From Methylophilus rhizosphaerae (lineage in GTDB: Bacteria; Pseudomonadota; Gammaproteobacteria; Burkholderiales; Methylophilaceae), in NCBI RefSeq assembly GCF_900100975.1, contig NZ_FNFX01000001.1, positions 189,820 to 253,819 of the forward strand: a DNA stretch of 64,000 nucleotides, in the 5' to 3' direction. The notes under the pieces were generated by a model. The model did no database searches and was not told the origin of the DNA. It saw only the letters and a program-made list of their open reading frames with translations. The position numbers and the translations under genes are program-made. Positions 1 through 64,000 of the stretch are shown here, one piece after another (the stretch's first letter is position 1; each line of letters opens with the position of its first letter).

Positions 1-108
1 TTCGGCAACCCATTTAATAGCGCCGACCAATCCGTCAGCAAGGAGTATGGTAAAAGTAAGATGGCGAATATCAAAGCTATGCTTGGCCAGAAACAGTCGT
101 CAGAATAA
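1..108 (+). CDS. C-terminal fragment of an unidentified protein (partial, 5' end outside window)
   Basis: An open frame enters from the left edge and stops with TAA at 106-108, giving 35 codons rich in K, S, Q and N near its end. I do not recognise the family and there is too little to assign one. It is followed by about 60 bp of very AT-rich DNA before the inverted repeat that precedes the HipA-like gene. It could be a true C-terminus or a chance open frame. Confidence 0.35.
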   Translation, partial: FGNPFNSADQSVSKEYGKSKMANIKAMLGQKQSSE

Positions 109-170
109 ACTTATCATAACAAAGAAAATAAAATACATAACTCATTGACTTTATTATAAATATAAATAGA

Positions 171-198
171 ATTATCTTATTATAACTTATAAGATAAT
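171..198. promoter_or_regulatory. Perfect 10-bp inverted repeat, probable operator of the HipA-like gene
   Basis: The arms ATTATCTTAT (171-180) and ATAAGATAAT (189-198) are exact reverse complements separated by 8 bp. The repeat ends 6 bp before the ATG of the HipA-like gene and covers the place where a ribosome site would sit; no Shine-Dalgarno is visible. Because the downstream protein begins with a helix-turn-helix-like segment, autoregulation through this site is a reasonable inference. An RNA hairpin acting on translation is the alternative. Confidence 0.6.
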
Positions 199-204
199 AG
201 CGGA

Positions 205-1590
205 ATGCGCCCACAAAACGAGAGTGCCCGTGCCCGGTTGAGTCAAATCCTGCGCGTAAGGGGATGGAGCTCAGCCTCCTCATTAGCCCAAACCCTTGGT
301 ATCAGCATTCCCACCCTGCACCGTATCCTGCAAGAACACGAAACCAACATTGTCCGCACAGGTGTGACCAAGTACGCACGCTATGCCTGGCGCAGGGCAC
401 TACGCGGCACCTACGACCCGATTCCCGTCTACGCCATTGATGCGCACGGACAAGGTCAAGCACTCGACTTTCTGCATCTGGTCGAACCGCAAGGCAGCGT
501 GTTTAATCTCGTGCCCTCTGCCTGGCCTATAGATCGCGAACACCTTTCCGGCGCATGGGAGGGACTTCCCTATCCGCTTTACGATATGCGCCCACAAGGT
601 TATCTGGGGCGAAAATTTGCCAGGGCCTTTTCTACAGACCTTGATGTGCCTACCGATCCGGAAGCATGGTCAGATGACCATATCGTGTACGCACTCAGCC
701 GCCGTGGCAACGATACGCCAGGTAATCTAATTATCGGCTACCATGCCTATCAACAGTGGCTGGAGAATATCGCCCATCCTGAAACCATCATTCCTCCCGA
801 TCAATTACCCAACCACTATGCAGCACTGGCCACTGAGGCCATTTCACTTTCCGGCAGCGGATCCAGTGCTGGTGGCGAATTTCCAAAATTTACTGCCCAG
901 CGAGCATTGCCAGGCAGCACAACACCGCATGTCATTGTGAAGTTTTCTGGTGCAGATGCCTCCCTTCCTGTCCAGCGCTGGGCAGACTTGCTCGTATGTG
1001 AACATCTGGCACTGGAAACCCTGAAAAAAAACAGACACCTCAAAGCAGCGAGCAGCCGCATCATTCAATCTGCAGGCAGGACTTTTCTTGAAGTCGAGCG
1101 ATTTGACCGCTGTGGCACACATGGCCGCCTTCCACTAATCTCGTTAACCAGCCTGGATGCTGTTTTTTCCGGCAAAGGCAGCGGTGACTGGCCCACACTG
1201 GTACAGCCCCTGATAAAAAACGGACTATTGCCAGAGACCTTGTTGCTGGAAGTCGAAACCCTATGGTGGTTTGGTCGCCTGATCGCAAACAATGATATGC
1301 ATCCGGGCAACCTGTCATTCCAACTCATAATGGGCGAACCCCTGCACCTCTCCCCTGCCTACGACATGCTCCCCATGCTCTATGCCCCTCTGTCAGGAGG
1401 AGAAATACCACCACGGCAATTTGCCCCAACACTTCCCCATCCACACCAGACCCAAGCCTGGGAAGCTGCTTATCCTATCGCCCTGGATTTCTGGCAGTCC
1501 GCTGCCAGTGATGACCGCATTAGTCCGTCATTCAGAAAAATCTGCCAGGAAAACCTGCAACAACTTCATCGGCTCTCAACACGCCCCTAA
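205..1590 (+). CDS. yjjJ: HipA-family serine/threonine kinase-like protein with N-terminal HTH (YjjJ/HipH type)
   Basis: This 461-residue protein has the layout of the E. coli YjjJ (HipH) subgroup of HipA toxins. A helix-turn-helix-like segment lies at about residues 8-45, followed by a HipA-type kinase fold. Visible motifs are a Ser/Gly-rich nucleotide loop near 217-229 (GSGSSAGGEFPK), the catalytic D-x-H-x-x-N at D364, H366 and N369, and a DFG-equivalent aspartate at D387. Unlike classical hipBA, there is no separate HipB antitoxin gene on either side; DNA binding is apparently built into the toxin chain. No Shine-Dalgarno precedes the ATG, and a perfect inverted repeat ends 6 bp upstream. 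The gene stands alone, with about 190 bp to the promoter of the next operon. Toxicity is inferred from the family only. Confidence 0.85.
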   Translation: MRPQNESARARLSQILRVRGWSSASSLAQTLGISIPTLHRILQEHETNIVRTGVTKYARYAWRRALRGTYDPIPVYAIDAHGQGQALDFLHLVEPQGSVFNLVPSAWPIDREHLSGAWEGLPYPLYDMRPQGYLGRKFARAFSTDLDVPTDPEAWSDDHIVYALSRRGNDTPGNLIIGYHAYQQWLENIAHPETIIPPDQLPNHYAALATEAISLSGSGSSAGGEFPKFTAQRALPGSTTPHVIVKFSGADASLPVQRWADLLVCEHLALETLKKNRHLKAASSRIIQSAGRTFLEVERFDRCGTHGRLPLISLTSLDAVFSGKGSGDWPTLVQPLIKNGLLPETLLLEVETLWWFGRLIANNDMHPGNLSFQLIMGEPLHLSPAYDMLPMLYAPLSGGEIPPRQFAPTLPHPHQTQAWEAAYPIALDFWQSAASDDRISPSFRKICQENLQQLHRLSTRP

Positions 1591-1773
1591 TGAATCAAGA
1601 AACTATCCGCTTCTCGCTGAATTTCGGCTAAAAAGGATTAAGAGATAATCAGTACACCTTCTATTGAATTCCCTGCATTCGGTCATACAAAGGCAACATG
1701 CTGATATCAAGCCATGCAACCAGGAAAACACCGCAGCATCACACCAATCCAACACTGGTTACTGCGCCGCACA

Positions 1774-1782
1774 TGCTATAAT
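1774..1782 (+). promoter_or_regulatory. Extended -10 promoter for the gmd-fcl glycan operon
   Basis: The string TGCTATAAT is a perfect extended -10 element (TGn plus TATAAT, hexamer at 1777-1782). No convincing -35 hexamer lies 17 bp upstream, as is usual for extended -10 promoters. Transcription would start near 1789, about 25 nt before the preferred gmd ATG. This argues against the much longer gmd reading frame that begins with TTG at 1664, because that start would lie upstream of the promoter. Confidence 0.6.
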
Positions 1783-1813
1783 CCGAACACTTTTTAACCC
1801 AGCAATGCAAACC

Positions 1814-2899
1814 ATGTCACAAAAAATCGCATTAATTACCGGCATCACAGGACAAGATGGTGCCTACCTCGCAGAACTATTGCTGGGCAAAGGCTATATT
1901 GTGCATGGTATCAAGCGCAGGGCCTCACTATTCAACACCGACAGGATCGACCATCTGTACCAGGACCCGCATATCGAGCACCAGAATTTCATTCTGCATT
2001 ATGGTGATCTTACGGATTCCACCAACCTGATCCGCATCATCCAGCAGGTGCAGCCGGATGAAATTTACAACCTGGCCGCCATGAGCCATGTCGCAGTCAG
2101 CTTTGAAACGCCTGAATATACGGCCAATGCAGACGGTATCGGTACATTGCGCATCCTTGAAGCGATCCGCATCCTCGGTTTAGAGAAGAAAACCCGTTTC
2201 TACCAGGCCTCCACTTCTGAGTTATACGGCCTGGTGCAGGAAATTCCACAGAAAGAAACCACACCATTTTACCCTCGCAGCCCATATGCGGTTGCGAAGA
2301 TGTACGCTTACTGGATTACCGTCAACTATCGTGAAGCCTATGGTATCTATGCCTGTAACGGCATCCTGTTCAACCACGAATCCCCTATCCGTGGCGAAAC
2401 CTTCGTGACCCGTAAAATCACCCGGGCCTTGGCGAGAATCAAACTTGATTTGCAAGACTGTTTATATTTAGGCAACCTGGACTCATTACGTGACTGGGGC
2501 CACGCCAAAGACTACGTGGAAATGCAGTGGCTGATGCTACAGCAAGAGCAAGCGGAAGACTTTGTTATTGCAACCGGCAAACAATATAGTGTGCGTGACT
2601 TTGTCAATGCTGCAGCCAAAGAACTGGATATCTCCATTACTTGGCAAGGCACTGGTGTGGAAGAAAAAGGCTATTGGGGCGACAAATGCATTGTGCAGGT
2701 AGACCCACGCTATTTCCGCCCTACTGAGGTCGACACATTGCTCGGCGACCCTACTAAAGCGAAAGAAAAACTGGGCTGGGTACCAAAAACCAGTTTTGAA
2801 GATCTGGTATCGGAAATGGTGCGTGAAGATTATAAATCCGCTCAGCGTGATGAACTTATCAAACGTCATGGCTACCAGGCCATGGACTACCACGAGTAA
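1814..2899 (+). CDS. gmd: GDP-mannose 4,6-dehydratase
   Basis: Converts GDP-D-mannose to GDP-4-keto-6-deoxy-D-mannose in the cytoplasm, the first step to GDP-L-fucose and related sugars. The 361-residue protein is an extended SDR with the NADP-binding GITGQDG at residues 10-16 and the catalytic pair Y158/K162. Length and N-terminus match the family (about 345-375 residues). The frame stays open upstream to a TTG at 1664, but a strong extended -10 element lies inside that extension, so ATG 1814 is preferred; ATG 1805 is equally in frame. fcl follows after 3 bp, which fixes the pathway. Confidence 0.95.
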
Positions 2900-2902
2900 A
2901 TC

Positions 2903-3859
2903 ATGGATAAAAACGCAAAGATTTATATCGCTGGCCATCGCGGCCTGGTAGGCTCTGCACTGATCAGAGCCCTTACCAAACAAGGTTATCTCAACCTGGT
3001 CACGCGCACTCATGCGGAGCTGGACTTAACCGATCAAGTTGCTGTGAAGGATTTTTTTGCGGCAGAGAAGCCCGAGTACGTTTTATTGGCAGCAGCAAAG
3101 GTAGGAGGCATTCACGCTAACAATACCTATCCAGCTGAATTTATCCATGAAAACCTGGCGATTCAAACCAATGTCATCCACCAGTCCTACGTGAATGGTG
3201 TAAAACGGTTGTTATTCCTCGGCTCCAGCTGTATTTATCCGCGTGATTGCCCACAGCCAATCAAAGAAGAATACCTTCTGACTGGGCCATTGGAACCAAC
3301 AAACCGCCCATATGCGCTGGCAAAAATTGCTGGTATAGAAATGTGCTGGAGCTATAACAGGCAATATGGCACGCAATACTTAGCCGTCATGCCGACCAAT
3401 CTTTATGGTCCTGGCGATAACTACGACTTGCAAAACTCACATGTGCTCCCTGCATTAATCCGCAAATTCCATGAGGCCAAACTGGCTAACAACCCGACAG
3501 TAACGGTTTGGGGGTCTGGCACGCCAAGAAGAGAATTGCTTCACAGCGATGATATGGCAGAAGCTTGCCTGCACTTTCTCCAAATTTCACCACAAACACT
3601 TCAAGAGAAACTACCAACAAATCAACCGCCTTTGATTAACATTGGTTGTGGTGAGGATTTGACTATTTTTGAACTGGCGCAAAAAGTGGAGACCATTGTC
3701 GGCTATCAAGGCGAAATCGTGCTGGATAGCACAAAACCAGACGGCACCATGCGTAAGTTACTGGACGTCAGCCTCGCCAAAAACCTTGGCTGGCAAGCGA
3801 GGCTACCACTTGAAACAGGCATTCACTCCGTATACCAGCAATACCTGTCCTCACTGTAA
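2903..3859 (+). CDS. fcl: GDP-L-fucose synthase (GDP-4-keto-6-deoxymannose epimerase/reductase)
   Basis: Bifunctional 3,5-epimerase and NADPH-dependent 4-reductase that completes GDP-L-fucose from the Gmd product. The 318-residue extended SDR carries GHRGLVG at 11-17 and a YALAK catalytic motif. The conserved strings GSSCIYP and LYGPGDNY are typical of Fcl/WcaG. It starts 3 bp after gmd and ends 3 bp before the ABC exporter, so the three are co-transcribed. The presence of gmd-fcl implies L-fucose or a fucose derivative in the surface glycan made by this cluster. Confidence 0.94.
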
Positions 3860-3862
3860 GCT

Positions 3863-5620
3863 ATGAGCAGTTTCAATAAATTTTTATCCCTGCTAACCGC
3901 TTCAGAAAAAGGGAAAGCCAAACTACTTATTGTTTTAATGACGTTTGGCATGATACTGGAGACACTCAGTATCGGCCTGATTGTGCCGGTGGTAGGTTTA
4001 CTGGTCAAACAGGATATGCTCAATCAATATCCTGCCATCCAACACTTGGTTACACTTTTAGGCAACCCCTCACCTAGCGGGCTTATCATGTTCGTCATGT
4101 TGTTCCTGGTGGTTATGTATGCCCTGAAAAACCTCTATTTGGGCTACATGGCATGGCAACAGACCCATTTTGCCTATGATGTACAAAGACAACTGTCAAA
4201 TCGCCTGTTTAATATTTACCTTACTCAACCATATACATTTCATCTGCAAAGAAATTCGGCTCAGTTAATCAGGAACATTACCGTTGAAACCAACCTGCTA
4301 AGCATTTCAATCAACGCATTTTTGCTGGTTATTGCAGAGTCTCTCGTCATTATTGGCATTGCATCCCTGCTATTCTGGTTTGAACCAATTGGAGCACTGG
4401 CTGTAGTTTCCATTCTATCAATCGCAGGCTATGGTTTTCTGCGTCTGACCAAACGCAAAATCATTCACTGGGGCGCACAACGACAACATCATGATGGCAT
4501 GCGGATTCAACATTTACAGCAGAGCTTAGGCTGTATTAAAGATGTGATTCTACTTAACAGGCAAAATCACTTCCTCGAGCAGTTCAAATTACACAATCAT
4601 CAAAGTATCGAAGTTACTTCTCGACAGATTAGCTTGCAACATATGCCTAGACTAGGGCTGGAATTTTTTGCCATCAGCTCCCTTGCCTGCCTAATTCTTG
4701 TGATGCTTTATCAAGGAAAAAACCTGTCTGAAATAGTTCCAATACTTGGACTCTTCGCTGCAGCAGCCTTCAGGCTTTTACCCTCTGCGAACAGAATGCT
4801 GCAATCTATTCAAACAGTCAGATTTGCGATACCGATTGTCAATTTACTCCATGATGAATTGAAGCTGGCGCAAAGTCTCAGCAGTGAGCAATCCAGCCAT
4901 GTTTTCAATCACAGCGGTCAGATTAAAATTAGCAACCTTTCCTTTAGCTACCCCGATACAGAAACGTTAGCGCTGAAAAATATTGAAGCGGCTATTGAAA
5001 AGGGAACCACTGTCGGTCTGATAGGCGCCAGCGGTTCGGGCAAGAGTACTTTAGTCGACTTGATGATGGGATTATTACAGCCAATCTCCGGTGAAATTTC
5101 AATCGATGGCCACAATATTCATCAGAATATTAAAAGTTGGCAGTCTAAAATTGGTTATGTCCCTCAAACCATTTATCTGATGGATGATACAATCCGTCGC
5201 AATATCGCATTCGGTATTGACGCTGCGGCTATCAATGAGCAAGCCTTGGCAGATGCCATCAAAGCTGCGCAACTGAATGATTTTATAGAGAACCTGGGGT
5301 TGGGACTGGATACCATCGTTGGTGAACATGGTATCAAGCTCTCCGGCGGCCAACGACAGAGAATTGGCATTGCAAGAGCGCTGTACCATAATCCAGAAGT
5401 CCTGATTCTTGATGAGGCGACCAGTGCATTGGATGTTAAAACAGAAAGCGATGTCATGGCTGCCATTGATGCCTTGCATGGTCAAAAAACAATTATCATC
5501 ATCACGCATAGAATGACGACTGTAGAAAATTGCGATCATCTTTATGAACTTGAAGCAGGTTCTATCAAGTCGGTGAATTTAACCCATAAAAAAACTATAA
5601 CCCTAACTAATGGATTTTAA
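3863..5620 (+). CDS. ABC exporter, PglK/MsbA-like lipid-linked glycan flippase
   Basis: A fused transmembrane-plus-ATPase half-transporter of 585 residues, expected to act as an inner-membrane homodimer. Several hydrophobic helices fill about residues 20-320. The ATPase domain has Walker A GASGSGKST from 388, signature LSGGQRQR near 493, Walker B LILDEATSALD near 513 and the H-loop histidine in ITHRMTT. The N-terminal sequence and the setting among sugar-nucleotide genes point to PglK, which flips undecaprenyl-pyrophosphate-linked oligosaccharide, rather than to a peptide exporter. It overlaps the start of pseB by 11 bp. No wzx or wzy gene is visible nearby, so this is the best candidate for glycan export. 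Confidence 0.8.
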   Translation: MSSFNKFLSLLTASEKGKAKLLIVLMTFGMILETLSIGLIVPVVGLLVKQDMLNQYPAIQHLVTLLGNPSPSGLIMFVMLFLVVMYALKNLYLGYMAWQQTHFAYDVQRQLSNRLFNIYLTQPYTFHLQRNSAQLIRNITVETNLLSISINAFLLVIAESLVIIGIASLLFWFEPIGALAVVSILSIAGYGFLRLTKRKIIHWGAQRQHHDGMRIQHLQQSLGCIKDVILLNRQNHFLEQFKLHNHQSIEVTSRQISLQHMPRLGLEFFAISSLACLILVMLYQGKNLSEIVPILGLFAAAAFRLLPSANRMLQSIQTVRFAIPIVNLLHDELKLAQSLSSEQSSHVFNHSGQIKISNLSFSYPDTETLALKNIEAAIEKGTTVGLIGASGSGKSTLVDLMMGLLQPISGEISIDGHNIHQNIKSWQSKIGYVPQTIYLMDDTIRRNIAFGIDAAAINEQALADAIKAAQLNDFIENLGLGLDTIVGEHGIKLSGGQRQRIGIARALYHNPEVLILDEATSALDVKTESDVMAAIDALHGQKTIIIITHRMTTVENCDHLYELEAGSIKSVNLTHKKTITLTNGF

Positions 5621-6620
5621 AATGCTTTCCAATGCATCCATATTGATCACGGGTGGAACAGGCTCTTTTGGGCATACGTTTGTTCCATTAACACTTGCCA
5701 AATACAACCCACGCAGGCTTGTCATTTTTTCAAGAGACGAAATGAAGCAATGGGAAATGGCAAAACTTTATGGCAATGATTCCAGAGTCAGGTTTTTTAT
5801 CGGCGATGTGAGAGACAAGGACCGTCTGAGTCGAGCATTGCACGACATTGACTATGTTGTGCATGCCGCAGCAACCAAAATTGTACCAACCGCGGAATAC
5901 AATCCATTTGAATGTGTAAAAACGAATATTAATGGTGCAATGAACCTGATTGACGCCTGTATTGACCAAGGTGTAAAGCGTGTGGTTGCTCTTTCTACTG
6001 ACAAAGCGAGTAGTCCGGCAAACTTATACGGTGCAACCAAACTAGCTTCAGATAAATTATTTGTGGCAGGTAACTCGTATTCAGGAAAGTCATCCACTCA
6101 ATTCTCCGTGGTACGCTACGGTAATGTGATGGGTTCAAGAGGCTCGGTGATTCCATTTTTTATGTCTATAGCAGATAAAGGAACTCTGCCAATCACGGAT
6201 ACCAGAATGACACGATTCATGATTACTCTGGAGCAGGGTGTAGAGTTGGTTTGGCATGCTTTTGAAGATATGGTTGGCGGGGAAATATATGTCAAAAAAA
6301 TTCCCTCAATGAATATTCTGGACATCGCAAAAGCTGTTGCTCCACAAGCTCAACATGAAATAGTTGGGATACGTCCTGGCGAAAAACTGCATGAACAAAT
6401 GATTGGTGAAGAAGATGCGTTATATACCTATGAATATCCTGAGCATTTCAAAATTTTACCGGCGATACACCAATGGAGCGAAGATCCTAAAAGAATTAAT
6501 AATGGTGTAAAAGTCTCACCTGATTTCACTTACTCATCAAGCAACAACAAAGAATGGATGACTGTTCAGCAACTTCAGGCTTGGTTATCAAATAACCTTA
6601 ATACCATCGGGAAAATTTGA
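5610..6620 (+). CDS. pseB: UDP-N-acetylglucosamine 4,6-dehydratase (inverting)
   Basis: First enzyme of CMP-pseudaminic acid synthesis: removes water from UDP-GlcNAc and inverts C5, giving UDP-2-acetamido-2,6-dideoxy-beta-L-arabino-4-hexulose. The 336-residue SDR has GGTGSFG at 15-21. It also has the family-specific S-T-D-K ... Y-x-x-x-K arrangement (STDKASSPANLYGATK), in which the active site uses D and K next to the usual Tyr/Lys. Length equals the short FlaA1/PseB class and not the membrane-bound WbpM class. The first ATG overlaps the ABC gene by 11 bp; an in-frame ATG at 5622 is the alternative. pseC follows after 3 bp. Confidence 0.93.
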   Translation: MDFKMLSNASILITGGTGSFGHTFVPLTLAKYNPRRLVIFSRDEMKQWEMAKLYGNDSRVRFFIGDVRDKDRLSRALHDIDYVVHAAATKIVPTAEYNPFECVKTNINGAMNLIDACIDQGVKRVVALSTDKASSPANLYGATKLASDKLFVAGNSYSGKSSTQFSVVRYGNVMGSRGSVIPFFMSIADKGTLPITDTRMTRFMITLEQGVELVWHAFEDMVGGEIYVKKIPSMNILDIAKAVAPQAQHEIVGIRPGEKLHEQMIGEEDALYTYEYPEHFKILPAIHQWSEDPKRINNGVKVSPDFTYSSSNNKEWMTVQQLQAWLSNNLNTIGKI

Positions 6621-6623
6621 TTA

Positions 6624-7781
6624 ATGATTCCATATGGTCGTCAATCAATCACAGAGAGTGATATTCAAGCAGTCGTCGACGTATTACGTTCAGACTATCT
6701 AACGCAAGGCCCCGTAGTTCCGGCTTTTGAAAATCACATAGCCAATTATTGTGGAGCAAAACATGCAGTGGCCGTAAATAGTGCTACCAGTGCACTGCAT
6801 ATTGCCTGCCTGGCGCTTGGCGTTGGGCCTGGTGATATCGTTTGGACCACGCCGATTACATTTGTTGCCAGTGCGAATTGTGCATTGTATTGCGGTGCTG
6901 ACATCGATTTCGTTGATATTGATCCAGATACTTACAATCTCAGTATTGAGTGCTTGACACAGAAACTGGAAATAGCTGAAAAGCAGGGAAAACTTCCTAA
7001 AGTCGTAATTCCTGTTCATCTTTGTGGCCAATCTTGTGATATGGCTTCTATTTTTGCACTTAGTCAAAAATACGGTTTCAAAATCATTGAGGATGCATCC
7101 CATGCTATTGGCGGCAGGTACAAAGGTGAGCCTATCGGTAATTGCAAATACAGTGACATCACTGTATTCAGCTTTCATCCGGTAAAAATTATTACCACTG
7201 GTGAGGGAGGTATGGCACTGACCAATCAGCCAGAACTTGCCAATGATATGCAGAGACTGCGCAGTCACGGCATCACCCGAAATCCTGAAGAGATGACACA
7301 TGCGCCTGATGGCTCATGGTATTACCAACAAATTAGTCTCGGATTTAATTACAGAATGACAGATATCCAGGCAGCACTAGGATTAAGTCAGGTGCAAAGG
7401 TTGGATGAATTTGTTACAAAAAGACATGACATAGCAAAGCAATACAATCTTTTTCTTGAAAATCTCCCGGTATTAAAACCATGGCAACACCCGGATTCTT
7501 ACTCAGCGCTTCACTTGTATGTGATTCGCCTGAAACTGGATGACCTCAATAAAACCCATAAAGAGATATTTGAAGAGATCCGCCAGGAAAATATTGGCGT
7601 TAACTTACATTACATTCCGGTGTACAGACAACCATATTACTCACAACTTGGTTATAACAAAAATGACTATCCGGAAGCTGAAAAATATTACAGAGAAGCA
7701 ATCAGTATCCCCATGTACGCTGACTTATCTGCTCCTTTGCAAGATCAGGTGAAAGAAAAACTCAAATTCATCTTGAAATAA
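6624..7781 (+). CDS. pseC: UDP-4-amino-4,6-dideoxy-N-acetyl-beta-L-altrosamine transaminase
   Basis: PLP- and glutamate-dependent aminotransferase that acts on the PseB product to make UDP-4-amino-4,6-dideoxy-L-AltNAc. The 385-residue protein belongs to the DegT/DnrJ/EryC1 family. It has the start pattern IPYGRQSITESDI, the ligand strand EDASHAIGG, and a Schiff-base lysine at K188 in FHPVKIITTGEGG. Length matches H. pylori and C. jejuni PseC. It lies 3 bp after pseB and 23 bp before the NanM-like methyltransferase. Confidence 0.93.
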   Translation: MIPYGRQSITESDIQAVVDVLRSDYLTQGPVVPAFENHIANYCGAKHAVAVNSATSALHIACLALGVGPGDIVWTTPITFVASANCALYCGADIDFVDIDPDTYNLSIECLTQKLEIAEKQGKLPKVVIPVHLCGQSCDMASIFALSQKYGFKIIEDASHAIGGRYKGEPIGNCKYSDITVFSFHPVKIITTGEGGMALTNQPELANDMQRLRSHGITRNPEEMTHAPDGSWYYQQISLGFNYRMTDIQAALGLSQVQRLDEFVTKRHDIAKQYNLFLENLPVLKPWQHPDSYSALHLYVIRLKLDDLNKTHKEIFEEIRQENIGVNLHYIPVYRQPYYSQLGYNKNDYPEAEKYYREAISIPMYADLSAPLQDQVKEKLKFILK

Positions 7782-7804
7782 CCATTGTTTAAAGACTTAG
7801 TAAA

Positions 7805-8857
7805 ATGAACAAATACCCCGAACTCACCCTTGCTATCGAAGACATGCAAGCTCAGGCATCTATCTATCAGCCTTCGGCATTCTGGAGTGAAGCCTCTGAT
7901 CAAATAGTGAAAGAGATTGGCGATGGCGGAATAGAGAATTTCAGATCCTTACAAAAACCGCTTGGTTTTTTTGTACCTACTTATGGCTCCCCTGCAAATG
8001 GTTTCAGTGTGGAGCAAAGCAAAGCGCTTAATCATTGGTTTGAAAGTCATTATGCCAGTGCCAAGAAACCCATACTTGCACTTGATCAATTTTTAAGTGG
8101 TTACAGCGCAGCCCTGTCTGATTACAGGGTATTGTTAGCCGCTGACAATATCAACAAGCCTCCCTATCTGCATACTTTCTCGGAAAGTACAGTTGGCAAT
8201 CCAATCGAGCATTGGGAGTTTAATGAGCGAAAATTCAGCCGCTCCTCTCTCAACTATGCATTGGGACTTGCCCTTCTTAAAAAGCATCTTGCAGATGCGC
8301 CCCGAACAGTATTAGAGATTGGTGGTGGCTTTGGCACACTAGGAGAGATACTTTCCCAGTCAGGCATCCATGATATGCGCTATATTGATGTCGACATTCC
8401 TCCAACAAGTTTTATTGCTCAGTATTATCTGAGTGAAGTGCTTGGCAAGCAAAACGTAGCTACATTTGCTCAGACGAGAACCAGCGATAGTATAGATATT
8501 AACGCCCTTCCCAAAGCCTCAGTGCTTGCATCATGGCAGATAGAAAAGCTAAAAGGCAAAGTAGACTTGTTCGTTAATTTCATCTCCTTTCAGGAAATGG
8601 AGCCGCATATTGTTAGTAACTATTTAAGGCATGTATCCAGACTTGAAACTTCATGGATACTTCTCCGGAATATGCGGGAAGGAAAACAGGTACGCAAATC
8701 TCCAAATGAGGTAGGTGTTGAAACACCAATCCTGAGTGATGATTATTTATCCATGCTTCCGGAATACGAACTAATCGAACGTAATGTGTTTCCTTATGGC
8801 TATCGAACGGTAGACGGATACCATTCCGAGTTGCTGTTACTGAGACGTATGGTATGA
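7805..8857 (+). CDS. NanM-type putative sugar O-methyltransferase
   Basis: A 350-residue class I SAM-dependent methyltransferase with the glycine-rich motif VLEIGGGFG at 169-177. The long N-terminal region before the SAM fold and the final segment about writing out the sugar (YGYRTVDGYHSELLLLR) match the group annotated as putative sugar O-methyltransferase (NanM), found in sialic-acid-like and O-antigen clusters. Its place between pseC and pseF suggests methylation of a pseudaminic-type sugar or of the glycan carrying it. The end overlaps pseF by 4 bp (ATGA), so translation is probably coupled. The methylated position cannot be told from sequence. Confidence 0.75.
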   Translation: MNKYPELTLAIEDMQAQASIYQPSAFWSEASDQIVKEIGDGGIENFRSLQKPLGFFVPTYGSPANGFSVEQSKALNHWFESHYASAKKPILALDQFLSGYSAALSDYRVLLAADNINKPPYLHTFSESTVGNPIEHWEFNERKFSRSSLNYALGLALLKKHLADAPRTVLEIGGGFGTLGEILSQSGIHDMRYIDVDIPPTSFIAQYYLSEVLGKQNVATFAQTRTSDSIDINALPKASVLASWQIEKLKGKVDLFVNFISFQEMEPHIVSNYLRHVSRLETSWILLRNMREGKQVRKSPNEVGVETPILSDDYLSMLPEYELIERNVFPYGYRTVDGYHSELLLLRRMV

Positions 8858-9561
8858 CAAATAAGACAATTGCAGTGATTCCTGCCCGCGGAGGAAGCAA
8901 AAGAATTCCCCGTAAGAATATCCGGGATTTTTGTGGTAAACCGATGATTGCGTGGTCTATTGAGGTCGCTCGCTCCTCGGGCTTATTCGATCATGTCATT
9001 GTTTCTACTGATGATAGCGAAATAGCAGACATTGCCATTCAGTATGAGGCAGAAGTGCCGTTTATTCGTCCAGTTGAGTTAGCTGATGATTACACCGGCA
9101 CCACTCCCATCATTGCCCACGCCATTGACTGGGTGAACCTTAACATCGGTAAAGTTGACTACGCCTGCTGCATCTACGCTACTGCTCCCTTCGTTCAGGC
9201 AGAAGAGTTGCAGATAGGGCGAGACTTGCTAAAACAAAGCGGCGCTGATTACACCTTTTCCGCCACCAGCTACGCCTTCCCCATCCAGCGCGCCATCCGT
9301 ATCACCGATGAGCAGCGGGTGGAGATGTTTTATCCCGAGCACTTCAACACCCGCTCACAGGATCTGGAGGAAGCCTACCACGATGCCGGCCAGTTCTATT
9401 GGGGCCGATCTGATGCTTGGCTGGCTGGCAAGCCACTATTCGCTAAGTGCGCCGCGCCGGTGCTTCTACCGCGCAATCGTGTGCAAGACATTGATACTGT
9501 CGAAGACTGGGAGCGTGCTGAATGGTTATTCAAAGCCATGTCAGCTCGAGAGACTAAGTAG
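8854..9561 (+). CDS. pseF: Pseudaminic acid cytidylyltransferase
   Basis: Activates pseudaminic acid with CTP to CMP-Pse, the last step before glycosyl transfer. The 235-residue protein shows the CMP-sugar synthetase signature IPARGGSKRIPRKN at its N-terminus and the YATAPF and QDIDTVEDWERAE strings typical of PseF. It overlaps the upstream gene by ATGA. Base composition changes inside the gene: by hand count about 48% G+C at 8881-9120 but about 60% at 9241-9480. This looks like a recombination join, though the reading frame is intact. Confidence 0.92.
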   Translation: MTNKTIAVIPARGGSKRIPRKNIRDFCGKPMIAWSIEVARSSGLFDHVIVSTDDSEIADIAIQYEAEVPFIRPVELADDYTGTTPIIAHAIDWVNLNIGKVDYACCIYATAPFVQAEELQIGRDLLKQSGADYTFSATSYAFPIQRAIRITDEQRVEMFYPEHFNTRSQDLEEAYHDAGQFYWGRSDAWLAGKPLFAKCAAPVLLPRNRVQDIDTVEDWERAEWLFKAMSARETK

Positions 9562-9580
9562 TACCTTGAGGAGCAATCAA

Positions 9581-10633
9581 ATGACTCAGCGCATTAACAT
9601 TGATGGCCGCGATATTGGTGAAGGATGCCCTCCCTACATCGTGGCCGAGATGTCAGGCAATCACAATCGTGATCTATCTAGGGCTTTACGGATTATTGAC
9701 GCAGCCAAGGCTGCAGGAGCTGATGCTGTAAAACTTCAGACTTACCGGGCAGACACTATAACAATCGATCATTACGGCGATGAGTTTATCGTCAAAGGAG
9801 GGCTCTGGAATGGACGTCGCCTCTACGAGCTTTATGAAGAAGCGCATACTCCATGGGAATGGCACGCTCCAATTTTCGAGCACGCTCGGCGAATAGGCAT
9901 CACAGTTTTTTCCTCGCCATTTGATAGTACGGCTGTTGACTTTCTCGAAGAGCTTGGGGCGCCAGCTTACAAGATTGCTTCTCCGGAACTTATCGATCTA
10001 CCGTTGATCCGCAAGGTGGCACAGACTGGCAAACCAATCGTGATGTCCACAGGGGCCGCGACGCTAGAAGAAATCGCAGAAGCCATTCAAACTGCTCGCA
10101 GTGCGGGAGTAAATGAGTTGGTGGTTTTGCATTGCACTGCAGCTTATCCTGCGCCACCTGAAGAGGCTAATTTAGCGTCCATAAAATCATTGGCAGAGCA
10201 GTTTGATGTTGTCGTTGGTCTGTCTGATCACACTTTGGGCACAACGGTATCCGCAATGGCTGTTGGATTTGGTGCAAGCTTCATAGAAAAGCATTTCACC
10301 CTTGCGCGTGCCGATGGTGGTGTGGACAGTGCTTTTTCTCTTGAGCCTCATGAACTTGCCGAGTTGGTAACGACTGCCCGAATTGCCCAAACAGCCGTAG
10401 GCAAACCGACCTTTGGGCCTACATCATCAGAGGCTAGCGTACTTCGGAATCGACGCTCTTTGTATGTGGTGAAGCCGGTGATAAAGGGCGAGGTATTAAC
10501 GTTGGACAACATTCGCTCCATCCGGCCAGCAAATGGCCTTAAACCAAAGTTTCTTGAAAGTGTGCTTGGTCGTCGAGCTGCCCGTAACCTAGCCTTTGGT
10601 GAGCCATTGAGCTTTGAGATGCTTGAGAATTGA
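9581..10633 (+). CDS. pseI: Pseudaminic acid synthase
   Basis: Condenses 2,4-diacetamido-2,4,6-trideoxy-L-altrose with PEP to give pseudaminic acid. The 350-residue protein has a NeuB TIM-barrel domain (AEMSGNHN, DAVKLQTY, YKIASPELIDLPLI, STGAATLEEI, LSDHT). A C-terminal antifreeze-like SAF domain follows (RSLYVVKPVIKGEVLTLDNIRS). The frame is open upstream inside pseF, but ATG 9581 has a GAGGAG ribosome site 7 bp before it and gives the family length. The PseG hydrolase that should supply its substrate is not seen in this window. Confidence 0.93.
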   Translation: MTQRINIDGRDIGEGCPPYIVAEMSGNHNRDLSRALRIIDAAKAAGADAVKLQTYRADTITIDHYGDEFIVKGGLWNGRRLYELYEEAHTPWEWHAPIFEHARRIGITVFSSPFDSTAVDFLEELGAPAYKIASPELIDLPLIRKVAQTGKPIVMSTGAATLEEIAEAIQTARSAGVNELVVLHCTAAYPAPPEEANLASIKSLAEQFDVVVGLSDHTLGTTVSAMAVGFGASFIEKHFTLARADGGVDSAFSLEPHELAELVTTARIAQTAVGKPTFGPTSSEASVLRNRRSLYVVKPVIKGEVLTLDNIRSIRPANGLKPKFLESVLGRRAARNLAFGEPLSFEMLEN

Positions 10634-10664
10634 ACGAATACATTACAAAACGAAGGTCCTGCCC

Positions 10665-11567
10665 ATGAAAGACTCAAGACTAAAACGACATGAACTTGGT
10701 TTTCTGCAAGTTGCCGACAAGCCATCGCCGGAAGAATTAGCTTCATATTATAAAAACACCTACTTTCAAAACGAAAAGGCCAATTATCGTAAAAGCTATT
10801 CGTCGCTTGAGTTAGAGGTAATTGCGCTGCGAATTGCTCAGCGCGATGCTCAGGCCCAAGCACTGTATGGGCGCGATGACGCTTGCAGTATGCTAGATGT
10901 GGGTTGTGGTGAAGGATTTGTTCTTAAACATTACCTTTCTAAGGGTTGGCAGGTTACGGGCATTGATTTCAGTCGTGCGGGCGTCGAGCAGATGAATCCA
11001 GATTGCTTACCATTTGTCCAGCAGGGTGACATATTCCAGTTACTGGATGCCCAGATCGCTGCTGGCAATAAGTACGATCTCGTTTGGCTTGGTAATGTTC
11101 TTGAACATGTACTGGATCCTTTGGGTCTTCTGCATTCATTGCGTCAAATAGTTGCCTCTAATGGTCTGCTTGTGGTGACTGTGCCCAATGATGGCAATCT
11201 CTACCATGAATCTTTGCTGGAAAATGGTGATATCCCTCAGCCGCCCTTTTGGATTGCTATCCCTGACCACATCAGTTACTTCACTAGCGAGAGTCTAAAG
11301 CGTGCTGTATTTGCGACAGGATGGAATTTTCTTGCCTTACAGAGTGACTTTCCGATTGACTGGTATCTCGCCCATGAGGGCTCTAACTATGTAGCCGACA
11401 GATCGCGTGGTCCCGCTGCTCATCAGGCTCGCTTACGCCTAGAGCACCTAATCGGCCAGGCCGGCCCAGCTGCGGCCAATAGATTTTATGCTTCTTTAGC
11501 CGAGGTTGGCTTGGGTCGCAACATGATAGCTTATCTGCAACCTCTACCTGAAAGTCAAACGATATGA
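10665..11567 (+). CDS. Class I SAM-dependent methyltransferase (glycan cluster)
   Basis: A 300-residue protein with the SAM-binding motif LDVGCGEG at 77-84, the acidic strand GIDFS and the post-motif VLEHVLDPLGLL. This is the usual Methyltransf_11/12 layout seen in LPS and O-antigen clusters. I prefer ATG 10665, which has a GAAGG ribosome site 8 bp upstream; an earlier in-frame ATG at 10614 lies inside pseI. The 3' end overlaps the next gene by 4 bp (ATGA). The substrate is unknown; sugar or lipid-linked glycan is inferred from context. Confidence 0.75.
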   Translation: MKDSRLKRHELGFLQVADKPSPEELASYYKNTYFQNEKANYRKSYSSLELEVIALRIAQRDAQAQALYGRDDACSMLDVGCGEGFVLKHYLSKGWQVTGIDFSRAGVEQMNPDCLPFVQQGDIFQLLDAQIAAGNKYDLVWLGNVLEHVLDPLGLLHSLRQIVASNGLLVVTVPNDGNLYHESLLENGDIPQPPFWIAIPDHISYFTSESLKRAVFATGWNFLALQSDFPIDWYLAHEGSNYVADRSRGPAAHQARLRLEHLIGQAGPAAANRFYASLAEVGLGRNMIAYLQPLPESQTI

Positions 11568-12319
11568 CACAAGACAAAACCATACGCACTCTTGGCGGTT
11601 CTACGACCACTGAAACCGAACGCAAACTTGAATTAACTAAGGGTTTACGTAACTCGCAAATTCCTGACAGGGAGCTTCTCGACAACCTCGGACTCTATCT
11701 CACACGTCAGACCCTGTCGCGTATCAATTTTATGCAAAAAATATATGAGTTGATCATTCCAGTCCATGGGGTGGTTATGGAGTTCGGGGTACGCTGGGGG
11801 CAAAACATGGCATTATTTTCATCGTTGAGGGGTATCCACGAGCCATTTAATTACAACCGCCGCATCATCGGTTTCGATACTTTCGAGGGCTTCCCATCTG
11901 TCGCAGCCGAGGATGGAGAGCTGGTCAAAGCAGGTGACTATGCAGTGGCTGATGGATGGATGCAAGAGCTCGATACGATTTTAGACTTACATAGTCAAGG
12001 ATCTCCAATTCCACACAAAAAAAAGCACGAACTGGTAAAAGGCGACGCTACAGTAACTTTGCCAGGATATCTGCGAGAACATCCCGAAACGGTGATTGCA
12101 CTGGCATATTTCGACTTTGATCTTTATAAACCAACCCGGGATTGCTTGGAAGCCATATTGCCGTACCTAACAAAAGGCAGTGTGTTAGCTTTCGATGAAT
12201 TGAACACCCCTGAGTTTCCCGGGGAAACTATCGCTGTACGTGAAGTGTTTGGTTTACAGAAATATGCAATTCGCAGAGACCCATCAAACCCATTGACTTC
12301 ATACCTGATCATAGATTAA
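11564..12319 (+). CDS. TylF/MycF-family O-methyltransferase
   Basis: The 251-residue protein matches the TylF (macrocin O-methyltransferase) family. It has the SAM motif MEFGVRWGQN at 72-81, GFDTFEGFP, and the metal- and acceptor-site strings AYFDFDLYKPT and LAFDELNTPEFPGE. Family members are Mg2+-dependent sugar O-methyltransferases. In bacteria with surface glycans they often sit in O-antigen or flagellar glycosylation islands. Overlap with the gene before (ATGA) and a shared base with the next gene indicate one transcript. It is the third methyltransferase of the pse segment. Confidence 0.82.
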   Translation: MTQDKTIRTLGGSTTTETERKLELTKGLRNSQIPDRELLDNLGLYLTRQTLSRINFMQKIYELIIPVHGVVMEFGVRWGQNMALFSSLRGIHEPFNYNRRIIGFDTFEGFPSVAAEDGELVKAGDYAVADGWMQELDTILDLHSQGSPIPHKKKHELVKGDATVTLPGYLREHPETVIALAYFDFDLYKPTRDCLEAILPYLTKGSVLAFDELNTPEFPGETIAVREVFGLQKYAIRRDPSNPLTSYLIID

Positions 12320-13869
12320 TGATTAACGCGCACGATTATAAAGTGATGCTGCGTTCGCAACTTCACGATGGTGATTTAACGTTGCGAGCAGTAGGTCCGC
12401 AGGATATTGAGTCCATACGCCAGTGGCGCAATGCACAAATGGATGTGCTCCGACAAAGTACTGCTATTAGCTTCGAAGAGCAGAAAAGTTACTTTGCTGA
12501 GCATATCTGGCCAGATAAGGATTCATTGAATCCTCGGCAGATTCTTCTAGCCATTGAACAACACGGGGAATTAATCGGATATGGAGGGTTGGTACATATC
12601 TCTTGGCCTTATCGGAGGGGAGAGATATCTTTTCTCCTTAATCCCAGTCTCGAGCAAAGTCATAAAGTACTTAGGGATATATTCTCACGCTACCTGATGA
12701 TGATTCAGAGTTTTGCATTTGAAGATATTAAATTGCACAGATTGACTACAGAAACCTATGAACATCGCGTATTGCATATTGAAATACTTGAATCAGTCGG
12801 TTTTAAGCTGGAAGGACGGCTACGAGAGCATATAATCGTTGACGGCAAACTAAGAAATTCCCTGTTGCACGCATCGCTCGCGAATGAATGGTGTGGCCGC
12901 CGCAATTCAAACAGTCTTTTAGGAGTAATTGTTACATCAGCATCTAGAAAAGTGCCCCTCATTCGCGCATTGAAGGATGCCACGTTTAGACTCAGTCGCA
13001 ATACACAGGTGATTGCGGGAGATATTGATCCTCTATCTATAGCCAGATTAGAAGCCGACGACTTCTGGCAGATGCCTCGTCTAGGCGATGAGACAATAAG
13101 CGACCTCATAGAAGGGTGCCTGTCTCGCGGTATTTCGATCGTATTGCCTACTCGTGATGGTGAATTGGAGTTCTGGGCTCGCCATCGCGAGGCATTTTCT
13201 CAGGCTGGTATCGAAGTGATTGTATCTTCATCCGAATCCATTGCGCGTTGTCGTGACAAGTTGGCATTTGCTAGCTTCGGTTGTGATGCTGGTCTACCCA
13301 TGATACCTGCCTCCAAGTCGCCTGATATATTTGGTGATATCCCGCTGGTGGTAAAAGAGCGCTATGGTTCGGCTTCTCGTGGTCTTGGACTCAATATGAC
13401 TCTAGCTACAGCCCTTGAACACGCCCGAGATCTGGAGGAGCCAATATTTCAACCGTTAGTGCCAGGGCCTGAAATCAGTATTGATGGATGGGTGGATAAA
13501 CATGGAATAGTGGCAGGCGTTGTTTTAAGACGGCGGGATCGAGTGATATCGGGCGAGTCGCAGGTGACTACCACCTTTACCGACACTGCTTTGGAAGAGC
13601 AAGCGACACAAGTTCTTACGGCGTTGCAATTGCGAGGGCCAGTAGTCATGCAAGCCATCGTTGACGAAGGAAAATTGCATGTCATCGAATGCAATCCTCG
13701 CTTTGGCGGAGCCTCCACTGCAGCTATCGCGGTCGGACTGGATTCCTTGTATTGGAGCGTTGCCGAAGCTTTGGATGAATTGGATTCGCCTGTATTCAAA
13801 AGAGTACCGGGTGAAGTTAGACAGATTCGCATGCCAGTTGACCGAGTGATCCATGATCCTGATCTTTGA
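12319..13869 (+). CDS. GNAT acetyltransferase / ATP-grasp fusion protein (PseH-like N-terminus)
   Basis: A 516-residue two-domain protein. Residues about 15-195 are a GNAT N-acyltransferase (LTLRAVGPQDIESIRQWRN start, EISFLLNPSL, ILESVGFKLEGRLREHIIVDGK end), of the type that includes PseH and RimJ-like sugar-amine acetyltransferases. Residues about 205-510 are an ATP-grasp domain with VVKERYGSASRGLG, the Mg-binding string HVIECNPRFGGAST and a carbamoyl-phosphate-synthase-like order of motifs. Within a pse cluster that has no separate pseH, the first half may acetylate the PseC product. The ATP-grasp half would then form an amide or similar bond on the sugar amine. The 3' end overlaps the HAD gene by 17 bp. 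Function is inference; the domain calls are firm. Confidence 0.75.
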   Translation: MINAHDYKVMLRSQLHDGDLTLRAVGPQDIESIRQWRNAQMDVLRQSTAISFEEQKSYFAEHIWPDKDSLNPRQILLAIEQHGELIGYGGLVHISWPYRRGEISFLLNPSLEQSHKVLRDIFSRYLMMIQSFAFEDIKLHRLTTETYEHRVLHIEILESVGFKLEGRLREHIIVDGKLRNSLLHASLANEWCGRRNSNSLLGVIVTSASRKVPLIRALKDATFRLSRNTQVIAGDIDPLSIARLEADDFWQMPRLGDETISDLIEGCLSRGISIVLPTRDGELEFWARHREAFSQAGIEVIVSSSESIARCRDKLAFASFGCDAGLPMIPASKSPDIFGDIPLVVKERYGSASRGLGLNMTLATALEHARDLEEPIFQPLVPGPEISIDGWVDKHGIVAGVVLRRRDRVISGESQVTTTFTDTALEEQATQVLTALQLRGPVVMQAIVDEGKLHVIECNPRFGGASTAAIAVGLDSLYWSVAEALDELDSPVFKRVPGEVRQIRMPVDRVIHDPDL

Positions 13870-14530
13870 TCTCGATGATACCCTTTATGACGAGATGACC
13901 TACGTCATGAGTGGCCTTAGAGCCGTTGCGCGGTTCGGAGAAACAACATTCGGTTGGGATGCTGCTCAGTCATTGGCCTTCATGCAGGCTCATTTGTTAA
14001 AACATGGAAGAGGGAAAATATTTGATGAATGGCTCAGGTATCACGGCAGATTCTCGAGTGCCCGCGTGGCTACATGCATACGTGTATATAGACACCATCA
14101 ACCTGAGATTGAACTCTTTCCAACTGCATTGAAATTGATACAGCTTTATCAAAAGAAGTCGCCTTTGTATCTTGTTACCGATGGTCATAAGGTGGCACAG
14201 AAACAGAAGGTTAGCGCATTAAAACTAGAGGCCATGTTTAAGCGCATCTTTATCACGCATCGCTTTGGAATTCAAAACGCCAAACCATCGTTGCATTGCT
14301 TTGACATTATTCGTAAAACGGAGTGCCGCGATTGGTCTAGTATAGTCTATGTGGGTGATAACCCTACGAAGGATTTTGTGAATCTCAACGAGATGGGAGC
14401 ATTAACTATAAGGGTTAGCACTGGTTCACATGCGACAGCAATTGCCCAACCGGGGTATGACGCACGTGTGACAATCCCTGATCTCACGCACCTCCCTGCA
14501 ACCTTAAATATGTGGAAAGAGCGAGTATAA
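13853..14530 (+). CDS. HAD-superfamily hydrolase (phosphatase-like), partner of the ATP-grasp protein
   Basis: A 225-residue haloacid-dehalogenase-fold protein. Motif I is DLDDT with nucleophile D6 and acid D8. Motif II is the T in LVTDG, and motif IV is YVGDNPTKDF. An alpha-helical cap lies between motifs I and II, as in the PGP/YjjG-type phosphatases. It overlaps the ATP-grasp gene by 17 bp, which suggests coupled translation and a joint pathway, for example removing phosphate from an intermediate. The substrate is unknown. Downstream DNA becomes AT-rich at once, so this gene is the right edge of the pse segment. Confidence 0.8.
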   Translation: MILIFDLDDTLYDEMTYVMSGLRAVARFGETTFGWDAAQSLAFMQAHLLKHGRGKIFDEWLRYHGRFSSARVATCIRVYRHHQPEIELFPTALKLIQLYQKKSPLYLVTDGHKVAQKQKVSALKLEAMFKRIFITHRFGIQNAKPSLHCFDIIRKTECRDWSSIVYVGDNPTKDFVNLNEMGALTIRVSTGSHATAIAQPGYDARVTIPDLTHLPATLNMWKERV

Positions 14531-14755
14531 GTGTGCTTATTGCTGACTCCGCAGAAATCCAATAAGCCATGGACATCGCGCGCGATGTGGACTGCAAAGA
14601 TGAATATACCTACAGCTAGATATGCTAAATATTCTTTGGATCACTTAAGTTCCAATTATGTAAAAAATCACATTAAGTTTATTGATAAAGTTTTTACTGA
14701 CAAGCTTAATTAAAGCTATACATGACTTGATTGATCTCTTAAAAATAGAAACAGT

Positions 14756-15775
14756 ATGACTAGCCAAATAACCACCCCACTCTTCTTTTCCAAATCTTTA
14801 CCGGAGGAGTTACAAAAGCTAATTTTGCCTTATACAAACCATATAAAAGTCAGAAGTGAACCTGACTTTTATGGCACAAGTAAAATTCTGTCTGACAAAT
14901 TGAATTTGAAATATACGCCTCGTTCATTTTCCTCTTGGTCTCATGGAGCACCAATAACAAGGCTTAAATTCTCAGAGCAAGTTATTTGGAATAATAACTG
15001 GGTCAAGCATAGACTTGTTTCTAATTCAAGAATTAAATTATTTTTGGAATCTAAAGGAATAGATAAAGTACGTGCAATTGGCTCACCAATAATATATGTA
15101 GATGGGAATCAGGTAATACGTAAAGAAAATAGTGTATTAATAATGCTTGCGCACTCACTTTCTTATGCGACATTTGATAGAAGTTTTCAACAGGCAATCG
15201 AATTTTCAAAGAAATTGGTAGGTGAAGGAAAATATGTTTGCTTTTGTGTCCATTCCGATTGTTTTGCTGAGAACAAGATTACGTCTGAACTTGATAAACA
15301 CAATATAGACTGGTTTGTTGGCTCCTCTGTAAGCGATGTGAATTCTCTTAGAAGGATGAGAAATATATTTGAGTATTTTGAAGTAGTAGGAAGTGACGCT
15401 CTTGGCTCACATTTTCTTTACTCTCAGCTATTTGGATCAAAATTCTTTTTCATGAAGCCTTATTTCGAGTATAAAGCAGAGTTTTTTAAAAATGATCCTA
15501 ATTGGGCTAGCAAACAAGAAGCGTTCACTCATACATTAATGGAGTATAGCGAAGCCGTCGTAAAGGCAAGGCACCCCAAATATTTTGAGGGGTACCATAA
15601 CGCTTTATGCAATAAAGAAATGGCAGAAAGAGAGTGTGGTATATCAGAGAAACTTGAACCAGATGAGGTTGCAGAGCTATTGGGCTGGAATACAAAGGAT
15701 CAAATTATTTGCTCATTACCTTATTATGGGTCAAAACTTGCAAGTAAAATCAAAGCTAAAATTACACGGACTTAA
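14756..15775 (+). CDS. Uncharacterised surface-glycan cluster protein, possibly a GT-B-like transferase
   Basis: A 339-residue protein that I cannot assign to a named family. It has no signal peptide or clear membrane helix. Its alternating hydrophobic strands (VRAIGSPIIYVDG, SVLIMLAHSL, KYVCFCVHSD, EYFEVVGSDALGSHF) recall the two-Rossmann layout of polysaccharide transferases, with a late GSHFLYSQLFG segment like an acceptor or nucleotide loop. The gene is strikingly AT-rich (by hand count about 34% G+C at 15061-15180) compared with its neighbours, a sign of recent transfer. About 225 bp without a credible gene precede it. Confidence 0.6.
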   Translation: MTSQITTPLFFSKSLPEELQKLILPYTNHIKVRSEPDFYGTSKILSDKLNLKYTPRSFSSWSHGAPITRLKFSEQVIWNNNWVKHRLVSNSRIKLFLESKGIDKVRAIGSPIIYVDGNQVIRKENSVLIMLAHSLSYATFDRSFQQAIEFSKKLVGEGKYVCFCVHSDCFAENKITSELDKHNIDWFVGSSVSDVNSLRRMRNIFEYFEVVGSDALGSHFLYSQLFGSKFFFMKPYFEYKAEFFKNDPNWASKQEAFTHTLMEYSEAVVKARHPKYFEGYHNALCNKEMAERECGISEKLEPDEVAELLGWNTKDQIICSLPYYGSKLASKIKAKITRT

Positions 15776-16697
15776 CTCTAAATTGCGAATACTAAATAAA
15801 ATTAAACAGGCTTTTCTTCTACTCACAAACTTAGAGTCCAGGCTTGATAATATCCAAAATGCGCTTGGCAGAATTGAGGCAAAAACTAATGCCAGTCAAC
15901 CCTCCAAGAAACTTTCGGATGTGGAATTCAAGGTATTCTCGCAATGGGGTGAAGATGGAATTCTTCAATTCCTCATATCCAACCTCGAAATTAAGAATAA
16001 GGTTTTTGTCGAGTTTGGTGTAGAAACCTATAGGGAATCCAATACACGCTTTTTGTTAATGAATAACAACTGGTCTGGTTTGGTACTCGATGGTTCACGA
16101 AAAAATATTGACTACATTAAATCAGACTCGATTTATTGGAAGTACAACCTTAAAGCTGATTGCGCCTTTATCGATCGAGACAACATCAATAAATTGATTG
16201 AGAGAAATGGACTTGCAGGTGAAATCGGACTTTTATCAGTTGATATTGATGGTAACGACTACTGGGTATGGCAAGCGATTACTGTCATCAATCCTGTGAT
16301 TGTCGTTTGTGAATACAATAGTTTGTGGGGTGCTAAAGACGCAGTCAGCACGCCTTATGACGCTAATTTTGTTAGAAGCAATAAACATTATTCGAATTTA
16401 TACTACGGAGCTTCAATAAAAGCTTTGAATGATTTGGCTATCAGTAAAGGATACTCCCTAGTTGGTGGTAATAGTGCTGGTAATAATGTTTTCTTTGTCA
16501 GAAACGATATGATGATGGGAAGCATTGAACCTGTAACGGTTGAAGATGCCTGGGTTCAGTCCCAATTCAGAGAGTCCAGAGACCCTCAAGGTAATCTGAC
16601 TTATTTAGATTTCGAAGTACGGAAATCATTACTAGGTGACCTGCCCTTAGCCGAGGTAAATACTGGGCAATTAATTAAAGTTCGTGACCTTAAATGA
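15726..16697 (+). CDS. FkbM-like methyltransferase-fold protein
   Basis: I prefer ATG 15726, giving 323 residues and a 50-bp overlap with the gene before; an in-frame ATG at 15585 would overlap by 190 bp. A short coiled-coil-like N-terminus (about 30-60) is followed by a Rossmann core with VFSQWGEDGILQFLI, VFVEFGVETYRESNTRFL and LLSVDIDGNDYWVW. The pattern resembles FkbM-type SAM methyltransferases, although the motif I loop is atypical. Such proteins occur in O-antigen and capsule clusters with no known substrate. It is AT-rich like its neighbour. Its stop overlaps the next gene by 4 bp. Confidence 0.6.
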   Translation: MGQNLQVKSKLKLHGLNSKLRILNKIKQAFLLLTNLESRLDNIQNALGRIEAKTNASQPSKKLSDVEFKVFSQWGEDGILQFLISNLEIKNKVFVEFGVETYRESNTRFLLMNNNWSGLVLDGSRKNIDYIKSDSIYWKYNLKADCAFIDRDNINKLIERNGLAGEIGLLSVDIDGNDYWVWQAITVINPVIVVCEYNSLWGAKDAVSTPYDANFVRSNKHYSNLYYGASIKALNDLAISKGYSLVGGNSAGNNVFFVRNDMMMGSIEPVTVEDAWVQSQFRESRDPQGNLTYLDFEVRKSLLGDLPLAEVNTGQLIKVRDLK

Positions 16698-17623
16698 GCT
16701 CAATCTGGATAACAGGCGGGAAAGGCTTTATAGGCCGCCATCTTGCGCAATTCGTTGCTGGCAACTCACAAACTGTACATGGGCTTGGACACGGTGCATG
16801 GGTTGAGGACGAATTCTCAGCCTGTGGCTTTAAAAGCTGGCTCAATGCGGAAATAGATTTTGCCAGTTTGAGTCACTTGGCAGCAAGTTCAGGCCTCCCC
16901 GATATTATTTTCCATTTGGCTGGTGGTTCGGCTGTTGGCCCCTCTATTCAAAACCCTTATGAAGATTTTCAGCGTACTGTAGAAACAACAGCGCGGTTAT
17001 TGGAATGGGTGCGCCAGCACTCTCACCAAACCAGAGTAATTGGTGCCTCAAGTGCAGCTGTTTACGGATCGGGATTTTCCACGCCTATCCCTGAAAATAC
17101 GCATGCAATGCCCTTTTCACCCTATGGCTTCCACAAGGCAATGCTAGAAAAACTGTTTGATTCCTACCGTGAAACGTATGGATTAAAACTGGGTATTGTG
17201 AGGCTGTACTCCATCTATGGCCCTGGACTGGAAAAACAGCTCTTATGGGATATATGCCAGAAACTCGAAAAGTCAGCTAACGGTGAAATTCTCTTGCACG
17301 GAACCGGACAGGAGTTACGAGACTGGTTACACATCAAAGACACCTGTAGTCTGCTATGGAAAGTTGCCACTTTGCCTGATTTACCGCAGGTGATTAATGG
17401 AGGCACAGGTAAATCCACCAGTATTTTTGATATTGCCCATCTTGTTTCAGATGCATGGGGAGAGAAACATAAAGTGGTGTTTAATGGCATTGGCCGCAAA
17501 GGCGACCCGGCTTCACTTGTCGCCGACACAACGTTATCACAGCAACTTGGCTATACTCCCTCAATCAACATTCAAGATGGCATCAAGGGCGTGGTTCACT
17601 GGTATCGGGAAAGATCACGTTGA
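16694..17623 (+). CDS. NAD(P)-dependent sugar epimerase/dehydratase (SDR)
   Basis: A 309-residue extended SDR with the nucleotide motif GGKGFIG at 8-14, a GASSAAVYG strand carrying the catalytic Ser, and Y144-x-x-x-K148. It acts on a nucleotide-sugar, but epimerase, dehydratase or reductase cannot be separated by sequence reading alone. It overlaps both neighbours by a few bases, so it is part of one operon with the following glycosyltransferases. G+C content returns to the level of the flanking genes here. Confidence 0.8.
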   Translation: MSSIWITGGKGFIGRHLAQFVAGNSQTVHGLGHGAWVEDEFSACGFKSWLNAEIDFASLSHLAASSGLPDIIFHLAGGSAVGPSIQNPYEDFQRTVETTARLLEWVRQHSHQTRVIGASSAAVYGSGFSTPIPENTHAMPFSPYGFHKAMLEKLFDSYRETYGLKLGIVRLYSIYGPGLEKQLLWDICQKLEKSANGEILLHGTGQELRDWLHIKDTCSLLWKVATLPDLPQVINGGTGKSTSIFDIAHLVSDAWGEKHKVVFNGIGRKGDPASLVADTTLSQQLGYTPSINIQDGIKGVVHWYRERSR

Positions 17624-18783
17624 AACGCATTGCTTTTACCCAGATAGGCGGAAGCAAATGGATGGGCGGGTTGAATTATCAGATAAATCTCCTGAACGCA
17701 TTATTAGCACGCCAATCGCACAGAATCACACCGGTACTGTTTTTAGGGGAGGATGTCGAACCTTCGATTCTTGAACGCTATCACCGTATTACTGGGCTTG
17801 TCATCGTTCGGGACAGTCTGTTCAATCAACAGAAAAACTGGTTCCGATTATTTAATTCCATGCTTTCAGGCATTGATTATTCAGCACTCAAACTGTTTGA
17901 AAAACATGAGATTGATGTGGCATTTGAATCTGCCAGCTTTTATGGTTGGAGATTCCCGCTCAAGGTTTTAGCCTGGATTCCTGATTTACAGCATCAACGA
18001 CTTAAACACTATTTTGGTTTCCTGACATTTTGGAAACGGGAGATAGGCTTCCGCATGCAATTGCTTGGCAAACGCCACATTATGTTGAGCAGTGAGGATG
18101 CCAAAAGAGATTTTCAGCATTTCTATCATACAGCCTCTCAACGGCTACATGTCGCCAGGTTTGCCGTGCCAGTACAGGTACCAGAGTTTGATGACAATCA
18201 TTTAAAAGTACGATATGAATTGCCAGATCAGTTCTTTTATTTGCCTAACCAGTTCTGGCGGCATAAGAATCACGAGTGTGTCATTCGTGCTTTGGCCATT
18301 GCCAAACAATCCGGCCACTCTTTGACAGTAGTTGCTACTGGCAATTTAAATGATCCGCGAGATTCTGAGCACTTTCCGAATCTGACGAAGCTGATCAACA
18401 GTCTTGGATTAGAAAATAATTTCAAAGTGCTGGGATTAATTCCCTATCAAGATGTCCAGGCGCTGATGATGAGTTGTATTGCGCTGATTAACCCTTCCAG
18501 GTTTGAAGGCTGGAGTACAACAGTTGAAGAGGCCAAGGCACTGAATCTTGACATGATATTATCAGATATCAATGTACATAAAGAGCAGGCAGGAACAAAA
18601 GCTCGCTTTTTTAATGCCGATGATACCGAAGGATTGGCAAAAATTCTGATTGATATTGCAAGCCGTCCATCTGAGAAGCATTTGCACAATACGAACGATA
18701 TTGGCGAAACATCCCTCAAAAATATGGCTGATTTTGCCGAGTGTTTTACAAACATAGTTTACAAAGTGACCGAGCCCGTATGA
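17620..18783 (+). CDS. GT-B glycosyltransferase (family 4-like)
   Basis: A 387-residue cytoplasmic glycosyltransferase. The N-terminal half contains the acceptor-side strand KVLAWIPDLQHQ. The C-terminal half has the donor-binding region with FYLPNQFWRHKNH and the E-x7-E type motif in NPSRFEGWSTTVEEAKAL. This layout is typical of GT4 enzymes assembling O-antigen or similar chains. Translation starts at TTG 17620, overlapping the SDR stop (TTGA), and the end overlaps the next gene by ATGA, indicating coupling. Sugar specificity is unknown. Confidence 0.82.
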   Translation: MKRIAFTQIGGSKWMGGLNYQINLLNALLARQSHRITPVLFLGEDVEPSILERYHRITGLVIVRDSLFNQQKNWFRLFNSMLSGIDYSALKLFEKHEIDVAFESASFYGWRFPLKVLAWIPDLQHQRLKHYFGFLTFWKREIGFRMQLLGKRHIMLSSEDAKRDFQHFYHTASQRLHVARFAVPVQVPEFDDNHLKVRYELPDQFFYLPNQFWRHKNHECVIRALAIAKQSGHSLTVVATGNLNDPRDSEHFPNLTKLINSLGLENNFKVLGLIPYQDVQALMMSCIALINPSRFEGWSTTVEEAKALNLDMILSDINVHKEQAGTKARFFNADDTEGLAKILIDIASRPSEKHLHNTNDIGETSLKNMADFAECFTNIVYKVTEPV

Positions 18784-19538
18784 AAGTCACCATTATTACC
18801 GTCTGCTACAACAGTGCAGAAACAATAAGCGACACCATTTCGTCTATTGCCTCGCAGCAATACCGCAACAAAGAACACATTATTGTAGATGGCGAATCGA
18901 AAGACAAAACCGTTGATATTATTAAATATGCCCCAAGTGTGACCCGCTATATCTCGGAACCGGACAAAGGCATTTACGATGCCATGAACAAAGGCATTAA
19001 GCTGGCAACAGGCGATATTATTGGCTTGCTGAATGCCGATGATTTTTATGCTGATGATACAGTCTTGACCCAGGTTGCTGAAACCTTCGGGGATCCTACG
19101 GTACAGGCTTGCTATGCCGACCTGGTCTATGTCGACAAAAACGATACCTCACGTGTACTGCGCTACTGGAAATCCCGGCCATTTCGAGCTGGCCTATTTA
19201 AACATGGCTGGATGCCGGCGCACCCTACTTTCTTCGTGCGGCGCGAAGCCTATGAACAATGGGGAAATTTCAATCTGGACTTCCCCCGGCAGGCCGATTT
19301 TGAATTGACCATGCGTTTTCTGGAAATCCATCGGATAAAATCTGTTTATATCCCGAGAATCTGGGTGAAAATGCGTATTGGCGGCGCATCCAATAATAGT
19401 ATCAAAGGCATCATTAAAGGGAACCTGGAGGCCTATCGGGCCTGTAAGCTACACAATTTAGCGGTAGGCCCTTTTTTCATAGTCAGAAAAGTTCTCTCCA
19501 GGATTCCCCAGTTTTTTAGCAAGCCCGAGTTCAAATAA
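18780..19538 (+). CDS. Glycosyltransferase family 2
   Basis: The 252-residue GT-A protein has the family-2 start VTIITVCYNSAETISDTI, the acidic strand IIVDGESKD and the metal site LLNADD. The string DKGIYDAMNKGIKLATGD is usual for O-antigen GT2 enzymes close to WcaA/WfgS. The frame is open upstream to 18741, but ATG 18780 overlaps the previous stop as ATGA and gives the standard N-terminus. It shares one base with the following SDR gene. It adds one sugar to the growing lipid-linked glycan on the cytoplasmic face. Confidence 0.87.
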   Translation: MKVTIITVCYNSAETISDTISSIASQQYRNKEHIIVDGESKDKTVDIIKYAPSVTRYISEPDKGIYDAMNKGIKLATGDIIGLLNADDFYADDTVLTQVAETFGDPTVQACYADLVYVDKNDTSRVLRYWKSRPFRAGLFKHGWMPAHPTFFVRREAYEQWGNFNLDFPRQADFELTMRFLEIHRIKSVYIPRIWVKMRIGGASNNSIKGIIKGNLEAYRACKLHNLAVGPFFIVRKVLSRIPQFFSKPEFK

Positions 19539-20416
19539 TGCATGTACTGGTCACAGGTGCCAGCGGTTTTGTCGGCCAAGCATTACGCAAGCAACTATCT
19601 GCCCATGGCTGCGCCTATACTGCGATACAGCGGGAAGCACTTGATCCTGAACGCTACTCAGCCGCCTATGATTGTATAATTCACCTGGCTGGCCGCGCCC
19701 ACGTCATGCATGACGCCGCGCAAGATATCTACCAGGCTTATGCTGCCGTCAATATTGACTTCACACTTAAAGTCGCAGAACTGGCAAGACAACTGAAAAT
19801 CAGGCGCTTTGTCTTTTTAAGCTCAATCAAAGTCAATGGTGAATCGTCAGCCCAACCTTTTACCGAGACAGACACACCAGTGCCATTGGATGCCTACGGC
19901 CAGACAAAACTGGAAGCAGAGCTTGCGCTAAAAAAGTTCTGTCACGAACATGGGATAGAACTGGTGATTATCCGCCCTCCATTAATTTATGGCCCTGGTG
20001 TCAAAGCAAATTTCAGACAGTTGATCAAACTCTGTTTGCTGCCGTTTCCGCTGCCATTCGCCTCCGTGAAAAACAAACGTAGTTTTGTCAGCCTGGAAAA
20101 CCTGACCGATTTCATTACTTTATGCTGCACCCATCCGCAAGCAGCCAACCAGACTTTCCTGATTGCAGATGATGAAGATGTGTCGCTGACTGATTTAATC
20201 CGGACGATCCGCAGTGTGAAACAGCAGTCATTGCTGCTATTCTCCTTGCCATTATGGCTGTTAAAAATACTGTTCACTCTGCTAGGCAAATCAGGCATGG
20301 CAGCAAGATTGTTTGGCACATTACAAGCAGATATAAGCAAAGCGAAAAGCCTGCTCGGCTGGCAACCCAAGTTCAGTTTCCGTGAAGGCATTCAGCAAAC
20401 CCTGAAAGAACTCTAA
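19538..20416 (+). CDS. SDR reductase/epimerase, probable UDP-QuiNAc-forming type (WbpV/WreQ-like)
   Basis: The 292-residue SDR has GASGFVG at 7-13, HLAGRAHVMHD, and a Y-x-x-x-K in YGQTK. This compact NAD-dependent epimerase type is regularly found directly before a phosphoglycosyl transferase and a WbpM-type dehydratase, as here. In those systems it reduces UDP-4-keto-6-deoxy-GlcNAc to UDP-N-acetylquinovosamine (or acts as a 4-epimerase), and the next enzyme loads the sugar on undecaprenyl phosphate. The specific product is inferred from this three-gene setting. Confidence 0.75.
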   Translation: MHVLVTGASGFVGQALRKQLSAHGCAYTAIQREALDPERYSAAYDCIIHLAGRAHVMHDAAQDIYQAYAAVNIDFTLKVAELARQLKIRRFVFLSSIKVNGESSAQPFTETDTPVPLDAYGQTKLEAELALKKFCHEHGIELVIIRPPLIYGPGVKANFRQLIKLCLLPFPLPFASVKNKRSFVSLENLTDFITLCCTHPQAANQTFLIADDEDVSLTDLIRTIRSVKQQSLLLFSLPLWLLKILFTLLGKSGMAARLFGTLQADISKAKSLLGWQPKFSFREGIQQTLKEL

Positions 20417-20418
20417 TT

Positions 20419-20988
20419 TTGAAAAGATTATTCGATATTGCGCTGACCCTGGTTGCCCTGTTTTGTTTGTCCCCACTGATTATCCTCACCTGGTTACTGG
20501 TAAAGCTCACTTCAGCCGGCCCTGCTTTATACTGGAGCCAGCGCGTGGGCAAAAACAACCAGTTGTTCAGCATGCCCAAATTCCGCTCCATGCGTATCGG
20601 CACCCCGCAACTGGCCACGCACCTGATGAACCAGCAGGTTAGCCCGAATGCGTTTCTCACACCGGTGGGCAGCTTTATCCGCAAAACCAGCCTGGATGAG
20701 CTGCCACAGCTGTGGAGCGTACTCACAGGCGACATGTCGATTGTCGGGCCGCGCCCTGCCCTGTTTAACCAGGATGATTTAGTCGCACTACGCACAGAAA
20801 AAGGTGTACATATATTAAAGCCCGGCATTACCGGTTGGGCACAGGTGAATGGCCGCGATGAAATCCCGATTCCGCAAAAAGTAGTGCTGGATGCTTATTA
20901 CCTTAACCATCAATCCTTTTGGCTGGACCTTAAAATCATCCTGCTGACCATAATCAAAGTGGTCAGACGTGATAACATCACGCATTAA
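20419..20988 (+). CDS. Phosphoglycosyl transferase initiating glycan assembly (PglC/WcaJ-class sugar transferase)
   Basis: Transfers a sugar-1-phosphate to undecaprenyl phosphate at the inner membrane. The 189-residue monotopic enzyme has one N-terminal hydrophobic helix (about 5-30), the basic string FRSMRIG, the catalytic Asp-Glu pair in SLDELPQ, and the GDMSIVGPRPAL and KPGITGWAQVNGRDE signatures. The size matches the minimal PglC class, without the four extra helices of WbaP/WcaJ. The start codon is TTG at 20419, 2 bp after the SDR stop. It is the priming enzyme of the cluster. Confidence 0.9.
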   Translation: MKRLFDIALTLVALFCLSPLIILTWLLVKLTSAGPALYWSQRVGKNNQLFSMPKFRSMRIGTPQLATHLMNQQVSPNAFLTPVGSFIRKTSLDELPQLWSVLTGDMSIVGPRPALFNQDDLVALRTEKGVHILKPGITGWAQVNGRDEIPIPQKVVLDAYYLNHQSFWLDLKIILLTIIKVVRRDNITH

Positions 20989-21008
20989 TCGACTTTAACG
21001 ACCATCAG

Positions 21009-22934
21009 ATGCTCAAGCTGCCTGCTCGATTGCTATCTCTGTTAGCCTACTTTCATGATGCCATTGCAGTAGTGTTTGCCTGGTGGGTGGCTTTTCTGTT
21101 TCGCTTCAACTTTCACGTACCTCCTGCTTACCTCGGCTATTTGCTGGAGAGTTTGCCGATTATTTTTATTCTGCATAGCGTCTGTTTTTATAGCTTCGGA
21201 CTGTATCGCGGCCTATGGCGCTTTGCCAGTCTGCCGGATCTGAAACGCATTGTACGGGCGATTGCGTTTGGTGCGCTGCTCACAGTCAGCTTTGCTCTGG
21301 TAATACATCCCGAGATCATTATTCCGCGATCGGTATTATTTATTCATCCCATGCTACTGGTCATCCTGATGGGCGGTAGCCGCTTCGTCTATCGCGCCTG
21401 GAAAGAACGCCGTATGTTCAATAGCGTGGCTGCCCAAGGCAAACCCGTGATTGTGATTGGTGTGGAGGACAGCTCGCTTAACCTGATCAAGGAATTAAGC
21501 AAAAGTCCAGAGTGGCGTGTGGTGGCCATGATAGACCCCAACAAAAAACTGGTGGGGCGTGAAATCATGCATACCAAGGTGGAAGGTGGTTTGCAGGATA
21601 TTCCCCGTATTGCTCAACGTTATGACTGCAAGCATTGCATGATTGCCATGCCGGGCAGTCGCCATGAAAAACGCCGGGCGGCGGTGGAGGCAGCGCGCCA
21701 GGTGGAAGGCATGGAAGTGCTGACCTTGCCGGCCATGTCTGACCTGATCAGTGGCCGTGTCAGCCTGTCGCAGATCCGCAGGATTGATGTCGAAGACTTG
21801 CTGGGGCGCGATGTCGTGCAACTGGATACGCATGGCCTAAGTGCGATGCTGGCGAATAAAGTGGTGCTGGTTTCCGGTGCAGCCGGGTCTATCGGTTCCG
21901 AACTGTGCCGCCAGATATTGAGTTTTCACCCTGCCCAGCTGGTTTGCCTGGATATTTCCGAATATGCCTTGTACACCTTGCAACAGGAATTCAACCAGTT
22001 GGTAACAGAGACTGAACTGGTGTATGTGGTGGCGGATGTCAAAAACCAGGTGCGCATGCAGCGCATCCTGCAGAGCCACCAGCCGGATGTGGTGTTGCAT
22101 GCCGGAGCTTACAAGCATGTGCCCATGATGGAGCATTTCAATGTGGTGGAAGCCTTGCAGAACAATGCTTACGGCACTTACCAGATCGCGGCAGCCTGCC
22201 AGGCCGTGCGTGTGCCGACCTTTGTGCTGGTTTCCACCGACAAGGCAGTGAACCCGACCAATGTCATGGGCGCGAGCAAGCGCCTGGCAGAACTGATCTG
22301 CCAGGGATTACAGCACCAGAAGCACTCCCCTACCCGTTTCATTACCGTGCGTTTTGGCAATGTACTGGGTAGCAGCGGCAGCGTGATTCCCAAGTTCCGC
22401 GAACAGATTGCGCATGGCGGACCAATTACCATCACCCATCCCGAGATTACACGTTATTTCATGTCTATCCCTGAAGCAGCCCAACTGGTGTTGCAGGCGG
22501 CGACCATGGGCAATGGTGGTGAAGTGTTTGTACTGGATATGGGCACACCAGTACGCATCATTGACCTGGCGCGTGACATGATCAAGCTTTCCGGCTTGCA
22601 GGAACAGGATATCCGCATTGAATTCACCGGTCTGCGGCCTGGTGAAAAACTGTACGAAGAGTTGCTGGCCGATGACGAAAACACCCTGCCGACCAGTCAT
22701 GAGAAACTGCGCATTGCCCAGGCACGCAGTGCGGATGGTGCCTGGCTGGCCAGCCTGCTTGAATGGCTGACTCTGACCCCCAATATGACCGAAGAACAGA
22801 TCAAGCAGGGCTTGCAGCGCTGGGTGCAGGAATATCAGCCAGATACACGGCCTGCGCCAAGCATTTCCTTACGTGTTAAAGACATGTCGACTGAGAACAT
22901 ACACGCCCCCTCTCCGTCGCAACAATTACACTAG
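21009..22934 (+). CDS. wbpM: Membrane-bound UDP-GlcNAc 4,6-dehydratase (WbpM/PglF-type)
   Basis: Makes UDP-4-keto-6-deoxy-GlcNAc, precursor of QuiNAc, FucNAc and bacillosamine. The 641-residue protein has four hydrophobic helices in the first about 130 residues, then a CoA-binding-like Rossmann segment. The C-terminal SDR domain follows with GAAGSIGSE and VSTDKAVNPTNVMGASKR, where Met replaces the usual catalytic Tyr as in WbpM. The end pattern GLRPGEKLYEELL is standard. Placed after the SDR and the priming transferase, it completes an initiation module. It is the last gene of the glycan block. Confidence 0.92.
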   Translation: MLKLPARLLSLLAYFHDAIAVVFAWWVAFLFRFNFHVPPAYLGYLLESLPIIFILHSVCFYSFGLYRGLWRFASLPDLKRIVRAIAFGALLTVSFALVIHPEIIIPRSVLFIHPMLLVILMGGSRFVYRAWKERRMFNSVAAQGKPVIVIGVEDSSLNLIKELSKSPEWRVVAMIDPNKKLVGREIMHTKVEGGLQDIPRIAQRYDCKHCMIAMPGSRHEKRRAAVEAARQVEGMEVLTLPAMSDLISGRVSLSQIRRIDVEDLLGRDVVQLDTHGLSAMLANKVVLVSGAAGSIGSELCRQILSFHPAQLVCLDISEYALYTLQQEFNQLVTETELVYVVADVKNQVRMQRILQSHQPDVVLHAGAYKHVPMMEHFNVVEALQNNAYGTYQIAAACQAVRVPTFVLVSTDKAVNPTNVMGASKRLAELICQGLQHQKHSPTRFITVRFGNVLGSSGSVIPKFREQIAHGGPITITHPEITRYFMSIPEAAQLVLQAATMGNGGEVFVLDMGTPVRIIDLARDMIKLSGLQEQDIRIEFTGLRPGEKLYEELLADDENTLPTSHEKLRIAQARSADGAWLASLLEWLTLTPNMTEEQIKQGLQRWVQEYQPDTRPAPSISLRVKDMSTENIHAPSPSQQLH

Positions 22935-22965
22935 CGCATCGACTTTAATTTGTATACGCGTTAAA

Positions 22966-22989
22966 ATATGCGCATATAAATATGCGCAT
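22966..22989. promoter_or_regulatory. Tandem palindromes, probable CcdA operator
   Basis: ATATGCGCATAT (22966-22977) is a perfect 12-bp palindrome. Its 8-bp core ATGCGCAT recurs at 22982-22989, with centres 14 bp apart. The second copy ends 11 bp before the ccdA ATG. Ribbon-helix-helix antitoxins such as CcdA bind short spaced palindromes in their own promoter, so this is the likely autoregulatory site. Confidence 0.6.
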
Positions 22990-23000
22990 GGAATATATCA

Positions 23001-23267
23001 ATGCAATCAACGACACCAGCAAGGCCACGCCAGAAGAGCAGTATGAGCGGAAAGCGAGCAACCAACCTGAGCTTGAGCGTGGATGTCCTCGAACACGCAA
23101 AGCTACTGGACATTAATATCTCTCAAGTATGCGATAACCACCTGCGCGAAGTTGTTAGACTTGCGCAAGCCAGAAAATGGCAAGAAGAGCATGCTGAGTT
23201 TATTGCCGCATACAATCGGATTATCGAGACTGAAGGCTTACCTCTTGACGAATGGAAAAGCTTCTGA
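23001..23267 (+). CDS. ccdA: CcdA-family antitoxin
   Basis: An 88-residue antitoxin with an RHH DNA-binding N-terminal half (ATNLSLSVDVLEHAKLLDINIS) and a C-terminal toxin-binding tail ending LPLDEWKSF. It is longer than F-plasmid CcdA (72 residues) because of a basic N-terminal extension; ATG 23043 (MSGKRATN) is an alternative start of more typical length. Two palindromes lie just upstream. The stop overlaps the ccdB start (TGATG), the usual coupled arrangement. It should neutralise the downstream toxin and repress the promoter. Confidence 0.85.
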   Translation: MQSTTPARPRQKSSMSGKRATNLSLSVDVLEHAKLLDINISQVCDNHLREVVRLAQARKWQEEHAEFIAAYNRIIETEGLPLDEWKSF

Positions 23268-23584
23268 TGGCAAGATTTGACGTTTATGCGAATACAGGCA
23301 GCCATGCCTCCACCACGCCCTATCTGCTGGATATTCAAAGTGATCTGCTGAGTGGCCTGGATAGCCGAATGGTCATTCCACTGCGACATCTTGCACAATT
23401 CCCCAGGGTCAAACTGCCATCCGAATTGACACCGGTTTTCAATATTGAGGGCGTAGATTGTCTGTTGGAAACTCCCAAAATGGGGGCAGTGCCGCAACGC
23501 CTTCTTCGTTTACCAGTCATGTCCCTGGCAGCATCACACGATCAAATTACCGCCGCGTTAGATTTCCTGTTTCAAGGTTATTAA
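23267..23584 (+). CDS. ccdB: CcdB-family toxin (DNA gyrase poison family), altered C-terminus
   Basis: A 105-residue homologue of CcdB with the conserved strings FDVYAN, LLDIQSDLL and RMVIPL. Start ATG 23267 overlaps the antitoxin stop. In F-plasmid CcdB the last three residues, W99-G100-I101, are needed to poison GyrA. This protein ends F-Q-G-Y, so the key Trp is Gln while the Gly is kept. It may therefore be a weakened chromosomal variant, may act on a diverged gyrase, or may no longer kill. The operon sits between the glycan block and uup, a typical chromosomal insertion site. Confidence 0.83.
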   Translation: MARFDVYANTGSHASTTPYLLDIQSDLLSGLDSRMVIPLRHLAQFPRVKLPSELTPVFNIEGVDCLLETPKMGAVPQRLLRLPVMSLAASHDQITAALDFLFQGY

Positions 23585-23618
23585 CGCTGGCACTTTCTCA
23601 AGTTACTCACAACACATC

Positions 23619-25529
23619 ATGCCTTTAATTACCCTGAAACAGGCAAGCTTGGCCTTTGGCCATGTACCTTTGCTCGACCACGTCGATTTCCAACTTAATA
23701 ATAAGGAATGTGTGGGCATTATCGGGCGGAATGGTACGGGCAAATCCAGCCTGCTTAAAGTGGCTGCCGGACAGATCAAGCTGGATGAGGGCGAATGCTG
23801 GCGCGACCCGAACAGTAAAATTGCTTATGTGCCGCAGGAGCCTGTACTGGATTCATCACATGATGTCTTTACTGCTGTTGCCCAGGGTTTGGGTCAAGTT
23901 GTGGCGCAATTGCGCGAATATCATGATATCTCGCAGCAACTTTCCCACACACAGGATGCGGAAAATCTTTTAGATCGCTTGCAGCAACTGCAACAGGCGC
24001 TGGAAGCGGAGAACGCTTGGGCATTGCAATCACGCATTGAATCTGTGCTATCCAGGCTGGGATTGAACTCCGATACGCCGATTGCCACGCTTTCCGGCGG
24101 CTGGCGCAAACGCGTGGCGCTGGCACAGGCGCTGGTGCAGTCACCTGATGTGCTGCTGCTGGATGAGCCGACCAACCACCTCGACCTGGAAGCAATCCTC
24201 TGGCTGGAAGAGCTGCTGCTGGGCTTCCAGGGCAGCGTCATGCTGATTACGCATGACCGACGCTTCCTGGACCGGCTGGCGACACGCATTGTGGAACTGG
24301 ACCGCGGCCACCTGACCGAATTCACCGGTAATTACAGCCAGTACCAGGTTAAAAAAGTCGAACTGCTGGCCGTGGAAGCACAACACCAGGCCCGGTTTGA
24401 CAAGTTCCTGGCACAAGAGGAAGTCTGGATACGCAAAGGCATTGAAGCGCGCCGTACACGTAACGAAGGCCGTGTACGGCGTCTGGAACAGTTGCGCCGT
24501 GACCGCGCGGCCAGACGCGACCGCCAGGGACAGGTGCAATTACAACTAGACAGCGGCGAGCGTTCGGGCAAGCTGATTGCCGAACTGGAAAACGTGCATA
24601 TGGCCTATGGCGACAAAGTACTGATCCAGCGCTTCAGTACGCGTATCATGCGTGGCGACCGCATCGGCCTGCTCGGCCCCAACGGCATTGGAAAATCCAC
24701 CCTGCTCAAGCTGATTCTGGGTGAATTGAAACCAACCCAGGGTCGCATACAGTTAGGCACCAATATCCAGGTCGCCTATTTTGACCAGATGCGTGAGCAA
24801 CTGGATCCTGAAGCCACGCTGGCAGATACCATCAGTCCAGGCTCCGACTACGTGCAGATTGGTGATGAACGCAAACATGTGATTGGCTACCTGGAAGACT
24901 TCCTGTTTGCGCCACAACGCGCACGTTCACCCGTGAAATCACTCTCAGGTGGCGAACGTAACCGCTTATTGCTGGCACGCCTGTTTGCACGGCCGGCCAA
25001 TGTACTGGTGCTGGATGAGCCCACCAATGATCTGGATATTGATACGCTGGAGTTACTGGAAAACCTGCTACAGGATTACGCTGGCACGCTGTTCCTGGTC
25101 AGCCATGACCGCGCCTTTCTCGAAAATACAGTCACGCATGTGATTGCATTTGAAGGCCAGGGCAAACTGACCGAGTTCGGTGGCGGTTATGATGACTGGC
25201 TGCGCTTTAGCCAGGAGCGTGCCAGTCAGGCTGCTGCTTCACAAAAAACACCTCCCTCGCCTCAAACCGGTGCCGCGCCAGCAGCCACATCACAACCTGC
25301 CAGCCGCAAGAAACTGAGTTTCAAAGAGCAACGTGAGCTAGAGGCGCTGCCACAGGAGATTGAAACCCTGGAGCAGGAACAGGCCGGCATCCAGGCCCAG
25401 TTTGCGCAGGGAGATATCTACAAACAGGCGCCGGAACAAGTGAAAGCATTGCAGGAAAGACTGGATGAGATTGAGGGAATGGTGCTGCAAAAGCTGGAGC
25501 GCTGGGAAACGCTGGAAAGTTTACGCTAA
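23619..25529 (+). CDS. uup: ABC-F ATPase Uup
   Basis: A 636-residue soluble protein with two ABC ATPase domains and no membrane segments. Walker A motifs are at 36-44 (GRNGTGKSS) and 353-361 (GPNGIGKST), with signatures LSGGWRKR and LSGGERNR and two LDEPTN Walker B motifs. A Q/E-rich coiled-coil tail from about 565 to the end is the Uup DNA-binding domain and separates it from EttA. Family role: translation-factor-like ribosome action and suppression of transposon excision. It lies 34 bp after ccdB and is followed by a strong terminator. Confidence 0.93.
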   Translation: MPLITLKQASLAFGHVPLLDHVDFQLNNKECVGIIGRNGTGKSSLLKVAAGQIKLDEGECWRDPNSKIAYVPQEPVLDSSHDVFTAVAQGLGQVVAQLREYHDISQQLSHTQDAENLLDRLQQLQQALEAENAWALQSRIESVLSRLGLNSDTPIATLSGGWRKRVALAQALVQSPDVLLLDEPTNHLDLEAILWLEELLLGFQGSVMLITHDRRFLDRLATRIVELDRGHLTEFTGNYSQYQVKKVELLAVEAQHQARFDKFLAQEEVWIRKGIEARRTRNEGRVRRLEQLRRDRAARRDRQGQVQLQLDSGERSGKLIAELENVHMAYGDKVLIQRFSTRIMRGDRIGLLGPNGIGKSTLLKLILGELKPTQGRIQLGTNIQVAYFDQMREQLDPEATLADTISPGSDYVQIGDERKHVIGYLEDFLFAPQRARSPVKSLSGGERNRLLLARLFARPANVLVLDEPTNDLDIDTLELLENLLQDYAGTLFLVSHDRAFLENTVTHVIAFEGQGKLTEFGGGYDDWLRFSQERASQAAASQKTPPSPQTGAAPAATSQPASRKKLSFKEQRELEALPQEIETLEQEQAGIQAQFAQGDIYKQAPEQVKALQERLDEIEGMVLQKLERWETLESLR

Positions 25530-25570
25530 TCGGTCAACAAGCCGTATTTGCCCTTATGATTTATCAATAA

Positions 25571-25599
25571 AAAAGCCGAACCACCCGGGTTCGGCTTTT
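25571..25599. terminator. Bidirectional Rho-independent terminator between uup and flgN
   Basis: The stem AAAAGCCGAACC (25571-25582) pairs perfectly with GGTTCGGCTTTT (25588-25599) around a 5-nt loop, with A and T runs on the two flanks. It lies between the convergent uup and flgN genes and can stop transcription from both sides. Confidence 0.9.
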
Positions 25600-25618
25600 C
25601 AATTTAACAGGTACTTGC

Positions 25619-26101
25619 CTAGACAGAGAAACTGGTGCGTGAGCTATTGGCTGCATGAGCCTGGCCATTTTTACCATACAGTTGTGTGCTGCCGGAGGAT
25701 TTACCTTGCAAGACATCCAGTCTTTCCTGGTTGCGCTGGAAATGCTTGTTGATCAGGAGGCCGTTGAGGCGGTTAAGCTCTTTGGCTTGTGCCAGTTGTT
25801 GCTGGAAATCCATCCACGCACGATCCGTGCCCTGGCTGGAGCGTAGCTTCAGCCATTTTTCCATGCCGGTTTCATTACCTTCAAATCCTGCTGCGGCTAA
25901 TGCGACGTAGCGCTGGTTGGCAGCTTCACCCAGTGCCTGTAACAATTCGGCACGGTTATCGACCAGTTTTTCTATGGTCGCCATGTCTGCGGACACCAGG
26001 GCCGTTTGTTCATGCTGCAAATCCTGAATCAACTTCGCCACCAGCATAGCATCGGCATCAAAACTGATCGCCGGCATTGACGTTTGATTTGCAGTATTCA
26101 T
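25619..26101 (-). CDS. flgN: Flagellar chaperone FlgN
   Basis: The 160-residue, largely alpha-helical protein has the FlgN pattern (LIQDLQHEQTALVSADMATIEKLVDNRAELLQ, later NGLLINKHFQRNQERLDVL). It is the export chaperone for the hook-filament junction proteins FlgK and FlgL. It begins 4 bp after flgM, the normal flgM-flgN order, and shares the sigma-28-type promoter upstream of flgM. The leftward transcript ends at the terminator shared with uup. Confidence 0.88.
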   Translation of the reverse strand: MNTANQTSMPAISFDADAMLVAKLIQDLQHEQTALVSADMATIEKLVDNRAELLQALGEAANQRYVALAAAGFEGNETGMEKWLKLRSSQGTDRAWMDFQQQLAQAKELNRLNGLLINKHFQRNQERLDVLQGKSSGSTQLYGKNGQAHAANSSRTSFSV

Positions 26102-26105
26102 TAGG

Positions 26106-26432
26106 TCATCCTTTATTAGGTTGTATCAAATCTTTGACTGTCTGCAGCAAACCATCTGCTACTTTGGCTGTATCTACCGAGAAGTCGCCACGGGCAATCG
26201 CGGCTTTAATCTCGTCCACTTTATTGGCGTCGAAAACTTCACCACTGGCCAGGCCTGACTCCAGGGATTGCAACTGTACCGAGGCGGCAGACAAAGTCAC
26301 ATTATCCGTGCCCGGCTGCTGGCTGGTGGCCGCTCCTGCCTTGTCACTGCGGTTGCTGCCGGCATTTTTGTCCAACGCCGTTTTATCTACACCCGTGGTG
26401 CCCAGTTTTTTAATCGAATCTGAAATATTCAT
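26106..26432 (-). CDS. flgM: Anti-sigma-28 factor FlgM
   Basis: A 108-residue FlgM. The N-terminal half is disordered and secretion-type (MNISDSIKKLG start). The C-terminal half has the FliA-binding helices (SGLASGEVFDANKVDEIKAAIARGDFSVDTAKVADGLLQ). It holds FliA inactive until it is exported through the finished hook. A sigma-28-type promoter lies about 60 bp upstream, so flgM is under feedback from its own target. Confidence 0.93.
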   Translation of the reverse strand: MNISDSIKKLGTTGVDKTALDKNAGSNRSDKAGAATSQQPGTDNVTLSAASVQLQSLESGLASGEVFDANKVDEIKAAIARGDFSVDTAKVADGLLQTVKDLIQPNKG

Positions 26433-26490
26433 GCCGTATCTCTCCTGTTTCGCTGACTTCAGGGTGCGCAGACCCTATTTGTTAACAGTT

Positions 26491-26517
26491 CTAACGGCAT
26501 AGTTTAAGCGAACTTTA
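26491..26517 (-). promoter_or_regulatory. Sigma-28 (FliA) type promoter for flgM-flgN
   Basis: Read on the minus strand: TAAAGTTC, an 11-bp spacer, then GCCGTTAG. The FliA consensus is TAAAGTTT-N11-GCCGATAA, so 7 of 8 and 6 of 8 positions match with exact spacing. It lies between flgA and flgM, pointing at flgM. Confidence 0.75.
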
Positions 26518-26604
26518 GCGCTGAAACCACTTTTTATCGCAAGTTTTTGATCAGCAAGCACTTTTCAGTTTGGAAACATCCGCTGGCAAGTTAAAAACTG
26601 GCGG

Positions 26605-27369
26605 TTAAAAACGCACATCTACTTTGCCATTGGCCTGGGCAATTCCCTTGACCAGCTGGCCACTGCTGACTTTCACATCCACCACCTGACCGACATTCGC
26701 GGTCTGCATGGCGGTGCCATCTGCCGTGATGACAAACCCCTCACCCCGGCTGCTTAATTGTACGGTCTGTCCCTGCATCACCACCGGCATCGACTTGAGC
26801 AGGTCCGGCCTCAGCACAGTGCCCAATGGCATATTCAACAAAGTCTTTTTGCCTTCCAGCATGGACAGGTCAGTGATAATACCAGCCGGTAACTTGGTCA
26901 AGTCGCCGGTCTGCATGACGACGTCAGAAGACTGCAACGGAGAGCCCTGGCTCAGTGGCAAGGCAGTTACTGCATAATCGCCCCATACCTGCACATCGGT
27001 CTGTACGTACAGGGTCCATGGCTTGGTCGCAGATTGCACACAACGCACGCCGACATGGGTTTTACCCCACAGGCGCGCACCTTGCACCGTAAATCCTTCC
27101 ATCAGGTCGCATTCCGCAATACGGATACGGCTATCCAGGGGCTGGATTTCGATATTGACTTTGCCGGGGTAGCCCTGGGTCTGGCTTTGCACATATTGCA
27201 TCACCGTCTGGTATACCCGCGTATGGATATCGCTGGCAGGCACCATGGGCTGCTGGTTAGCCATCACAGGATTCGCCGGAACACGATCTGCTGCCTGCAC
27301 AGGGCAGCACAGAAACCAGGCCAGGCCTGGAATCGCTGCAGCAAGAAATATGTCTGGACGAAGTTTCAT
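26605..27369 (-). CDS. flgA: Flagellar P-ring assembly chaperone FlgA
   Basis: Periplasmic chaperone for FlgI polymerisation. Starting at ATG 27369 the protein has 254 residues with a cleavable signal peptide (MKLRPDIFLAAAIPGLAWFLCCPVQA). The FlgA SAF-like beta domain follows, ending in VVDVKVSSGQLVKGIAQANGKVDVRF. The frame is open further upstream (in-frame ATGs at 27378, 27393 and 27396, and an outer start at 27474), none with a clear ribosome site; 27369 gives the best signal peptide. It is divergent from flgB, as in most proteobacteria. Confidence 0.88.
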   Translation of the reverse strand: MKLRPDIFLAAAIPGLAWFLCCPVQAADRVPANPVMANQQPMVPASDIHTRVYQTVMQYVQSQTQGYPGKVNIEIQPLDSRIRIAECDLMEGFTVQGARLWGKTHVGVRCVQSATKPWTLYVQTDVQVWGDYAVTALPLSQGSPLQSSDVVMQTGDLTKLPAGIITDLSMLEGKKTLLNMPLGTVLRPDLLKSMPVVMQGQTVQLSSRGEGFVITADGTAMQTANVGQVVDVKVSSGQLVKGIAQANGKVDVRF

Positions 27370-27608
27370 GGAGGCCATTGTACGCAAAAGCATCATCAGC
27401 AATTGATGAAATAAAGGCCATTTACCCCGCTTAATTGAAAAATCATTCTCGTCACCGCGGCGTAGACTAGGCACAGCTAGAAAAAGTCATGTGCGCGAGT
27501 TGACCCGTTTGCTGATGCCAGTCTGCTTATCCGGGTTAACGGTTGCCGATGACAAAACTTTAAAAGAATACCGAGACTTTTCGGGTAACCCCGGGAAAGG
27601 AAAAGACG

Positions 27609-28040
27609 ATGATGAACAAACTGGATGCTGCGCTGAATTTTCACCAGACAGCCCTGCGTGTACGCAATCAGCGTCAGGAGCTGCTGGCTTCCAATATTGC
27701 CAACGCGGATACACCACAATACAAGGCACGCGACATTGATTTCAAATCCGTCATGCAGACAGCTCTGCAATCAGGGCCGGAGGCAAGCTCTGCACAGACA
27801 GCAGCCAGCCAGCTGCAGCAAACCAATAGCGCACACCTGGGTGGCAGCGCGGGCAGTGGTTACGCCAGCAATAGCGATGTGCTGTTCCGCTCAGTCGTGC
27901 AAGGCTCTGTGGATGGCAATACGGTCGACATGGACGTGGAACGTAATGCTTATGTGGACAATGGGATCCGCTACGAAGCCAGCCTCACCATGATGACCGG
28001 CCAGATCAAAAAAATGCTGTCAGCCATTACTGGCCAGTAA
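27609..28040 (+). CDS. flgB: Flagellar proximal rod protein FlgB
   Basis: A 143-residue rod subunit with the N-terminal helix and loop typical of flagellar axial proteins (LRVRNQRQELLASNIANADTPQYKARDIDF) and a C-terminal coiled helix. It assembles in the proximal rod between the MS ring and FlgF. An AAAGGA ribosome site precedes the ATG; a second ATG follows directly at 27612. The roughly 130 bp between flgA and flgB must hold the class-2 promoter of the flgB-J operon, but I see neither a good sigma-28 nor a sigma-54 site in it. Confidence 0.95.
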   Translation: MMNKLDAALNFHQTALRVRNQRQELLASNIANADTPQYKARDIDFKSVMQTALQSGPEASSAQTAASQLQQTNSAHLGGSAGSGYASNSDVLFRSVVQGSVDGNTVDMDVERNAYVDNGIRYEASLTMMTGQIKKMLSAITGQ

Positions 28041-28056
28041 GTAAGGGAGCAACGTT

Positions 28057-28461
28057 ATGTCTTTATTTAATGTGTTCAAGATTTCCGGCTCCGCCATGAG
28101 CGCACAATCCATGCGCCTGAATACGGTCGCCAGCAACCTGGCCAACGCCGACAGCGTAGTCAGCTCGGATGGCAAGCCCTACCAGTCCAAACAGGTGGTC
28201 TTCAAGGCCATCCAGGATGCTGCCAGCAATACCAGCACGGTACAGGTAGATCGCGTCATCGAAGATACCAAGCCGGGCAAAATGGTGTTTGACCCCAAAC
28301 ACCCCATGGCCAACAGCGATGGTTATGTCACCATGCCCAACGTCAACGTGACGGAAGAAATGGTCAATATGATCTCGGCCTCGCGCGCTTACCAGAACAA
28401 CGTGGAAACCATGAATTCTGCCAAAACCATGTTGCTCAAAACCCTCAATATCGGTCAATAA
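28057..28461 (+). CDS. flgC: Flagellar proximal rod protein FlgC
   Basis: A 134-residue rod protein with the axial N-terminal motif MSAQSMRLNTVASNLANADS and the C-terminal NVNVTEEMVNMISASRAYQNNVETMNSAKTM helix. It stacks with FlgB in the proximal rod. It begins 16 bp after flgB with an AAGGGAG-like ribosome site. Confidence 0.96.
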   Translation: MSLFNVFKISGSAMSAQSMRLNTVASNLANADSVVSSDGKPYQSKQVVFKAIQDAASNTSTVQVDRVIEDTKPGKMVFDPKHPMANSDGYVTMPNVNVTEEMVNMISASRAYQNNVETMNSAKTMLLKTLNIGQ

Positions 28462-28497
28462 CCCTAGATTCAATAATCTTAGATAAGGACGCTTAAC

Positions 28498-29172
28498 ATG
28501 ACAACCGTGAATACGAACAACCAGGTATCGCAAGACGTCCTGGATATGGTGAACACACGTAAAAACTCGGAGAAAAACAGTGTGGATGAAGCACAGGACC
28601 GTTTCATGACCTTGCTGGTCACGCAAATGCAAAACCAGGATCCACTGAACCCGATGGACAACGCACAGGTGACCAGCCAGATGGCCCAACTGAGTACGGT
28701 GACCGGCATCAACAAACTCAACGACACCATGAGCAGCATCATCAACAGCGTACAAGTGGGCCAGGCTTACCAGGCCACCAGCATGATAGGCCATGCAGTA
28801 CTGGTACCAGGCAATGCCCTCAGCCATAATGAAGAGGGTGGCTATTTCGGGGTGGATGTGCCGAATGGAGCAGACAGCCTCACCGTCAATATCAAGAATG
28901 GTGCCGGCCAGACCATACGTACGCTGACCTTTGGCCAGCAGGAAGTCGGCGTCAATGCGCTGTCCTGGGATGGCAAAATGGACGATGGTACCGTCGCACC
29001 GAGTGGCAACTACACTTACGAAATCAGCGCCAAACTGGGGGACAGCACCACCACCAGCACGGCCCTCAGCCTGGCACAGGTACAAAGTGTCTCTAACAAA
29101 AATGGCAGCATCAAGCTTAACTTGAGTAATAACACCGACATCGCAGTATCTGATGTGATGGAAATTTTCTAA
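28498..29172 (+). CDS. flgD: Flagellar hook-capping protein FlgD
   Basis: The 224-residue scaffold caps the growing hook and is discarded when FlgK is added. The conserved N-terminus contains DRFMTLLVTQMQNQDPLNPMDNAQVTSQMAQLSTVTGI. The C-terminal half has the tudor and Fn3-like FlgD domains (LSWDGKMDDGTVAPSGNYTYEI). Position between flgC and flgE is canonical. Confidence 0.96.
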   Translation: MTTVNTNNQVSQDVLDMVNTRKNSEKNSVDEAQDRFMTLLVTQMQNQDPLNPMDNAQVTSQMAQLSTVTGINKLNDTMSSIINSVQVGQAYQATSMIGHAVLVPGNALSHNEEGGYFGVDVPNGADSLTVNIKNGAGQTIRTLTFGQQEVGVNALSWDGKMDDGTVAPSGNYTYEISAKLGDSTTTSTALSLAQVQSVSNKNGSIKLNLSNNTDIAVSDVMEIF

Positions 29173-29210
29173 TTCATTGACAGCATTCAGTCTTTCCAGG
29201 AGAGAGCATT

Positions 29211-30422
29211 ATGGGTTTTCAACAAGGCTTAAGCGGTTTAAATACAGCATCCAAATCACTGGACGTGATTGGTAACAACGTCTCGAACGCCAACACGGTC
29301 GGCTTCAAGCAATCACGCGCAGAATTTGCCGACGTGTTTGCCGCTTCACTGATCGGCAGCGGCGCACCGCAAATCGGCATCGGGACCAAAATCGCCAACA
29401 TTGCCCAGCAATTTACGCAAGGCAACATCACCTCTACCGACAATACACTGGATATTGCCATTAACGGTTCTGGCTTCTTCCGCCTGAGTAACAACGGCGC
29501 CATCACCTATACGCGTAACGGCCAGTTCGAGATGGATAAAAACGGTTATATCATCACCAGTGACGGCAAACGCCTGATGGGCAATAGTGCAGACAATATC
29601 AATGGTTCCACACCAGTGGAAATCCAGATTGATACCAGTGACCTGCAACCTGTTCCATCCACCAAAATTACCGGCCAGTACAACCTGAACGCCGAAGCCG
29701 ATGCGATTGACCAGACCGTCACCCCGTTTGACCCCTCTGACCCGACAAGTTATACCAATTCCACCGCGATTACCGTGTATGACTCACTGGGAAATTCCCA
29801 TACCGTACAAAACTATTTTGTAAAAACCGCTGACAATAGCTGGAACGTGTATACCACAGCAGATGGTGCCGATATTACGCCCAGCCCTACGCCGGTCATG
29901 CAATTTACCACCACGGCAGCATACGATACTGCCAACTCTACCGTAGGCAGCGTCACATTTACGCCTACGGGAGCCAATCCGATCACCCTGGCACAGGATT
30001 ACACCAAATCCACCCAGTATGGCTCTGTTTTCAGTATCAACAAACAGACTCAGGATGGCTATACATCAGGCAGGATTGCCAGCTTCTCCATCGGGTCTGA
30101 TGGTGTGATCCTGGGTCGCTATACCAATAATGAAACCAAGCAGCTTGGCCGTGTCATGCTGGCCAACTTTGCGAACCCGAACGGACTGGTCTCGCTGGGG
30201 GGGAACCAGTGGGCGGCCACCAATGCATCCGGTGACGAATTGCTAGGCGCACCGGGCAGCAGCACCATGGGTTTGTTGCAATCCTCGGCCCTGGAAGACT
30301 CCAACGTCGACCTGACTGCTGAACTGGTCAACATGATTACCGCACAACGTGTCTACCAGGCCAATGCGCAAACCATCAAGACCCAGGATCAGGTATTACA
30401 GACATTGGTCAACCTGAGATAA
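29211..30422 (+). CDS. flgE: Flagellar hook protein FlgE
   Basis: The 403-residue hook subunit begins with the axial motif GLSGLNTASKSLDVIGNNVSNANTVGFKQSRAEF and ends with the DVNLTAEL-type C-terminal helix (LEDSNVDLTAELVNMITAQRVYQANAQTIKTQDQVLQTLVNLR). Length equals Salmonella FlgE. The central beta-rich domain builds the hook surface. A GGAGAG ribosome site precedes the ATG. Confidence 0.97.
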   Translation: MGFQQGLSGLNTASKSLDVIGNNVSNANTVGFKQSRAEFADVFAASLIGSGAPQIGIGTKIANIAQQFTQGNITSTDNTLDIAINGSGFFRLSNNGAITYTRNGQFEMDKNGYIITSDGKRLMGNSADNINGSTPVEIQIDTSDLQPVPSTKITGQYNLNAEADAIDQTVTPFDPSDPTSYTNSTAITVYDSLGNSHTVQNYFVKTADNSWNVYTTADGADITPSPTPVMQFTTTAAYDTANSTVGSVTFTPTGANPITLAQDYTKSTQYGSVFSINKQTQDGYTSGRIASFSIGSDGVILGRYTNNETKQLGRVMLANFANPNGLVSLGGNQWAATNASGDELLGAPGSSTMGLLQSSALEDSNVDLTAELVNMITAQRVYQANAQTIKTQDQVLQTLVNLR

Positions 30423-30468
30423 GTAGCACGCTGACTTGAAGAGATGACTGAATGACTGAGGAGCTGGT

Positions 30469-31212
30469 ATGGATCGCTTAATTTACACGGCAATGACAGG
30501 CGCCAAACATATCCTGGAACAGCAGGCCACGACTGCACATAACCTGGCGAATGCGACCACGACCGGCTTCAAGGCACAGATAGACAGTTTCAGGGCAGTG
30601 CCTGTCCTGGGCGATGGCATGCCGACGCGTGCTTTCGTGGTCGATGCCACGGTCGGTACCGATTACAAATCCGGTACGCTCCAGCAAACCGGGCGCGACC
30701 TGGATATCGCGGTACAGGGAGAAGGCTGGATTGCAGTCCAGCGTACCGATGGCTCTGAAGGCTATACCCGCAACGGTGACCTGAAAATCAACGAAAACGG
30801 CCAGCTGCAAACCGCCACCGGCCTGAATATCATGGGTGACGGCGGGCCTATCAGCATTCCACCGGACTCGACCATCACCATAGCTAAAGATGGCACGATT
30901 TCCACGGTCAGCAAACTGGCAACGCCCAGCCAGACCACCATTATCGGCAGGATCAAGCTGGTCAACCCGCCTGCTGCCTCGTTAAAACGCGCAGATGACG
31001 GCGTATTTGTCACCAGCAACGGCCAGGCAGCCCCGTTAGACCCTAATGTCACCGTGGCCAGTGGCACGCTGGAAAGCAGCAATGTCAACGTGGTGGAGAC
31101 CATGGTCAACATGATCAGCCTGGCACGCCAGTTCGAGATGCAAATGAAGATGCTGGAAAATGCGCAAAATAACGCTGGAAAAGCCGATCAACTCTTCAGT
31201 ATGAATGGCTAA
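30469..31212 (+). CDS. flgF: Flagellar proximal rod protein FlgF
   Basis: The 247-residue rod protein starts MDRLIYTAMTGAKHILEQQATTAHNLANATTTGFKAQID and ends in the axial helix SSNVNVVETMVNMISLARQFEMQMKMLENAQ. It forms the section between FlgB/FlgC and the distal FlgG rod. It lies between flgE and flgG as usual and has typical length. Confidence 0.96.
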   Translation: MDRLIYTAMTGAKHILEQQATTAHNLANATTTGFKAQIDSFRAVPVLGDGMPTRAFVVDATVGTDYKSGTLQQTGRDLDIAVQGEGWIAVQRTDGSEGYTRNGDLKINENGQLQTATGLNIMGDGGPISIPPDSTITIAKDGTISTVSKLATPSQTTIIGRIKLVNPPAASLKRADDGVFVTSNGQAAPLDPNVTVASGTLESSNVNVVETMVNMISLARQFEMQMKMLENAQNNAGKADQLFSMNG

Positions 31213-31266
31213 GGCCTGCATTACTATTTAAGGCATGAACAGGGGGATCCCCCCAAGGAGTAGACG

Positions 31267-32049
31267 ATGATACGCTCATTATGGATTTCAAAAACCGGCC
31301 TCGATGCGCAGCAAACGCAAATGGACGTGATTTCGCATAACCTGGCCAACGTCAGTACCAGTGGTTTCAAGAAATCGCGGGCCGTATTTGAGGACCTGCT
31401 CTACCAGAATATCCGCCAGCCAGGCGCGCAATCTTCCCAGCAAACGCAGCTGCCAAGCGGCCTGCAACTGGGCACAGGTGTGCGCCCGGTCGCTACCGAG
31501 CGCCTGTTTACCCAGGGTAACCTGCAGCAAACCGACAACAGCAAGGACGTGGCCATCCAGGGTAACGGTTTTTTCCAGATCATGATGCCGGATGGCAGCA
31601 CTGCCTATACGCGTGACGGTTCTTTCCAGATGGATAACCAGGGTCAGCTGGTCACTTCCAGCGGCTTCCCGCTGCAACCGACCATTACCATTCCACAAAA
31701 TGCACAGAGCCTGACCATAGGCCGTGACGGCGTGGTCTCCATTACCACGGCGGATTCAACCGCCAGTACGCAGATTGGCCAGATCCAGCTTGCCACCTTT
31801 ATCAACCCGGCCGGCCTGGAATCCAAAGGCGAAAACCTGTATGTGGAAACCACGGCTTCCGGCAACCCGAATACCAACACGCCTGGCCTGAACGGCGCAG
31901 GCTTGCTGCAACAGAACTACCTGGAAACTTCCAACGTAAACGTGGTCGAGGAACTGGTCAGCATGATCCAGACCCAGCGTGCCTATGAAATCAACAGCAA
32001 GGCCATTACCACGTCGGACCAGATGTTGCAGAAACTGACCCAGATGTAA
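31267..32049 (+). CDS. flgG: Flagellar distal rod protein FlgG
   Basis: The 260-residue distal rod subunit has the signature [44 protein letters not shown] and a C-terminal [28 protein letters not shown] helix. Length is exactly that of Salmonella FlgG, whose rod length is set by the periplasm. A CAAGGAG ribosome site precedes the start. Confidence 0.97.
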
Positions 32050-32071
32050 TGTTTGTTTGAAGGCAGGCACC

Positions 32072-32740
32072 ATGATGCATAAATCCATTTTCAGCTTGTT
32101 ACTCTGTCTGGCACTTTCCCAGTTACTGGGCGGGTGCGCCGTTACGCCTTCCACCATCGTACAGACACCGCCCACCCCGCGTGTGGCGATGGCGCAACCG
32201 AATACCCGGACCGAAGGGGCCATTTTCAATACTGGTGGCTATCGTCCGCTGTTCGAAGACCGTCGGCCACGTTATGTCGGTGATATTGTGACCGTGCGCA
32301 TTGCCGAAAACACTAGCGCCAATAAAGCTTCCGATAATGCCCAGGGCAAAGATGGTTCAGTCGCCGCCTCTGTGACTGGCCTGTTTGGCCATAACGTACC
32401 GAAATCAGCGTTTGGCGCCAACTCTGCGATTTCATTCAAGGACAAAGGCAGTGCCGATGCCAGCAATGCTTTCAGTGGCGATGTCACTGCCACCGTCGTA
32501 GACGTGTTGCCAAATGGCTATCTGGTCATCAGCGGCGAGAAGCAGATTGGCTTTGATAAAGGCACCGAATATGTCAGGTTCTCCGGCGTGGTGAACCCTG
32601 ACATGATTATGCTGGGCAACATAGTGCCTTCAACCAAAGTGGCGGATACCCGGGTCGAGTATCGCTCCAGCAGCAAAATTGATGCTGCCGAAGCGTTCTC
32701 CATCTTCTCCCGCTTCTTCCTCAGCATGATCCCGTTATAG
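32072..32740 (+). CDS. flgH: Flagellar L-ring lipoprotein FlgH
   Basis: Outer-membrane L-ring subunit. A lipoprotein signal with lipobox LLGGC lies within the first 25 residues, and the mature part has the conserved RPLFEDRRPRYVGDIVTVRIAENTSANK string. I start at ATG 32072, 8 bp after AAGG, rather than the TTG at 32057; the adjacent ATG 32075 is equally possible. 222 residues is normal. The presence of L- and P-ring genes proves a Gram-negative flagellum. Confidence 0.95.
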   Translation: MMHKSIFSLLLCLALSQLLGGCAVTPSTIVQTPPTPRVAMAQPNTRTEGAIFNTGGYRPLFEDRRPRYVGDIVTVRIAENTSANKASDNAQGKDGSVAASVTGLFGHNVPKSAFGANSAISFKDKGSADASNAFSGDVTATVVDVLPNGYLVISGEKQIGFDKGTEYVRFSGVVNPDMIMLGNIVPSTKVADTRVEYRSSSKIDAAEAFSIFSRFFLSMIPL

Positions 32741-32751
32741 GAGCGCTGACC

Positions 32752-33861
32752 ATGTCACGCCTGTTTAAACTGTTTACTACCGTTTTAATCGCCAGCCTGG
32801 GGTTGAGTGCACCGCTCGCCCATGCGGAACGTATCAAGGATATCAGCAATATTCAGGGGGTCCGTGCCAACCAGCTGATCGGTTATGGCCTGGTGGTGGG
32901 CCTGGATGGTACCGGTGACATGACCACACAAACGCCGTTCACCGTGCAGAGTATTACCAGCATGATGAACCAGATGGGCATGACTTTACCTGCCGGCACC
33001 AACCTGCAACTGAAAAACGTGGCCGCCGTGATGGTCACCAGTTCACTGCCTGCTTTTGCCCAGACCGGGCAAACACTGGATGTGACTGTCTCCTCCATGG
33101 GTAACGCCAAGAGCCTGCGCGGCGGCACCTTGCTGATGACGCCGCTCAAAGGCGCAGATGGCCAGATCTACGCCATGGCCCAGGGCAACCTGGTGGTCGG
33201 TGGCGTGGGTGCTTCCGCCAATGGCAGCCAGACCCAGATTAACCATTTAAGTGTAGGCCGCATTTCAGAAGGGGCCACGGTTGAACGCGCCCTGCCCAAT
33301 ACCCTGCTCGACCAGAACATTGTGCGCCTGGAATTGAAGGACAGCGATTTTTCCACTGCCAACAATGTGGTAGAGGCCATTAACAAGAAATTCGGCCCGC
33401 AGACCGCCCAGGCGGAAAGTGGCCGCGTGATCCAGGTACGCCCACCGGAAACCATGAGCCGCGTCTCTTTCCTGGCCAACCTGGAAACCATTAACGTATC
33501 GCTGGCAGCCACCCAGGCCAGGATTATCCTCAATGCACGTACTGGCTCCGTGGTCATGAATAAAGCCGTTACCCTGGACAGCTGCGCCGTGTCACACGGT
33601 AACCTGTCCGTGGTGATCAACACCTCACCGGTGATCAGCCAGCCTGGCCCGTTCTCCAACGGCCAGACCGTGTCTACCGCCGTGTCGGAAATCAATATCA
33701 ACAAAGAGCCTGGCAAAGTGCTCAAGCTGAACAATGGTGCCAACCTGTCTGATGTGGTCAAGGCCCTGAATGCAATTGGCACTTCCCCACAGGACCTGCT
33801 GGCGATTCTGCAGGCAATGAAAGCCGCCGGCGCCCTCAACGCCGAGCTTGAGGTCATTTAA
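32752..33861 (+). CDS. flgI: Flagellar P-ring protein FlgI
   Basis: The 369-residue periplasmic ring protein has a cleavable signal peptide (up to LAHA, about residue 25) followed by the family signature RIKDISNIQGVRANQLIGYGLVVGLDGTGD. The C-terminus has LSDVVKALNAIGTSPQDLLAILQAMKAAGAL. It polymerises around the rod with help from FlgA. It starts 11 bp after flgH. Confidence 0.97.
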   Translation: MSRLFKLFTTVLIASLGLSAPLAHAERIKDISNIQGVRANQLIGYGLVVGLDGTGDMTTQTPFTVQSITSMMNQMGMTLPAGTNLQLKNVAAVMVTSSLPAFAQTGQTLDVTVSSMGNAKSLRGGTLLMTPLKGADGQIYAMAQGNLVVGGVGASANGSQTQINHLSVGRISEGATVERALPNTLLDQNIVRLELKDSDFSTANNVVEAINKKFGPQTAQAESGRVIQVRPPETMSRVSFLANLETINVSLAATQARIILNARTGSVVMNKAVTLDSCAVSHGNLSVVINTSPVISQPGPFSNGQTVSTAVSEININKEPGKVLKLNNGANLSDVVKALNAIGTSPQDLLAILQAMKAAGALNAELEVI

Positions 33862-33872
33862 GCGAGACGGCC

Positions 33873-34934
33873 ATGCAAGCGCGTGTCGATACCAATAGCC
33901 TGGCGATTGATGGCAATGCACTGAACAGCCTGAAAAACGCCAAAAGCGACTCCCCGGAAGCCATCCGAGAAGTTGCCCGCCAGTTCGAGGGTATCCTCAT
34001 GAACATGATGCTAAAAAGCATGCGCGACACCGTGCCGCAGGATGGCATCACCGATAACGAGCAAAGCAAGATGTTCATGGGCATGCTGGACCAGCAGCTC
34101 ACCAGCCAGCTCAGCCAGAAAGGCATGGGACTGACCGATGTACTGGTCAGGCAGCTCAGCAAATTTAGCCACAAGCCAGCAGAAGAAACCGGCAAGGCAA
34201 AAACGCAAGAGCATGACAGCAAACACAACCTGGTGAATGGCTTGTCCTCCAGCAATGCCACTCCGGGCAAAGCAGTCCTCATGCAGGCAGCACAGAAAAT
34301 CCGTGACGCCTACCAGCAATGGGAAGCCACGTCCCCGGATACAACCGGAACAGACAATGATGCAACCGGCGCGGGCGGCATTCCCGAATTGCCGCCGCTT
34401 CTGGAAGAAGCCAGGGAAAACGTACAAAACTTCACCTTGCCGCAAGCGCCGCTGGCCAATGCGGTACGCACCGTCGCCGGTAAAACGCAACAGTTTATCC
34501 AGCAGATGCTGCCGCATGCGCAGGCAGCCAGCAATGATTCCGGTATTCCTGCCCAATTCATGCTCGGCCAGGCCGCGCTGGAAAGCGGCTGGGGCAAACA
34601 TGAAATCAAAACGGCAGGCGGCGTCAACAGCCATAACCTGTTTGGTATCAAGGCAGATGCAAACTGGAAAGGCAAAGTGGTCAACAGCACCACCACGGAA
34701 TATGTCAATGGCGCTAGGGAAACCCGCGTGGAAAAATTCCGCGCCTATGACAGTTACAGTGATGCCTTCAAGGATTACGCCAAACTGATTTCACAAAACC
34801 CGCGTTACCAGCAGGCCATGAACAGTACGCATGACGCCAGTGCCTACGCCCATGCACTTCAACGGGCCGGCTACGCAACCGACCCGCAATATGGCAAAAA
34901 ACTGACCCAGGTGATTAAACACTTGCAAGGTTGA
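33873..34934 (+). CDS. flgJ: Bifunctional rod cap / peptidoglycan hydrolase FlgJ
   Basis: The 353-residue protein has the N-terminal rod-cap domain (EVARQFEGILMNMMLKSMRDTVP, MFMGMLDQQLTSQLSQKGMGL). A low-complexity linker spans about 115-195, and a C-terminal beta-N-acetylglucosaminidase domain (about 205-350) has FMLGQAALESGWGKHEI with the catalytic Glu and HNLFGIKAD. It caps the growing rod and opens the cell wall for it. The two-domain form is typical of beta- and gammaproteobacteria. It ends the flgB-J transcript; a separate sigma-28 promoter follows. Confidence 0.95.
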   Translation: MQARVDTNSLAIDGNALNSLKNAKSDSPEAIREVARQFEGILMNMMLKSMRDTVPQDGITDNEQSKMFMGMLDQQLTSQLSQKGMGLTDVLVRQLSKFSHKPAEETGKAKTQEHDSKHNLVNGLSSSNATPGKAVLMQAAQKIRDAYQQWEATSPDTTGTDNDATGAGGIPELPPLLEEARENVQNFTLPQAPLANAVRTVAGKTQQFIQQMLPHAQAASNDSGIPAQFMLGQAALESGWGKHEIKTAGGVNSHNLFGIKADANWKGKVVNSTTTEYVNGARETRVEKFRAYDSYSDAFKDYAKLISQNPRYQQAMNSTHDASAYAHALQRAGYATDPQYGKKLTQVIKHLQG

Positions 34935-34937
34935 GAT

Positions 34938-34964
34938 TAAAGAATTTGAAAAAACTGCCGATAG
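34938..34964 (+). promoter_or_regulatory. Sigma-28 (FliA) type promoter for flgK-flgL
   Basis: TAAAGAAT, an 11-bp spacer, then GCCGATAG. Against TAAAGTTT-N11-GCCGATAA this is 6 of 8 and 7 of 8 with exact spacing. It lies 70 bp before the flgK ATG, in the 100-bp gap after flgJ, so the junction genes are late genes separate from the hook-basal-body operon. Confidence 0.82.
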
Positions 34965-35034
34965 GCAAATTAATTGTAACTTTACAAACGTGTCTGTCGC
35001 TCTGCAGGGCGAAGGCACCTGAGGTCATCCAGCT

Positions 35035-36711
35035 ATGTCCAGTATATTCAATATCGGCAAAAGTGCATTAACGGCCGCCCAGATCGGTATTACCACCACA
35101 GGGCACAATATCGCTAACGCCTCGACGCCAGGCTACAACCGCCAGGTTATTGTGCAATCCGCCGCACAGGCCCAGAACTGGGGCTATGGCTATATCGGCC
35201 AGGGTACGAATGTCTCCAGCATTACGCGTGTATATAACGATACGCTGGCCAAACAGATGCTGAGCGCCACCTCCTCCAGCGGCGCAAGCGGCGCCTATTA
35301 CAGCAATATTTCAGACATTAACAGCCTGCTCTCTGATTCCAGCGCCGGACTCGGCCCGGTAATGACCCAGTTCTTCAGCGCCGTCAGTGCGGCGGCAGCC
35401 AACCCCGGCGATATCGCTACCCGCCAGACTGTCCTGTCATCGGCAAACTCGCTGCTGGGCCGGTTTGGTGCGGTGAATGACCGCCTGAATGATATACGCC
35501 AAAGCCTGAATACCCAGATTTCCACCAGCGTAGACAACATTAACAGCTATGCCACGCAGATTTCACAACTCAATGCGGCAATTGACAAGGCCCGCAGTAC
35601 ATCCGGTAACCCGCCGAATGACCTGATGGATCAGCGTGACCTGCTGGTCTCCCAGTTGAGCCAGGAAATCAAGACCACCGTCGTACAGCAGGACGATGGC
35701 AGCTATAACATCCTGATAGGCAATGGCATGCCGCTCGTCGTTGGCAAGGAAACTTACCAGCTTACCACCCAGCCCAACCCGACAGATCCGGGCCGACTGG
35801 AAGTTGCTTACGGCAACAATAACCCGAAAATCATCACGGGATCCACACTGGCAGGGGGCACACTGGGCGGCATTATAGCGTTCAGGAGTGAAACACTGGA
35901 TCCGGTACAGAACCAGATCGGCCAGCTGGCGATCACGCTGGCCACGCAGTTTAACGAACAGCAGCAGAATGGCTATGACCTGAATGGCGATGATGGCGTT
36001 GCCATGTTTAATATTCCGCAACCCGTGGTCACCAGCAGCGCCTACAATACGGACCCATCCAAACAGGCAACGGCAACATTCGTCGCCGGACAGTCCTCCC
36101 AGCTGACCAGCAGCGATTACACGCTGAAATATACCAACGGCCAGTACAACATCATCCGCAACAGTGATAAAACCGTCACACCAGTGACTACCTTGCCTAT
36201 CACGGTGGATGGCATTGAGTTCAATGTGAATACCTCCACGCCGGCGGAAGGTGATGAATACCTGATACGCCCTACCCAGGCAGCTGCCGGCAAGATTACA
36301 CTGGCCCTTGATAACCCGGAAAAACTGGCACTGGCCGAGCGCATTGATAAAGATGGCAACCTGGTCGCATTCAAGGGTCCTGGCGACAACGGCAACGGCT
36401 TGAAACTCGCCCAGCTACAGGATAATGGTGGCGTGCGCCTTATGGGTAGCAACAGCACGCGCTCCTATACCCAGGCATTTGCACTGATGGTGAGTGCCGT
36501 GGGCACAAAAACCAATGAAATGATGATTACCAGCAAGGCAGATGCTGCTTCGCTGGAAGCCGCCAACAGCGCCATGCAATCAGAGTCTGGCGTGAATCTG
36601 GACGAAGAAGCTGCCAATTTGCTGCGCTACCAGCAGGCCTACCAGGCTGCCGGTAAGATGATGCAGATTGCCAGCCAGATGTTTGACGTACTGATGCAAC
36701 TGGGCCAATAG
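35035..36711 (+). CDS. flgK: Hook-filament junction protein FlgK (HAP1)
   Basis: The 558-residue protein has the axial N-terminus IFNIGKSALTAAQIGITTTGHNIANASTPGYNRQ. The C-terminal segment VNLDEEAANLLRYQQAYQAAGKMMQIASQMFDVLMQL is diagnostic of FlgK. It forms the first junction ring on the hook and replaces the FlgD cap. It is secreted with FlgN as chaperone. It is the first gene after the sigma-28 promoter. Confidence 0.97.
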   Translation: MSSIFNIGKSALTAAQIGITTTGHNIANASTPGYNRQVIVQSAAQAQNWGYGYIGQGTNVSSITRVYNDTLAKQMLSATSSSGASGAYYSNISDINSLLSDSSAGLGPVMTQFFSAVSAAAANPGDIATRQTVLSSANSLLGRFGAVNDRLNDIRQSLNTQISTSVDNINSYATQISQLNAAIDKARSTSGNPPNDLMDQRDLLVSQLSQEIKTTVVQQDDGSYNILIGNGMPLVVGKETYQLTTQPNPTDPGRLEVAYGNNNPKIITGSTLAGGTLGGIIAFRSETLDPVQNQIGQLAITLATQFNEQQQNGYDLNGDDGVAMFNIPQPVVTSSAYNTDPSKQATATFVAGQSSQLTSSDYTLKYTNGQYNIIRNSDKTVTPVTTLPITVDGIEFNVNTSTPAEGDEYLIRPTQAAAGKITLALDNPEKLALAERIDKDGNLVAFKGPGDNGNGLKLAQLQDNGGVRLMGSNSTRSYTQAFALMVSAVGTKTNEMMITSKADAASLEAANSAMQSESGVNLDEEAANLLRYQQAYQAAGKMMQIASQMFDVLMQLGQ

Positions 36712-36732
36712 TGACCTAAAGGATAGTCCACC

Positions 36733-37647
36733 ATGAGAATTAGTACCAACACCATTTACCAGAGCGGCACCAACCGCCTGATGGATCTGCAGAATGACCT
36801 GAGCAAGCTGCAGGAACAGATTTCTTCCGGCAAGAAAGTACGCTCTCCTGCCGATGATCCGGTGGCCGCGGCGCGTGTGCTTGAGCTGACCAATGCCCAG
36901 AATATGAACAACACCTATACGGAAACGCGTAAGGTGGCCAAAACCTCGCTGGAAACCTATGAATCCAGTCTGACCAGCATCACCAATGTGATCCAGGATA
37001 TACAGTCTTCCCTGGTCAATGCCGGTAATGGCAGTTACACCAACGATCAACGCCAGATTATTGCCAATGAACTGCAGACTCGCCTGGATACCCTGGTCGG
37101 CCTGAGTAATACCAAGGATTCACAAGGCAATTACATGTACTCCGGTTACCAGACAGAAACAGCGCCGTTTGACACGTCCACGGGCAGTGTGGTTTTCCAG
37201 GGGGATTCCTCAAAACGCGCGTTACAGGTAGATGTACGGCGCCAGATGCAGGTCACTTACACCGGTGACCAGGTATTTCAGGCCAATGGCAACGATTTGT
37301 TTGCCACCCTGCAAGACACTATCAATCTGCTCAACACCCCCATTACGGATGACGCCTCACAGCAAGCCTTTAGTAGTGGCCTGGCAGATTCCATCACAAA
37401 AATGCAAGGCTCCCTGAACCAGGTATTGAGCGTACGTGCTGATCTCGGCAGTAAACTGAACGAACTGGACACCCTGGACACCACAGGCAGCGATATGGAT
37501 TTGCAGTATCAAACCTCCATTTCCAACCTGCAGGACCTGGATTACACTGAAGCCCTGTCAGACCTGGCCAAGAAAAGCACCATTCTGGAAGCGGCACAGA
37601 AATCCTACGTGCAGACTTCGCAGCTTTCACTGTTCTCGTTTCTTTAA
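36733..37647 (+). CDS. flgL: Hook-filament junction protein FlgL (HAP3)
   Basis: The 304-residue flagellin-like junction protein starts MRISTNTIYQSGTNRLMDLQNDLSKLQEQISSGKKVRSPADDPVAAARVLEL. It ends in the matching C-terminal coiled helix (DYTEALSDLAKKSTILEAAQKSYVQTSQLSLFSFL). It joins FlgK to the filament. It lies 21 bp after flgK and is followed by a strong terminator facing the convergent fliR. Confidence 0.96.
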   Translation: MRISTNTIYQSGTNRLMDLQNDLSKLQEQISSGKKVRSPADDPVAAARVLELTNAQNMNNTYTETRKVAKTSLETYESSLTSITNVIQDIQSSLVNAGNGSYTNDQRQIIANELQTRLDTLVGLSNTKDSQGNYMYSGYQTETAPFDTSTGSVVFQGDSSKRALQVDVRRQMQVTYTGDQVFQANGNDLFATLQDTINLLNTPITDDASQQAFSSGLADSITKMQGSLNQVLSVRADLGSKLNELDTLDTTGSDMDLQYQTSISNLQDLDYTEALSDLAKKSTILEAAQKSYVQTSQLSLFSFL

Positions 37648-37664
37648 GGGAAAAAGGGAGCAAC

Positions 37665-37692
37665 AAAAAAGCTGGCTTGCGCCAGCTTTTTT
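37665..37692. terminator. Bidirectional Rho-independent terminator between flgL and fliR
   Basis: AAAAAAGCTGGC (37665-37676) pairs perfectly with GCCAGCTTTTTT (37681-37692) around a 4-nt loop. The A and T runs allow termination of both the rightward flgKL and the leftward fliF-R transcripts. Confidence 0.92.
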
Positions 37693-37731
37693 ATTTTTGG
37701 TTAGGCGCTGCCGGAACAGACAGGCATGCGA

Positions 37732-38499
37732 TCAGCGTATCACCTGCAACATCAATTGCTGCGCATCTATCAGCCAGCGGCTGATCGGGCTGACCAGGGA
37801 TGGCAGGCTCAGCAAAGTCATCACCATACCGACCGAAATCGTAATCGGGAAGCCGATACCGAAAATATTAAACTGGGGTGCCGCCTTGGTCAGGATACCA
37901 AGTGCCATATTGGTAATCAGCAAGCTGGCGACCACCGGCAATGCCAGCAGCAACCCTTGCGAGAAAATATGCCCGCCCAGCAGCGCAATGGCCTGCGCAT
38001 TCAGTTGCCAGTGCTGCAGCAGGATAGGCATGGTTTCGAAGCTTTGCAGCATCACGGCCACCACAATCAGATGCCCGTCCAGGCTCATGAAGACCAACAG
38101 TGCCAGCATGGTCAGGAACTGGCTGATAGCGATACTCTGCCCTTGCGCCTGCGGGTCATAAAAGCTGGCAAAGCCCAGCCCCATACTCATACCCATCATA
38201 AAGCCGGCCATCTCCACGGCGGTGAACATCAGCCGCATGACAAAGCCCATGCTGATGCCAATGAGCGCCTGCGCCAGCAATGACAACAAGCCCTGCCAGG
38301 ACATCACTTCAATGGCGGGCACCTGGATAGCGGGAACGATAGCCAGCGTGATAACGAAACCGATCGCAAGCTTGATACGCTTGGGAATGGAAGGATGGCT
38401 GAATAAAGGCACCACAGACAGGCAAGCCAGGATGCGTGTCAGTGGCCATAACAGCTGCACTATCCAGTGTTGCAGGTCAGAGGCATGCAGCGTAAGCAT
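37732..38499 (-). CDS. fliR: Flagellar export apparatus protein FliR
   Basis: The 255-residue integral membrane protein has at least six hydrophobic segments and the family strings RILACLSVVPLFSHPSIPKRIKLAIG and GLGFASFYDPQAQGQSIAISQFLTMLALLVF. With FliP and FliQ it forms the export gate of the flagellar type III apparatus. It is the last gene of the leftward fli operon, 18 bp after fliQ. Confidence 0.96.
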   Translation of the reverse strand: MLTLHASDLQHWIVQLLWPLTRILACLSVVPLFSHPSIPKRIKLAIGFVITLAIVPAIQVPAIEVMSWQGLLSLLAQALIGISMGFVMRLMFTAVEMAGFMMGMSMGLGFASFYDPQAQGQSIAISQFLTMLALLVFMSLDGHLIVVAVMLQSFETMPILLQHWQLNAQAIALLGGHIFSQGLLLALPVVASLLITNMALGILTKAAPQFNIFGIGFPITISVGMVMTLLSLPSLVSPISRWLIDAQQLMLQVIR

Positions 38500-38517
38500 G
38501 GGTCACCTGGTGCTGGA

Positions 38518-38787
38518 TTAATTGACGAATTGCGGGATCATGCTGAACACATGATGCATGTAATCCACCAGGGTCATCAGCATCCAGTGCCCGGCCAGCA
38601 GCATCATGGCCATCACTCCCACCAGTTTGGGGATAAAGGAAAGGGTTTGCTCGTTAATCTGCGTGGCTGCCTGGAAAATACTGACTACCAGACCTACCGC
38701 CAACGCAATGCCCAGGATAGGGGCCGCTACCATCAAAGTGGTTTGCATCGCCTCACTGCCTAAGGTCATCACTTGTTCCGGACTCAT
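38518..38787 (-). CDS. fliQ: Flagellar export apparatus protein FliQ
   Basis: The 89-residue protein has two transmembrane helices and the typical start MSPEQVMTLGSEAMQTTLMVAAPIL and LVVSIFQAATQINEQTLSFIPK motif. It is a subunit of the export gate. It sits between fliP and fliR at normal spacing. Confidence 0.97.
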   Translation of the reverse strand: MSPEQVMTLGSEAMQTTLMVAAPILGIALAVGLVVSIFQAATQINEQTLSFIPKLVGVMAMMLLAGHWMLMTLVDYMHHVFSMIPQFVN

Positions 38788-38835
38788 TGCTTACTCCTTG
38801 ATCTCAAATGCGCTATTCACTGAACAGCCACCTGG

Positions 38836-39600
38836 TTACATGACAAAACTCTGTGCCAGCGACCCCAGGATCAGCTGCCAGCCATCCACCAGTACAAACA
38901 GCATCAGCTTGAACGGCAGCGAAACAATCGCCGGCGACACCATCATCATCCCCATTGCCATCAGGATACTGGCCACCACCATGTCTATGATCAGAAAGGG
39001 AATATAGATGGCAAAGCCGATCTGGAAAGCCGTTTTCAGCTCGCTGGTCATAAAAGCCGGTACCAGGATACGCAAGGGGACTTCTTCCGGTGTCTTGATG
39101 GCTTCGTTATGTGCCATATTGGCAAACATGGCCAGGTCATTTTCACGGGTCTGCTTGAGCATGAACGCCTTCAGCGGCACAACGCCCTTCTCCAGCGCTT
39201 CCTGCATGGTAATTTTGCTCTCGGACAAAGGCTGGTAGGCATCGGTATAAATTTTGTCGAACACCGGCCCCATGACAAAAAAGGTAATAAACAATGCCAG
39301 GCCGATCAATACCTGGTTGGATGGGGCAGACTGCGTGCCCAGGGCCTGGCGCAACAGCGACAGCACAATCACGATACGGGTAAAGCCGGTCATCATCAGC
39401 ATCGCGGCCGGGATAAACGTCAATGCGGTCAGCAGGATCAGCGTTTGCAGGCTCAGGGTGTAATCCTGCCCGCCGCCAGCCGCCGGCGTCACTGTGCCCA
39501 GGGGCAGGCCTTCCGCTGCCCAGGAGGTGGCTGGCAACAGCCACAGCAGCCCGGCCAGCAGTGGCAACCAAATAGATTTCAATACAGAGATTACGCGCAT
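38836..39600 (-). CDS. fliP: Flagellar export apparatus protein FliP
   Basis: The 254-residue protein has a cleavable signal peptide ([28 protein letters not shown]), a feature of FliP, and then four membrane helices. The signature strings are [38 protein letters not shown] and [26 protein letters not shown]. It forms the core ring of the export gate. It follows fliO after a gap of about 108 bp, longer than other gaps in the operon, containing an imperfect GC-rich hairpin. Confidence 0.97.
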
Positions 39601-39708
39601 GTCATGGCACCCGGAATTTAATCAGGCCGGCCAGGGCCGGGCATGATTGAAAAAGATGAGGCTATGGTACGCTGACCCGGCCTGAATCAAAGACTGGAAA
39701 TGAACGAC

Positions 39709-40197
39709 TCAAGGCTTGTTTTTGAAGGATTTGACGGTTTGCTGCAAGGTATGTTGCATCGCCTGTTGCAAGCGTACTGCAAAAGAAGCCTGCGGATCAA
39801 TGACGGCATCATCACCGGCCTGTATTGCTGGCGCAGGCGTTGCAGAAGGTGGTATCACCTCCCCCAGCGCCGTCATTTGGCCAGGGCCCACGCCGACCAC
39901 CAGCCAGCGACCGGCCACTTCCAGTACGACCACCCGTTCCCGGGGGCCCAGCTGCACCCCGCCCACCTGTTTGATAATGCCGGTATGGGACAAACCCTGC
40001 CCCGGCATCACACGTCTCAACAGCCAAGCGATTGCTGCAATCACCAGCAGGACAATCACGGTACCCAGCACCATGCGGCCCAGGCTGTCTCCAGCAGAAG
40101 GCGCCGAAGCTGCCGCAAGACTGGCCGGTTCAGCCGCCAGTGCCATCCCTGGCAGCAGGCTGGAAAAAAACAATGCGAATCGGGTAAAAGTCTTCAT
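39709..40197 (-). CDS. fliO: Flagellar assembly protein FliO
   Basis: The 162-residue protein has a signal-peptide-like N-terminus, one transmembrane helix (about 43-60: MVLGTVIVLLVIAAIAWLL) and a short cytoplasmic domain with the FliO pattern LGPRERVVVLEVAGRWLVVGVGPGQM. It helps FliP assemble. It lies between fliN and fliP as expected. Confidence 0.9.
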   Translation of the reverse strand: MKTFTRFALFFSSLLPGMALAAEPASLAAASAPSAGDSLGRMVLGTVIVLLVIAAIAWLLRRVMPGQGLSHTGIIKQVGGVQLGPRERVVVLEVAGRWLVVGVGPGQMTALGEVIPPSATPAPAIQAGDDAVIDPQASFAVRLQQAMQHTLQQTVKSFKNKP

Positions 40198-40215
40198 CAG
40201 GCAGCGCCTACAGGG

Positions 40216-40710
40216 TTAGCGGTTCAGTTTGCGTATGCGTTCAGCCGGCGTGATGATATCAGTCAGGCGGATACCGAATTTATCGTTCACCACCACCACT
40301 TCACCCTGCGCAATCAGGCAGCCGTTCACCAACACATCCATGGGTTCGCCAGCCATGCCGTCCAGTTCCACCACCGAGCCTTGTGCCAGTTGCAGCAGGT
40401 TCTTGATCGAGATCTTGGTGCGCCCCAGTTCCACTGTCAGCTGTACCGGGATATCCAGGATGAAATCAATGTCATTCTGCGTGCCCTGCAATTTATTGTT
40501 GGCACTGAACTCGTTGAATACGGCGGTTTTGCTGCTGGGTTCCTGCAATGCCGCCGATTCCGCCTGCGTCTGCTCTGCCAGGGCTGCTCCCCAGTCGTCC
40601 TCGGCAATCGTCTGTACATCACCATCGGCAACATCAGACATTCCCATTGCAGCGGCAGCCGCTTCCAAATCATCATCTGCACTGTTACCAGTGGCGGGAT
40701 CCATAGCCAT
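40216..40710 (-). CDS. fliN: Flagellar motor switch protein FliN
   Basis: The 164-residue switch subunit has an acidic N-terminal linker (about 1-80) and a C-terminal SpoA domain: DIPVQLTVELGRTKISIKNLLQLAQGSVVELDGMAGEPMDVLVNG, then DKFGIRLTDIITP. It forms the C-ring floor with FliM and docks FliH. The start codon shares a base with the fliM stop (TAATG), so translation is coupled. Confidence 0.96.
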   Translation of the reverse strand: MAMDPATGNSADDDLEAAAAAMGMSDVADGDVQTIAEDDWGAALAEQTQAESAALQEPSSKTAVFNEFSANNKLQGTQNDIDFILDIPVQLTVELGRTKISIKNLLQLAQGSVVELDGMAGEPMDVLVNGCLIAQGEVVVVNDKFGIRLTDIITPAERIRKLNR

Positions 40711-41711
40711 TATGACTCTCCTTGCAATTGCTCCTGACTACCGTCAGCGCGTATTAATTTCTCAACTTTGAGGGCATATTGCCCGTTAAATACCCCGTAA
40801 CGGCATTCCATCACCGGGATATTGTCAATCTGCCCTTCAATCATGTCGCTGATATTGATGGGAATCACATCTCCCTCTTTCAGCTCCAGCAGGTCAGCTA
40901 CCGTCATGCGGCGAGTGGCCAGGTTAGCCACGATCTCGACTTCTGCGGCCTGGATCTGCTGCGTCATCAATTTGACCCAGCGCTTGTCGCCACCCAGGTT
41001 TTCCCCCTGTAAGGGCGAAGTCAGCAGGTCCTTGATCGGCTCCACCATGGAATATGGCACGCAGAAATGCATTTCGCCGCTATTCGGGCCCAGCTCGATA
41101 TTGAAGGTAATCGCCACCACCACCTCATTCGGTGTCGCAATATTGGCAAATTGCGTATTCATTTCCGAACGCAGGTATTCGAACTGCACCGGATATACCG
41201 GCGCCCAGGCTTTACCATAGGCCTCAAACATAATGTTGAGGATGCGCTGGATAATCCGTTGCTCGGTCTGTGTGAAATCGCGGCCTTCCACCCGGGTATG
41301 AAAGCGGCCATCGCCACCAAACATATTGTCCACCACCAAGAACACCAGCGTCGGATCCAGGACCAGCACGCCAGTGCCACGCAATGGATTCATGTGGATC
41401 AGGTTCAGGTTGGTGGGCACCACCAGGTTACGGATAAAGTCGGTGTACTTGGTAATCCTGACCGGGCCGACCGAGACTTCCACGGTGCGGCGCAGGAAGT
41501 TGAACAACTCGACCCGCAACAAACGGGCAAAACGTTCATTGATGATTTCCAGCGTCGCCATACGGCCACGCACGATGCGCTCCTGGGTAGCCAGGTTGTA
41601 GTCACGAACGCCACCCTCGTCCTTGACGGGTGCATCGCTGTCGTCATCGCCCGCCACGCCTTTGAGCAGCGCGTCGATTTCATCCTGTGATAGAAACTTG
41701 TCAGCTGACAT
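40710..41711 (-). CDS. fliM: Flagellar motor switch protein FliM
   Basis: The 333-residue protein begins with the CheY-binding peptide LSQDEIDALLKG (about 7-18). The CheC-like middle domain and a C-terminal SpoA domain follow, the latter with VEIVANLATRRMTVADLLELKEGDVIPI. CheY-P binding implies a chemotaxis system elsewhere in the genome. It follows fliL with 32 bp spacing. Confidence 0.97.
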   Translation of the reverse strand: MSADKFLSQDEIDALLKGVAGDDDSDAPVKDEGGVRDYNLATQERIVRGRMATLEIINERFARLLRVELFNFLRRTVEVSVGPVRITKYTDFIRNLVVPTNLNLIHMNPLRGTGVLVLDPTLVFLVVDNMFGGDGRFHTRVEGRDFTQTEQRIIQRILNIMFEAYGKAWAPVYPVQFEYLRSEMNTQFANIATPNEVVVAITFNIELGPNSGEMHFCVPYSMVEPIKDLLTSPLQGENLGGDKRWVKLMTQQIQAAEVEIVANLATRRMTVADLLELKEGDVIPINISDMIEGQIDNIPVMECRYGVFNGQYALKVEKLIRADGSQEQLQGES

Positions 41712-41743
41712 GATGGTTCACTTTTAACACCAGGTGTTCTGCA

Positions 41744-42280
41744 TTACTGGATCACAAATGAGGTAAACAATACCTGTGTGACGTTCAATGGCTTGCCTTT
41801 TTCCGTCAATGGTTTTTTCAGCTCGGCCAGTAACTCTGCACTGAGTTGCGCCTTGCCTTCCGGCGTCGCGATATCTGTCGATTTCTTGCTGGTCAGCAAC
41901 AGCAGTACCCGGTTGCGTAACACCGGCATCTGCGCTTTCATTTTGTCTGCCAGCTCACTCCCCTTCACCTCCATGGTCAGGTCCAGCTGCAGGAATTTTT
42001 CATCAGGGTCGGGCAACAGGTTGACGGTAAAGGTTTCGAACGGGACATAGGTCAAGGCTGTTTTCGGGTCAGCATGCGCGCTTTCCGCTTCGTGCTCAGC
42101 CTCTTCGTCTGCCTTAGCTGCTTTGGTCTGGTGGGTATCCTCTTTTTTCTTCATCAGGAAAAAAGCGGTACCACCGCCCACCACAACCAGGCCCAGCACG
42201 ACTGCCAGAATAATAATGATCTTTTTCTTGGAGTTGGGCACTGCGATTGCAGCTTCTGCTTTCGCGGGTTCTTGAGCCAT
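41744..42280 (-). CDS. fliL: Flagellar basal-body-associated protein FliL
   Basis: A 178-residue inner-membrane protein: a short cytoplasmic start, one transmembrane helix (about 21-41, KKIIIILAVVLGLVVVGGGTAFFLM), a Lys/Glu/His-rich linker, and a periplasmic domain with YVPFETFTVNLLPDPDEKFLQLDLTMEV. It helps stator recruitment around the motor. A 146-bp gap separates it from fliK; it may have its own promoter there, but I see no clear hexamers. Confidence 0.93.
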   Translation of the reverse strand: MAQEPAKAEAAIAVPNSKKKIIIILAVVLGLVVVGGGTAFFLMKKKEDTHQTKAAKADEEAEHEAESAHADPKTALTYVPFETFTVNLLPDPDEKFLQLDLTMEVKGSELADKMKAQMPVLRNRVLLLLTSKKSTDIATPEGKAQLSAELLAELKKPLTEKGKPLNVTQVLFTSFVIQ

Positions 42281-42426
42281 GACACAAACCTTTCAATTGA
42301 ACTTCAATACAGCATGCGAGATGGTGTCATTATGCGTAAAATGCGGTCCCGGAGATTGCCGGATAAAAGGGCAAATTGGGCGTTTAATTAGCCTTTATGC
42401 CGCCGGGGAAGGCAGCATTGCCCTTA

Positions 42427-43797
42427 TCAGACAAAGGTATCGACCAGGCCGCGGACGGACGTCGTTCTCACTGCGGCGGCAGGTGCTACCGTCTCAACCC
42501 CCGCCTGGGCACCCTGTCCAAAGGCTCGGCTACCATCCTCCGAAGCCTGTTGCCCGAAGTGCTGTTGTGCCTGCTCGCCATTGCCGACAAACGTTTGCCC
42601 CAGGGCCAGCCCTTGCGACTGCATGCGGTCACGCAAATCCTGCATGCCGTCTTGCAGTGCCTGGCGCACCAGCGGGTTATCGCTGATAAAGCTGGTATTC
42701 ACCGACTGGTTATCCACTTTCAGGACTACCTGGATAGGCCCCAGGTCAGGTGGGGACAAGGTCAGGCTGGCGACATCATCGCCACTGCCTACCATATTCA
42801 GCACATGCTGGTTCATGGCTGCCTGCCAGCGCTCATTGCCGAATGGCGTGGCAATTTGCGACATCATTACGTTGGCACCCTGGGAAACCCCTGCCGCATT
42901 CAGCCACGCATTGTTAGGCATCACCTGCGCTGCCGGTGCTACTTGCGCAAGGCTGGATATTGCCGGTTCGGTCTCTATCTGGTTCAATTGACTGGCCGCT
43001 TTATCCGTACCAGCTGTCTGTTGCACGGCCGCTGCCACGGCTTTGGCAATGCCCAGCGTTTCAGTGAAGTTGTCATTTTTATCTGCCAGGGCAATATTTG
43101 GCTCATCCGTGGAGAGCTGCCTGGCCTCCACTCCCTGGCCAGCGCTGTCCTCCGCCACAGACGTGTCGGCCGGAAGCACACCACGCGCTTTCTCTGCGGT
43201 ATCACCAGGAACAACCGTCGCTTTTGCCAATAATGCATCGCTTTGCAACGGGTCTTCCGCTATGTCACCGGATACGCCTTTAGCTTTGTTGATCACCCCT
43301 TGGCCTGTGGCCGGGCGCATTGCCATCATGGTCTGCATCCAGGGCGCCAGGCCAGCGGCCTGCGCATCGGCGGTTTCCAGGTGAGCCATTAGGCGTTTCT
43401 TGCGCGCCTGTGGTGTTTCATCAGCTGCGGACGTTTCTTTTGTGCCATCAGTGGGCTGGTCATCGTGACTATCATCGCCCTGCGTTTCCTGTGCCTGCTT
43501 TTCATCCGTCTTGGCAGCAGGTGCCTGGGTTTGCTCCGCGGCAAGTTGCCCATTGGACTGGGCCACGGCGGACCTGGAAGATTCGCGCATATCTTTTGCC
43601 AGCGGCCTGGGTATTGGATCGGTACCGGTAGTGGTACCGGAAGATTTGTTGGTCTGCTGCATCTGCTTGCGCAAGGCCTGTGCAAATTCATCCGGTGCAT
43701 TCGCCACGGATTCCTGAGACTGTGTATTGCCGGCAGCGGGCTTCACCGCGTCAGCTGCCCCCATATTCAATAATACCGAGGGGTTTAAAAATGTCAT
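42427..43797 (-). CDS. fliK: Flagellar hook-length control protein FliK
   Basis: The 456-residue protein has a long, low-complexity, Gln/Ala/Asp-rich N-terminal ruler region and a compact C-terminal Flg_hook domain. The latter has SLTLSPPDLGPIQVVLKVDNQSVNTSFISDNPLVRQALQDGM, the substrate-switch core. It measures the hook and flips FlhB specificity. It lies after fliJ, in normal order. A second FliK-like gene is present in the filament operon. Confidence 0.93.
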   Translation of the reverse strand: MTFLNPSVLLNMGAADAVKPAAGNTQSQESVANAPDEFAQALRKQMQQTNKSSGTTTGTDPIPRPLAKDMRESSRSAVAQSNGQLAAEQTQAPAAKTDEKQAQETQGDDSHDDQPTDGTKETSAADETPQARKKRLMAHLETADAQAAGLAPWMQTMMAMRPATGQGVINKAKGVSGDIAEDPLQSDALLAKATVVPGDTAEKARGVLPADTSVAEDSAGQGVEARQLSTDEPNIALADKNDNFTETLGIAKAVAAAVQQTAGTDKAASQLNQIETEPAISSLAQVAPAAQVMPNNAWLNAAGVSQGANVMMSQIATPFGNERWQAAMNQHVLNMVGSGDDVASLTLSPPDLGPIQVVLKVDNQSVNTSFISDNPLVRQALQDGMQDLRDRMQSQGLALGQTFVGNGEQAQQHFGQQASEDGSRAFGQGAQAGVETVAPAAAVRTTSVRGLVDTFV

Positions 43798-43821
43798 GTC
43801 AATCTCCTGTACAACTTTTGA

Positions 43822-44268
43822 TTACAAGCGCGTACGTTTGGCACGGCTGGCAAATTCATCCATCATTTTCTGGTCACGCTTGTTTTCGGCCTTTATCTGC
43901 AAGGTTTCTGCGCGCGTGATCAATACTTCATACGACTTTTGCTTGCGTCGTTTTTCCTGCAATACCTGCTGTTTCTGCAAAACCATTGCCTGGAACTGTT
44001 CTATTTGAGCATTTTGGCCTTGCACGGCAGATTCCAATTGCGAGAAAAAGCCCTGGAAATTACGGTATAAATCGGATTTGATGCCTTTTTGTGCCAGCTG
44101 CTGCCATTGCTGCTGGTACTCCTGCTGATATTGCCCAAGCAATGCCTGCTGCTGCCTGGCGTGCTCCAGCTGTTGCATAACCTGCGCCAGCACCTGCATG
44201 GCTGCTTCGACTTCCTCGCCAGCCAGCCGGTTCAGCAGGGCCAGGGTATGGGTGGACTGTTTCGCCAT
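43822..44268 (-). CDS. fliJ: Flagellar export protein FliJ
   Basis: A 148-residue, almost fully alpha-helical coiled-coil protein, rich in Gln and Lys, with the two-helix FliJ pattern (LAQVMQQLEHARQQQALLGQYQQEY). It links the FliI ATPase ring to FlhA. It starts 18 bp after the fliI stop. Confidence 0.92.
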   Translation of the reverse strand: MAKQSTHTLALLNRLAGEEVEAAMQVLAQVMQQLEHARQQQALLGQYQQEYQQQWQQLAQKGIKSDLYRNFQGFFSQLESAVQGQNAQIEQFQAMVLQKQQVLQEKRRKQKSYEVLITRAETLQIKAENKRDQKMMDEFASRAKRTRL

Positions 44269-44286
44269 GGATAAGGCCCCGCTGCG

Positions 44287-45777
44287 TTAAGACACCACTT
44301 GCGAGAGTTGCTGCAAGCTATCCTGCATGGCCGCACATTCATGGATATCCTGCTGCAGGAACTGGTTAATCTGGTCATGCTTGCTGATAGCGACATCCAG
44401 CATAGGATCGGAACCCGGCTGGTAAGCACCGACCGCAATCAGGTCCTGGTTACGCAGGTAGCGGGAATACAGCTGCTTGAGCAAGCGGGCCGACTGCTGG
44501 TGCTCCTTGCTGGTGATATTGTGCATGGCACGGCTGATGGATTGCTCAATATCAATCGCCGGGTAATGGCCGGCTTCCGCCAGGCTGCGGTTAAGCACGA
44601 TATGCCCATCCAGAATCGCCCGCGCCGAATCGGCAATCGGGTCCTGCTGGTCATCGCCTTCGGTCAGTACAGTATAGAAAGCTGTAATCGAGCCTTCACC
44701 ACGTGCGCCGTTGCCGGTACGTTCTACCAGCGCCGGTAACTTGGCAAATACAGAAGGCGGATAGCCTTTGGTCGCAGGCGGTTCACCAATGGCCAGCGCA
44801 ATTTCACGTTGTGCCATGGCGTAACGGGTCAGGGAATCCATGATCAGCAGTACATTTTTGCCTTGCTGGCGGAAACGTTCGGCAATGGTGGTGGCGTAGC
44901 TGGCGCCTTGCAAACGCATCAGGGCGGAAACATCAGCCGGTGCAGCCACGACCACGGAACGGGCCAGGCCTTCAGGCCCCAGGATCTGTTCAATAAACTC
45001 CTGCACTTCTCGCCCCCGCTCACCGATCAGGCCAACCACAATCACATCCGCGGTGGTATAACGGGCCATCATGCCCAGTAATACGCTTTTACCAACACCG
45101 GAACCGGCGAACAGGCCCAATCGCTGGCCGCGGCCCACCGTCAGCATGGCATTAATGGCGCGTACGCCTACATCCATGGTTTCTTCAATCGGTGCGCGCA
45201 TCAGCGGGTTGATCACACGGCCATTCAATGGTGCGGTCACGTCAGTGGCAATCGGCCCCAGGCCATCCAGAGGCACGCCGGCAGCATCGACCACACGCCC
45301 CAGCAAACCATCACCGACAGGGAAATGACGCGCCCGGTCCTGGGCGCGGCGGCGTGGCGGACGGCCAAACTGCGGTTTGGGCAAGGTGTCTGTGACTTCC
45401 ATACTGAATACCTTCGCGCCGGGCACCACGCCATCCACGGCAGTCTGCGGCATCAGCAACAGGTTTTCGCCATCGAAGCCTACGACTTCCGCCTCTACAC
45501 GGCCGCCGTCCTGCAACGGGATAAAACAGGCACCGCCGATAGGCATTTTGATGCCGGTCGCTACCATCACCAGGCCGGTGACTTTGACAATACGGCCCGC
45601 CACTTCCAGCGGTTCAACCAGGTTGATGATTTCGCGGCAGTCTTTCAGGTAACTTTGCCAGCGCAGGGTATGAATGTTATCGCGAGTGGTGTCGGCAGCA
45701 GGCGCTGCCGCCTGGATATCAGTCTGTGGCTCCACAGCGGAATTGGAGTCAACAGCAGGGTCGTTTAACTGTGTCAT
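44287..45777 (-). CDS. fliI: Flagellum-specific ATPase FliI
   Basis: F1-beta-like ATPase that powers substrate unloading at the export gate. From ATG 45777 it has 496 residues with Walker [12 protein letters not shown], Walker [14 protein letters not shown] and the [16 protein letters not shown] motif. The first about 45 residues are a low-conservation FliH-binding extension. An in-frame ATG at 45798 would add seven residues; neither start has a clear ribosome site. Confidence 0.96.
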
Positions 45778-45807
45778 ACGGTGGCCACCAACATGCAATT
45801 GCGTTAA

Positions 45808-46476
45808 TTACTCGGCTGATGACACAGGCTTATGCCAGTCATCGTAATGGGACAGGCCCTGCACCAAGCGTTTCCAGCGGATTTCGTTACTGGCATCAAT
45901 CTGGTTGTCAGCTGTCTCCACCAGGCAGCCACCGCGTTCAACCTGGCTATCCTCCACCAGTTGCCAGCCCTGCTCTTTCAGTTGTTCGCCGATATTGGCA
46001 CGCAGCACTTTGGCATCTTCATGATGCACAATCACCCTGGCGGGCTGCTTGATATGCGGCAGGTATTGCATGGCATCCAGCACCACCGGAATAATCGCTT
46101 CGCTATCTGCCTGCAGCTTGCTCTTGAGCATGGCCTTGGAGAGTTCCAGGGCCAATGTCAGGATAGATTCGGCCACCGCCACATCCTGCATGGACAAGGC
46201 CTGCTGGAAACTGGCAGACAACTGTAATAATTGCGCACTTTCCGCCTCAATGCGGGTCTGGCCTTGCACCAGGCCATCCTGGTAGCCGGTTTTGAAACCC
46301 TCTTCATAGGCTTCCTGCCTGACCTGTTTCAGGATATGGCTGACAGTACGCGCATTCTCTTCGGCCTGCGCTTTCTCCCGCCTGACCCGCTCGGTGTCAG
46401 ATACCTCATCAAAACTGGCTAACTCCCAGCGTTCATAAGCGGTCATTTTTTCTTTGGGTGTTGCAGAGGCTACCAT
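45808..46476 (-). CDS. fliH: Flagellar assembly protein FliH
   Basis: The 222-residue protein has a Trp-containing N-terminus that docks FliN (MTAYERWELASFDE). A charged helical middle has the FliH glycine repeat context (EEGFKTGYQDGLVQGQ), and the C-terminal domain resembles the ATP synthase delta subunit. It is the regulator of FliI. It lies between fliG and fliI. Confidence 0.93.
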   Translation of the reverse strand: MVASATPKEKMTAYERWELASFDEVSDTERVRREKAQAEENARTVSHILKQVRQEAYEEGFKTGYQDGLVQGQTRIEAESAQLLQLSASFQQALSMQDVAVAESILTLALELSKAMLKSKLQADSEAIIPVVLDAMQYLPHIKQPARVIVHHEDAKVLRANIGEQLKEQGWQLVEDSQVERGGCLVETADNQIDASNEIRWKRLVQGLSHYDDWHKPVSSAE

Positions 46477-46500
46477 GCGACATTTTCCTTCGTATGACTT

Positions 46501-47499
46501 TTAAATATACTGCTCGCTGTCACCTTTGCCAGCCAGCATAATCTGGCCCTCATCGGCCAGGCGGCGAACGGTTTGCAGGATAGTTTTCTGCTGGTTTTCC
46601 ACTTCGGACAGCTTGACCGGTCCGCGGCTTTCCAGGTCATCACGCATCATGTCTGCCGCGCGCGAAGACATATTGCGGAAGAATTTTTCGCGCATTTCCT
46701 CGGACGTCCCTTTGAGCGCGACGATCAATACATCGGACTGCACTTCACGCAGCAGAATCTGGATGCTGCGGTCATCAATATCCATGATGTTGTCAAACAC
46801 AAACATCTGGTCCATGATCTGTTGCGCCATGGCATCATCGTAGCTCTTGAGGCCATCCATCAGCTTGGCTTCATTTTCACCACTCAGGTAGTTCATGATA
46901 TCTGCCGCCGTTTTCACACCGCCTATAGCCTGACGCTTGAGGTTGTCATTACCGGACAGCATTTTCAGCATGCCTTCATTCAGCTCCCGCAATGCGGTTG
47001 GCTTGACGCTATCCAGTGTGGCAATACGCAGAATCACATCCTGGCGCAACCGCTCGGTGAAATGGCTCAATACTTCGGCGGACTGCTCTGCTTCCAGGTG
47101 GGAGAGGATGGTTGCAATAATCTGCGGATGCTCATTCTTGATAAAATCGGCCACGCTGAAGGCATCCATCCACTTCAGGCTCTCAATGCCGGCAGCATCC
47201 TGCGATTGCGGAATACGGTTGAGCAAATTGGAGGCCTTGTCTTCACCAAAGGCCTTGACCAGGACGGAACGGATATAGCTGTCTGAGTCCAGGCCGAAAT
47301 CGCTGCTGCCGGCAAAATCCAGCATGAATTTTTCCAGTACTGACTCGACCTCTTCCTTGGGGACGGGCTTCATCGCAGCCATGGCCACGCCGAGTTTCTG
47401 TACCTCTTTGGGGGAAAGATGCTTCATGACCTCGGCGGCCTCATCTTCGCCGAGGGCCAGCATCAAAATCGCACTTCGTGTTACGCCATCAACAGCCAT
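46501..47499 (-). CDS. fliG: Flagellar motor switch protein FliG
   Basis: The 332-residue protein has the N-terminal FliF-binding domain (RSAILMLALGEDEAAEVMKHLSPKEVQKLG), the middle EHPQ motif in FIKNEHPQIIATILSHL, and the C-terminal torque domain with charged helix (SDVLIVALKGTSEEMREKFFRNMSSRAADMMRDDLESRGPV). It contacts the stator. It begins 3 bp after the fliF stop. Confidence 0.97.
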   Translation of the reverse strand: MAVDGVTRSAILMLALGEDEAAEVMKHLSPKEVQKLGVAMAAMKPVPKEEVESVLEKFMLDFAGSSDFGLDSDSYIRSVLVKAFGEDKASNLLNRIPQSQDAAGIESLKWMDAFSVADFIKNEHPQIIATILSHLEAEQSAEVLSHFTERLRQDVILRIATLDSVKPTALRELNEGMLKMLSGNDNLKRQAIGGVKTAADIMNYLSGENEAKLMDGLKSYDDAMAQQIMDQMFVFDNIMDIDDRSIQILLREVQSDVLIVALKGTSEEMREKFFRNMSSRAADMMRDDLESRGPVKLSEVENQQKTILQTVRRLADEGQIMLAGKGDSEQYI

Positions 47500-47502
47500 C
47501 TG

Positions 47503-49215
47503 CTATTTCTCCACGGAAGTCCAGTTGGAAACCACATTCGCCACCATGCGTGGATTCTCCTTGGCCACCTGTTTGGCCGCCTGCAAACTCTGGGACAGGC
47601 CTTCGCTATCAGCGCCTGGCAAAGCCGGGGCATCGCCACTCAGCGTCACCAGCGCATCGTCACCATTGCGGCTATCGCCTTCTATATGGGGCAAAGCGGT
47701 AGCCGCGGCGGCTTCCAGCGCCTTCTTGTCCGCACCAGTCAGCTTGTTGGCCAAAGGCTTGAGCAATTTCTTGTACAGCATTACCAGCACGATGACACCG
47801 GCCAGGAAGCGCAAGGACTGCGTCGCGTAGTCAATCACCATGGGGTCTTTCCACCAGGGCGCTTCGGCCAGTTTTTCCTGTGCTTCGCTGATAAAAGGGG
47901 TATTCACGACGGAGATGGTGTCGCCACGCTCGCGGTTGAAACCCATGGCCTGCATGGCCAGGTCGCTCACCTGTTGCTTCTCGGCAGCATTCATGGCACG
48001 GTAAGTGGTTTTACCGGTACTGTCGACCAGAGGAATATGGTTCACCACCACCGCAACATGCAGGCGCTTGATGCCACCTTTCGCCTGCTGGATATAGCTC
48101 ACGGTTTTATCCAGCTCATAGTTGGTTGTATTATCTTTCTGCGTATTTTGTGGCGGTGCCGGTGCAGCAGCAGGTGCTGCACCTTCACCTTCCGGCTGTG
48201 CGCCTTGCGCATTAGGTGCATTGATAGGCGCAGTAGCATCACCAGGTGGCTGGTTGCTCAGGGCACCAGGCACGGCGCCGGTGTTGTTATTGCTGCTCTG
48301 GGATTCATGACTTTGCGCACTACGCACGGCCATCTCTTCCGGCTTGCTGTTGGGTTTATAGGATTCGTTGGCCTGCTCGGTGTTAGAGAAATCAATTTCA
48401 GCACTGGCTTCGGCATGTACGTTTTTGGCACCGACAATCGGTGTGATAATGGACTCCACCCGACGGGCAATACTGTTCTGCATATTTTCGACATACGCGA
48501 CCTGTTCCGGATCCAGGCCGTTCTGTTTGGCCTGCTTGGCGTTGTCAGATAACAGGTTGCCATTCTGGTCAACCACGGTGACATGGTCGACTGACAGGTT
48601 GGGTACGCTGCTGGCGACCAGGTGTACCACGGCACCGACCTGCTGTGCATCCAGGCGGCGGCCACTATGCAAATTCAGTAACACGGAAGCGGTAGGGTAC
48701 TGCTGCTCGCGCACGAATACGCTGGGTTTGGGGATTGCCAGGTGGATGCGTGCGGCCTGCACGGCGGAAATGGACTGGATGCTGCGCTCCAGTTCACCTT
48801 CCAGGCCACGCTGGAAATTGACCTGCTCGACAAACTGGGAGACGCCGAATTTCTGGTTTTCCAGTAATTCAAAACCGATATTGCCACCTTTAGGCAAGCC
48901 TTGTGCCGCCAGCCGCAAGCGTACCTGATGCACCTGGTCCGCAGGAATCAGGATGGCGCTGCCACCTTCGGAAAATTTGTAAGGGATATTCTGCTTTTCG
49001 AGTTCGGCAACAATGGCGCCGCCATCCTTATCGGCAAAATTGGAGAACAGCACGCGATAATCCGGCTTCTGGCTCCATAACCAGAACACCACCATGATGG
49101 CGACGATGGCGGCAATCCCCGCAACCAGCAGCAACTTTTGCCCCAGCTGGCCGAATAGATCGGGTGTGCCATTTGACTCTATCGTTGACTCGAGCGCAGC
49201 AGCATCAGCAGCCAT
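47503..49215 (-). CDS. fliF: Flagellar MS-ring protein FliF
   Basis: The 570-residue ring protein has two transmembrane helices (about 30-48 and about 455-475) flanking a large periplasmic part. The conserved strings are YRVLFSNFADKDGGAIVAELEKQNIPYKFSEGG and ISAVQAARIHLAIPKPSVFVREQQ. The C-terminal tail binds FliG. It is the first gene of the leftward fliF-R operon; fliE is transcribed divergently from the shared 260-bp region. Confidence 0.97.
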   Translation of the reverse strand: MAADAAALESTIESNGTPDLFGQLGQKLLLVAGIAAIVAIMVVFWLWSQKPDYRVLFSNFADKDGGAIVAELEKQNIPYKFSEGGSAILIPADQVHQVRLRLAAQGLPKGGNIGFELLENQKFGVSQFVEQVNFQRGLEGELERSIQSISAVQAARIHLAIPKPSVFVREQQYPTASVLLNLHSGRRLDAQQVGAVVHLVASSVPNLSVDHVTVVDQNGNLLSDNAKQAKQNGLDPEQVAYVENMQNSIARRVESIITPIVGAKNVHAEASAEIDFSNTEQANESYKPNSKPEEMAVRSAQSHESQSSNNNTGAVPGALSNQPPGDATAPINAPNAQGAQPEGEGAAPAAAPAPPQNTQKDNTTNYELDKTVSYIQQAKGGIKRLHVAVVVNHIPLVDSTGKTTYRAMNAAEKQQVSDLAMQAMGFNRERGDTISVVNTPFISEAQEKLAEAPWWKDPMVIDYATQSLRFLAGVIVLVMLYKKLLKPLANKLTGADKKALEAAAATALPHIEGDSRNGDDALVTLSGDAPALPGADSEGLSQSLQAAKQVAKENPRMVANVVSNWTSVEK

Positions 49216-49475
49216 TTAAATCTCCATGTTCGACAATCTGCAGGAATACATGAACGCCCTTCCGGGCAAAGTTGCAAATCATGCATTTCAACTTGAATAC
49301 CTTGAGCGGCATTCATACATGGAACGCATTATGCGCCTGCCCTGCAAATTCAAATTGGCAAATAAGACGGATTAATCTCGCCTATTTTCCGGAGCAGCCG
49401 GGGGAGCGCAATGTTACAGTGGCTACCATTGTCATCCGTGGGTCAGAACGACCCGATACAACGAAAGGAGACCAC

Positions 49476-49847
49476 ATGAACGCAGGCGGTATTGATGCCC
49501 AGCGCATCTCGTCCATGCTGGCACAGTTACGTGCAGCAGCACAGAAACCGGAAGGCCTGGGCGCCCCGGCAACCCAGGCGCTCAGCCAGGTGCAGAAGCC
49601 GGCGGCGGCCAGCCCCACTAGCCAGGTCAGTTTCAGTGATGCGCTAAAAGCGTCACTGGACCAGGTCAACAACATGCAATTGCAGTCAGAAAAAATGGGC
49701 CAGGATTTTGCCATGGGCAACGATAATGTCAGCCTGTCCGATGTCATGATTTCCGGGCAAAAGGCTAACATTGCCTTTCAGGCCACGGTACAAGTCCGCA
49801 ACAAACTGGTCAGCGCCTACCAGGAAATGATGAACATGCAGGTTTAA
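49476..49847 (+). CDS. fliE: Flagellar hook-basal body complex protein FliE
   Basis: The 123-residue protein connects the MS ring to the rod. The C-terminal half has FSDALKASLDQVNNMQLQSEKMGQDFAMGNDNVSLSDVMISGQKANIAFQATVQVRNKLVSAYQEMMNMQV, as in all FliE. I start at ATG 49476, with an AAGGAG ribosome site 5 bp upstream; an in-frame ATG at 49272 would add a non-conserved stretch. It is the only + strand gene between fliF and the filament operon. Confidence 0.95.
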   Translation: MNAGGIDAQRISSMLAQLRAAAQKPEGLGAPATQALSQVQKPAAASPTSQVSFSDALKASLDQVNNMQLQSEKMGQDFAMGNDNVSLSDVMISGQKANIAFQATVQVRNKLVSAYQEMMNMQV

Positions 49848-49888
49848 CCTGCCTGACACTTTTCTTGCCAACCGGCTTTACCCCTTCT

Positions 49889-50191
49889 TCATCCCGGCGG
49901 GATTTCCTGCCCGCCACCCTGCTCCAGCTGATATAGCCAGGCCAGAATTTCGGCAATGGCCTGGTATAGCTGCGGCGGGATATGCGCATCCAGCTCCACC
50001 TGCATCAGCAACCCCAGTAAGGCCCGCGATTCATGCACATAGACATTGTGCTCCCTGGCGATCTCAATAATGCGTTCTGCCAGCAAGCCGTTGCCCTTCG
50101 CCACCACGCGCGGCGCAAGGTCACCGGCTTCATACGCCAGTGCCACGGCAGACTGGGTATAGTGTTTATCCGGTTGCATGGGATGGTTCAC
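49889..50191 (-). CDS. Stand-alone FlhB C-terminal-domain-like protein (FlhX/HrcU-switch-like)
   Basis: The 100-residue protein matches only the cytoplasmic, post-cleavage domain of FlhB (SAVALAYEAGDLAPRVVAKGNGLLAERIIEIAREHNVYVHESRALLGLLMQVELDAHIPPQLYQAIAEILAWLYQ). It has no membrane part, and the self-cleaving NPTH motif is not present; the corresponding place reads DKHY. Similar short FlhB-like proteins exist in other bacteria and can partly replace the FlhB C-terminal domain. It overlaps the FliK-like gene by 26 bp and ends the filament operon. Confidence 0.85.
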   Translation of the reverse strand: MNHPMQPDKHYTQSAVALAYEAGDLAPRVVAKGNGLLAERIIEIAREHNVYVHESRALLGLLMQVELDAHIPPQLYQAIAEILAWLYQLEQGGGQEIPPG

Positions 50192-51302
50192 CGCTATCAG
50201 GGGTGTCGCGACTGATCTGTAGCGACGTCACTGCCAGGCCGGCAGTGTGTAAACTGCCCGCCAGCTGGCTGCGTGCCGCCTGCATGCGTTGCAGCGTTTC
50301 ATCCGCTTCCGCCTGCATGTGCACTGCCAGGCGCCCGTCGGTCATGACGATGCGCACCACGACATCCCCCAGGCGTGGAAATTTCAGGGTGAGGTCGCTT
50401 TGCAAGGTGTTCATGGCAGGATCTTCGGCCGGATTGGGGGAAGGGTCACGTTCACTGACCTCCCATTGCATGTGTTGGCCCGGCCAGATTTCACCGTGCC
50501 AGATCACGCGCTGCTGTTCCAGCACCTGCAACTGCTGCGCGACCATTTCCGGCGCTATAAATTGCGGTTTGTTTTGCGGCTCCTGCAGCAACTGGTGCCA
50601 CGGACGGCTGCCCAGCGTAGCCTCTTTCAGGTGGGATTCATAAAACAGGCCAGAGCTATCCAGCGCATGCTTTAAATCCCTGGCCAGCACTTGTGGTTTT
50701 TGCGGGCTATGGCTGACGACGGCTTGTGCTTGCAGTGCCATCGCCTGTTGCTGGAACATGGGAGAATTGATCCAGCGCTGTAGTTGCTGGGCGGGATTGC
50801 TCAGGTCAACCTGGCTTGCCTGCCCAGGCATGGCATGCAGCAACAATGCCAACCCTTCAGTGGAGCCATGCTGCGCGGTATTGGCCAGCAAACCGGCAGA
50901 TACCAGCCCGGTGCCAGGCTGGTTGCCTTCTTTCGCCGCATCGGCCAGGCTCCAGCGTACCTGCGGGTACGCTGCCTGCGCCTCTTTCCCGGCGGAAGAT
51001 TGGCCCAGGTACTGCATTTGTAATGCTTGCTGCTGTGCGAGATGTGCCGGTAACTGCATATACACCAGGGCAGGTTTCTGATCAGGCAACTGGATTTCAA
51101 CTTTGAAGCTGGCCATGCCAGCGGTATTGGGAGATTCTTTTTGCAGGATTTGTCCGGTGAACTGTGCGCCCGGACGTAAACGGCTCCATAGCGGCGCCTC
51201 AGCCTGTGTGCCTTCGACCGGTGCGATCAAAGATACCGCACGCAAGCCCTCTGTCTCTTGAGATATGTTACGAGGAGAGAGAACTTGCGGGATCGGGAGC
51301 AT
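50166..51302 (-). CDS. Second FliK-like hook-length-control family protein
   Basis: The 378-residue protein has a Gln-rich N-terminal region of low conservation and a C-terminal domain with SDLTLKFPRLGDVVVRIVMTDGRLAVHMQAEADETLQRMQAARSQLAGSLHTAGLAVTSLQI, which reads as a FliK C-terminal (Flg_hook) domain. A normal fliK is present in the fli operon, so this is a paralogue or a distinct family. Its gene ends inside the FlhB-like gene, pairing a FliK-like with a FlhB-like partner. The role is inferred: substrate switching or filament export. Confidence 0.72.
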   Translation of the reverse strand: MLPIPQVLSPRNISQETEGLRAVSLIAPVEGTQAEAPLWSRLRPGAQFTGQILQKESPNTAGMASFKVEIQLPDQKPALVYMQLPAHLAQQQALQMQYLGQSSAGKEAQAAYPQVRWSLADAAKEGNQPGTGLVSAGLLANTAQHGSTEGLALLLHAMPGQASQVDLSNPAQQLQRWINSPMFQQQAMALQAQAVVSHSPQKPQVLARDLKHALDSSGLFYESHLKEATLGSRPWHQLLQEPQNKPQFIAPEMVAQQLQVLEQQRVIWHGEIWPGQHMQWEVSERDPSPNPAEDPAMNTLQSDLTLKFPRLGDVVVRIVMTDGRLAVHMQAEADETLQRMQAARSQLAGSLHTAGLAVTSLQISRDTPDSGEPSHATG

Positions 51303-51635
51303 TTACAAGGTATCCGGCGGGATGCGCGCATGGAGTTGCGCATCAAAAATCATATCGGTAATCCGGTGCATGACAGGGTAAAGCAAATCGCGGATTTCAC
51401 CATCGTCGGCCAGGATCTGCTGCACCAGCACCTGTTTGCGTTTATGCTGTTCCGGTGTCAGGGATAAGGACTGCAACCGCAGGGTCTGTTCCAGGGTTTT
51501 AATCACTTCGATCTTGAGCATGTAGGACTGCTCCAGTTCCGTGACTTTTTCCCAGGCATCCTGCCTGGCCGCAATCAGCATCTGCGCCATGATCTTGGCA
51601 GAAGATTCGTAGGTATCAATCAGTGCTTTCGACAT
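51303..51635 (-). CDS. fliT: Flagellar chaperone FliT
   Basis: From ATG 51635 a 110-residue helical protein starting MSKALIDTYESSAKIMAQMLIAARQDAWEKVTELEQSY, with a C-terminal DDGEIRDLLYPVMHRITDMI helix. This fits FliT, chaperone of the cap protein FliD. A longer frame to 51716 runs into fliS. It follows fliS by 4 bp, the standard fliD-fliS-fliT order. Confidence 0.8.
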   Translation of the reverse strand: MSKALIDTYESSAKIMAQMLIAARQDAWEKVTELEQSYMLKIEVIKTLEQTLRLQSLSLTPEQHKRKQVLVQQILADDGEIRDLLYPVMHRITDMIFDAQLHARIPPDTL

Positions 51636-51639
51636 GTTG

Positions 51640-52131
51640 TTATGCCCCTGCCATCGCCAAACGGTTAAAAGCGCTGGCCTGGCCTTGCTGTGCAACCAGC
51701 GTATCCATGGCAGCATTGGCCTGCGCGGCTTTAGTTACCCCGTTCTTTTCCAGGGTTTCCCAGGCACTTTTCAGGCTCATCAGCAATTGCTGGATTTCAT
51801 GCACTTTTTTCGCATCCATATGCAGGCTGGCCTGCATCAGGCTACGGGTCATGTATTGGTACAATTGGTCCAGGCTACCTGCAATCTGGCCACCGGCCTG
51901 CTTGTTCAGGCTGGCGCGCAAGCCATTGTCAATAATGGAGACAGCTTTGGTCAGGCACTCTCCCTTTTTCGTGATGTCGCCTTGCTGCATGGCCTGCTGC
52001 GCATGGATGCAGGCAGTGATAGCGCCTTCATACAACATCACGGTTAATTTTAAAGGGCTGGCATCGACCATGCCGGTTTCCAGGCTAACATTGGCGTAGG
52101 CATGAATGCCTGACTGTTTGTTTCCGAACAT
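51640..52131 (-). CDS. fliS: Flagellin export chaperone FliS
   Basis: The 163-residue four-helix protein has the FliS signature YANVSLETGMVDASPLKLTVMLYEGAITAC and YQYMTRSLMQASLHMDAKKVHEIQQLLMSLKSAWETL. It is somewhat longer than the usual 125-140 residues because of an Ala/Gln-rich C-terminal tail. It binds the FliC C-terminus before export. It lies between fliD and fliT. Confidence 0.93.
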   Translation of the reverse strand: MFGNKQSGIHAYANVSLETGMVDASPLKLTVMLYEGAITACIHAQQAMQQGDITKKGECLTKAVSIIDNGLRASLNKQAGGQIAGSLDQLYQYMTRSLMQASLHMDAKKVHEIQQLLMSLKSAWETLEKNGVTKAAQANAAMDTLVAQQGQASAFNRLAMAGA

Positions 52132-52167
52132 AAAACTCTCCTGACTGCTGGTCTGTGTTAGCTGTGA

Positions 52168-53865
52168 TTAGCTTTTATTCAATGCCGCAATTTGCTGGCT
52201 GAGATAAGAACTGGTGCTTTGCATGCTGCTCAGCAAGGCATCCAGGTTGGCGTACTGCGTCCTGTAGCGCTGCTCAATAGCCGGCATTTTGGCGTTCAAA
52301 TCATCATATCTGTCTTGCAACCCCTTGATAGAGGTCTGGATACCATCGGTTTTCACTGTCAGTGATCCCACATCTGCTTGCAGCCAGCTATCGATCATGC
52401 TGCTGAGCTCGCCGGCGAGGCCCTGGCTGAATGTGACTGTGCCGCGGCTACCCGTGGCAGAGCCGTTAATCATGATTTTGAGGCCCTGGGCCGCGTTGTC
52501 TACGCCCCCTGTCAGGTTGGCACCACTGCCTATAGCCGCTACGCCATTAATGGTGCCGGCAACACTCTGTGTCCCGTCAGCCAGCTGGCTGACATTGATG
52601 GCGTAGGTGCCAGACAATGTTTTGCTGGAGCTGCCCATATAAGTGACCTGCGGGTCGGAAGTGGTGGCAGACGGCGCAAACAGTTTGGCCACATCAGATA
52701 AGTTGGTACTTAATGCTTTTGCCAGTTTGTCGCTATCCAGGCTTAATGAACCATCGACATAGGAGGATTTGATGCCAATATCCGCCAGGGTACGGAACGT
52801 GGTTGCCGTGGGTGAGGTTTTTGCCAGCATGCCCTTCAGTTTGACCATGATGTCGCGTGCGGTTGAATCGCCCAACAAAGGACCGTTGGAGGAAGAACCG
52901 CCTTCAACAAACTTGGTCAGGTCGTTCAAGGTGGAATTTAACTTGTTGTAAGCATCAACAAAACTTTGTACTGAATCTTGTATCGCGCTGGTATCCGTTG
53001 CCACCTCCAGTGTGGCATTGGTACTGGTCACGGATTTCAGGTTCAGCGTCACTCCCTGGATCACATCACTCAGCGTATTGCTGGATTTGCTCACGGCCAG
53101 ACCATCCACGGTCAGCAAGGCATTTTGTGCCGCGACCAGTTGTGTCATGTTCTTGCCGCTACCTGCTGTTGCCAGCGGATCATACGCCAGCGCAGACAAA
53201 CCCGTGCCATCGGTGCTGTTACCATCGGCATCAGTCACATCAATTTTCATGCTGTTGACTTCGCCAGTCTCTTTTGAAGTGATGACCAGGCGGTTACCGC
53301 TGCCGTCATTCACAATCGACGCACTCACAGACGCATTTTGTGCGTTGATGGCATCACGAATACCGGACAGCGTATTGTTGCTGCTGTCTATCGTGATAGT
53401 GATCGCCTGTTTATCCAGGTTGCTGGTAAAACTGGCGGCGGTACCATTCGTGGTATCCGCTGCGTTATAAGTACCAAAAGAGATCTTCAGGGTACCAGTG
53501 CCTATGATATCGCTGGTATTGGCAAAAGCAGCTGTCGCCAGTTTTTGCGAAGCTGCCAGCTGGTTGACGGAAATGTTGTAGCTACCACTGGTCGCCGTAC
53601 CGTCTGCGGTGGCCACAATACTGCTGCCGTCAGACAAGGTAGCGGTTTGTGTCGTGAACTTGGCTGCGGTTGACAGCTTGTCTAGTGCGGCCTGGAAAGT
53701 GCTTAAACCGCTTTTTAGAGTGCCATACGCGGAGAGTTTGGTATTGTAAGAGCTGATCTGCGTTTGCAGTTGCGTCAGGGGTTGCTTTTCAATCGTCATC
53801 AACCCGGTGACAATCGAGTCAATTGCCAGGCCGGACGCGCCGGTTGTTGGGGTAATTGTCGCCAT
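52168..53865 (-). CDS. fliD: Flagellar filament cap protein FliD (HAP2)
   Basis: The 565-residue cap protein has the N-terminal SGLAIDSIVTGLMTIEKQPLTQLQTQISSYNTKLSAYGTLKSGL helix and the C-terminal helix pattern LQDRYDDLNAKMPAIEQRYRTQYANLDALLSSMQSTSSYLSQQIAALN. The Ser/Thr-rich central part folds as the cap plate. It helps flagellin fold at the filament tip. It lies after flaG in the leftward filament operon. Confidence 0.96.
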   Translation of the reverse strand: MATITPTTGASGLAIDSIVTGLMTIEKQPLTQLQTQISSYNTKLSAYGTLKSGLSTFQAALDKLSTAAKFTTQTATLSDGSSIVATADGTATSGSYNISVNQLAASQKLATAAFANTSDIIGTGTLKISFGTYNAADTTNGTAASFTSNLDKQAITITIDSSNNTLSGIRDAINAQNASVSASIVNDGSGNRLVITSKETGEVNSMKIDVTDADGNSTDGTGLSALAYDPLATAGSGKNMTQLVAAQNALLTVDGLAVSKSSNTLSDVIQGVTLNLKSVTSTNATLEVATDTSAIQDSVQSFVDAYNKLNSTLNDLTKFVEGGSSSNGPLLGDSTARDIMVKLKGMLAKTSPTATTFRTLADIGIKSSYVDGSLSLDSDKLAKALSTNLSDVAKLFAPSATTSDPQVTYMGSSSKTLSGTYAINVSQLADGTQSVAGTINGVAAIGSGANLTGGVDNAAQGLKIMINGSATGSRGTVTFSQGLAGELSSMIDSWLQADVGSLTVKTDGIQTSIKGLQDRYDDLNAKMPAIEQRYRTQYANLDALLSSMQSTSSYLSQQIAALNKS

Positions 53866-53898
53866 CTCTTCTCTCCAGACACTAAAAAAATAATGCCC

Positions 53899-54243
53899 CT
53901 AGGCTTTCTGCCTGATCACCAGACCACGCAGATTATCCAGGGTTTTGCTAATTGCCAGCACTTCCTCATTGGGAATCTGGCGCAAGACCTGCTGTGTTTC
54001 AGTATCTACCACTTTCACTACAATACGATCAGTGTCGTCATCAATTGAAAACTGTATGGTTTGCAATGCAGGGGCCACATAATCATTCAGTTTCTGTACG
54101 GCGCCAGTCAATGTTGCCTTATCCATCACATCTGCAGGTTTCTGCTCACCACTACTGGCATACTTCACCAGTTTGAGGCTATTCACAGCTGCCAGCCCTT
54201 GGGGTGGTCTTTGTCCGCCCATGCCATCTATAGATTGAGTCAT
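53899..54243 (-). CDS. flaG: FlaG family protein
   Basis: The 114-residue protein has the FlaG C-terminal pattern LNDYVAPALQTIQFSIDDDTDRIVVKVVDTETQQVLRQIPNEEVLAISKTLDNLRGLVIRQKA. FlaG proteins affect filament length and are usually encoded between fliC and fliD, as here. A strong hairpin separates it from fliC, so it may be expressed by read-through at a lower level. Confidence 0.93.
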   Translation of the reverse strand: MTQSIDGMGGQRPPQGLAAVNSLKLVKYASSGEQKPADVMDKATLTGAVQKLNDYVAPALQTIQFSIDDDTDRIVVKVVDTETQQVLRQIPNEEVLAISKTLDNLRGLVIRQKA

Positions 54244-54270
54244 GATACTGCTCCTTCTGCTTAGCCTAAA

Positions 54271-54294
54271 TCCACAGGGACAAGTCCCTGTGGA
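54271..54294 (-). terminator. Hairpin after fliC (partial terminator or mRNA-stabilising stem)
   Basis: TCCACAGGGA (54271-54280) and TCCCTGTGGA (54285-54294) are perfect complements around a 4-nt loop, 25 bp after the fliC stop. On the minus strand only three T follow, so it is not a full terminator. It would stabilise a fliC-only mRNA and reduce read-through into flaG-fliD. Confidence 0.7.
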
Positions 54295-54319
54295 TCCGAT
54301 TGAACTGGGTTAGAGAAAA

Positions 54320-55120
54320 TTATCTCAACAGTGTCAATACTTGGTTAGGCGTCTGGTTCGCTTGTGCCAGCATCGCTGTACCTGCTTGTTGCAGAATTTG
54401 TGCACGTGTCATGTTGGCAGTTTCTGCGGCAAAGTCAGCATCCATGATACGGGACTTGGCAGCAGACATGTTTTCAGATGAAATCTGCAGGCTGCTGATC
54501 ACAGACTCGAAACGGTTCTGGTAAGCACCCAGCTGCGCACGGCTGGTGTTCACAGCTTTCAACGCTTCATCAATCGCAGACAGTGCAGCTGAAGCAGCTG
54601 AAGCTGAAGCAATCCCGCCTGAGATGGTACCTGCAGCCGCAACAGAGCTTACGTCGATGGTATCAGCGGCATCGGCACCTACCTGGAATGATGTGGTAGA
54701 GGAACCAAATGTCGCAGAACCGTTAAACTTGGTCGCAGTGCTCAAACGTGTCAATTCCTGGTTCAACTGGCTGAATTCTGCATCCAGGTTGGCACGGTCA
54801 CCGCTACCATAGGAGCCGTTGGCAGCCTGAACAGCCAGTTCACGCATACGTTGTAAGGCATCAGTACCTTTAGCCAAACCACCTTCAGCTGTTTGCAGGA
54901 AAGAAATCGCGTCATTGGAGTTGCGGATCGCTACGCCCATACCGCGAATCTGTGAATCCAGGCTGGTAGCAATCGCCAGGCCTGCAGCGTCATCCTTGGA
55001 GTTGTTGATACGCAGACCAGAGGACAAGCGTTGAATAGAGGTATTCAGGCTTGACTGTGAAGTAGTCAGGTTACGTTGTGCATTTAAAGATGCAATGTTG
55101 GTGTTAATTACTGCAGCCAT
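54320..55120 (-). CDS. fliC: Flagellin FliC (short form)
   Basis: The 266-residue filament subunit has conserved D0/D1 halves: AAVINTNIASLNAQRNLTTSQSSLNTSIQRLSSGLRINNSKDDAAGLAIA at the start and SRIMDADFAAETANMTRAQILQQAGTAMLAQANQTPNQVLTLLR at the end. The surface-exposed D2/D3 domains are nearly absent: only about 45 residues, rich in Ala, Ser and Thr, join the two halves. Ser/Thr there are candidate O-glycosylation sites. A sigma-28-type promoter lies about 120 bp upstream and gives an untranslated leader of about 113 nt. Phosphonate genes are divergent on the other side. Confidence 0.97.
   Translation of the reverse strand: MAAVINTNIASLNAQRNLTTSQSSLNTSIQRLSSGLRINNSKDDAAGLAIATSLDSQIRGMGVAIRNSNDAISFLQTAEGGLAKGTDALQRMRELAVQAANGSYGSGDRANLDAEFSQLNQELTRLSTATKFNGSATFGSSTTSFQVGADAADTIDVSSVAAAGTISGGIASASAASAALSAIDEALKAVNTSRAQLGAYQNRFESVISSLQISSENMSAAKSRIMDADFAAETANMTRAQILQQAGTAMLAQANQTPNQVLTLLR
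54587..54610. repeat. Short in-frame tandem repeat within fliC
   Basis: Two perfect copies of the 9-mer AGCTGAAGC (54587-54595 and 54596-54604) plus a 6-bp partial copy (54605-54610). On the coding strand they give an Ala/Ser run (ASASAASAAL) at the junction of the two D1 halves, where other flagellins carry D2/D3. Unit changes would keep the frame in multiples of three. Confidence 0.75.
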
Positions 55121-55616
55121 GTTATGTCTCCTTTAGAGTCGTATATCCAGTTAAGTGTCAAATCGTCGTATTACTGTTACCTCAACGCTGATTCGCTTGC
55201 TACTTACCAAATTTTGCTAATTCATCGTTGTTGTTTGTGTTATCGACCAGTCCGGAAATTTCTTTAATACTGTATGTAGAATTTCTTTTCCATCGGTCGA
55301 ACACTTGTTTCTGTTAACGACTGCTCTGCGGAGTTCTTTAATCCTTTTATCAATATTCGTTCATCATTCAACCCGATCTATTTTATATAAAGTAGCCTGG
55401 GCTTCATTGCCAGAGATAACTGTCAATTACCTTTTAATTCCGGTGACACGCCCCATCCTGCCTAGCAAAAAATAAAGCCGCCCAATTACTCAGGATTTGG
55501 AGGCTGTTTAAGGCGCTTTTCTGCCAATCACTTCACTCCCTTTCACACCATAATTCTGATAAATGTGCGCTGGTCTTGAAGGCTGGTGTCAACAAGACAT
55601 ATATAAGGAGTGTGGC
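55121..55616. other. Divergent regulatory region between fliC and the phosphonate operon (496 bp, no gene)
   Basis: The left half carries the fliC ribosome site, a leader of about 113 nt and the sigma-28 promoter (55240-55266). The right half holds an imperfect hairpin (about 55476-55505) and a possible -10 CATAAT at 55549-55554 for the rightward operon, without a convincing -35. An AAGGAG ribosome site precedes the first phosphonate gene at 55605-55610. I see no open frame, tRNA or CRISPR here. Confidence 0.6.
55240..55266 (-). promoter_or_regulatory. Sigma-28 (FliA) type promoter for fliC
   Basis: On the minus strand TAAAGAAA, an 11-bp spacer, then GTCGATAA. Against TAAAGTTT-N11-GCCGATAA this is 6 of 8 and 7 of 8 with exact spacing. 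Predicted transcription start is near 55233, 113 nt before the fliC ATG. Confidence 0.82.
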
Positions 55617-56015
55617 ATGGCATCAGTGTATGTAGGAATGACAGTGGATATTCTGCATCATGGGCATATCAATATTATTGAGCAGGCCAGGAAATATGGC
55701 GACGTAACCATTGGCTTGTTATCCGATGCCGCTGTGTCAGATCACAAGCGTTTGCCCTACCTGACGTTTGAGCAGCGTAAACGCATTGTCGAGAATATTC
55801 GTGGTGTCGTGAATGTGGTGCCGCAGGAAGAATGGGATTACGCGCCTAACCTGCTGAAATACAAGCCCGATATCATGGTACACGGTGATGACTGGCTGGA
55901 TGGTCCGTTACTGCCTTACCGTGAGCGTGCACGTGCCGCGCTGGCCGAATATGGCGGTCACCTGATTGAGATTCCTTATACCCGTGGTGTCTCCTCCAAT
56001 GAAATGGTGGGGTAG
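55617..56015 (+). CDS. Nucleotidyltransferase, probable CTP:phosphonate cytidylyltransferase
   Basis: A 132-residue TagD/GT-like cytidylyltransferase with HHGH (H14-x-G16-H17) in VDILHHGHINIIEQARKYG, and the string KPDIMVHGDDW. The C-terminal YTRGVSSNEM corresponds to the RT-x-ISS loop. Start ATG 55617 has an AAGGAG site; the open frame to 55563 is not conserved. The next gene, PEP mutase, begins directly after its TAG. In several bacteria this domain is fused to PEP mutase and makes CMP-2-aminoethylphosphonate; here it is a separate chain. Confidence 0.82.
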   Translation: MASVYVGMTVDILHHGHINIIEQARKYGDVTIGLLSDAAVSDHKRLPYLTFEQRKRIVENIRGVVNVVPQEEWDYAPNLLKYKPDIMVHGDDWLDGPLLPYRERARAALAEYGGHLIEIPYTRGVSSNEMVG

Positions 56016-56915
56016 ATGCAGGCGTTGGGAACCACACCGGATATCCGCCGCCGCACCCTGAAAAGGTTGCTGGCGGCCAAACCTATTTCCAGGTTTATCG
56101 AAGCCCACAACCCGATTTCCGCCCTGATTGCCGAACACGTCTCCGCACAACGCAATGGCAAAACCTGCCAGTTTGACGGGTTCTGGTCCAGCTCGCTGAC
56201 GGATTCTACCGCACGCGGCAAACCGGATATTGAAGCGGTGGAGATCAATAGCCGCTTATCCAATATCAATGACATTTTCGATGTCACCACCAAACCTCTG
56301 ATTATGGATGCGGATACCGGCGGCAAGCTGGAGCACTTTGAACTCAATGTGCGCAGCATGGAACGCCTGGGTATCTCCGCCACCATTATCGAAGACAAAA
56401 TCGGCCTGAAAAAGAATTCCCTGTTTGGCAATGAAGTGCCGCAATTACAGGATGATATCGAACCCTTCTGCGAAAAAATCATGGCAGGCCGTGCGGCACG
56501 GGTCAGCGATGACTTCATGGTGATTGCGCGTATCGAAAGCCTGATCCTGGAAAAAGGCATGGAAGATGCTGTCAAGCGTGCACAGGCTTATGTCGGTGCC
56601 GGCGTGGACGGCATCATGATCCACAGCCGCCAGAAATCCCCCGATGAAGTATTCGAGTTTGCCAACATCTTCAAATCCGAATTCCCCACCACACCACTGG
56701 TGTGCGTACCGACCAGTTATAACAAGGTCACTGAAGAAGAACTGGCTGCACGTGGCTTCAACCTGGTGATTTATGCCAATCATATGATGCGTGCAGCCTA
56801 TCCGGCCATGCAGCGCACCGCCATGGAAATCCTCAAGAACGGCAGGACCGCAGAAGTCGAGTCAGAATTGATGTCGATTAACGATGTGCTGGAACTGATT
56901 CCCGGAACTAAATAA
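56016..56915 (+). CDS. pepM: Phosphoenolpyruvate mutase (phosphonopyruvate-forming)
   Basis: Rearranges PEP to 3-phosphonopyruvate, forming the C-P bond that starts nearly all natural phosphonates. The 299-residue isocitrate-lyase-fold protein has the diagnostic EDK-x5-NS motif at 126-135 (EDKIGLKKNS). It also has the Mg site region LIMDADTGG and a gating-type IARIESLILEKGMEDAVKRAQAYVGAGVDGIMIHSR. The EDK-x5-NS motif separates it from methylisocitrate and oxaloacetate lyases. It is adjacent to the cytidylyltransferase (0 bp gap) and 14 bp before ppd. Confidence 0.95.
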   Translation: MQALGTTPDIRRRTLKRLLAAKPISRFIEAHNPISALIAEHVSAQRNGKTCQFDGFWSSSLTDSTARGKPDIEAVEINSRLSNINDIFDVTTKPLIMDADTGGKLEHFELNVRSMERLGISATIIEDKIGLKKNSLFGNEVPQLQDDIEPFCEKIMAGRAARVSDDFMVIARIESLILEKGMEDAVKRAQAYVGAGVDGIMIHSRQKSPDEVFEFANIFKSEFPTTPLVCVPTSYNKVTEEELAARGFNLVIYANHMMRAAYPAMQRTAMEILKNGRTAEVESELMSINDVLELIPGTK

Positions 56916-56929
56916 TTAGGAGCGCTATC

Positions 56930-58090
56930 ATGATTGAGGCTGGTGCATTTCTGGAAGCCCTGCAAAACGAAGGCGTGCAATTTTTTACCGGCGTGCCTGA
57001 TTCATTATTGAAAGAGCTGTGCGCCTGTTTTTCTGACCGGCTGTCTGAATCACATCATGTGATTGCGGCCAATGAAGGCGGCGCCACCGGCCTGGCCATG
57101 GGCCATTACCTGGCGACTGGCACGCCGGCGGTGGTGTATATGCAGAATTCCGGCCTGGGCAATGTGGTGAATCCAATTGCATCGCTGGCCGATCCGCAGA
57201 TTTATGGTATTCCCATGTTACTGGTGATTGGCTGGCGCGGTGAGACTCAATCAGATGGCAAACAGATCCACGACGAACCGCAACACGTCAAGCAAGGCCA
57301 AATCACGCTGGAACAACTGGATCTGCTTGGTATTCCGTTTGAAATTTTCCAGACCGATATCAACTGTGTCGTGACACAAATCCCCCGTTTGCTGGCAATT
57401 GCCAAACGCAGGTCGGGGCCGGTTGCCCTGGTGATACGCAAGCAGAGCTTTGCACCATACAAGGCGAAAACAAGCAGAAAATCAGCCCCGGCAAATGACA
57501 CTTTGCCCAGCCGGGAAGACATGCTGACCAATATCGTGCGCCTGCTTACAGATGAGGTGGCAGTCGTTGCGACCACTGGCATGGCTTCGCGTGAACTGTT
57601 TGAATTCCGGCATGCACAGAACAGTGGTCATGCCAGGGATTTTCTCACCGTCGGCGGTATGGGCCATGCCTCACAGATTGCCTGCGGCATCGCACTGGCA
57701 CAACCGGACAGGCAGGTAGTCTGCCTGGATGGCGACGGCGCCCTGCTTATGCACATGGGCAGCCTGACCCTGAATGCGCAACAGCGTAACCTGGTGCATA
57801 TCGTGTTTAACAACGGCGCGCATGATTCCGTTGGCGGCCAGCCAACCGTGGCTGCCCAATTGAACCTGTCCGATATTGCCAAAGCGGCCGGTTACCAATG
57901 GGTGATCCGCGTAAGTTCAGGCAGCCAGCTCAGCGAAGCCTTGCACTATGCGCTGAGCCTGGGCCAAAGCTGCTTTATCGAAGTACTGTGCCGCAAAGGT
58001 GCGCGTGCCGATCTTGGCCGCCCTACCCGCACGCCGGCACAAAACAAACAGGACTTCATGCAGTTCCTGGAAGAGGTTGAGTATGCCTGA
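56930..58090 (+). CDS. ppd: Phosphonopyruvate decarboxylase
   Basis: TPP-dependent enzyme turning phosphonopyruvate into phosphonoacetaldehyde, which pulls the unfavourable PEP mutase reaction forward. The 386-residue protein has the start FLEALQNEGVQFFTGVPDSLLKELC. The Glu-containing IAANEGGATGLAMGHYLATGTPAVVYMQNSGLGN follows, and the TPP/Mg motif is GDGALLMHMGSLTLNAQQRNLVHIVFNNGAHDSVGGQPT. An AGGAGC ribosome site precedes the ATG. The end overlaps the aminotransferase gene by 8 bp. Confidence 0.95.
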   Translation: MIEAGAFLEALQNEGVQFFTGVPDSLLKELCACFSDRLSESHHVIAANEGGATGLAMGHYLATGTPAVVYMQNSGLGNVVNPIASLADPQIYGIPMLLVIGWRGETQSDGKQIHDEPQHVKQGQITLEQLDLLGIPFEIFQTDINCVVTQIPRLLAIAKRRSGPVALVIRKQSFAPYKAKTSRKSAPANDTLPSREDMLTNIVRLLTDEVAVVATTGMASRELFEFRHAQNSGHARDFLTVGGMGHASQIACGIALAQPDRQVVCLDGDGALLMHMGSLTLNAQQRNLVHIVFNNGAHDSVGGQPTVAAQLNLSDIAKAAGYQWVIRVSSGSQLSEALHYALSLGQSCFIEVLCRKGARADLGRPTRTPAQNKQDFMQFLEEVEYA

Positions 58091-59075
58091 TCAGTCGCCC
58101 ACCCTGCTTGCACACATCACGCAACAGAATAGCGTCAAAGCCTTATTCACAGCTGGTCCTGCCAGCCTGCTGGAAGAAAACCTGCGTGGTCTGCGCCCCT
58201 GTTTTGGCCGTGGCGATGAAGATTACCAGCAGGTGGAACAGGCTGTGCTGGATGCCCTGAAACAGATGAGCGGCCATGCACAGATTGCACGCCTGCAAGG
58301 ATCTGCCAGCCTGGCGCTGGAAATTGCCTCGCTCAACTTTTTGTTTGGCAAAGTGCTGGTCATAGACAGCGGGTATTACGCACAACGCCTGGTGAGTTTT
58401 GCCGAAGCGGCACAGCGCCTGGGCCATGTCGGCTCAGTGATTGTCGCCAACTGGCAAGACCTTGCCAATATTGAAGGCAAGTTTGACTGGATTGTCGCCT
58501 GCTATACCGAAACCAGCATAGGCTTGAAACTGCCTATTCATGAATTACGCGCACTGGCTGATCGTGCTGGCGCACAGTTATTTCTGGATGCCACCGCTTC
58601 AATTGGCCTGGAATCAGCCCACGAACAGGCCGATGTGATTGCCTATAGTTCCTGCAAGGGACTGTTTGGCCTGACCGGCGCCGCCTTTATTGCCTTTAAC
58701 CAGTTACCGACACAAACCGTGGATGGTTTTTATCTGGACCTGCATACGCACCTGGAACGGCGCATGACCGGCCCTTACCATGCAATTGCTTCCTTATATG
58801 AAGTATTACCGCAGCATCACGATTTACGTGAAGCGGTGTTTACCAATAAAGCAATGATGCTGCAAAAATTTTCCGGCTTTGATACCCATCCAGCCAGCCA
58901 CCAGCCAGCGCTATGCACCTGGGTAGATGCCAGGATTGGTTCACATGACCCGCGTGCCGTGTTGTACGCACCGCGTGGTATCAGCCGTGGCAGTGTGGTT
59001 TGCCACCTGGGTGAAGCGCATTTGGGTAAAGCTGCGCGTGGCGAAATTTTAAACATGCTGGAGGTATTGGCATGA
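58083..59075 (+). CDS. 2-aminoethylphosphonate-type aminotransferase (PhnW-like, class V PLP)
   Basis: The 330-residue fold-type I PLP enzyme has the substrate loop ALFTAGPAS, GSASLALEIASLNFLFG, the Asp strand LFLDATASIGLE and the Schiff-base lysine K192 in SSCKGLFG. In this setting it should transaminate phosphonoacetaldehyde to 2-aminoethylphosphonate. It is a biosynthetic relative of PhnW, a little shorter. ATG 58083 overlaps ppd by 8 bp; the last bases overlap the next gene as ATGA. A related serine- or cysteine-type class V activity cannot be excluded. Confidence 0.83.
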   Translation: MPDQSPTLLAHITQQNSVKALFTAGPASLLEENLRGLRPCFGRGDEDYQQVEQAVLDALKQMSGHAQIARLQGSASLALEIASLNFLFGKVLVIDSGYYAQRLVSFAEAAQRLGHVGSVIVANWQDLANIEGKFDWIVACYTETSIGLKLPIHELRALADRAGAQLFLDATASIGLESAHEQADVIAYSSCKGLFGLTGAAFIAFNQLPTQTVDGFYLDLHTHLERRMTGPYHAIASLYEVLPQHHDLREAVFTNKAMMLQKFSGFDTHPASHQPALCTWVDARIGSHDPRAVLYAPRGISRGSVVCHLGEAHLGKAARGEILNMLEVLA

Positions 59076-59482
59076 GTACACAAAAACGCATCATGGTGGA
59101 TATGTCAGCCACGCTGATCCATCACGGCCATGTCCGCCTGTTAAAAGCGGCCAGACAACTAGGTCGAGTCATTGTGGCACTAACGACCGACGAAGAAATC
59201 CGCAGCAAAAAAGGCTATGAGCCTGAGCTGGATTATGCCGCCCGTACCGAAGTATTGTTAGCCATGCGCGACGTCGATGAAGTGGTGCCTAGCCCATGGC
59301 TGCTTGATGAAGCCTTTTTACAACAGCACCAGATTGATCTACTCGTCCACGGCCACGATAACAGCAACCCGGTTGCGGCTGAAAAATTACATATCCTGCC
59401 TCGCACAGAGGGCATCAGCAGCACGCAATTGCGTGCCCGTGTCCTGAAAGCCGTCAGCCAAAAAATGGAGGCGAACACATGA
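59072..59482 (+). CDS. Second TagD-like cytidylyltransferase
   Basis: The 136-residue nucleotidyltransferase has H17-x-G19-H20 in TLIHHGHVRLLKAARQLG and the C-terminal loop RTEGISSTQLRARV, the TagD/GCT-type CTP-binding signature. It differs clearly from the cytidylyltransferase at 55617, so the locus has two. One may load aminoethylphosphonate and the other a later, for example methylated, product, or a polyol phosphate. ATGA overlaps with both neighbours suggest tight co-translation. Confidence 0.85.
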   Translation: MSTQKRIMVDMSATLIHHGHVRLLKAARQLGRVIVALTTDEEIRSKKGYEPELDYAARTEVLLAMRDVDEVVPSPWLLDEAFLQQHQIDLLVHGHDNSNPVAAEKLHILPRTEGISSTQLRARVLKAVSQKMEANT

Positions 59483-60177
59483 GCAATTTATGGCAACAAA
59501 TCTGGGAAAAACGCACCCTGCAACCTCAGCACGCGATCACGCTGGACACATTGATCTCGCTGGATGGTTTTGATAGTGGTGCCGGCAAAATCAACCCTGC
59601 CGACTGGCAGGAGTACACCCGCCGCATCAGCGAAAAACTGGGATTAAAACCAGGTGACTCGGTATTTGAAGTCGGCTGCGGCGCTGGCGCTTTCCTGTTT
59701 GCACTACGCCAGCAATTTGCGCTTGAGGTCGGCGGCCTCGATTACACAGCCGGCCTGATTGAAGCAGCACAGCAAGCCATGCCGGACGGCGATTTCCATG
59801 TGCAGGCTGCGCAATCATTAGAAACTGAACCTGCTTATGATTTTGTGATTGCCAACAGTGTCTTCCATTATTTCGATGAAGTCATGGCGGCGCAGGTGCT
59901 GCAGGCCATGTGGAAAAAATCCCGGCATGGTATCGCCATCCTGGATATACCAAATGCTGCCACACGTGACGCCTGCGAACTTGCGCGCAGAGAGGCATTG
60001 ACGCAAGCCGAATATGAAGAGAAATATAAAGGCCTGCACCACACTTATTTCACTCCTGAATGGTTTACCCGGCAACTGCCTGAGCGCTCGCATCAAGTGT
60101 TCCAGAGTTGCGTGCCTAATTATGCACAAAGTGAGTTCCGCTTCAGTGTGATTTTTTCCAAACATTTGCATGGATAA
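59479..60177 (+). CDS. Class I SAM-dependent methyltransferase of the phosphonate locus
   Basis: The 232-residue protein has the SAM motif VFEVGCGAGAFL (E64-V65-G66-C67-G68) and the string FVIANSVFHYFDEVMAAQVLQAMW. It is coupled by ATGA to the second cytidylyltransferase and lies 3 to 9 bp before the phosphotransferase-like gene. The likely substrate is the amino group of aminoethylphosphonate or its CMP ester, giving an N-methylated form. That is inference from position; O-methylation of a sugar is the alternative. Confidence 0.8.
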   Translation: MSNLWQQIWEKRTLQPQHAITLDTLISLDGFDSGAGKINPADWQEYTRRISEKLGLKPGDSVFEVGCGAGAFLFALRQQFALEVGGLDYTAGLIEAAQQAMPDGDFHVQAAQSLETEPAYDFVIANSVFHYFDEVMAAQVLQAMWKKSRHGIAILDIPNAATRDACELARREALTQAEYEEKYKGLHHTYFTPEWFTRQLPERSHQVFQSCVPNYAQSEFRFSVIFSKHLHG

Positions 60178-60186
60178 CGCGTGATC

Positions 60187-61578
60187 ATGACTACTTCCGC
60201 TATCAATACTTTGCCTGCCATCACTTTCTTCTACACCGACAATTGCGAGCGCCAGGCACTGGCACCTATCGCAGACGAAGCGGCAAGCAGAGGCATCCCT
60301 ATTCAATGGAGCACGGATTCCAGGCAGTATGCCGAGATCGGCGTTTACTGCGAGCACGCGTGCAAGCCGAATGCCGGCTTTTCAATGATATTGCTGCACG
60401 ACCTGGCACAGCGCCATGATATCTGGCCGCACTTCTGGCACCATGAGCCCTGGCAGGCGTTTGACATGGGGATTGTGCCCGGCCCGGCCTGGGTAGACCG
60501 CTGGCAAACCCAGGCAGTCTATGCCCAGGCGCGTCCTAAATTAGGTTTATTTGACCTTGGATGGCCCAAGGCTGACCTGGTTTACCGTAATCAGAACGAA
60601 TTCAAACAGCAGGCACAGGCTTTGCGTGAGAAGCTGGGCCTGAAGCATGAGCGTTCAGTGCTGTATGCACCTTCCTGGGAAAACCACGGCAAGCAGGATG
60701 ATTTTGTTCAGGCACTGAAAGACCTGCCCGTGAACCTGTTGCTGAAGCAGGCGCCATGGTCAGAAAAATACCGCTGGGTACTCAACAATATTGATGAGAT
60801 GGATGCCTTGCATAGAGGCTGCGCTGACAACGTGTATGTGATTGACCGCGAAATCAGCATCATGTACTGCCTGGGCTTGGCCGATGTGATGGTGTCTGAC
60901 GAGTCCAGCGTGCTGACAGAAGCCTTGTTGCTGGATGTGCCTGGCGTGGCCGTGATTGACTGGGTCATTCCTGACACCAATCCGCCAAGACCTGCGTGCG
61001 TACCTTATGACTATGTCACTAAAACCACACGCGCCAACTTGCGCGACACCGTATTGAACGTGCTGGAAAACCCGCAGCAATACCAGGCTGAGATTGACGA
61101 AAACAAACAGCAGCAATTCGCCTACCTGGGTGAAAGTGCCAGGCGTATTGTTGATAATATGGTCGCCGCTTTGCAAGGCCAACCGCTACCTACACCGCCA
61201 CTCACTGCACAGGTGGAAATTGACCGTACGACTTACCTGCATGCGGAGAAACTTGCAGCTGAAGGCGATATGAAATTGTCGACACAAATTATGCTGGAGC
61301 TCATCAAGAAAGACAGCACTTGCTGGGAGCCATACAATGACCTGGGTACAGTGCTGGTAGGCCAAGGCCAATACGAGGATGCCGAATTACTGCTTGAAAA
61401 AGCAGTACATCTGGCGCAAGACAATCCGTCAATTCCTTTAAGCAACCTGACCGAGGTCTATTGCCTGCAGGAGAAAGCAGATAAAGCGCTGCAGACATTG
61501 GTCAAATTAAGCAAGCATGCGCCTAATGCAGCGGCTTCTATTCCACATATCCGCAAATGCATGGAAACGATGTTTTAG
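60187..61578 (+). CDS. TagB/TagF-like CDP-alcohol (phosphono)phosphotransferase with C-terminal TPR
   Basis: A 463-residue protein. Residues about 120-340 match the CDP-glycerol glycerophosphotransferase family used in teichoic acid synthesis, with VLYAPSWENHG near 158-168 and VSDESSVLTEALLLDVPGV from 236. Residues about 350-463 are TPR-type helices (DSTCWEPYNDLGTVLVGQGQYEDAELLLEKAVHLAQ). Such enzymes move an alcohol phosphate from a CDP carrier. In this operon the natural donor would be a CMP-phosphonate, and the TPR part may recognise a protein or glycan acceptor. ATG 60187 is chosen over GTG 60181; no clear ribosome site. Confidence 0.78.
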   Translation: MTTSAINTLPAITFFYTDNCERQALAPIADEAASRGIPIQWSTDSRQYAEIGVYCEHACKPNAGFSMILLHDLAQRHDIWPHFWHHEPWQAFDMGIVPGPAWVDRWQTQAVYAQARPKLGLFDLGWPKADLVYRNQNEFKQQAQALREKLGLKHERSVLYAPSWENHGKQDDFVQALKDLPVNLLLKQAPWSEKYRWVLNNIDEMDALHRGCADNVYVIDREISIMYCLGLADVMVSDESSVLTEALLLDVPGVAVIDWVIPDTNPPRPACVPYDYVTKTTRANLRDTVLNVLENPQQYQAEIDENKQQQFAYLGESARRIVDNMVAALQGQPLPTPPLTAQVEIDRTTYLHAEKLAAEGDMKLSTQIMLELIKKDSTCWEPYNDLGTVLVGQGQYEDAELLLEKAVHLAQDNPSIPLSNLTEVYCLQEKADKALQTLVKLSKHAPNAAASIPHIRKCMETMF

Positions 61579-61877
61579 TTTTCCAAACGCTATTTGACGG
61601 GTTAGCAATCACATTCATTTAACTGCTGTGAACCTGCAGGATGATGATTCGTCATTACGGCTAATACCGGAATCCAGGCATGGTGTGATTTGAACTAATA
61701 TGAGTTTAGATTAGGAACGTTGTCTTTCGCCTCTGGGCGAAAAGGATAGTTCACCATCCTAAGAAATACTTTCATCCGCACATACCCTACTTCAATATCG
61801 GCTAGCCTCTTCAAATCTAGCCACCATAAAAAAAGCCTGCCATTTTTCAATAGCAGGCTTTGATCACAACACGTTCA
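61579..61877. other. Intergenic region between convergent genes (299 bp)
   Basis: No credible gene. It contains a small hairpin, TTTCGCC-TCT-GGGCGAAA (about 61723-61740), directly followed by a weak AGGAT/ATCCT stem. Neither has a T-run, so they are poor terminators for the rightward operon. The clear terminator of the leftward gene lies at its right end and is listed separately. Confidence 0.6.
61828..61861 (-). terminator. Rho-independent terminator of the TPR-methyltransferase gene
   Basis: AAAGCCTGC (61832-61840) pairs with GCAGGCTTT (61853-61861) around a 12-nt loop. On the minus strand the stem is followed by a run of seven T (plus-strand A at 61828-61834), so it ends the leftward transcript 17 bp after its stop codon. 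Confidence 0.85.
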
Positions 61878-64000
61878 TTAAGTAAACAACTGCCGTACCG
61901 GCAACCCCGCACGTGAAAACTCCGAGGTCAATCCATTCACATGCTGCTCCGGCAACCCCTGGATCAGGTTCTGCAAGCGGTTGAACACACTGATGAATGC
62001 CTGCAATTCATGATCCTGGTAGCTATAACCCAATTGCTCCAGCACTGCCAGTGATAATCCACCAATATCGGAGGGTGTTTGCGGATGCGGTTTGGCGCAA
62101 CCACGGATACGGTGCAATGTCAGGAACAGGCCCCGCAAGGCCACGAAAGACACCGGCAACGGAATGGCAAAGTCCCATTCCAGGTCAAAGAAGTTGCCCT
62201 GCCCTTGCGCATCCACAACAAAGTTGGTCGGGGTGGCATCAAAATATTGGGATGGCAGCAGTGTTGTCGCACCTGCGAATTCCGGCAATGTATGGCCACC
62301 TTTAGTCACATTCGCTTCCAGGGCTTTCACCCAGACAGAAGCCCAGGCAGTCAGGTCTTCTACGCGCCAGCCAGGACGGTTGACCAGTTGGGTCAATTTG
62401 TCCATCCACAACGTGCCACCGTGGTAAGGCGATGGTTCCCAATCGGCTTGCAGCAATTTGGCCGTTTCCCCGGTATTGCGGGTACGGGTCGACAAGGTAT
62501 TGTCGGCATGGACGAATTGGGTTTCCTTGCTGAACACTGCCTGGCGCTGGCAGCCGTAGTGTGCCGCCAGTACATCAGAGTGCTGTTTCCCGGCCTGCTG
62601 TGCCGGGTAAGCCACAAACATGAATGAGTTGGCCATATCTTCCACCAGGTGATTGCGTGCCAGCACTTGCCAGGCATTTTCCAGCGAGAAGGTCGGGTGA
62701 CGCGGTGACTGCCTGTCATGCACAACCGAGCCAGCCGCCAATGCGCCGACATCCCAGCCCGCTGCCTTATGCGCAGGATTAAAGCCTTCAGGATAAATCA
62801 CGGTCACCGGTGTTTTGTAATCGGGCAATGGCACATACAGTTCGGTGGTTGCAAAACCGGCACTGCGGATCAAGGCATCCAGCTCTACCCGGCCAAATGT
62901 GATCGGCGTGGTCGTGCTGTAGGAATCATTAATCCCATACATGGCCTGGCCCATGTGGTCTTCAGGCGCACCGCAGAAATACTTGAGGCCCAGCTGGTTT
63001 TCAATCGCCACAATCAGCATGCCGTCTTCCTTGAGGAAAGACTTGGCTTTTTGCAGCAAGGCCAGCAAAGGATTAGCTTCCTTGACATAGACCTGCGCAT
63101 ATTCAAGCACGCCGATCAGGGTGACGACATCGAATTTTTCATCGGTTTCATAAGACTGGATCAGGTCGCAGAACACGCTGACGTTCTGTAATTCAGCGCA
63201 GCGCTGACCAATGATACGCGCACGGTTAGGGCTGCCTTCCACGGCCACCACTTGTCCGCCCAGTTCCCCCAGGAAACGCGTCACTGCACCGCAACCGGCG
63301 CCCAGCTCCAATACTTTGCCGGAAGCAATTTTTTCCGAGAATGGGCGCAGCAGGTTGGCGCGCTGTGAAGTCAGGTGATAGTAGCTTGGCCAGTCAGTGG
63401 CTTTCGCTGAAAGCTCATCAGAAAACACGCTCCTGTCGCGTGACTGGCGGATGATGTCATACAGGCGCTGTTCGGCATTGCCGGCATCCTGGTAACCGAA
63501 TGCTTCGGCCTGGGCACGCTGGTAAAAATTGTCCTGCGGACGGTAGATATAGCCACCCACAGTTACCGCTTTTGTATTCTCTACAGCCGGTGTGGCAACC
63601 TCTGCATAATAAGCGGCACAAATCTGCTGTAACCTTTGTACTGCAGCTTCCGGCAAACCATGCTGGCGGGAGAACTCAATCACTTCAGTGACTTCCTGCT
63701 GGTGGGTGGTTTGCATCAGGGCATGCACATAAGCCGTCCAGTACTCTTCCGTTTGCGGCGCCAGGATCACGGCCTGTTCCAGTAATGGCAATGCCGCTTT
63801 GGCGGATTCCGGCAAAGAAATCAGCCCCAGCCCATAATAAGCCACGTGGTGTTTCGGGGAGATACTCAAAATCTCCTGGTACAACGCAGCGGCTGGTGCC
63901 AGTTCGCCCTGTTCCTGGTGTTTGATGGCCAATTGCAGCACTTCTTCAATCGACTGTTCCAGCGCCTGCTGACCAGCTGAATCCTGGTCGATAGCTAAAG
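61878..64000 (-). CDS. TPR-domain SAM-dependent methyltransferase (partial, 5' end outside window)
   Basis: A large leftward gene of at least 707 residues. A GTG at 63941 is a possible internal start, but the frame stays open to the window edge with TPR-like sequence, so the true start lies outside. TPR helices (LAIKHQEQGELAPAAALYQEILSISPKHHVAYYGLGL) come first. A class I methyltransferase domain follows with VLELGAGCGAVTRFLGELGGQVVAVEGSPNRA. The long C-terminal part of unknown function contains LEWDFAIPLPVSFVALRGLF. Proteins of this type occur in glycan and flagellar-modification islands. It converges on the phosphonate operon. Confidence 0.75.
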   Translation of the reverse strand, partial: LAIDQDSAGQQALEQSIEEVLQLAIKHQEQGELAPAAALYQEILSISPKHHVAYYGLGLISLPESAKAALPLLEQAVILAPQTEEYWTAYVHALMQTTHQQEVTEVIEFSRQHGLPEAAVQRLQQICAAYYAEVATPAVENTKAVTVGGYIYRPQDNFYQRAQAEAFGYQDAGNAEQRLYDIIRQSRDRSVFSDELSAKATDWPSYYHLTSQRANLLRPFSEKIASGKVLELGAGCGAVTRFLGELGGQVVAVEGSPNRARIIGQRCAELQNVSVFCDLIQSYETDEKFDVVTLIGVLEYAQVYVKEANPLLALLQKAKSFLKEDGMLIVAIENQLGLKYFCGAPEDHMGQAMYGINDSYSTTTPITFGRVELDALIRSAGFATTELYVPLPDYKTPVTVIYPEGFNPAHKAAGWDVGALAAGSVVHDRQSPRHPTFSLENAWQVLARNHLVEDMANSFMFVAYPAQQAGKQHSDVLAAHYGCQRQAVFSKETQFVHADNTLSTRTRNTGETAKLLQADWEPSPYHGGTLWMDKLTQLVNRPGWRVEDLTAWASVWVKALEANVTKGGHTLPEFAGATTLLPSQYFDATPTNFVVDAQGQGNFFDLEWDFAIPLPVSFVALRGLFLTLHRIRGCAKPHPQTPSDIGGLSLAVLEQLGYSYQDHELQAFISVFNRLQNLIQGLPEQHVNGLTSEFSRAGLPVRQLFT

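Follow-up and report, generated by a model that had tools for sequence, protein, structure and literature searches.

A phosphonate operon beside the flagellin gene of Methylophilus rhizosphaerae, probably dedicated to flagellin phosphonoglycosylation

A seven-gene phosphonate operon lies next to the flagellin gene fliC in a 64,000-nucleotide stretch of the Methylophilus rhizosphaerae genome (the window). We consider it probable that this locus is a flagellin phosphonoglycosylation island, in which aminoethylphosphonate (AEP) or N-methyl-AEP would be activated by CTP before its transfer to a flagellin sugar. Since the phosphonate genes adjoin the flagellin gene and this pairing recurs in some distant relatives, the flagellum is probably decorated with phosphonate. 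The enzyme families, the operon, the linkage and its conservation are read directly from the DNA. The locus contains the following features:

51640..52131, minus strand: fliS-like flagellar gene, labelled by position and size; beside fliD in relatives too
52168..53865, minus strand: fliD, filament cap (PF07195 186.1 bits, PF02465 96.6 bits)
53899..54243, minus strand: flaG-like gene, labelled by its position in the fliC-fliD interval, conserved in relatives
54320..55120, minus strand: fliC, flagellin of 266 aa, the probable acceptor protein (PF00669 144.7 bits, PF00700 96.9 bits)
55240..55266, minus strand: sigma-28-like promoter of fliC (0 mismatches; block conserved in 11 aligned genomes)
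55617..56015, plus strand: CTP1, PF01467 cytidylyltransferase (57.6 bits; motifs HHGH, YTRGVSS)
56016..56915, plus strand: PepM, phosphoenolpyruvate mutase (TIGR02320 419.2 bits, curated cut-off 319.55; EDK-x5-NS motif present as EDKIGLKKNS)
56930..58090, plus strand: Ppd, phosphonopyruvate decarboxylase (TIGR03297 481.5 bits, curated cut-off 312.5)
58083..59075, plus strand: PhnW-like class V aminotransferase, putative AEP transaminase (TIGR03301 67.7 bits; alignment with 7e7g)
59072..59482, plus strand: CTP2, stand-alone PF01467 protein, putative AEP cytidylyltransferase (54.6 bits; motifs HHGH, RTEGISS)
59479..60177, plus strand: class I SAM methyltransferase, predicted to N-methylate AEP (PF13649 46.8 bits)
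60181..61578, plus strand: TagB/TagF-like phospho(no)transferase with C-terminal TPR repeats (PF04464 Glyphos_transf 31 bits, cut-off 22.1; PF14559 30.6 bits)
61832..61861, no strand assigned: terminator-like hairpin between convergent genes (13-pair stem, T tail on the minus strand; 10 such hairpins in the region against 7.9 expected)
61878..64000, minus strand: C-terminal part of a 2503-aa TPR/GT41/GT2/methyltransferase(-kinase-like) protein, extending beyond the window to the equivalent of 69389

The seven co-directional ORFs (55617-61578, plus strand) are separated by gaps of 0, 14, -8, -4, -4 and 3 bp, and PepM and Ppd score well over their cut-offs. The original prediction of seven coupled phosphonate genes, starting about 0.5 kb from an opposite-strand fliC, is thus borne out, the measured distance being 496 bp. 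Compared with their G003 orthologues, all seven genes had dN of 0.03-0.08 with dS of 0.8-1.5 or saturated. The aminotransferase had been described as PhnW-like, and this holds as a likeness: its lysine lines up with the PhnW lysine in 7e7g (E 3.8e-13), but it falls so far under the TIGR03301 cut-off of 360.8 bits that it is not a called PhnW. A called PhnW occupies its position in G565 and G099. The two predicted cytidylyltransferases both belong to PF01467, although the first is in relatives part of PepM: CTP1 and PepM form a single ORF of 432-457 residues in the other ten Methylophilus loci with PepM and in the three read from Methylotenera, and in the window a stop codon at their junction is followed immediately by an ATG. 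L084 gave no match to the end motif of CTP1. CTP2, whose motif was read in copies other than that of Dechloromonas, has a homologue with 66% identity fused to the called PhnW of G099.

This supply side resembles the phosphonyl tailoring (Pnt) clusters, which share the PepM-PF01467 fusion, the AEP route and a second nucleotidyltransferase (PMC6697681). The operon has two PF01467 genes, one of them adjacent to PepM, and of the AEP branch it has Ppd and a candidate transaminase that scores far below the PhnW cut-off. In contrast to the present locus, with its TPR-bearing transferase and flagellin neighbour, the accessible text of the Pnt paper contains no 'flagell' word. The same source notes that antibiotic pathways such as Fom1 likewise have PepM-cytidylyltransferase fusions, as would fit a free phosphonate natural product with no flagellar role. 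We regard such a product as very improbable, given that the seven operon genes include neither an exporter nor a resistance gene, that the last encodes a polymer-type transferase, and that the linkage to fliC is conserved.

Shared regulation with the flagellum was also considered. We scanned for TAAAG-N14-GYCGATAA, which we take to be the sigma-28-like consensus, and found seven sites across the window against 1.55 expected. Besides the fliC promoter, there was a second site with one mismatch, also on the minus strand. Between fliC and the operon (55121-55616), no sigma-28-like site with two or fewer mismatches faced the operon and the scan found no sigma-70-like site doing so; nor did the aligned intergenic region contain a clear candidate for the operon promoter. 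With no site of either type facing the operon, flagellar control was set aside as an explanation and co-regulation with fliC is unsupported.

The putative transfer enzymes lie at the end of the operon and immediately beyond it. Profile matches of the TagF-like protein included the TagF-like Cps3D (8qoy, E 4.5e-8) and OGT TPR chains. Its predicted model had a mean pLDDT of 63, with a poor catalytic half, and TPR and other helical-repeat proteins made up nearly all of its best 40 structural matches. The TPR tail was absent from the original prediction, as was the identity of the convergent neighbour, a 2503-aa OGT-like protein. The full neighbouring gene (L063:11698-19209:-) encodes many TPRs, GT41 matches of 362.4 bits in four stretches, probably two copies, and GT2-like and methyltransferase domains. 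GT41 is a family of cytoplasmic protein O-GlcNAc transferases. The proposal that the TPR repeats of the TagF-like protein mark flagellin targeting was weakened by the flagellin-linked copy in G565, which has no TPR match.

A TPR protein with a GT41/GT-B part encoded at a flagellin locus recalls Caulobacter FlmG, which combines TPR and GT-B domains and binds flagellin through the TPR part (PMC7591256). According to the portion of that work available to us, FlmG adds pseudaminic acid; the giant protein beside the operon instead joins four GT41 stretches, a GT2-like domain and a methyltransferase.

The original prediction likened the operon to the C. difficile type A flagellin system (cd0240-cd0244), casting it as a phosphonate counterpart. 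This holds by analogy only: both loci have a flagellin-linked cluster of nucleotidyltransferase, methyltransferase and TagF-like transferase (PMC10714395), and the TagF-like CD0244 is required to extend the flagellin GlcNAc, its transfer of phosphothreonine being its authors' hypothesis (PMC10714395). The likeness does not extend to the phosphatase-like CD0241, since the CD0241/PA1089 phosphoserine-phosphatase-like family had no match among the seven operon genes, or to the flanking glycosyltransferase, which belongs to another family. Moreover, as far as the accessible text describes them, the main type A group is an N-methylthreonine phosphate, whereas the present locus encodes C-P bond synthesis next to fliC, and the C. 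difficile nucleotidyltransferase was likened to sugar and phosphocholine enzymes. The b-type cluster of P. aeruginosa PAO1 (pa1088-pa1091) is likewise a four-gene flagellin cluster, with glycosyltransferase and TagF-like parts in one protein; its glycan carries dimethylthreonine phosphate on a deoxyhexose, and the words 'phosphonate' and 'AEP' are absent from the available text (PMC11833859).

The statement that no phosphonate-modified flagellin had been described was mistaken, as a 2022 report describes 2-AEP on the GlcNAc of C. difficile FliC (PMC8861647). Within its accessible part, that report gives C. difficile as negative in a pepM survey and AEP on its flagellin as having no known source. 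Phosphonates on surface glycoproteins of marine bacteria have been postulated, partly from gene context (PMC8931226, as far as available). Among the matches listed in a search of titles and abstract beginnings in the CC-licensed literature, we recognised no pepM-fliC locus.

These comparisons bear on whether phosphonate might be placed directly on flagellin Ser/Thr with no intervening sugar. The TPR repeats of the TagF-like transferase could bind flagellin itself, but the phospho-linked groups described in C. difficile (PMC10714395) and P. aeruginosa (PMC11833859) are, in the text available, borne on a flagellin sugar, and a TPR-GT41 gene adjoins the operon. We therefore judge direct transfer improbable.

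The survey of relatives that had been suggested showed the fliC-pepM linkage to be conserved in Methylophilus. The operon is divergent from fliC in all 11 PepM-bearing genomes among the 22 Methylophilus genomes examined. Methylophilus methylotrophus, a laboratory strain, has the locus. In Methylotenera the gene order differs: the cassette, which runs in the same direction as fliC, precedes it, and PepM is less than 10 kb from fliC in two of three genomes and about 29 kb from it in the other. Beyond these genera, a flagellin gene lies no more than 15 kb from PepM in a Dechloromonas MAG and two further families. In the Dechloromonas MAG the cassette is followed by a giant methyltransferase/GT2 gene and then by FliC-FlaG-FliD-FliS homologues. 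G565, from another family, has PepM fused to a MobA-like domain, a weakly scored second nucleotidyltransferase and a PhnW of 362.0 bits (cut-off 360.8), yet shares the methyltransferase (49%) and TagF (63%) with the window, flagellin being the next gene. In G574 two flagellin genes, with a TPR-GT41 gene adjoining, flank PepM, Ppd, a PsrA-type dehydrogenase and a TagF-like gene; the product there is apparently hydroxyethylphosphonate.

Among the PepM lineages having flagellin-domain genes, four of 12 had such a gene within 15 kb of PepM against 0.2 expected (P ~3e-5, a crude value assuming uniform placement), and three of 11 remained linked when the family of the window was removed (P ~6e-4, equally crude). 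The flagellin-domain counts take in hook-protein-type genes, so the expected number is higher for it; Dechloromonas and Methyloglobulus were drawn from a search other than the one that gave the remaining ten lineages. G099, which is 48% complete and yielded no flagellin, was set aside, and so were three PepM genomes of the order sample and six named genomes, all without flagellin. Linkage was absent in seven of the nine order-sample PepM genomes outside the family that have flagellin-domain genes, and flagellin was not found in six of the 11 named-genome PepM loci tested (L057-L062), where cassette content varies. Linkage may have escaped notice in G351, where PepM is about 5 kb from a contig end, and in Methyloglobulus, whose cassette is at a contig end. 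The TagF core model matched four of 399 order genomes, each of which has PepM with flagellin nearby. In wider surveys the TagF model matched two of 369 class and one of 398 phylum genomes, the genome of the window being included in both of these counts; at most five candidates were scored per genome.

The phosphonate might instead be destined for LPS O-antigen or exopolysaccharide, with the proximity to fliC reflecting a shared surface-structure region. The Methyloglobulus cassette lies downstream of Wzm/Wzt-type export genes, the TagF core adjoins polysaccharide genes including Wzx-like and GMP_PMI genes in G680, a genome that yielded no flagellin, and a NeuB-type polysaccharide cluster occupies about 3-23 kb of the window. 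The end of the giant protein bears a weak resemblance to WbdD, an O-antigen chain terminator; as WbdD ranked only sixth by Foldseek with low TM (0.26/0.32), a kinase-like end is no more than suggested. Sequence searches of this end against solved structures gave mainly methyltransferases, with nothing convincing for the last third. Against this destination, flagellar genes lie on one side of the operon, while BrkB, NorB, MoxR/VWA and PQQ-dehydrogenase genes follow the giant gene, with no LPS gene in the eight scanned of 20 ORFs; several families repeat the flagellin linkage, and the giant protein contains GT41. We consider it unlikely, if the strongest of the alternatives.

For flagellin phosphonoglycosylation, we infer an AEP product, its N-methylation, a sugar acceptor and a flagellin target. 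PepM would convert phosphoenolpyruvate to phosphonopyruvate, Ppd would yield phosphonoacetaldehyde, and the PhnW-like aminotransferase would form 2-aminoethylphosphonate. A cytidylyltransferase, most likely CTP2, would produce CMP-AEP, and the methyltransferase would probably N-methylate the amino group. The giant TPR-GT41 protein may add sugars to flagellin Ser/Thr in the cytoplasm, onto which the TagF-like transferase, guided by its TPR repeats, would pass the phosphonate from CMP prior to export. The claim that the operon feeds flagellar modification is thus partly supported, by the linkage in Methylophilus and other families and by the TPR-GT41 neighbour.

With about even confidence, we further propose that dedicated flagellin phosphonoglycosylation islands form a class, assembled more than once: an AEP/N-methyl-AEP form in Methylophilus, Methylotenera and Dechloromonas, a G565 version with unrelated supply enzymes and the same transferase, and a hydroxyethylphosphonate version in G574. 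With pepM, the transferase and flagellin together in a methylotroph, the acceptor, the enzymes and the effect on motility, grazing or phage attack would become directly testable.

The seven genes of the phosphonate operon are tightly packed, with intergenic gaps of 0, 14, -8, -4, -4 and 3 bp.

55617-61578 (+): in order, PF01467 cytidylyltransferase (CTP1), PEP mutase (PepM), phosphonopyruvate decarboxylase, PhnW-like aminotransferase, second PF01467 cytidylyltransferase (CTP2), SAM methyltransferase, and PF04464 (TagB/TagF-like) transferase with C-terminal TPR repeats

PepM (419.2 bits; curated cut-off 319.55) and the decarboxylase (481.5 bits; 312.5) are called by their family models. On these gene families we would file the operon among phosphonyl tailoring clusters, with the aminotransferase at the transaminase step scoring 67.7 bits, below the curated PhnW cut-off of 360.8. 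On the opposite strand, fliC starts 496 bp from the operon with a sigma-28-like site, and flaG-, fliD- and fliS-like genes lie downstream of it. The gaps, family scores and spacing bear out the original prediction of a seven-gene phosphonate operon divergent from fliC. Promoter scans found no sigma-28 or sigma-70 site for the operon; elsewhere, a sigma-28-like site with one mismatch (34938-34964) lies just upstream of an ORF at 35035. Compared with orthologues in the surveyed genome G003, dN lay between 0.03 and 0.08 for all seven genes and dS between 0.8 and 1.5, except in the methyltransferase, where dS was saturated; all seven are thus maintained in this 2.76 Mb genome.

Relatives help to assign the individual steps. 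In G099, a family genome of 48% completeness, a locus (L084:13467-17412) encodes a CTP-PepM protein and a diverged decarboxylase that scores 184.3 bits, under its cut-off. The same locus has a called PhnW (379.8 bits) joined to a stretch with 66% identity to CTP2; this fusion suggests that CTP2 acts on 2-aminoethylphosphonate (AEP). A nucleotidyltransferase-aminotransferase fusion also exists in the PDB (6pd1). Because a called PhnW holds the same place in G099 and in G565, a genome of the order sample, AEP is supported as the aminotransferase product. CTP1 carries the motif YT.G.SS in six of seven loci compared (no match in L084) and CTP2 carries RTEG.SS in all five loci read, a difference indicating that their substrates probably differ. 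By analogy with CD0243, the methyltransferase would put a methyl group on the AEP nitrogen.

Similar chemistry has been reported in other bacteria. The original prediction knew of no described phosphonate-modified flagellin, a novelty now reduced by a 2022 report, which shows 2-AEP on the GlcNAc of Clostridioides difficile FliC and cites a pepM survey reportedly negative for this species (PMC8861647). Phosphonate moieties on flagellin glycans are also mentioned in a 2025 review. For C. difficile type A and Pseudomonas aeruginosa PAO1, a TagF-like protein has been proposed as the transferase of a phospho-amino acid to flagellin sugar (PMC10714395, PMC11833859); the operon would work similarly to the C. 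difficile type A system, yet is not that system. Rice 2019 (PMC6697681) describes PepM-nucleotidyltransferase fusions and does not contain the word flagella. We recognised no published link of pepM to a flagellin locus in the literature searched, which was mostly without subscription papers.

A gene convergent with the operon, ending at 61878, encodes the terminal part of a 2503-residue protein that extends beyond the window. This giant protein combines TPR repeats and a GT2-like domain with GT41 sequence in four stretches (362.4 bits) and with a methyltransferase, behind which lies a region that matched no family; WbdD (a methyltransferase-kinase) was among weak fold matches of its end. GT41 is the O-GlcNAc-transferase family, and the protein is therefore a plausible flagellin O-glycosyltransferase flanking the operon. 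Eight of 20 ORFs beyond it were scanned, giving BrkB, NorB, beta-propellers, MoxR/VWA and PQQ-dehydrogenase, and no LPS genes.

The association is conserved within the genus. PepM was detected in 11 of 22 Methylophilus genomes and in 15 of 187 family genomes, the others being G099 and three Methylotenera (matched by coordinates to loci L052-L054). All 11 PepM-bearing Methylophilus have the same seven domains divergent from fliC. CTP1 and PepM form a single ORF in ten of these and are separate only in the window copy (55617-56915), which has a stop at the junction and an ATG directly after, a break that may be natural or a sequencing error. In Methylotenera, a TPR-bearing gene (with GT41 in L052, the one scanned), the cassette and a gene of its own for what in the giant protein is the methyltransferase part are all on the fliC strand; PepM and fliC are 7-8 kb apart in two genomes, and in the third flagellin lies approximately 29 kb downstream of PepM on one contig. 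Among the 11 PepM-negative Methylophilus, ten flagellin or FlgL-type loci were read, and G007 had none. Three of these were examined for such a glycosyltransferase: G015 and G011 have a TPR-GT41 gene less than 4 kb from fliC, and BLAST found TPR-bearing homologues in G021. Two PepM-free Methylophilus genomes (L066:2617-19529; L065:13-17132) have three fliC copies each, 73-75% identical to the window fliC; in G015 a 3017-aa TPR-GT41-GT61 protein is encoded close to them. Given the TPR-GT41 genes beside fliC without PepM in G015 and G011, the phosphonate cassette may be an add-on to a flagellin glycosylation locus.

Linkage to flagellin extends outside the family. A Dechloromonas MAG has the same cassette followed by a giant methyltransferase/GT2 gene and FliC-FlaG-FliD-FliS homologues (33-43% identity), with approximately 10 kb between PepM and FliC. 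Among 399 genomes sampled across the order, 15 (three Methylophilus and 12 others) gave a PepM match with an E value no higher than 1e-60; 14 of the 15 were above cut-off. Nine of the 12 others have flagellin-domain genes, located within 15 kb of PepM in two, on different contigs in six and more than 1 Mb away in one. The two loci with flagellin within this distance were read as follows.

G565: PepM-MobA-like fusion, decarboxylase, PhnW (362.0 bits; cut-off 360.8), second nucleotidyltransferase (far under the cut-offs of its models), methyltransferase (49% identical to the window's), 2061-aa protein with a TagF start (63% to the window's), flagellin, fliD
G574 (L104:2567-19824): flagellin, DegT, methyltransferase (weak match), GT2, CTP-PepM, decarboxylase, PsrA-type iron dehydrogenase (531.3 bits; cut-off 423.7), PF04464 transferase (162.1 bits), GT2, TPR-GT41 (other strand), flagellin

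From its gene set with the PsrA-type dehydrogenase, the G574 locus, which lies between two flagellin genes in a genome of another family, likely makes hydroxyethylphosphonate. By a crude calculation assuming uniform placement, four of 12 PepM lineages are linked to flagellin versus 0.2 expected (P ~3e-5), and three of 11 when the window's family is removed (P ~6e-4, equally crude).

The proposed co-occurrence of fliC, pepM and TagF held in most genomes with the TagF core. The TagF core model matched four of 399 order genomes (G000, the window genome, and G009, G013 and G565), all with PepM and flagellin nearby. In wider samples it matched two of 369 genomes of the class, G000 and G680, and one of 398 of the phylum, again G000. 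TagF thus co-occurs with a PepM match in five of five genomes, three of them from one genus, and with flagellin in four. The exception is G680, in which flagellin was not found; its TagF core (51%) is within a 373-aa protein adjoining Wzx-like and GMP_PMI genes. On other contigs of G680, PepM gave two incomplete matches (285-286 bits, below cut-off).

Several findings count against a flagellar target, including the promoter scans above. For six of 11 PepM-relative loci from named genomes (L057-L062, in genomes of unstated completeness and several holding a partial cassette only), flagellin was not found in the genome, and in Methyloglobulus the cassette follows Wzm/Wzt-type genes, with flagellin-domain genes on a separate contig. 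In the window, a NeuB-type polysaccharide cluster (~3-23 kb) is a possible alternative acceptor pathway.

205-22934 (+), before the flagellar genes: HipA_C protein (205-1590), followed by the polysaccharide cluster, in which the 10 proteins scanned in this stretch include a NeuB-type synthase, epimerases, a glycosyltransferase, an ABC transporter and an ATP-grasp/GNAT protein

Phosphonate modification of the flagellum is therefore partly supported: linkage in all 11 PepM-bearing Methylophilus, Dechloromonas, G565 and G574 strengthens it, whereas the cassette also occurs where flagellin was not found. Together, the PepM loci in such genomes and the Wzm/Wzt context in Methyloglobulus indicate that the cassette is a general surface-tailoring module, of which the versions with a TagF transferase are mostly tied to flagellin.
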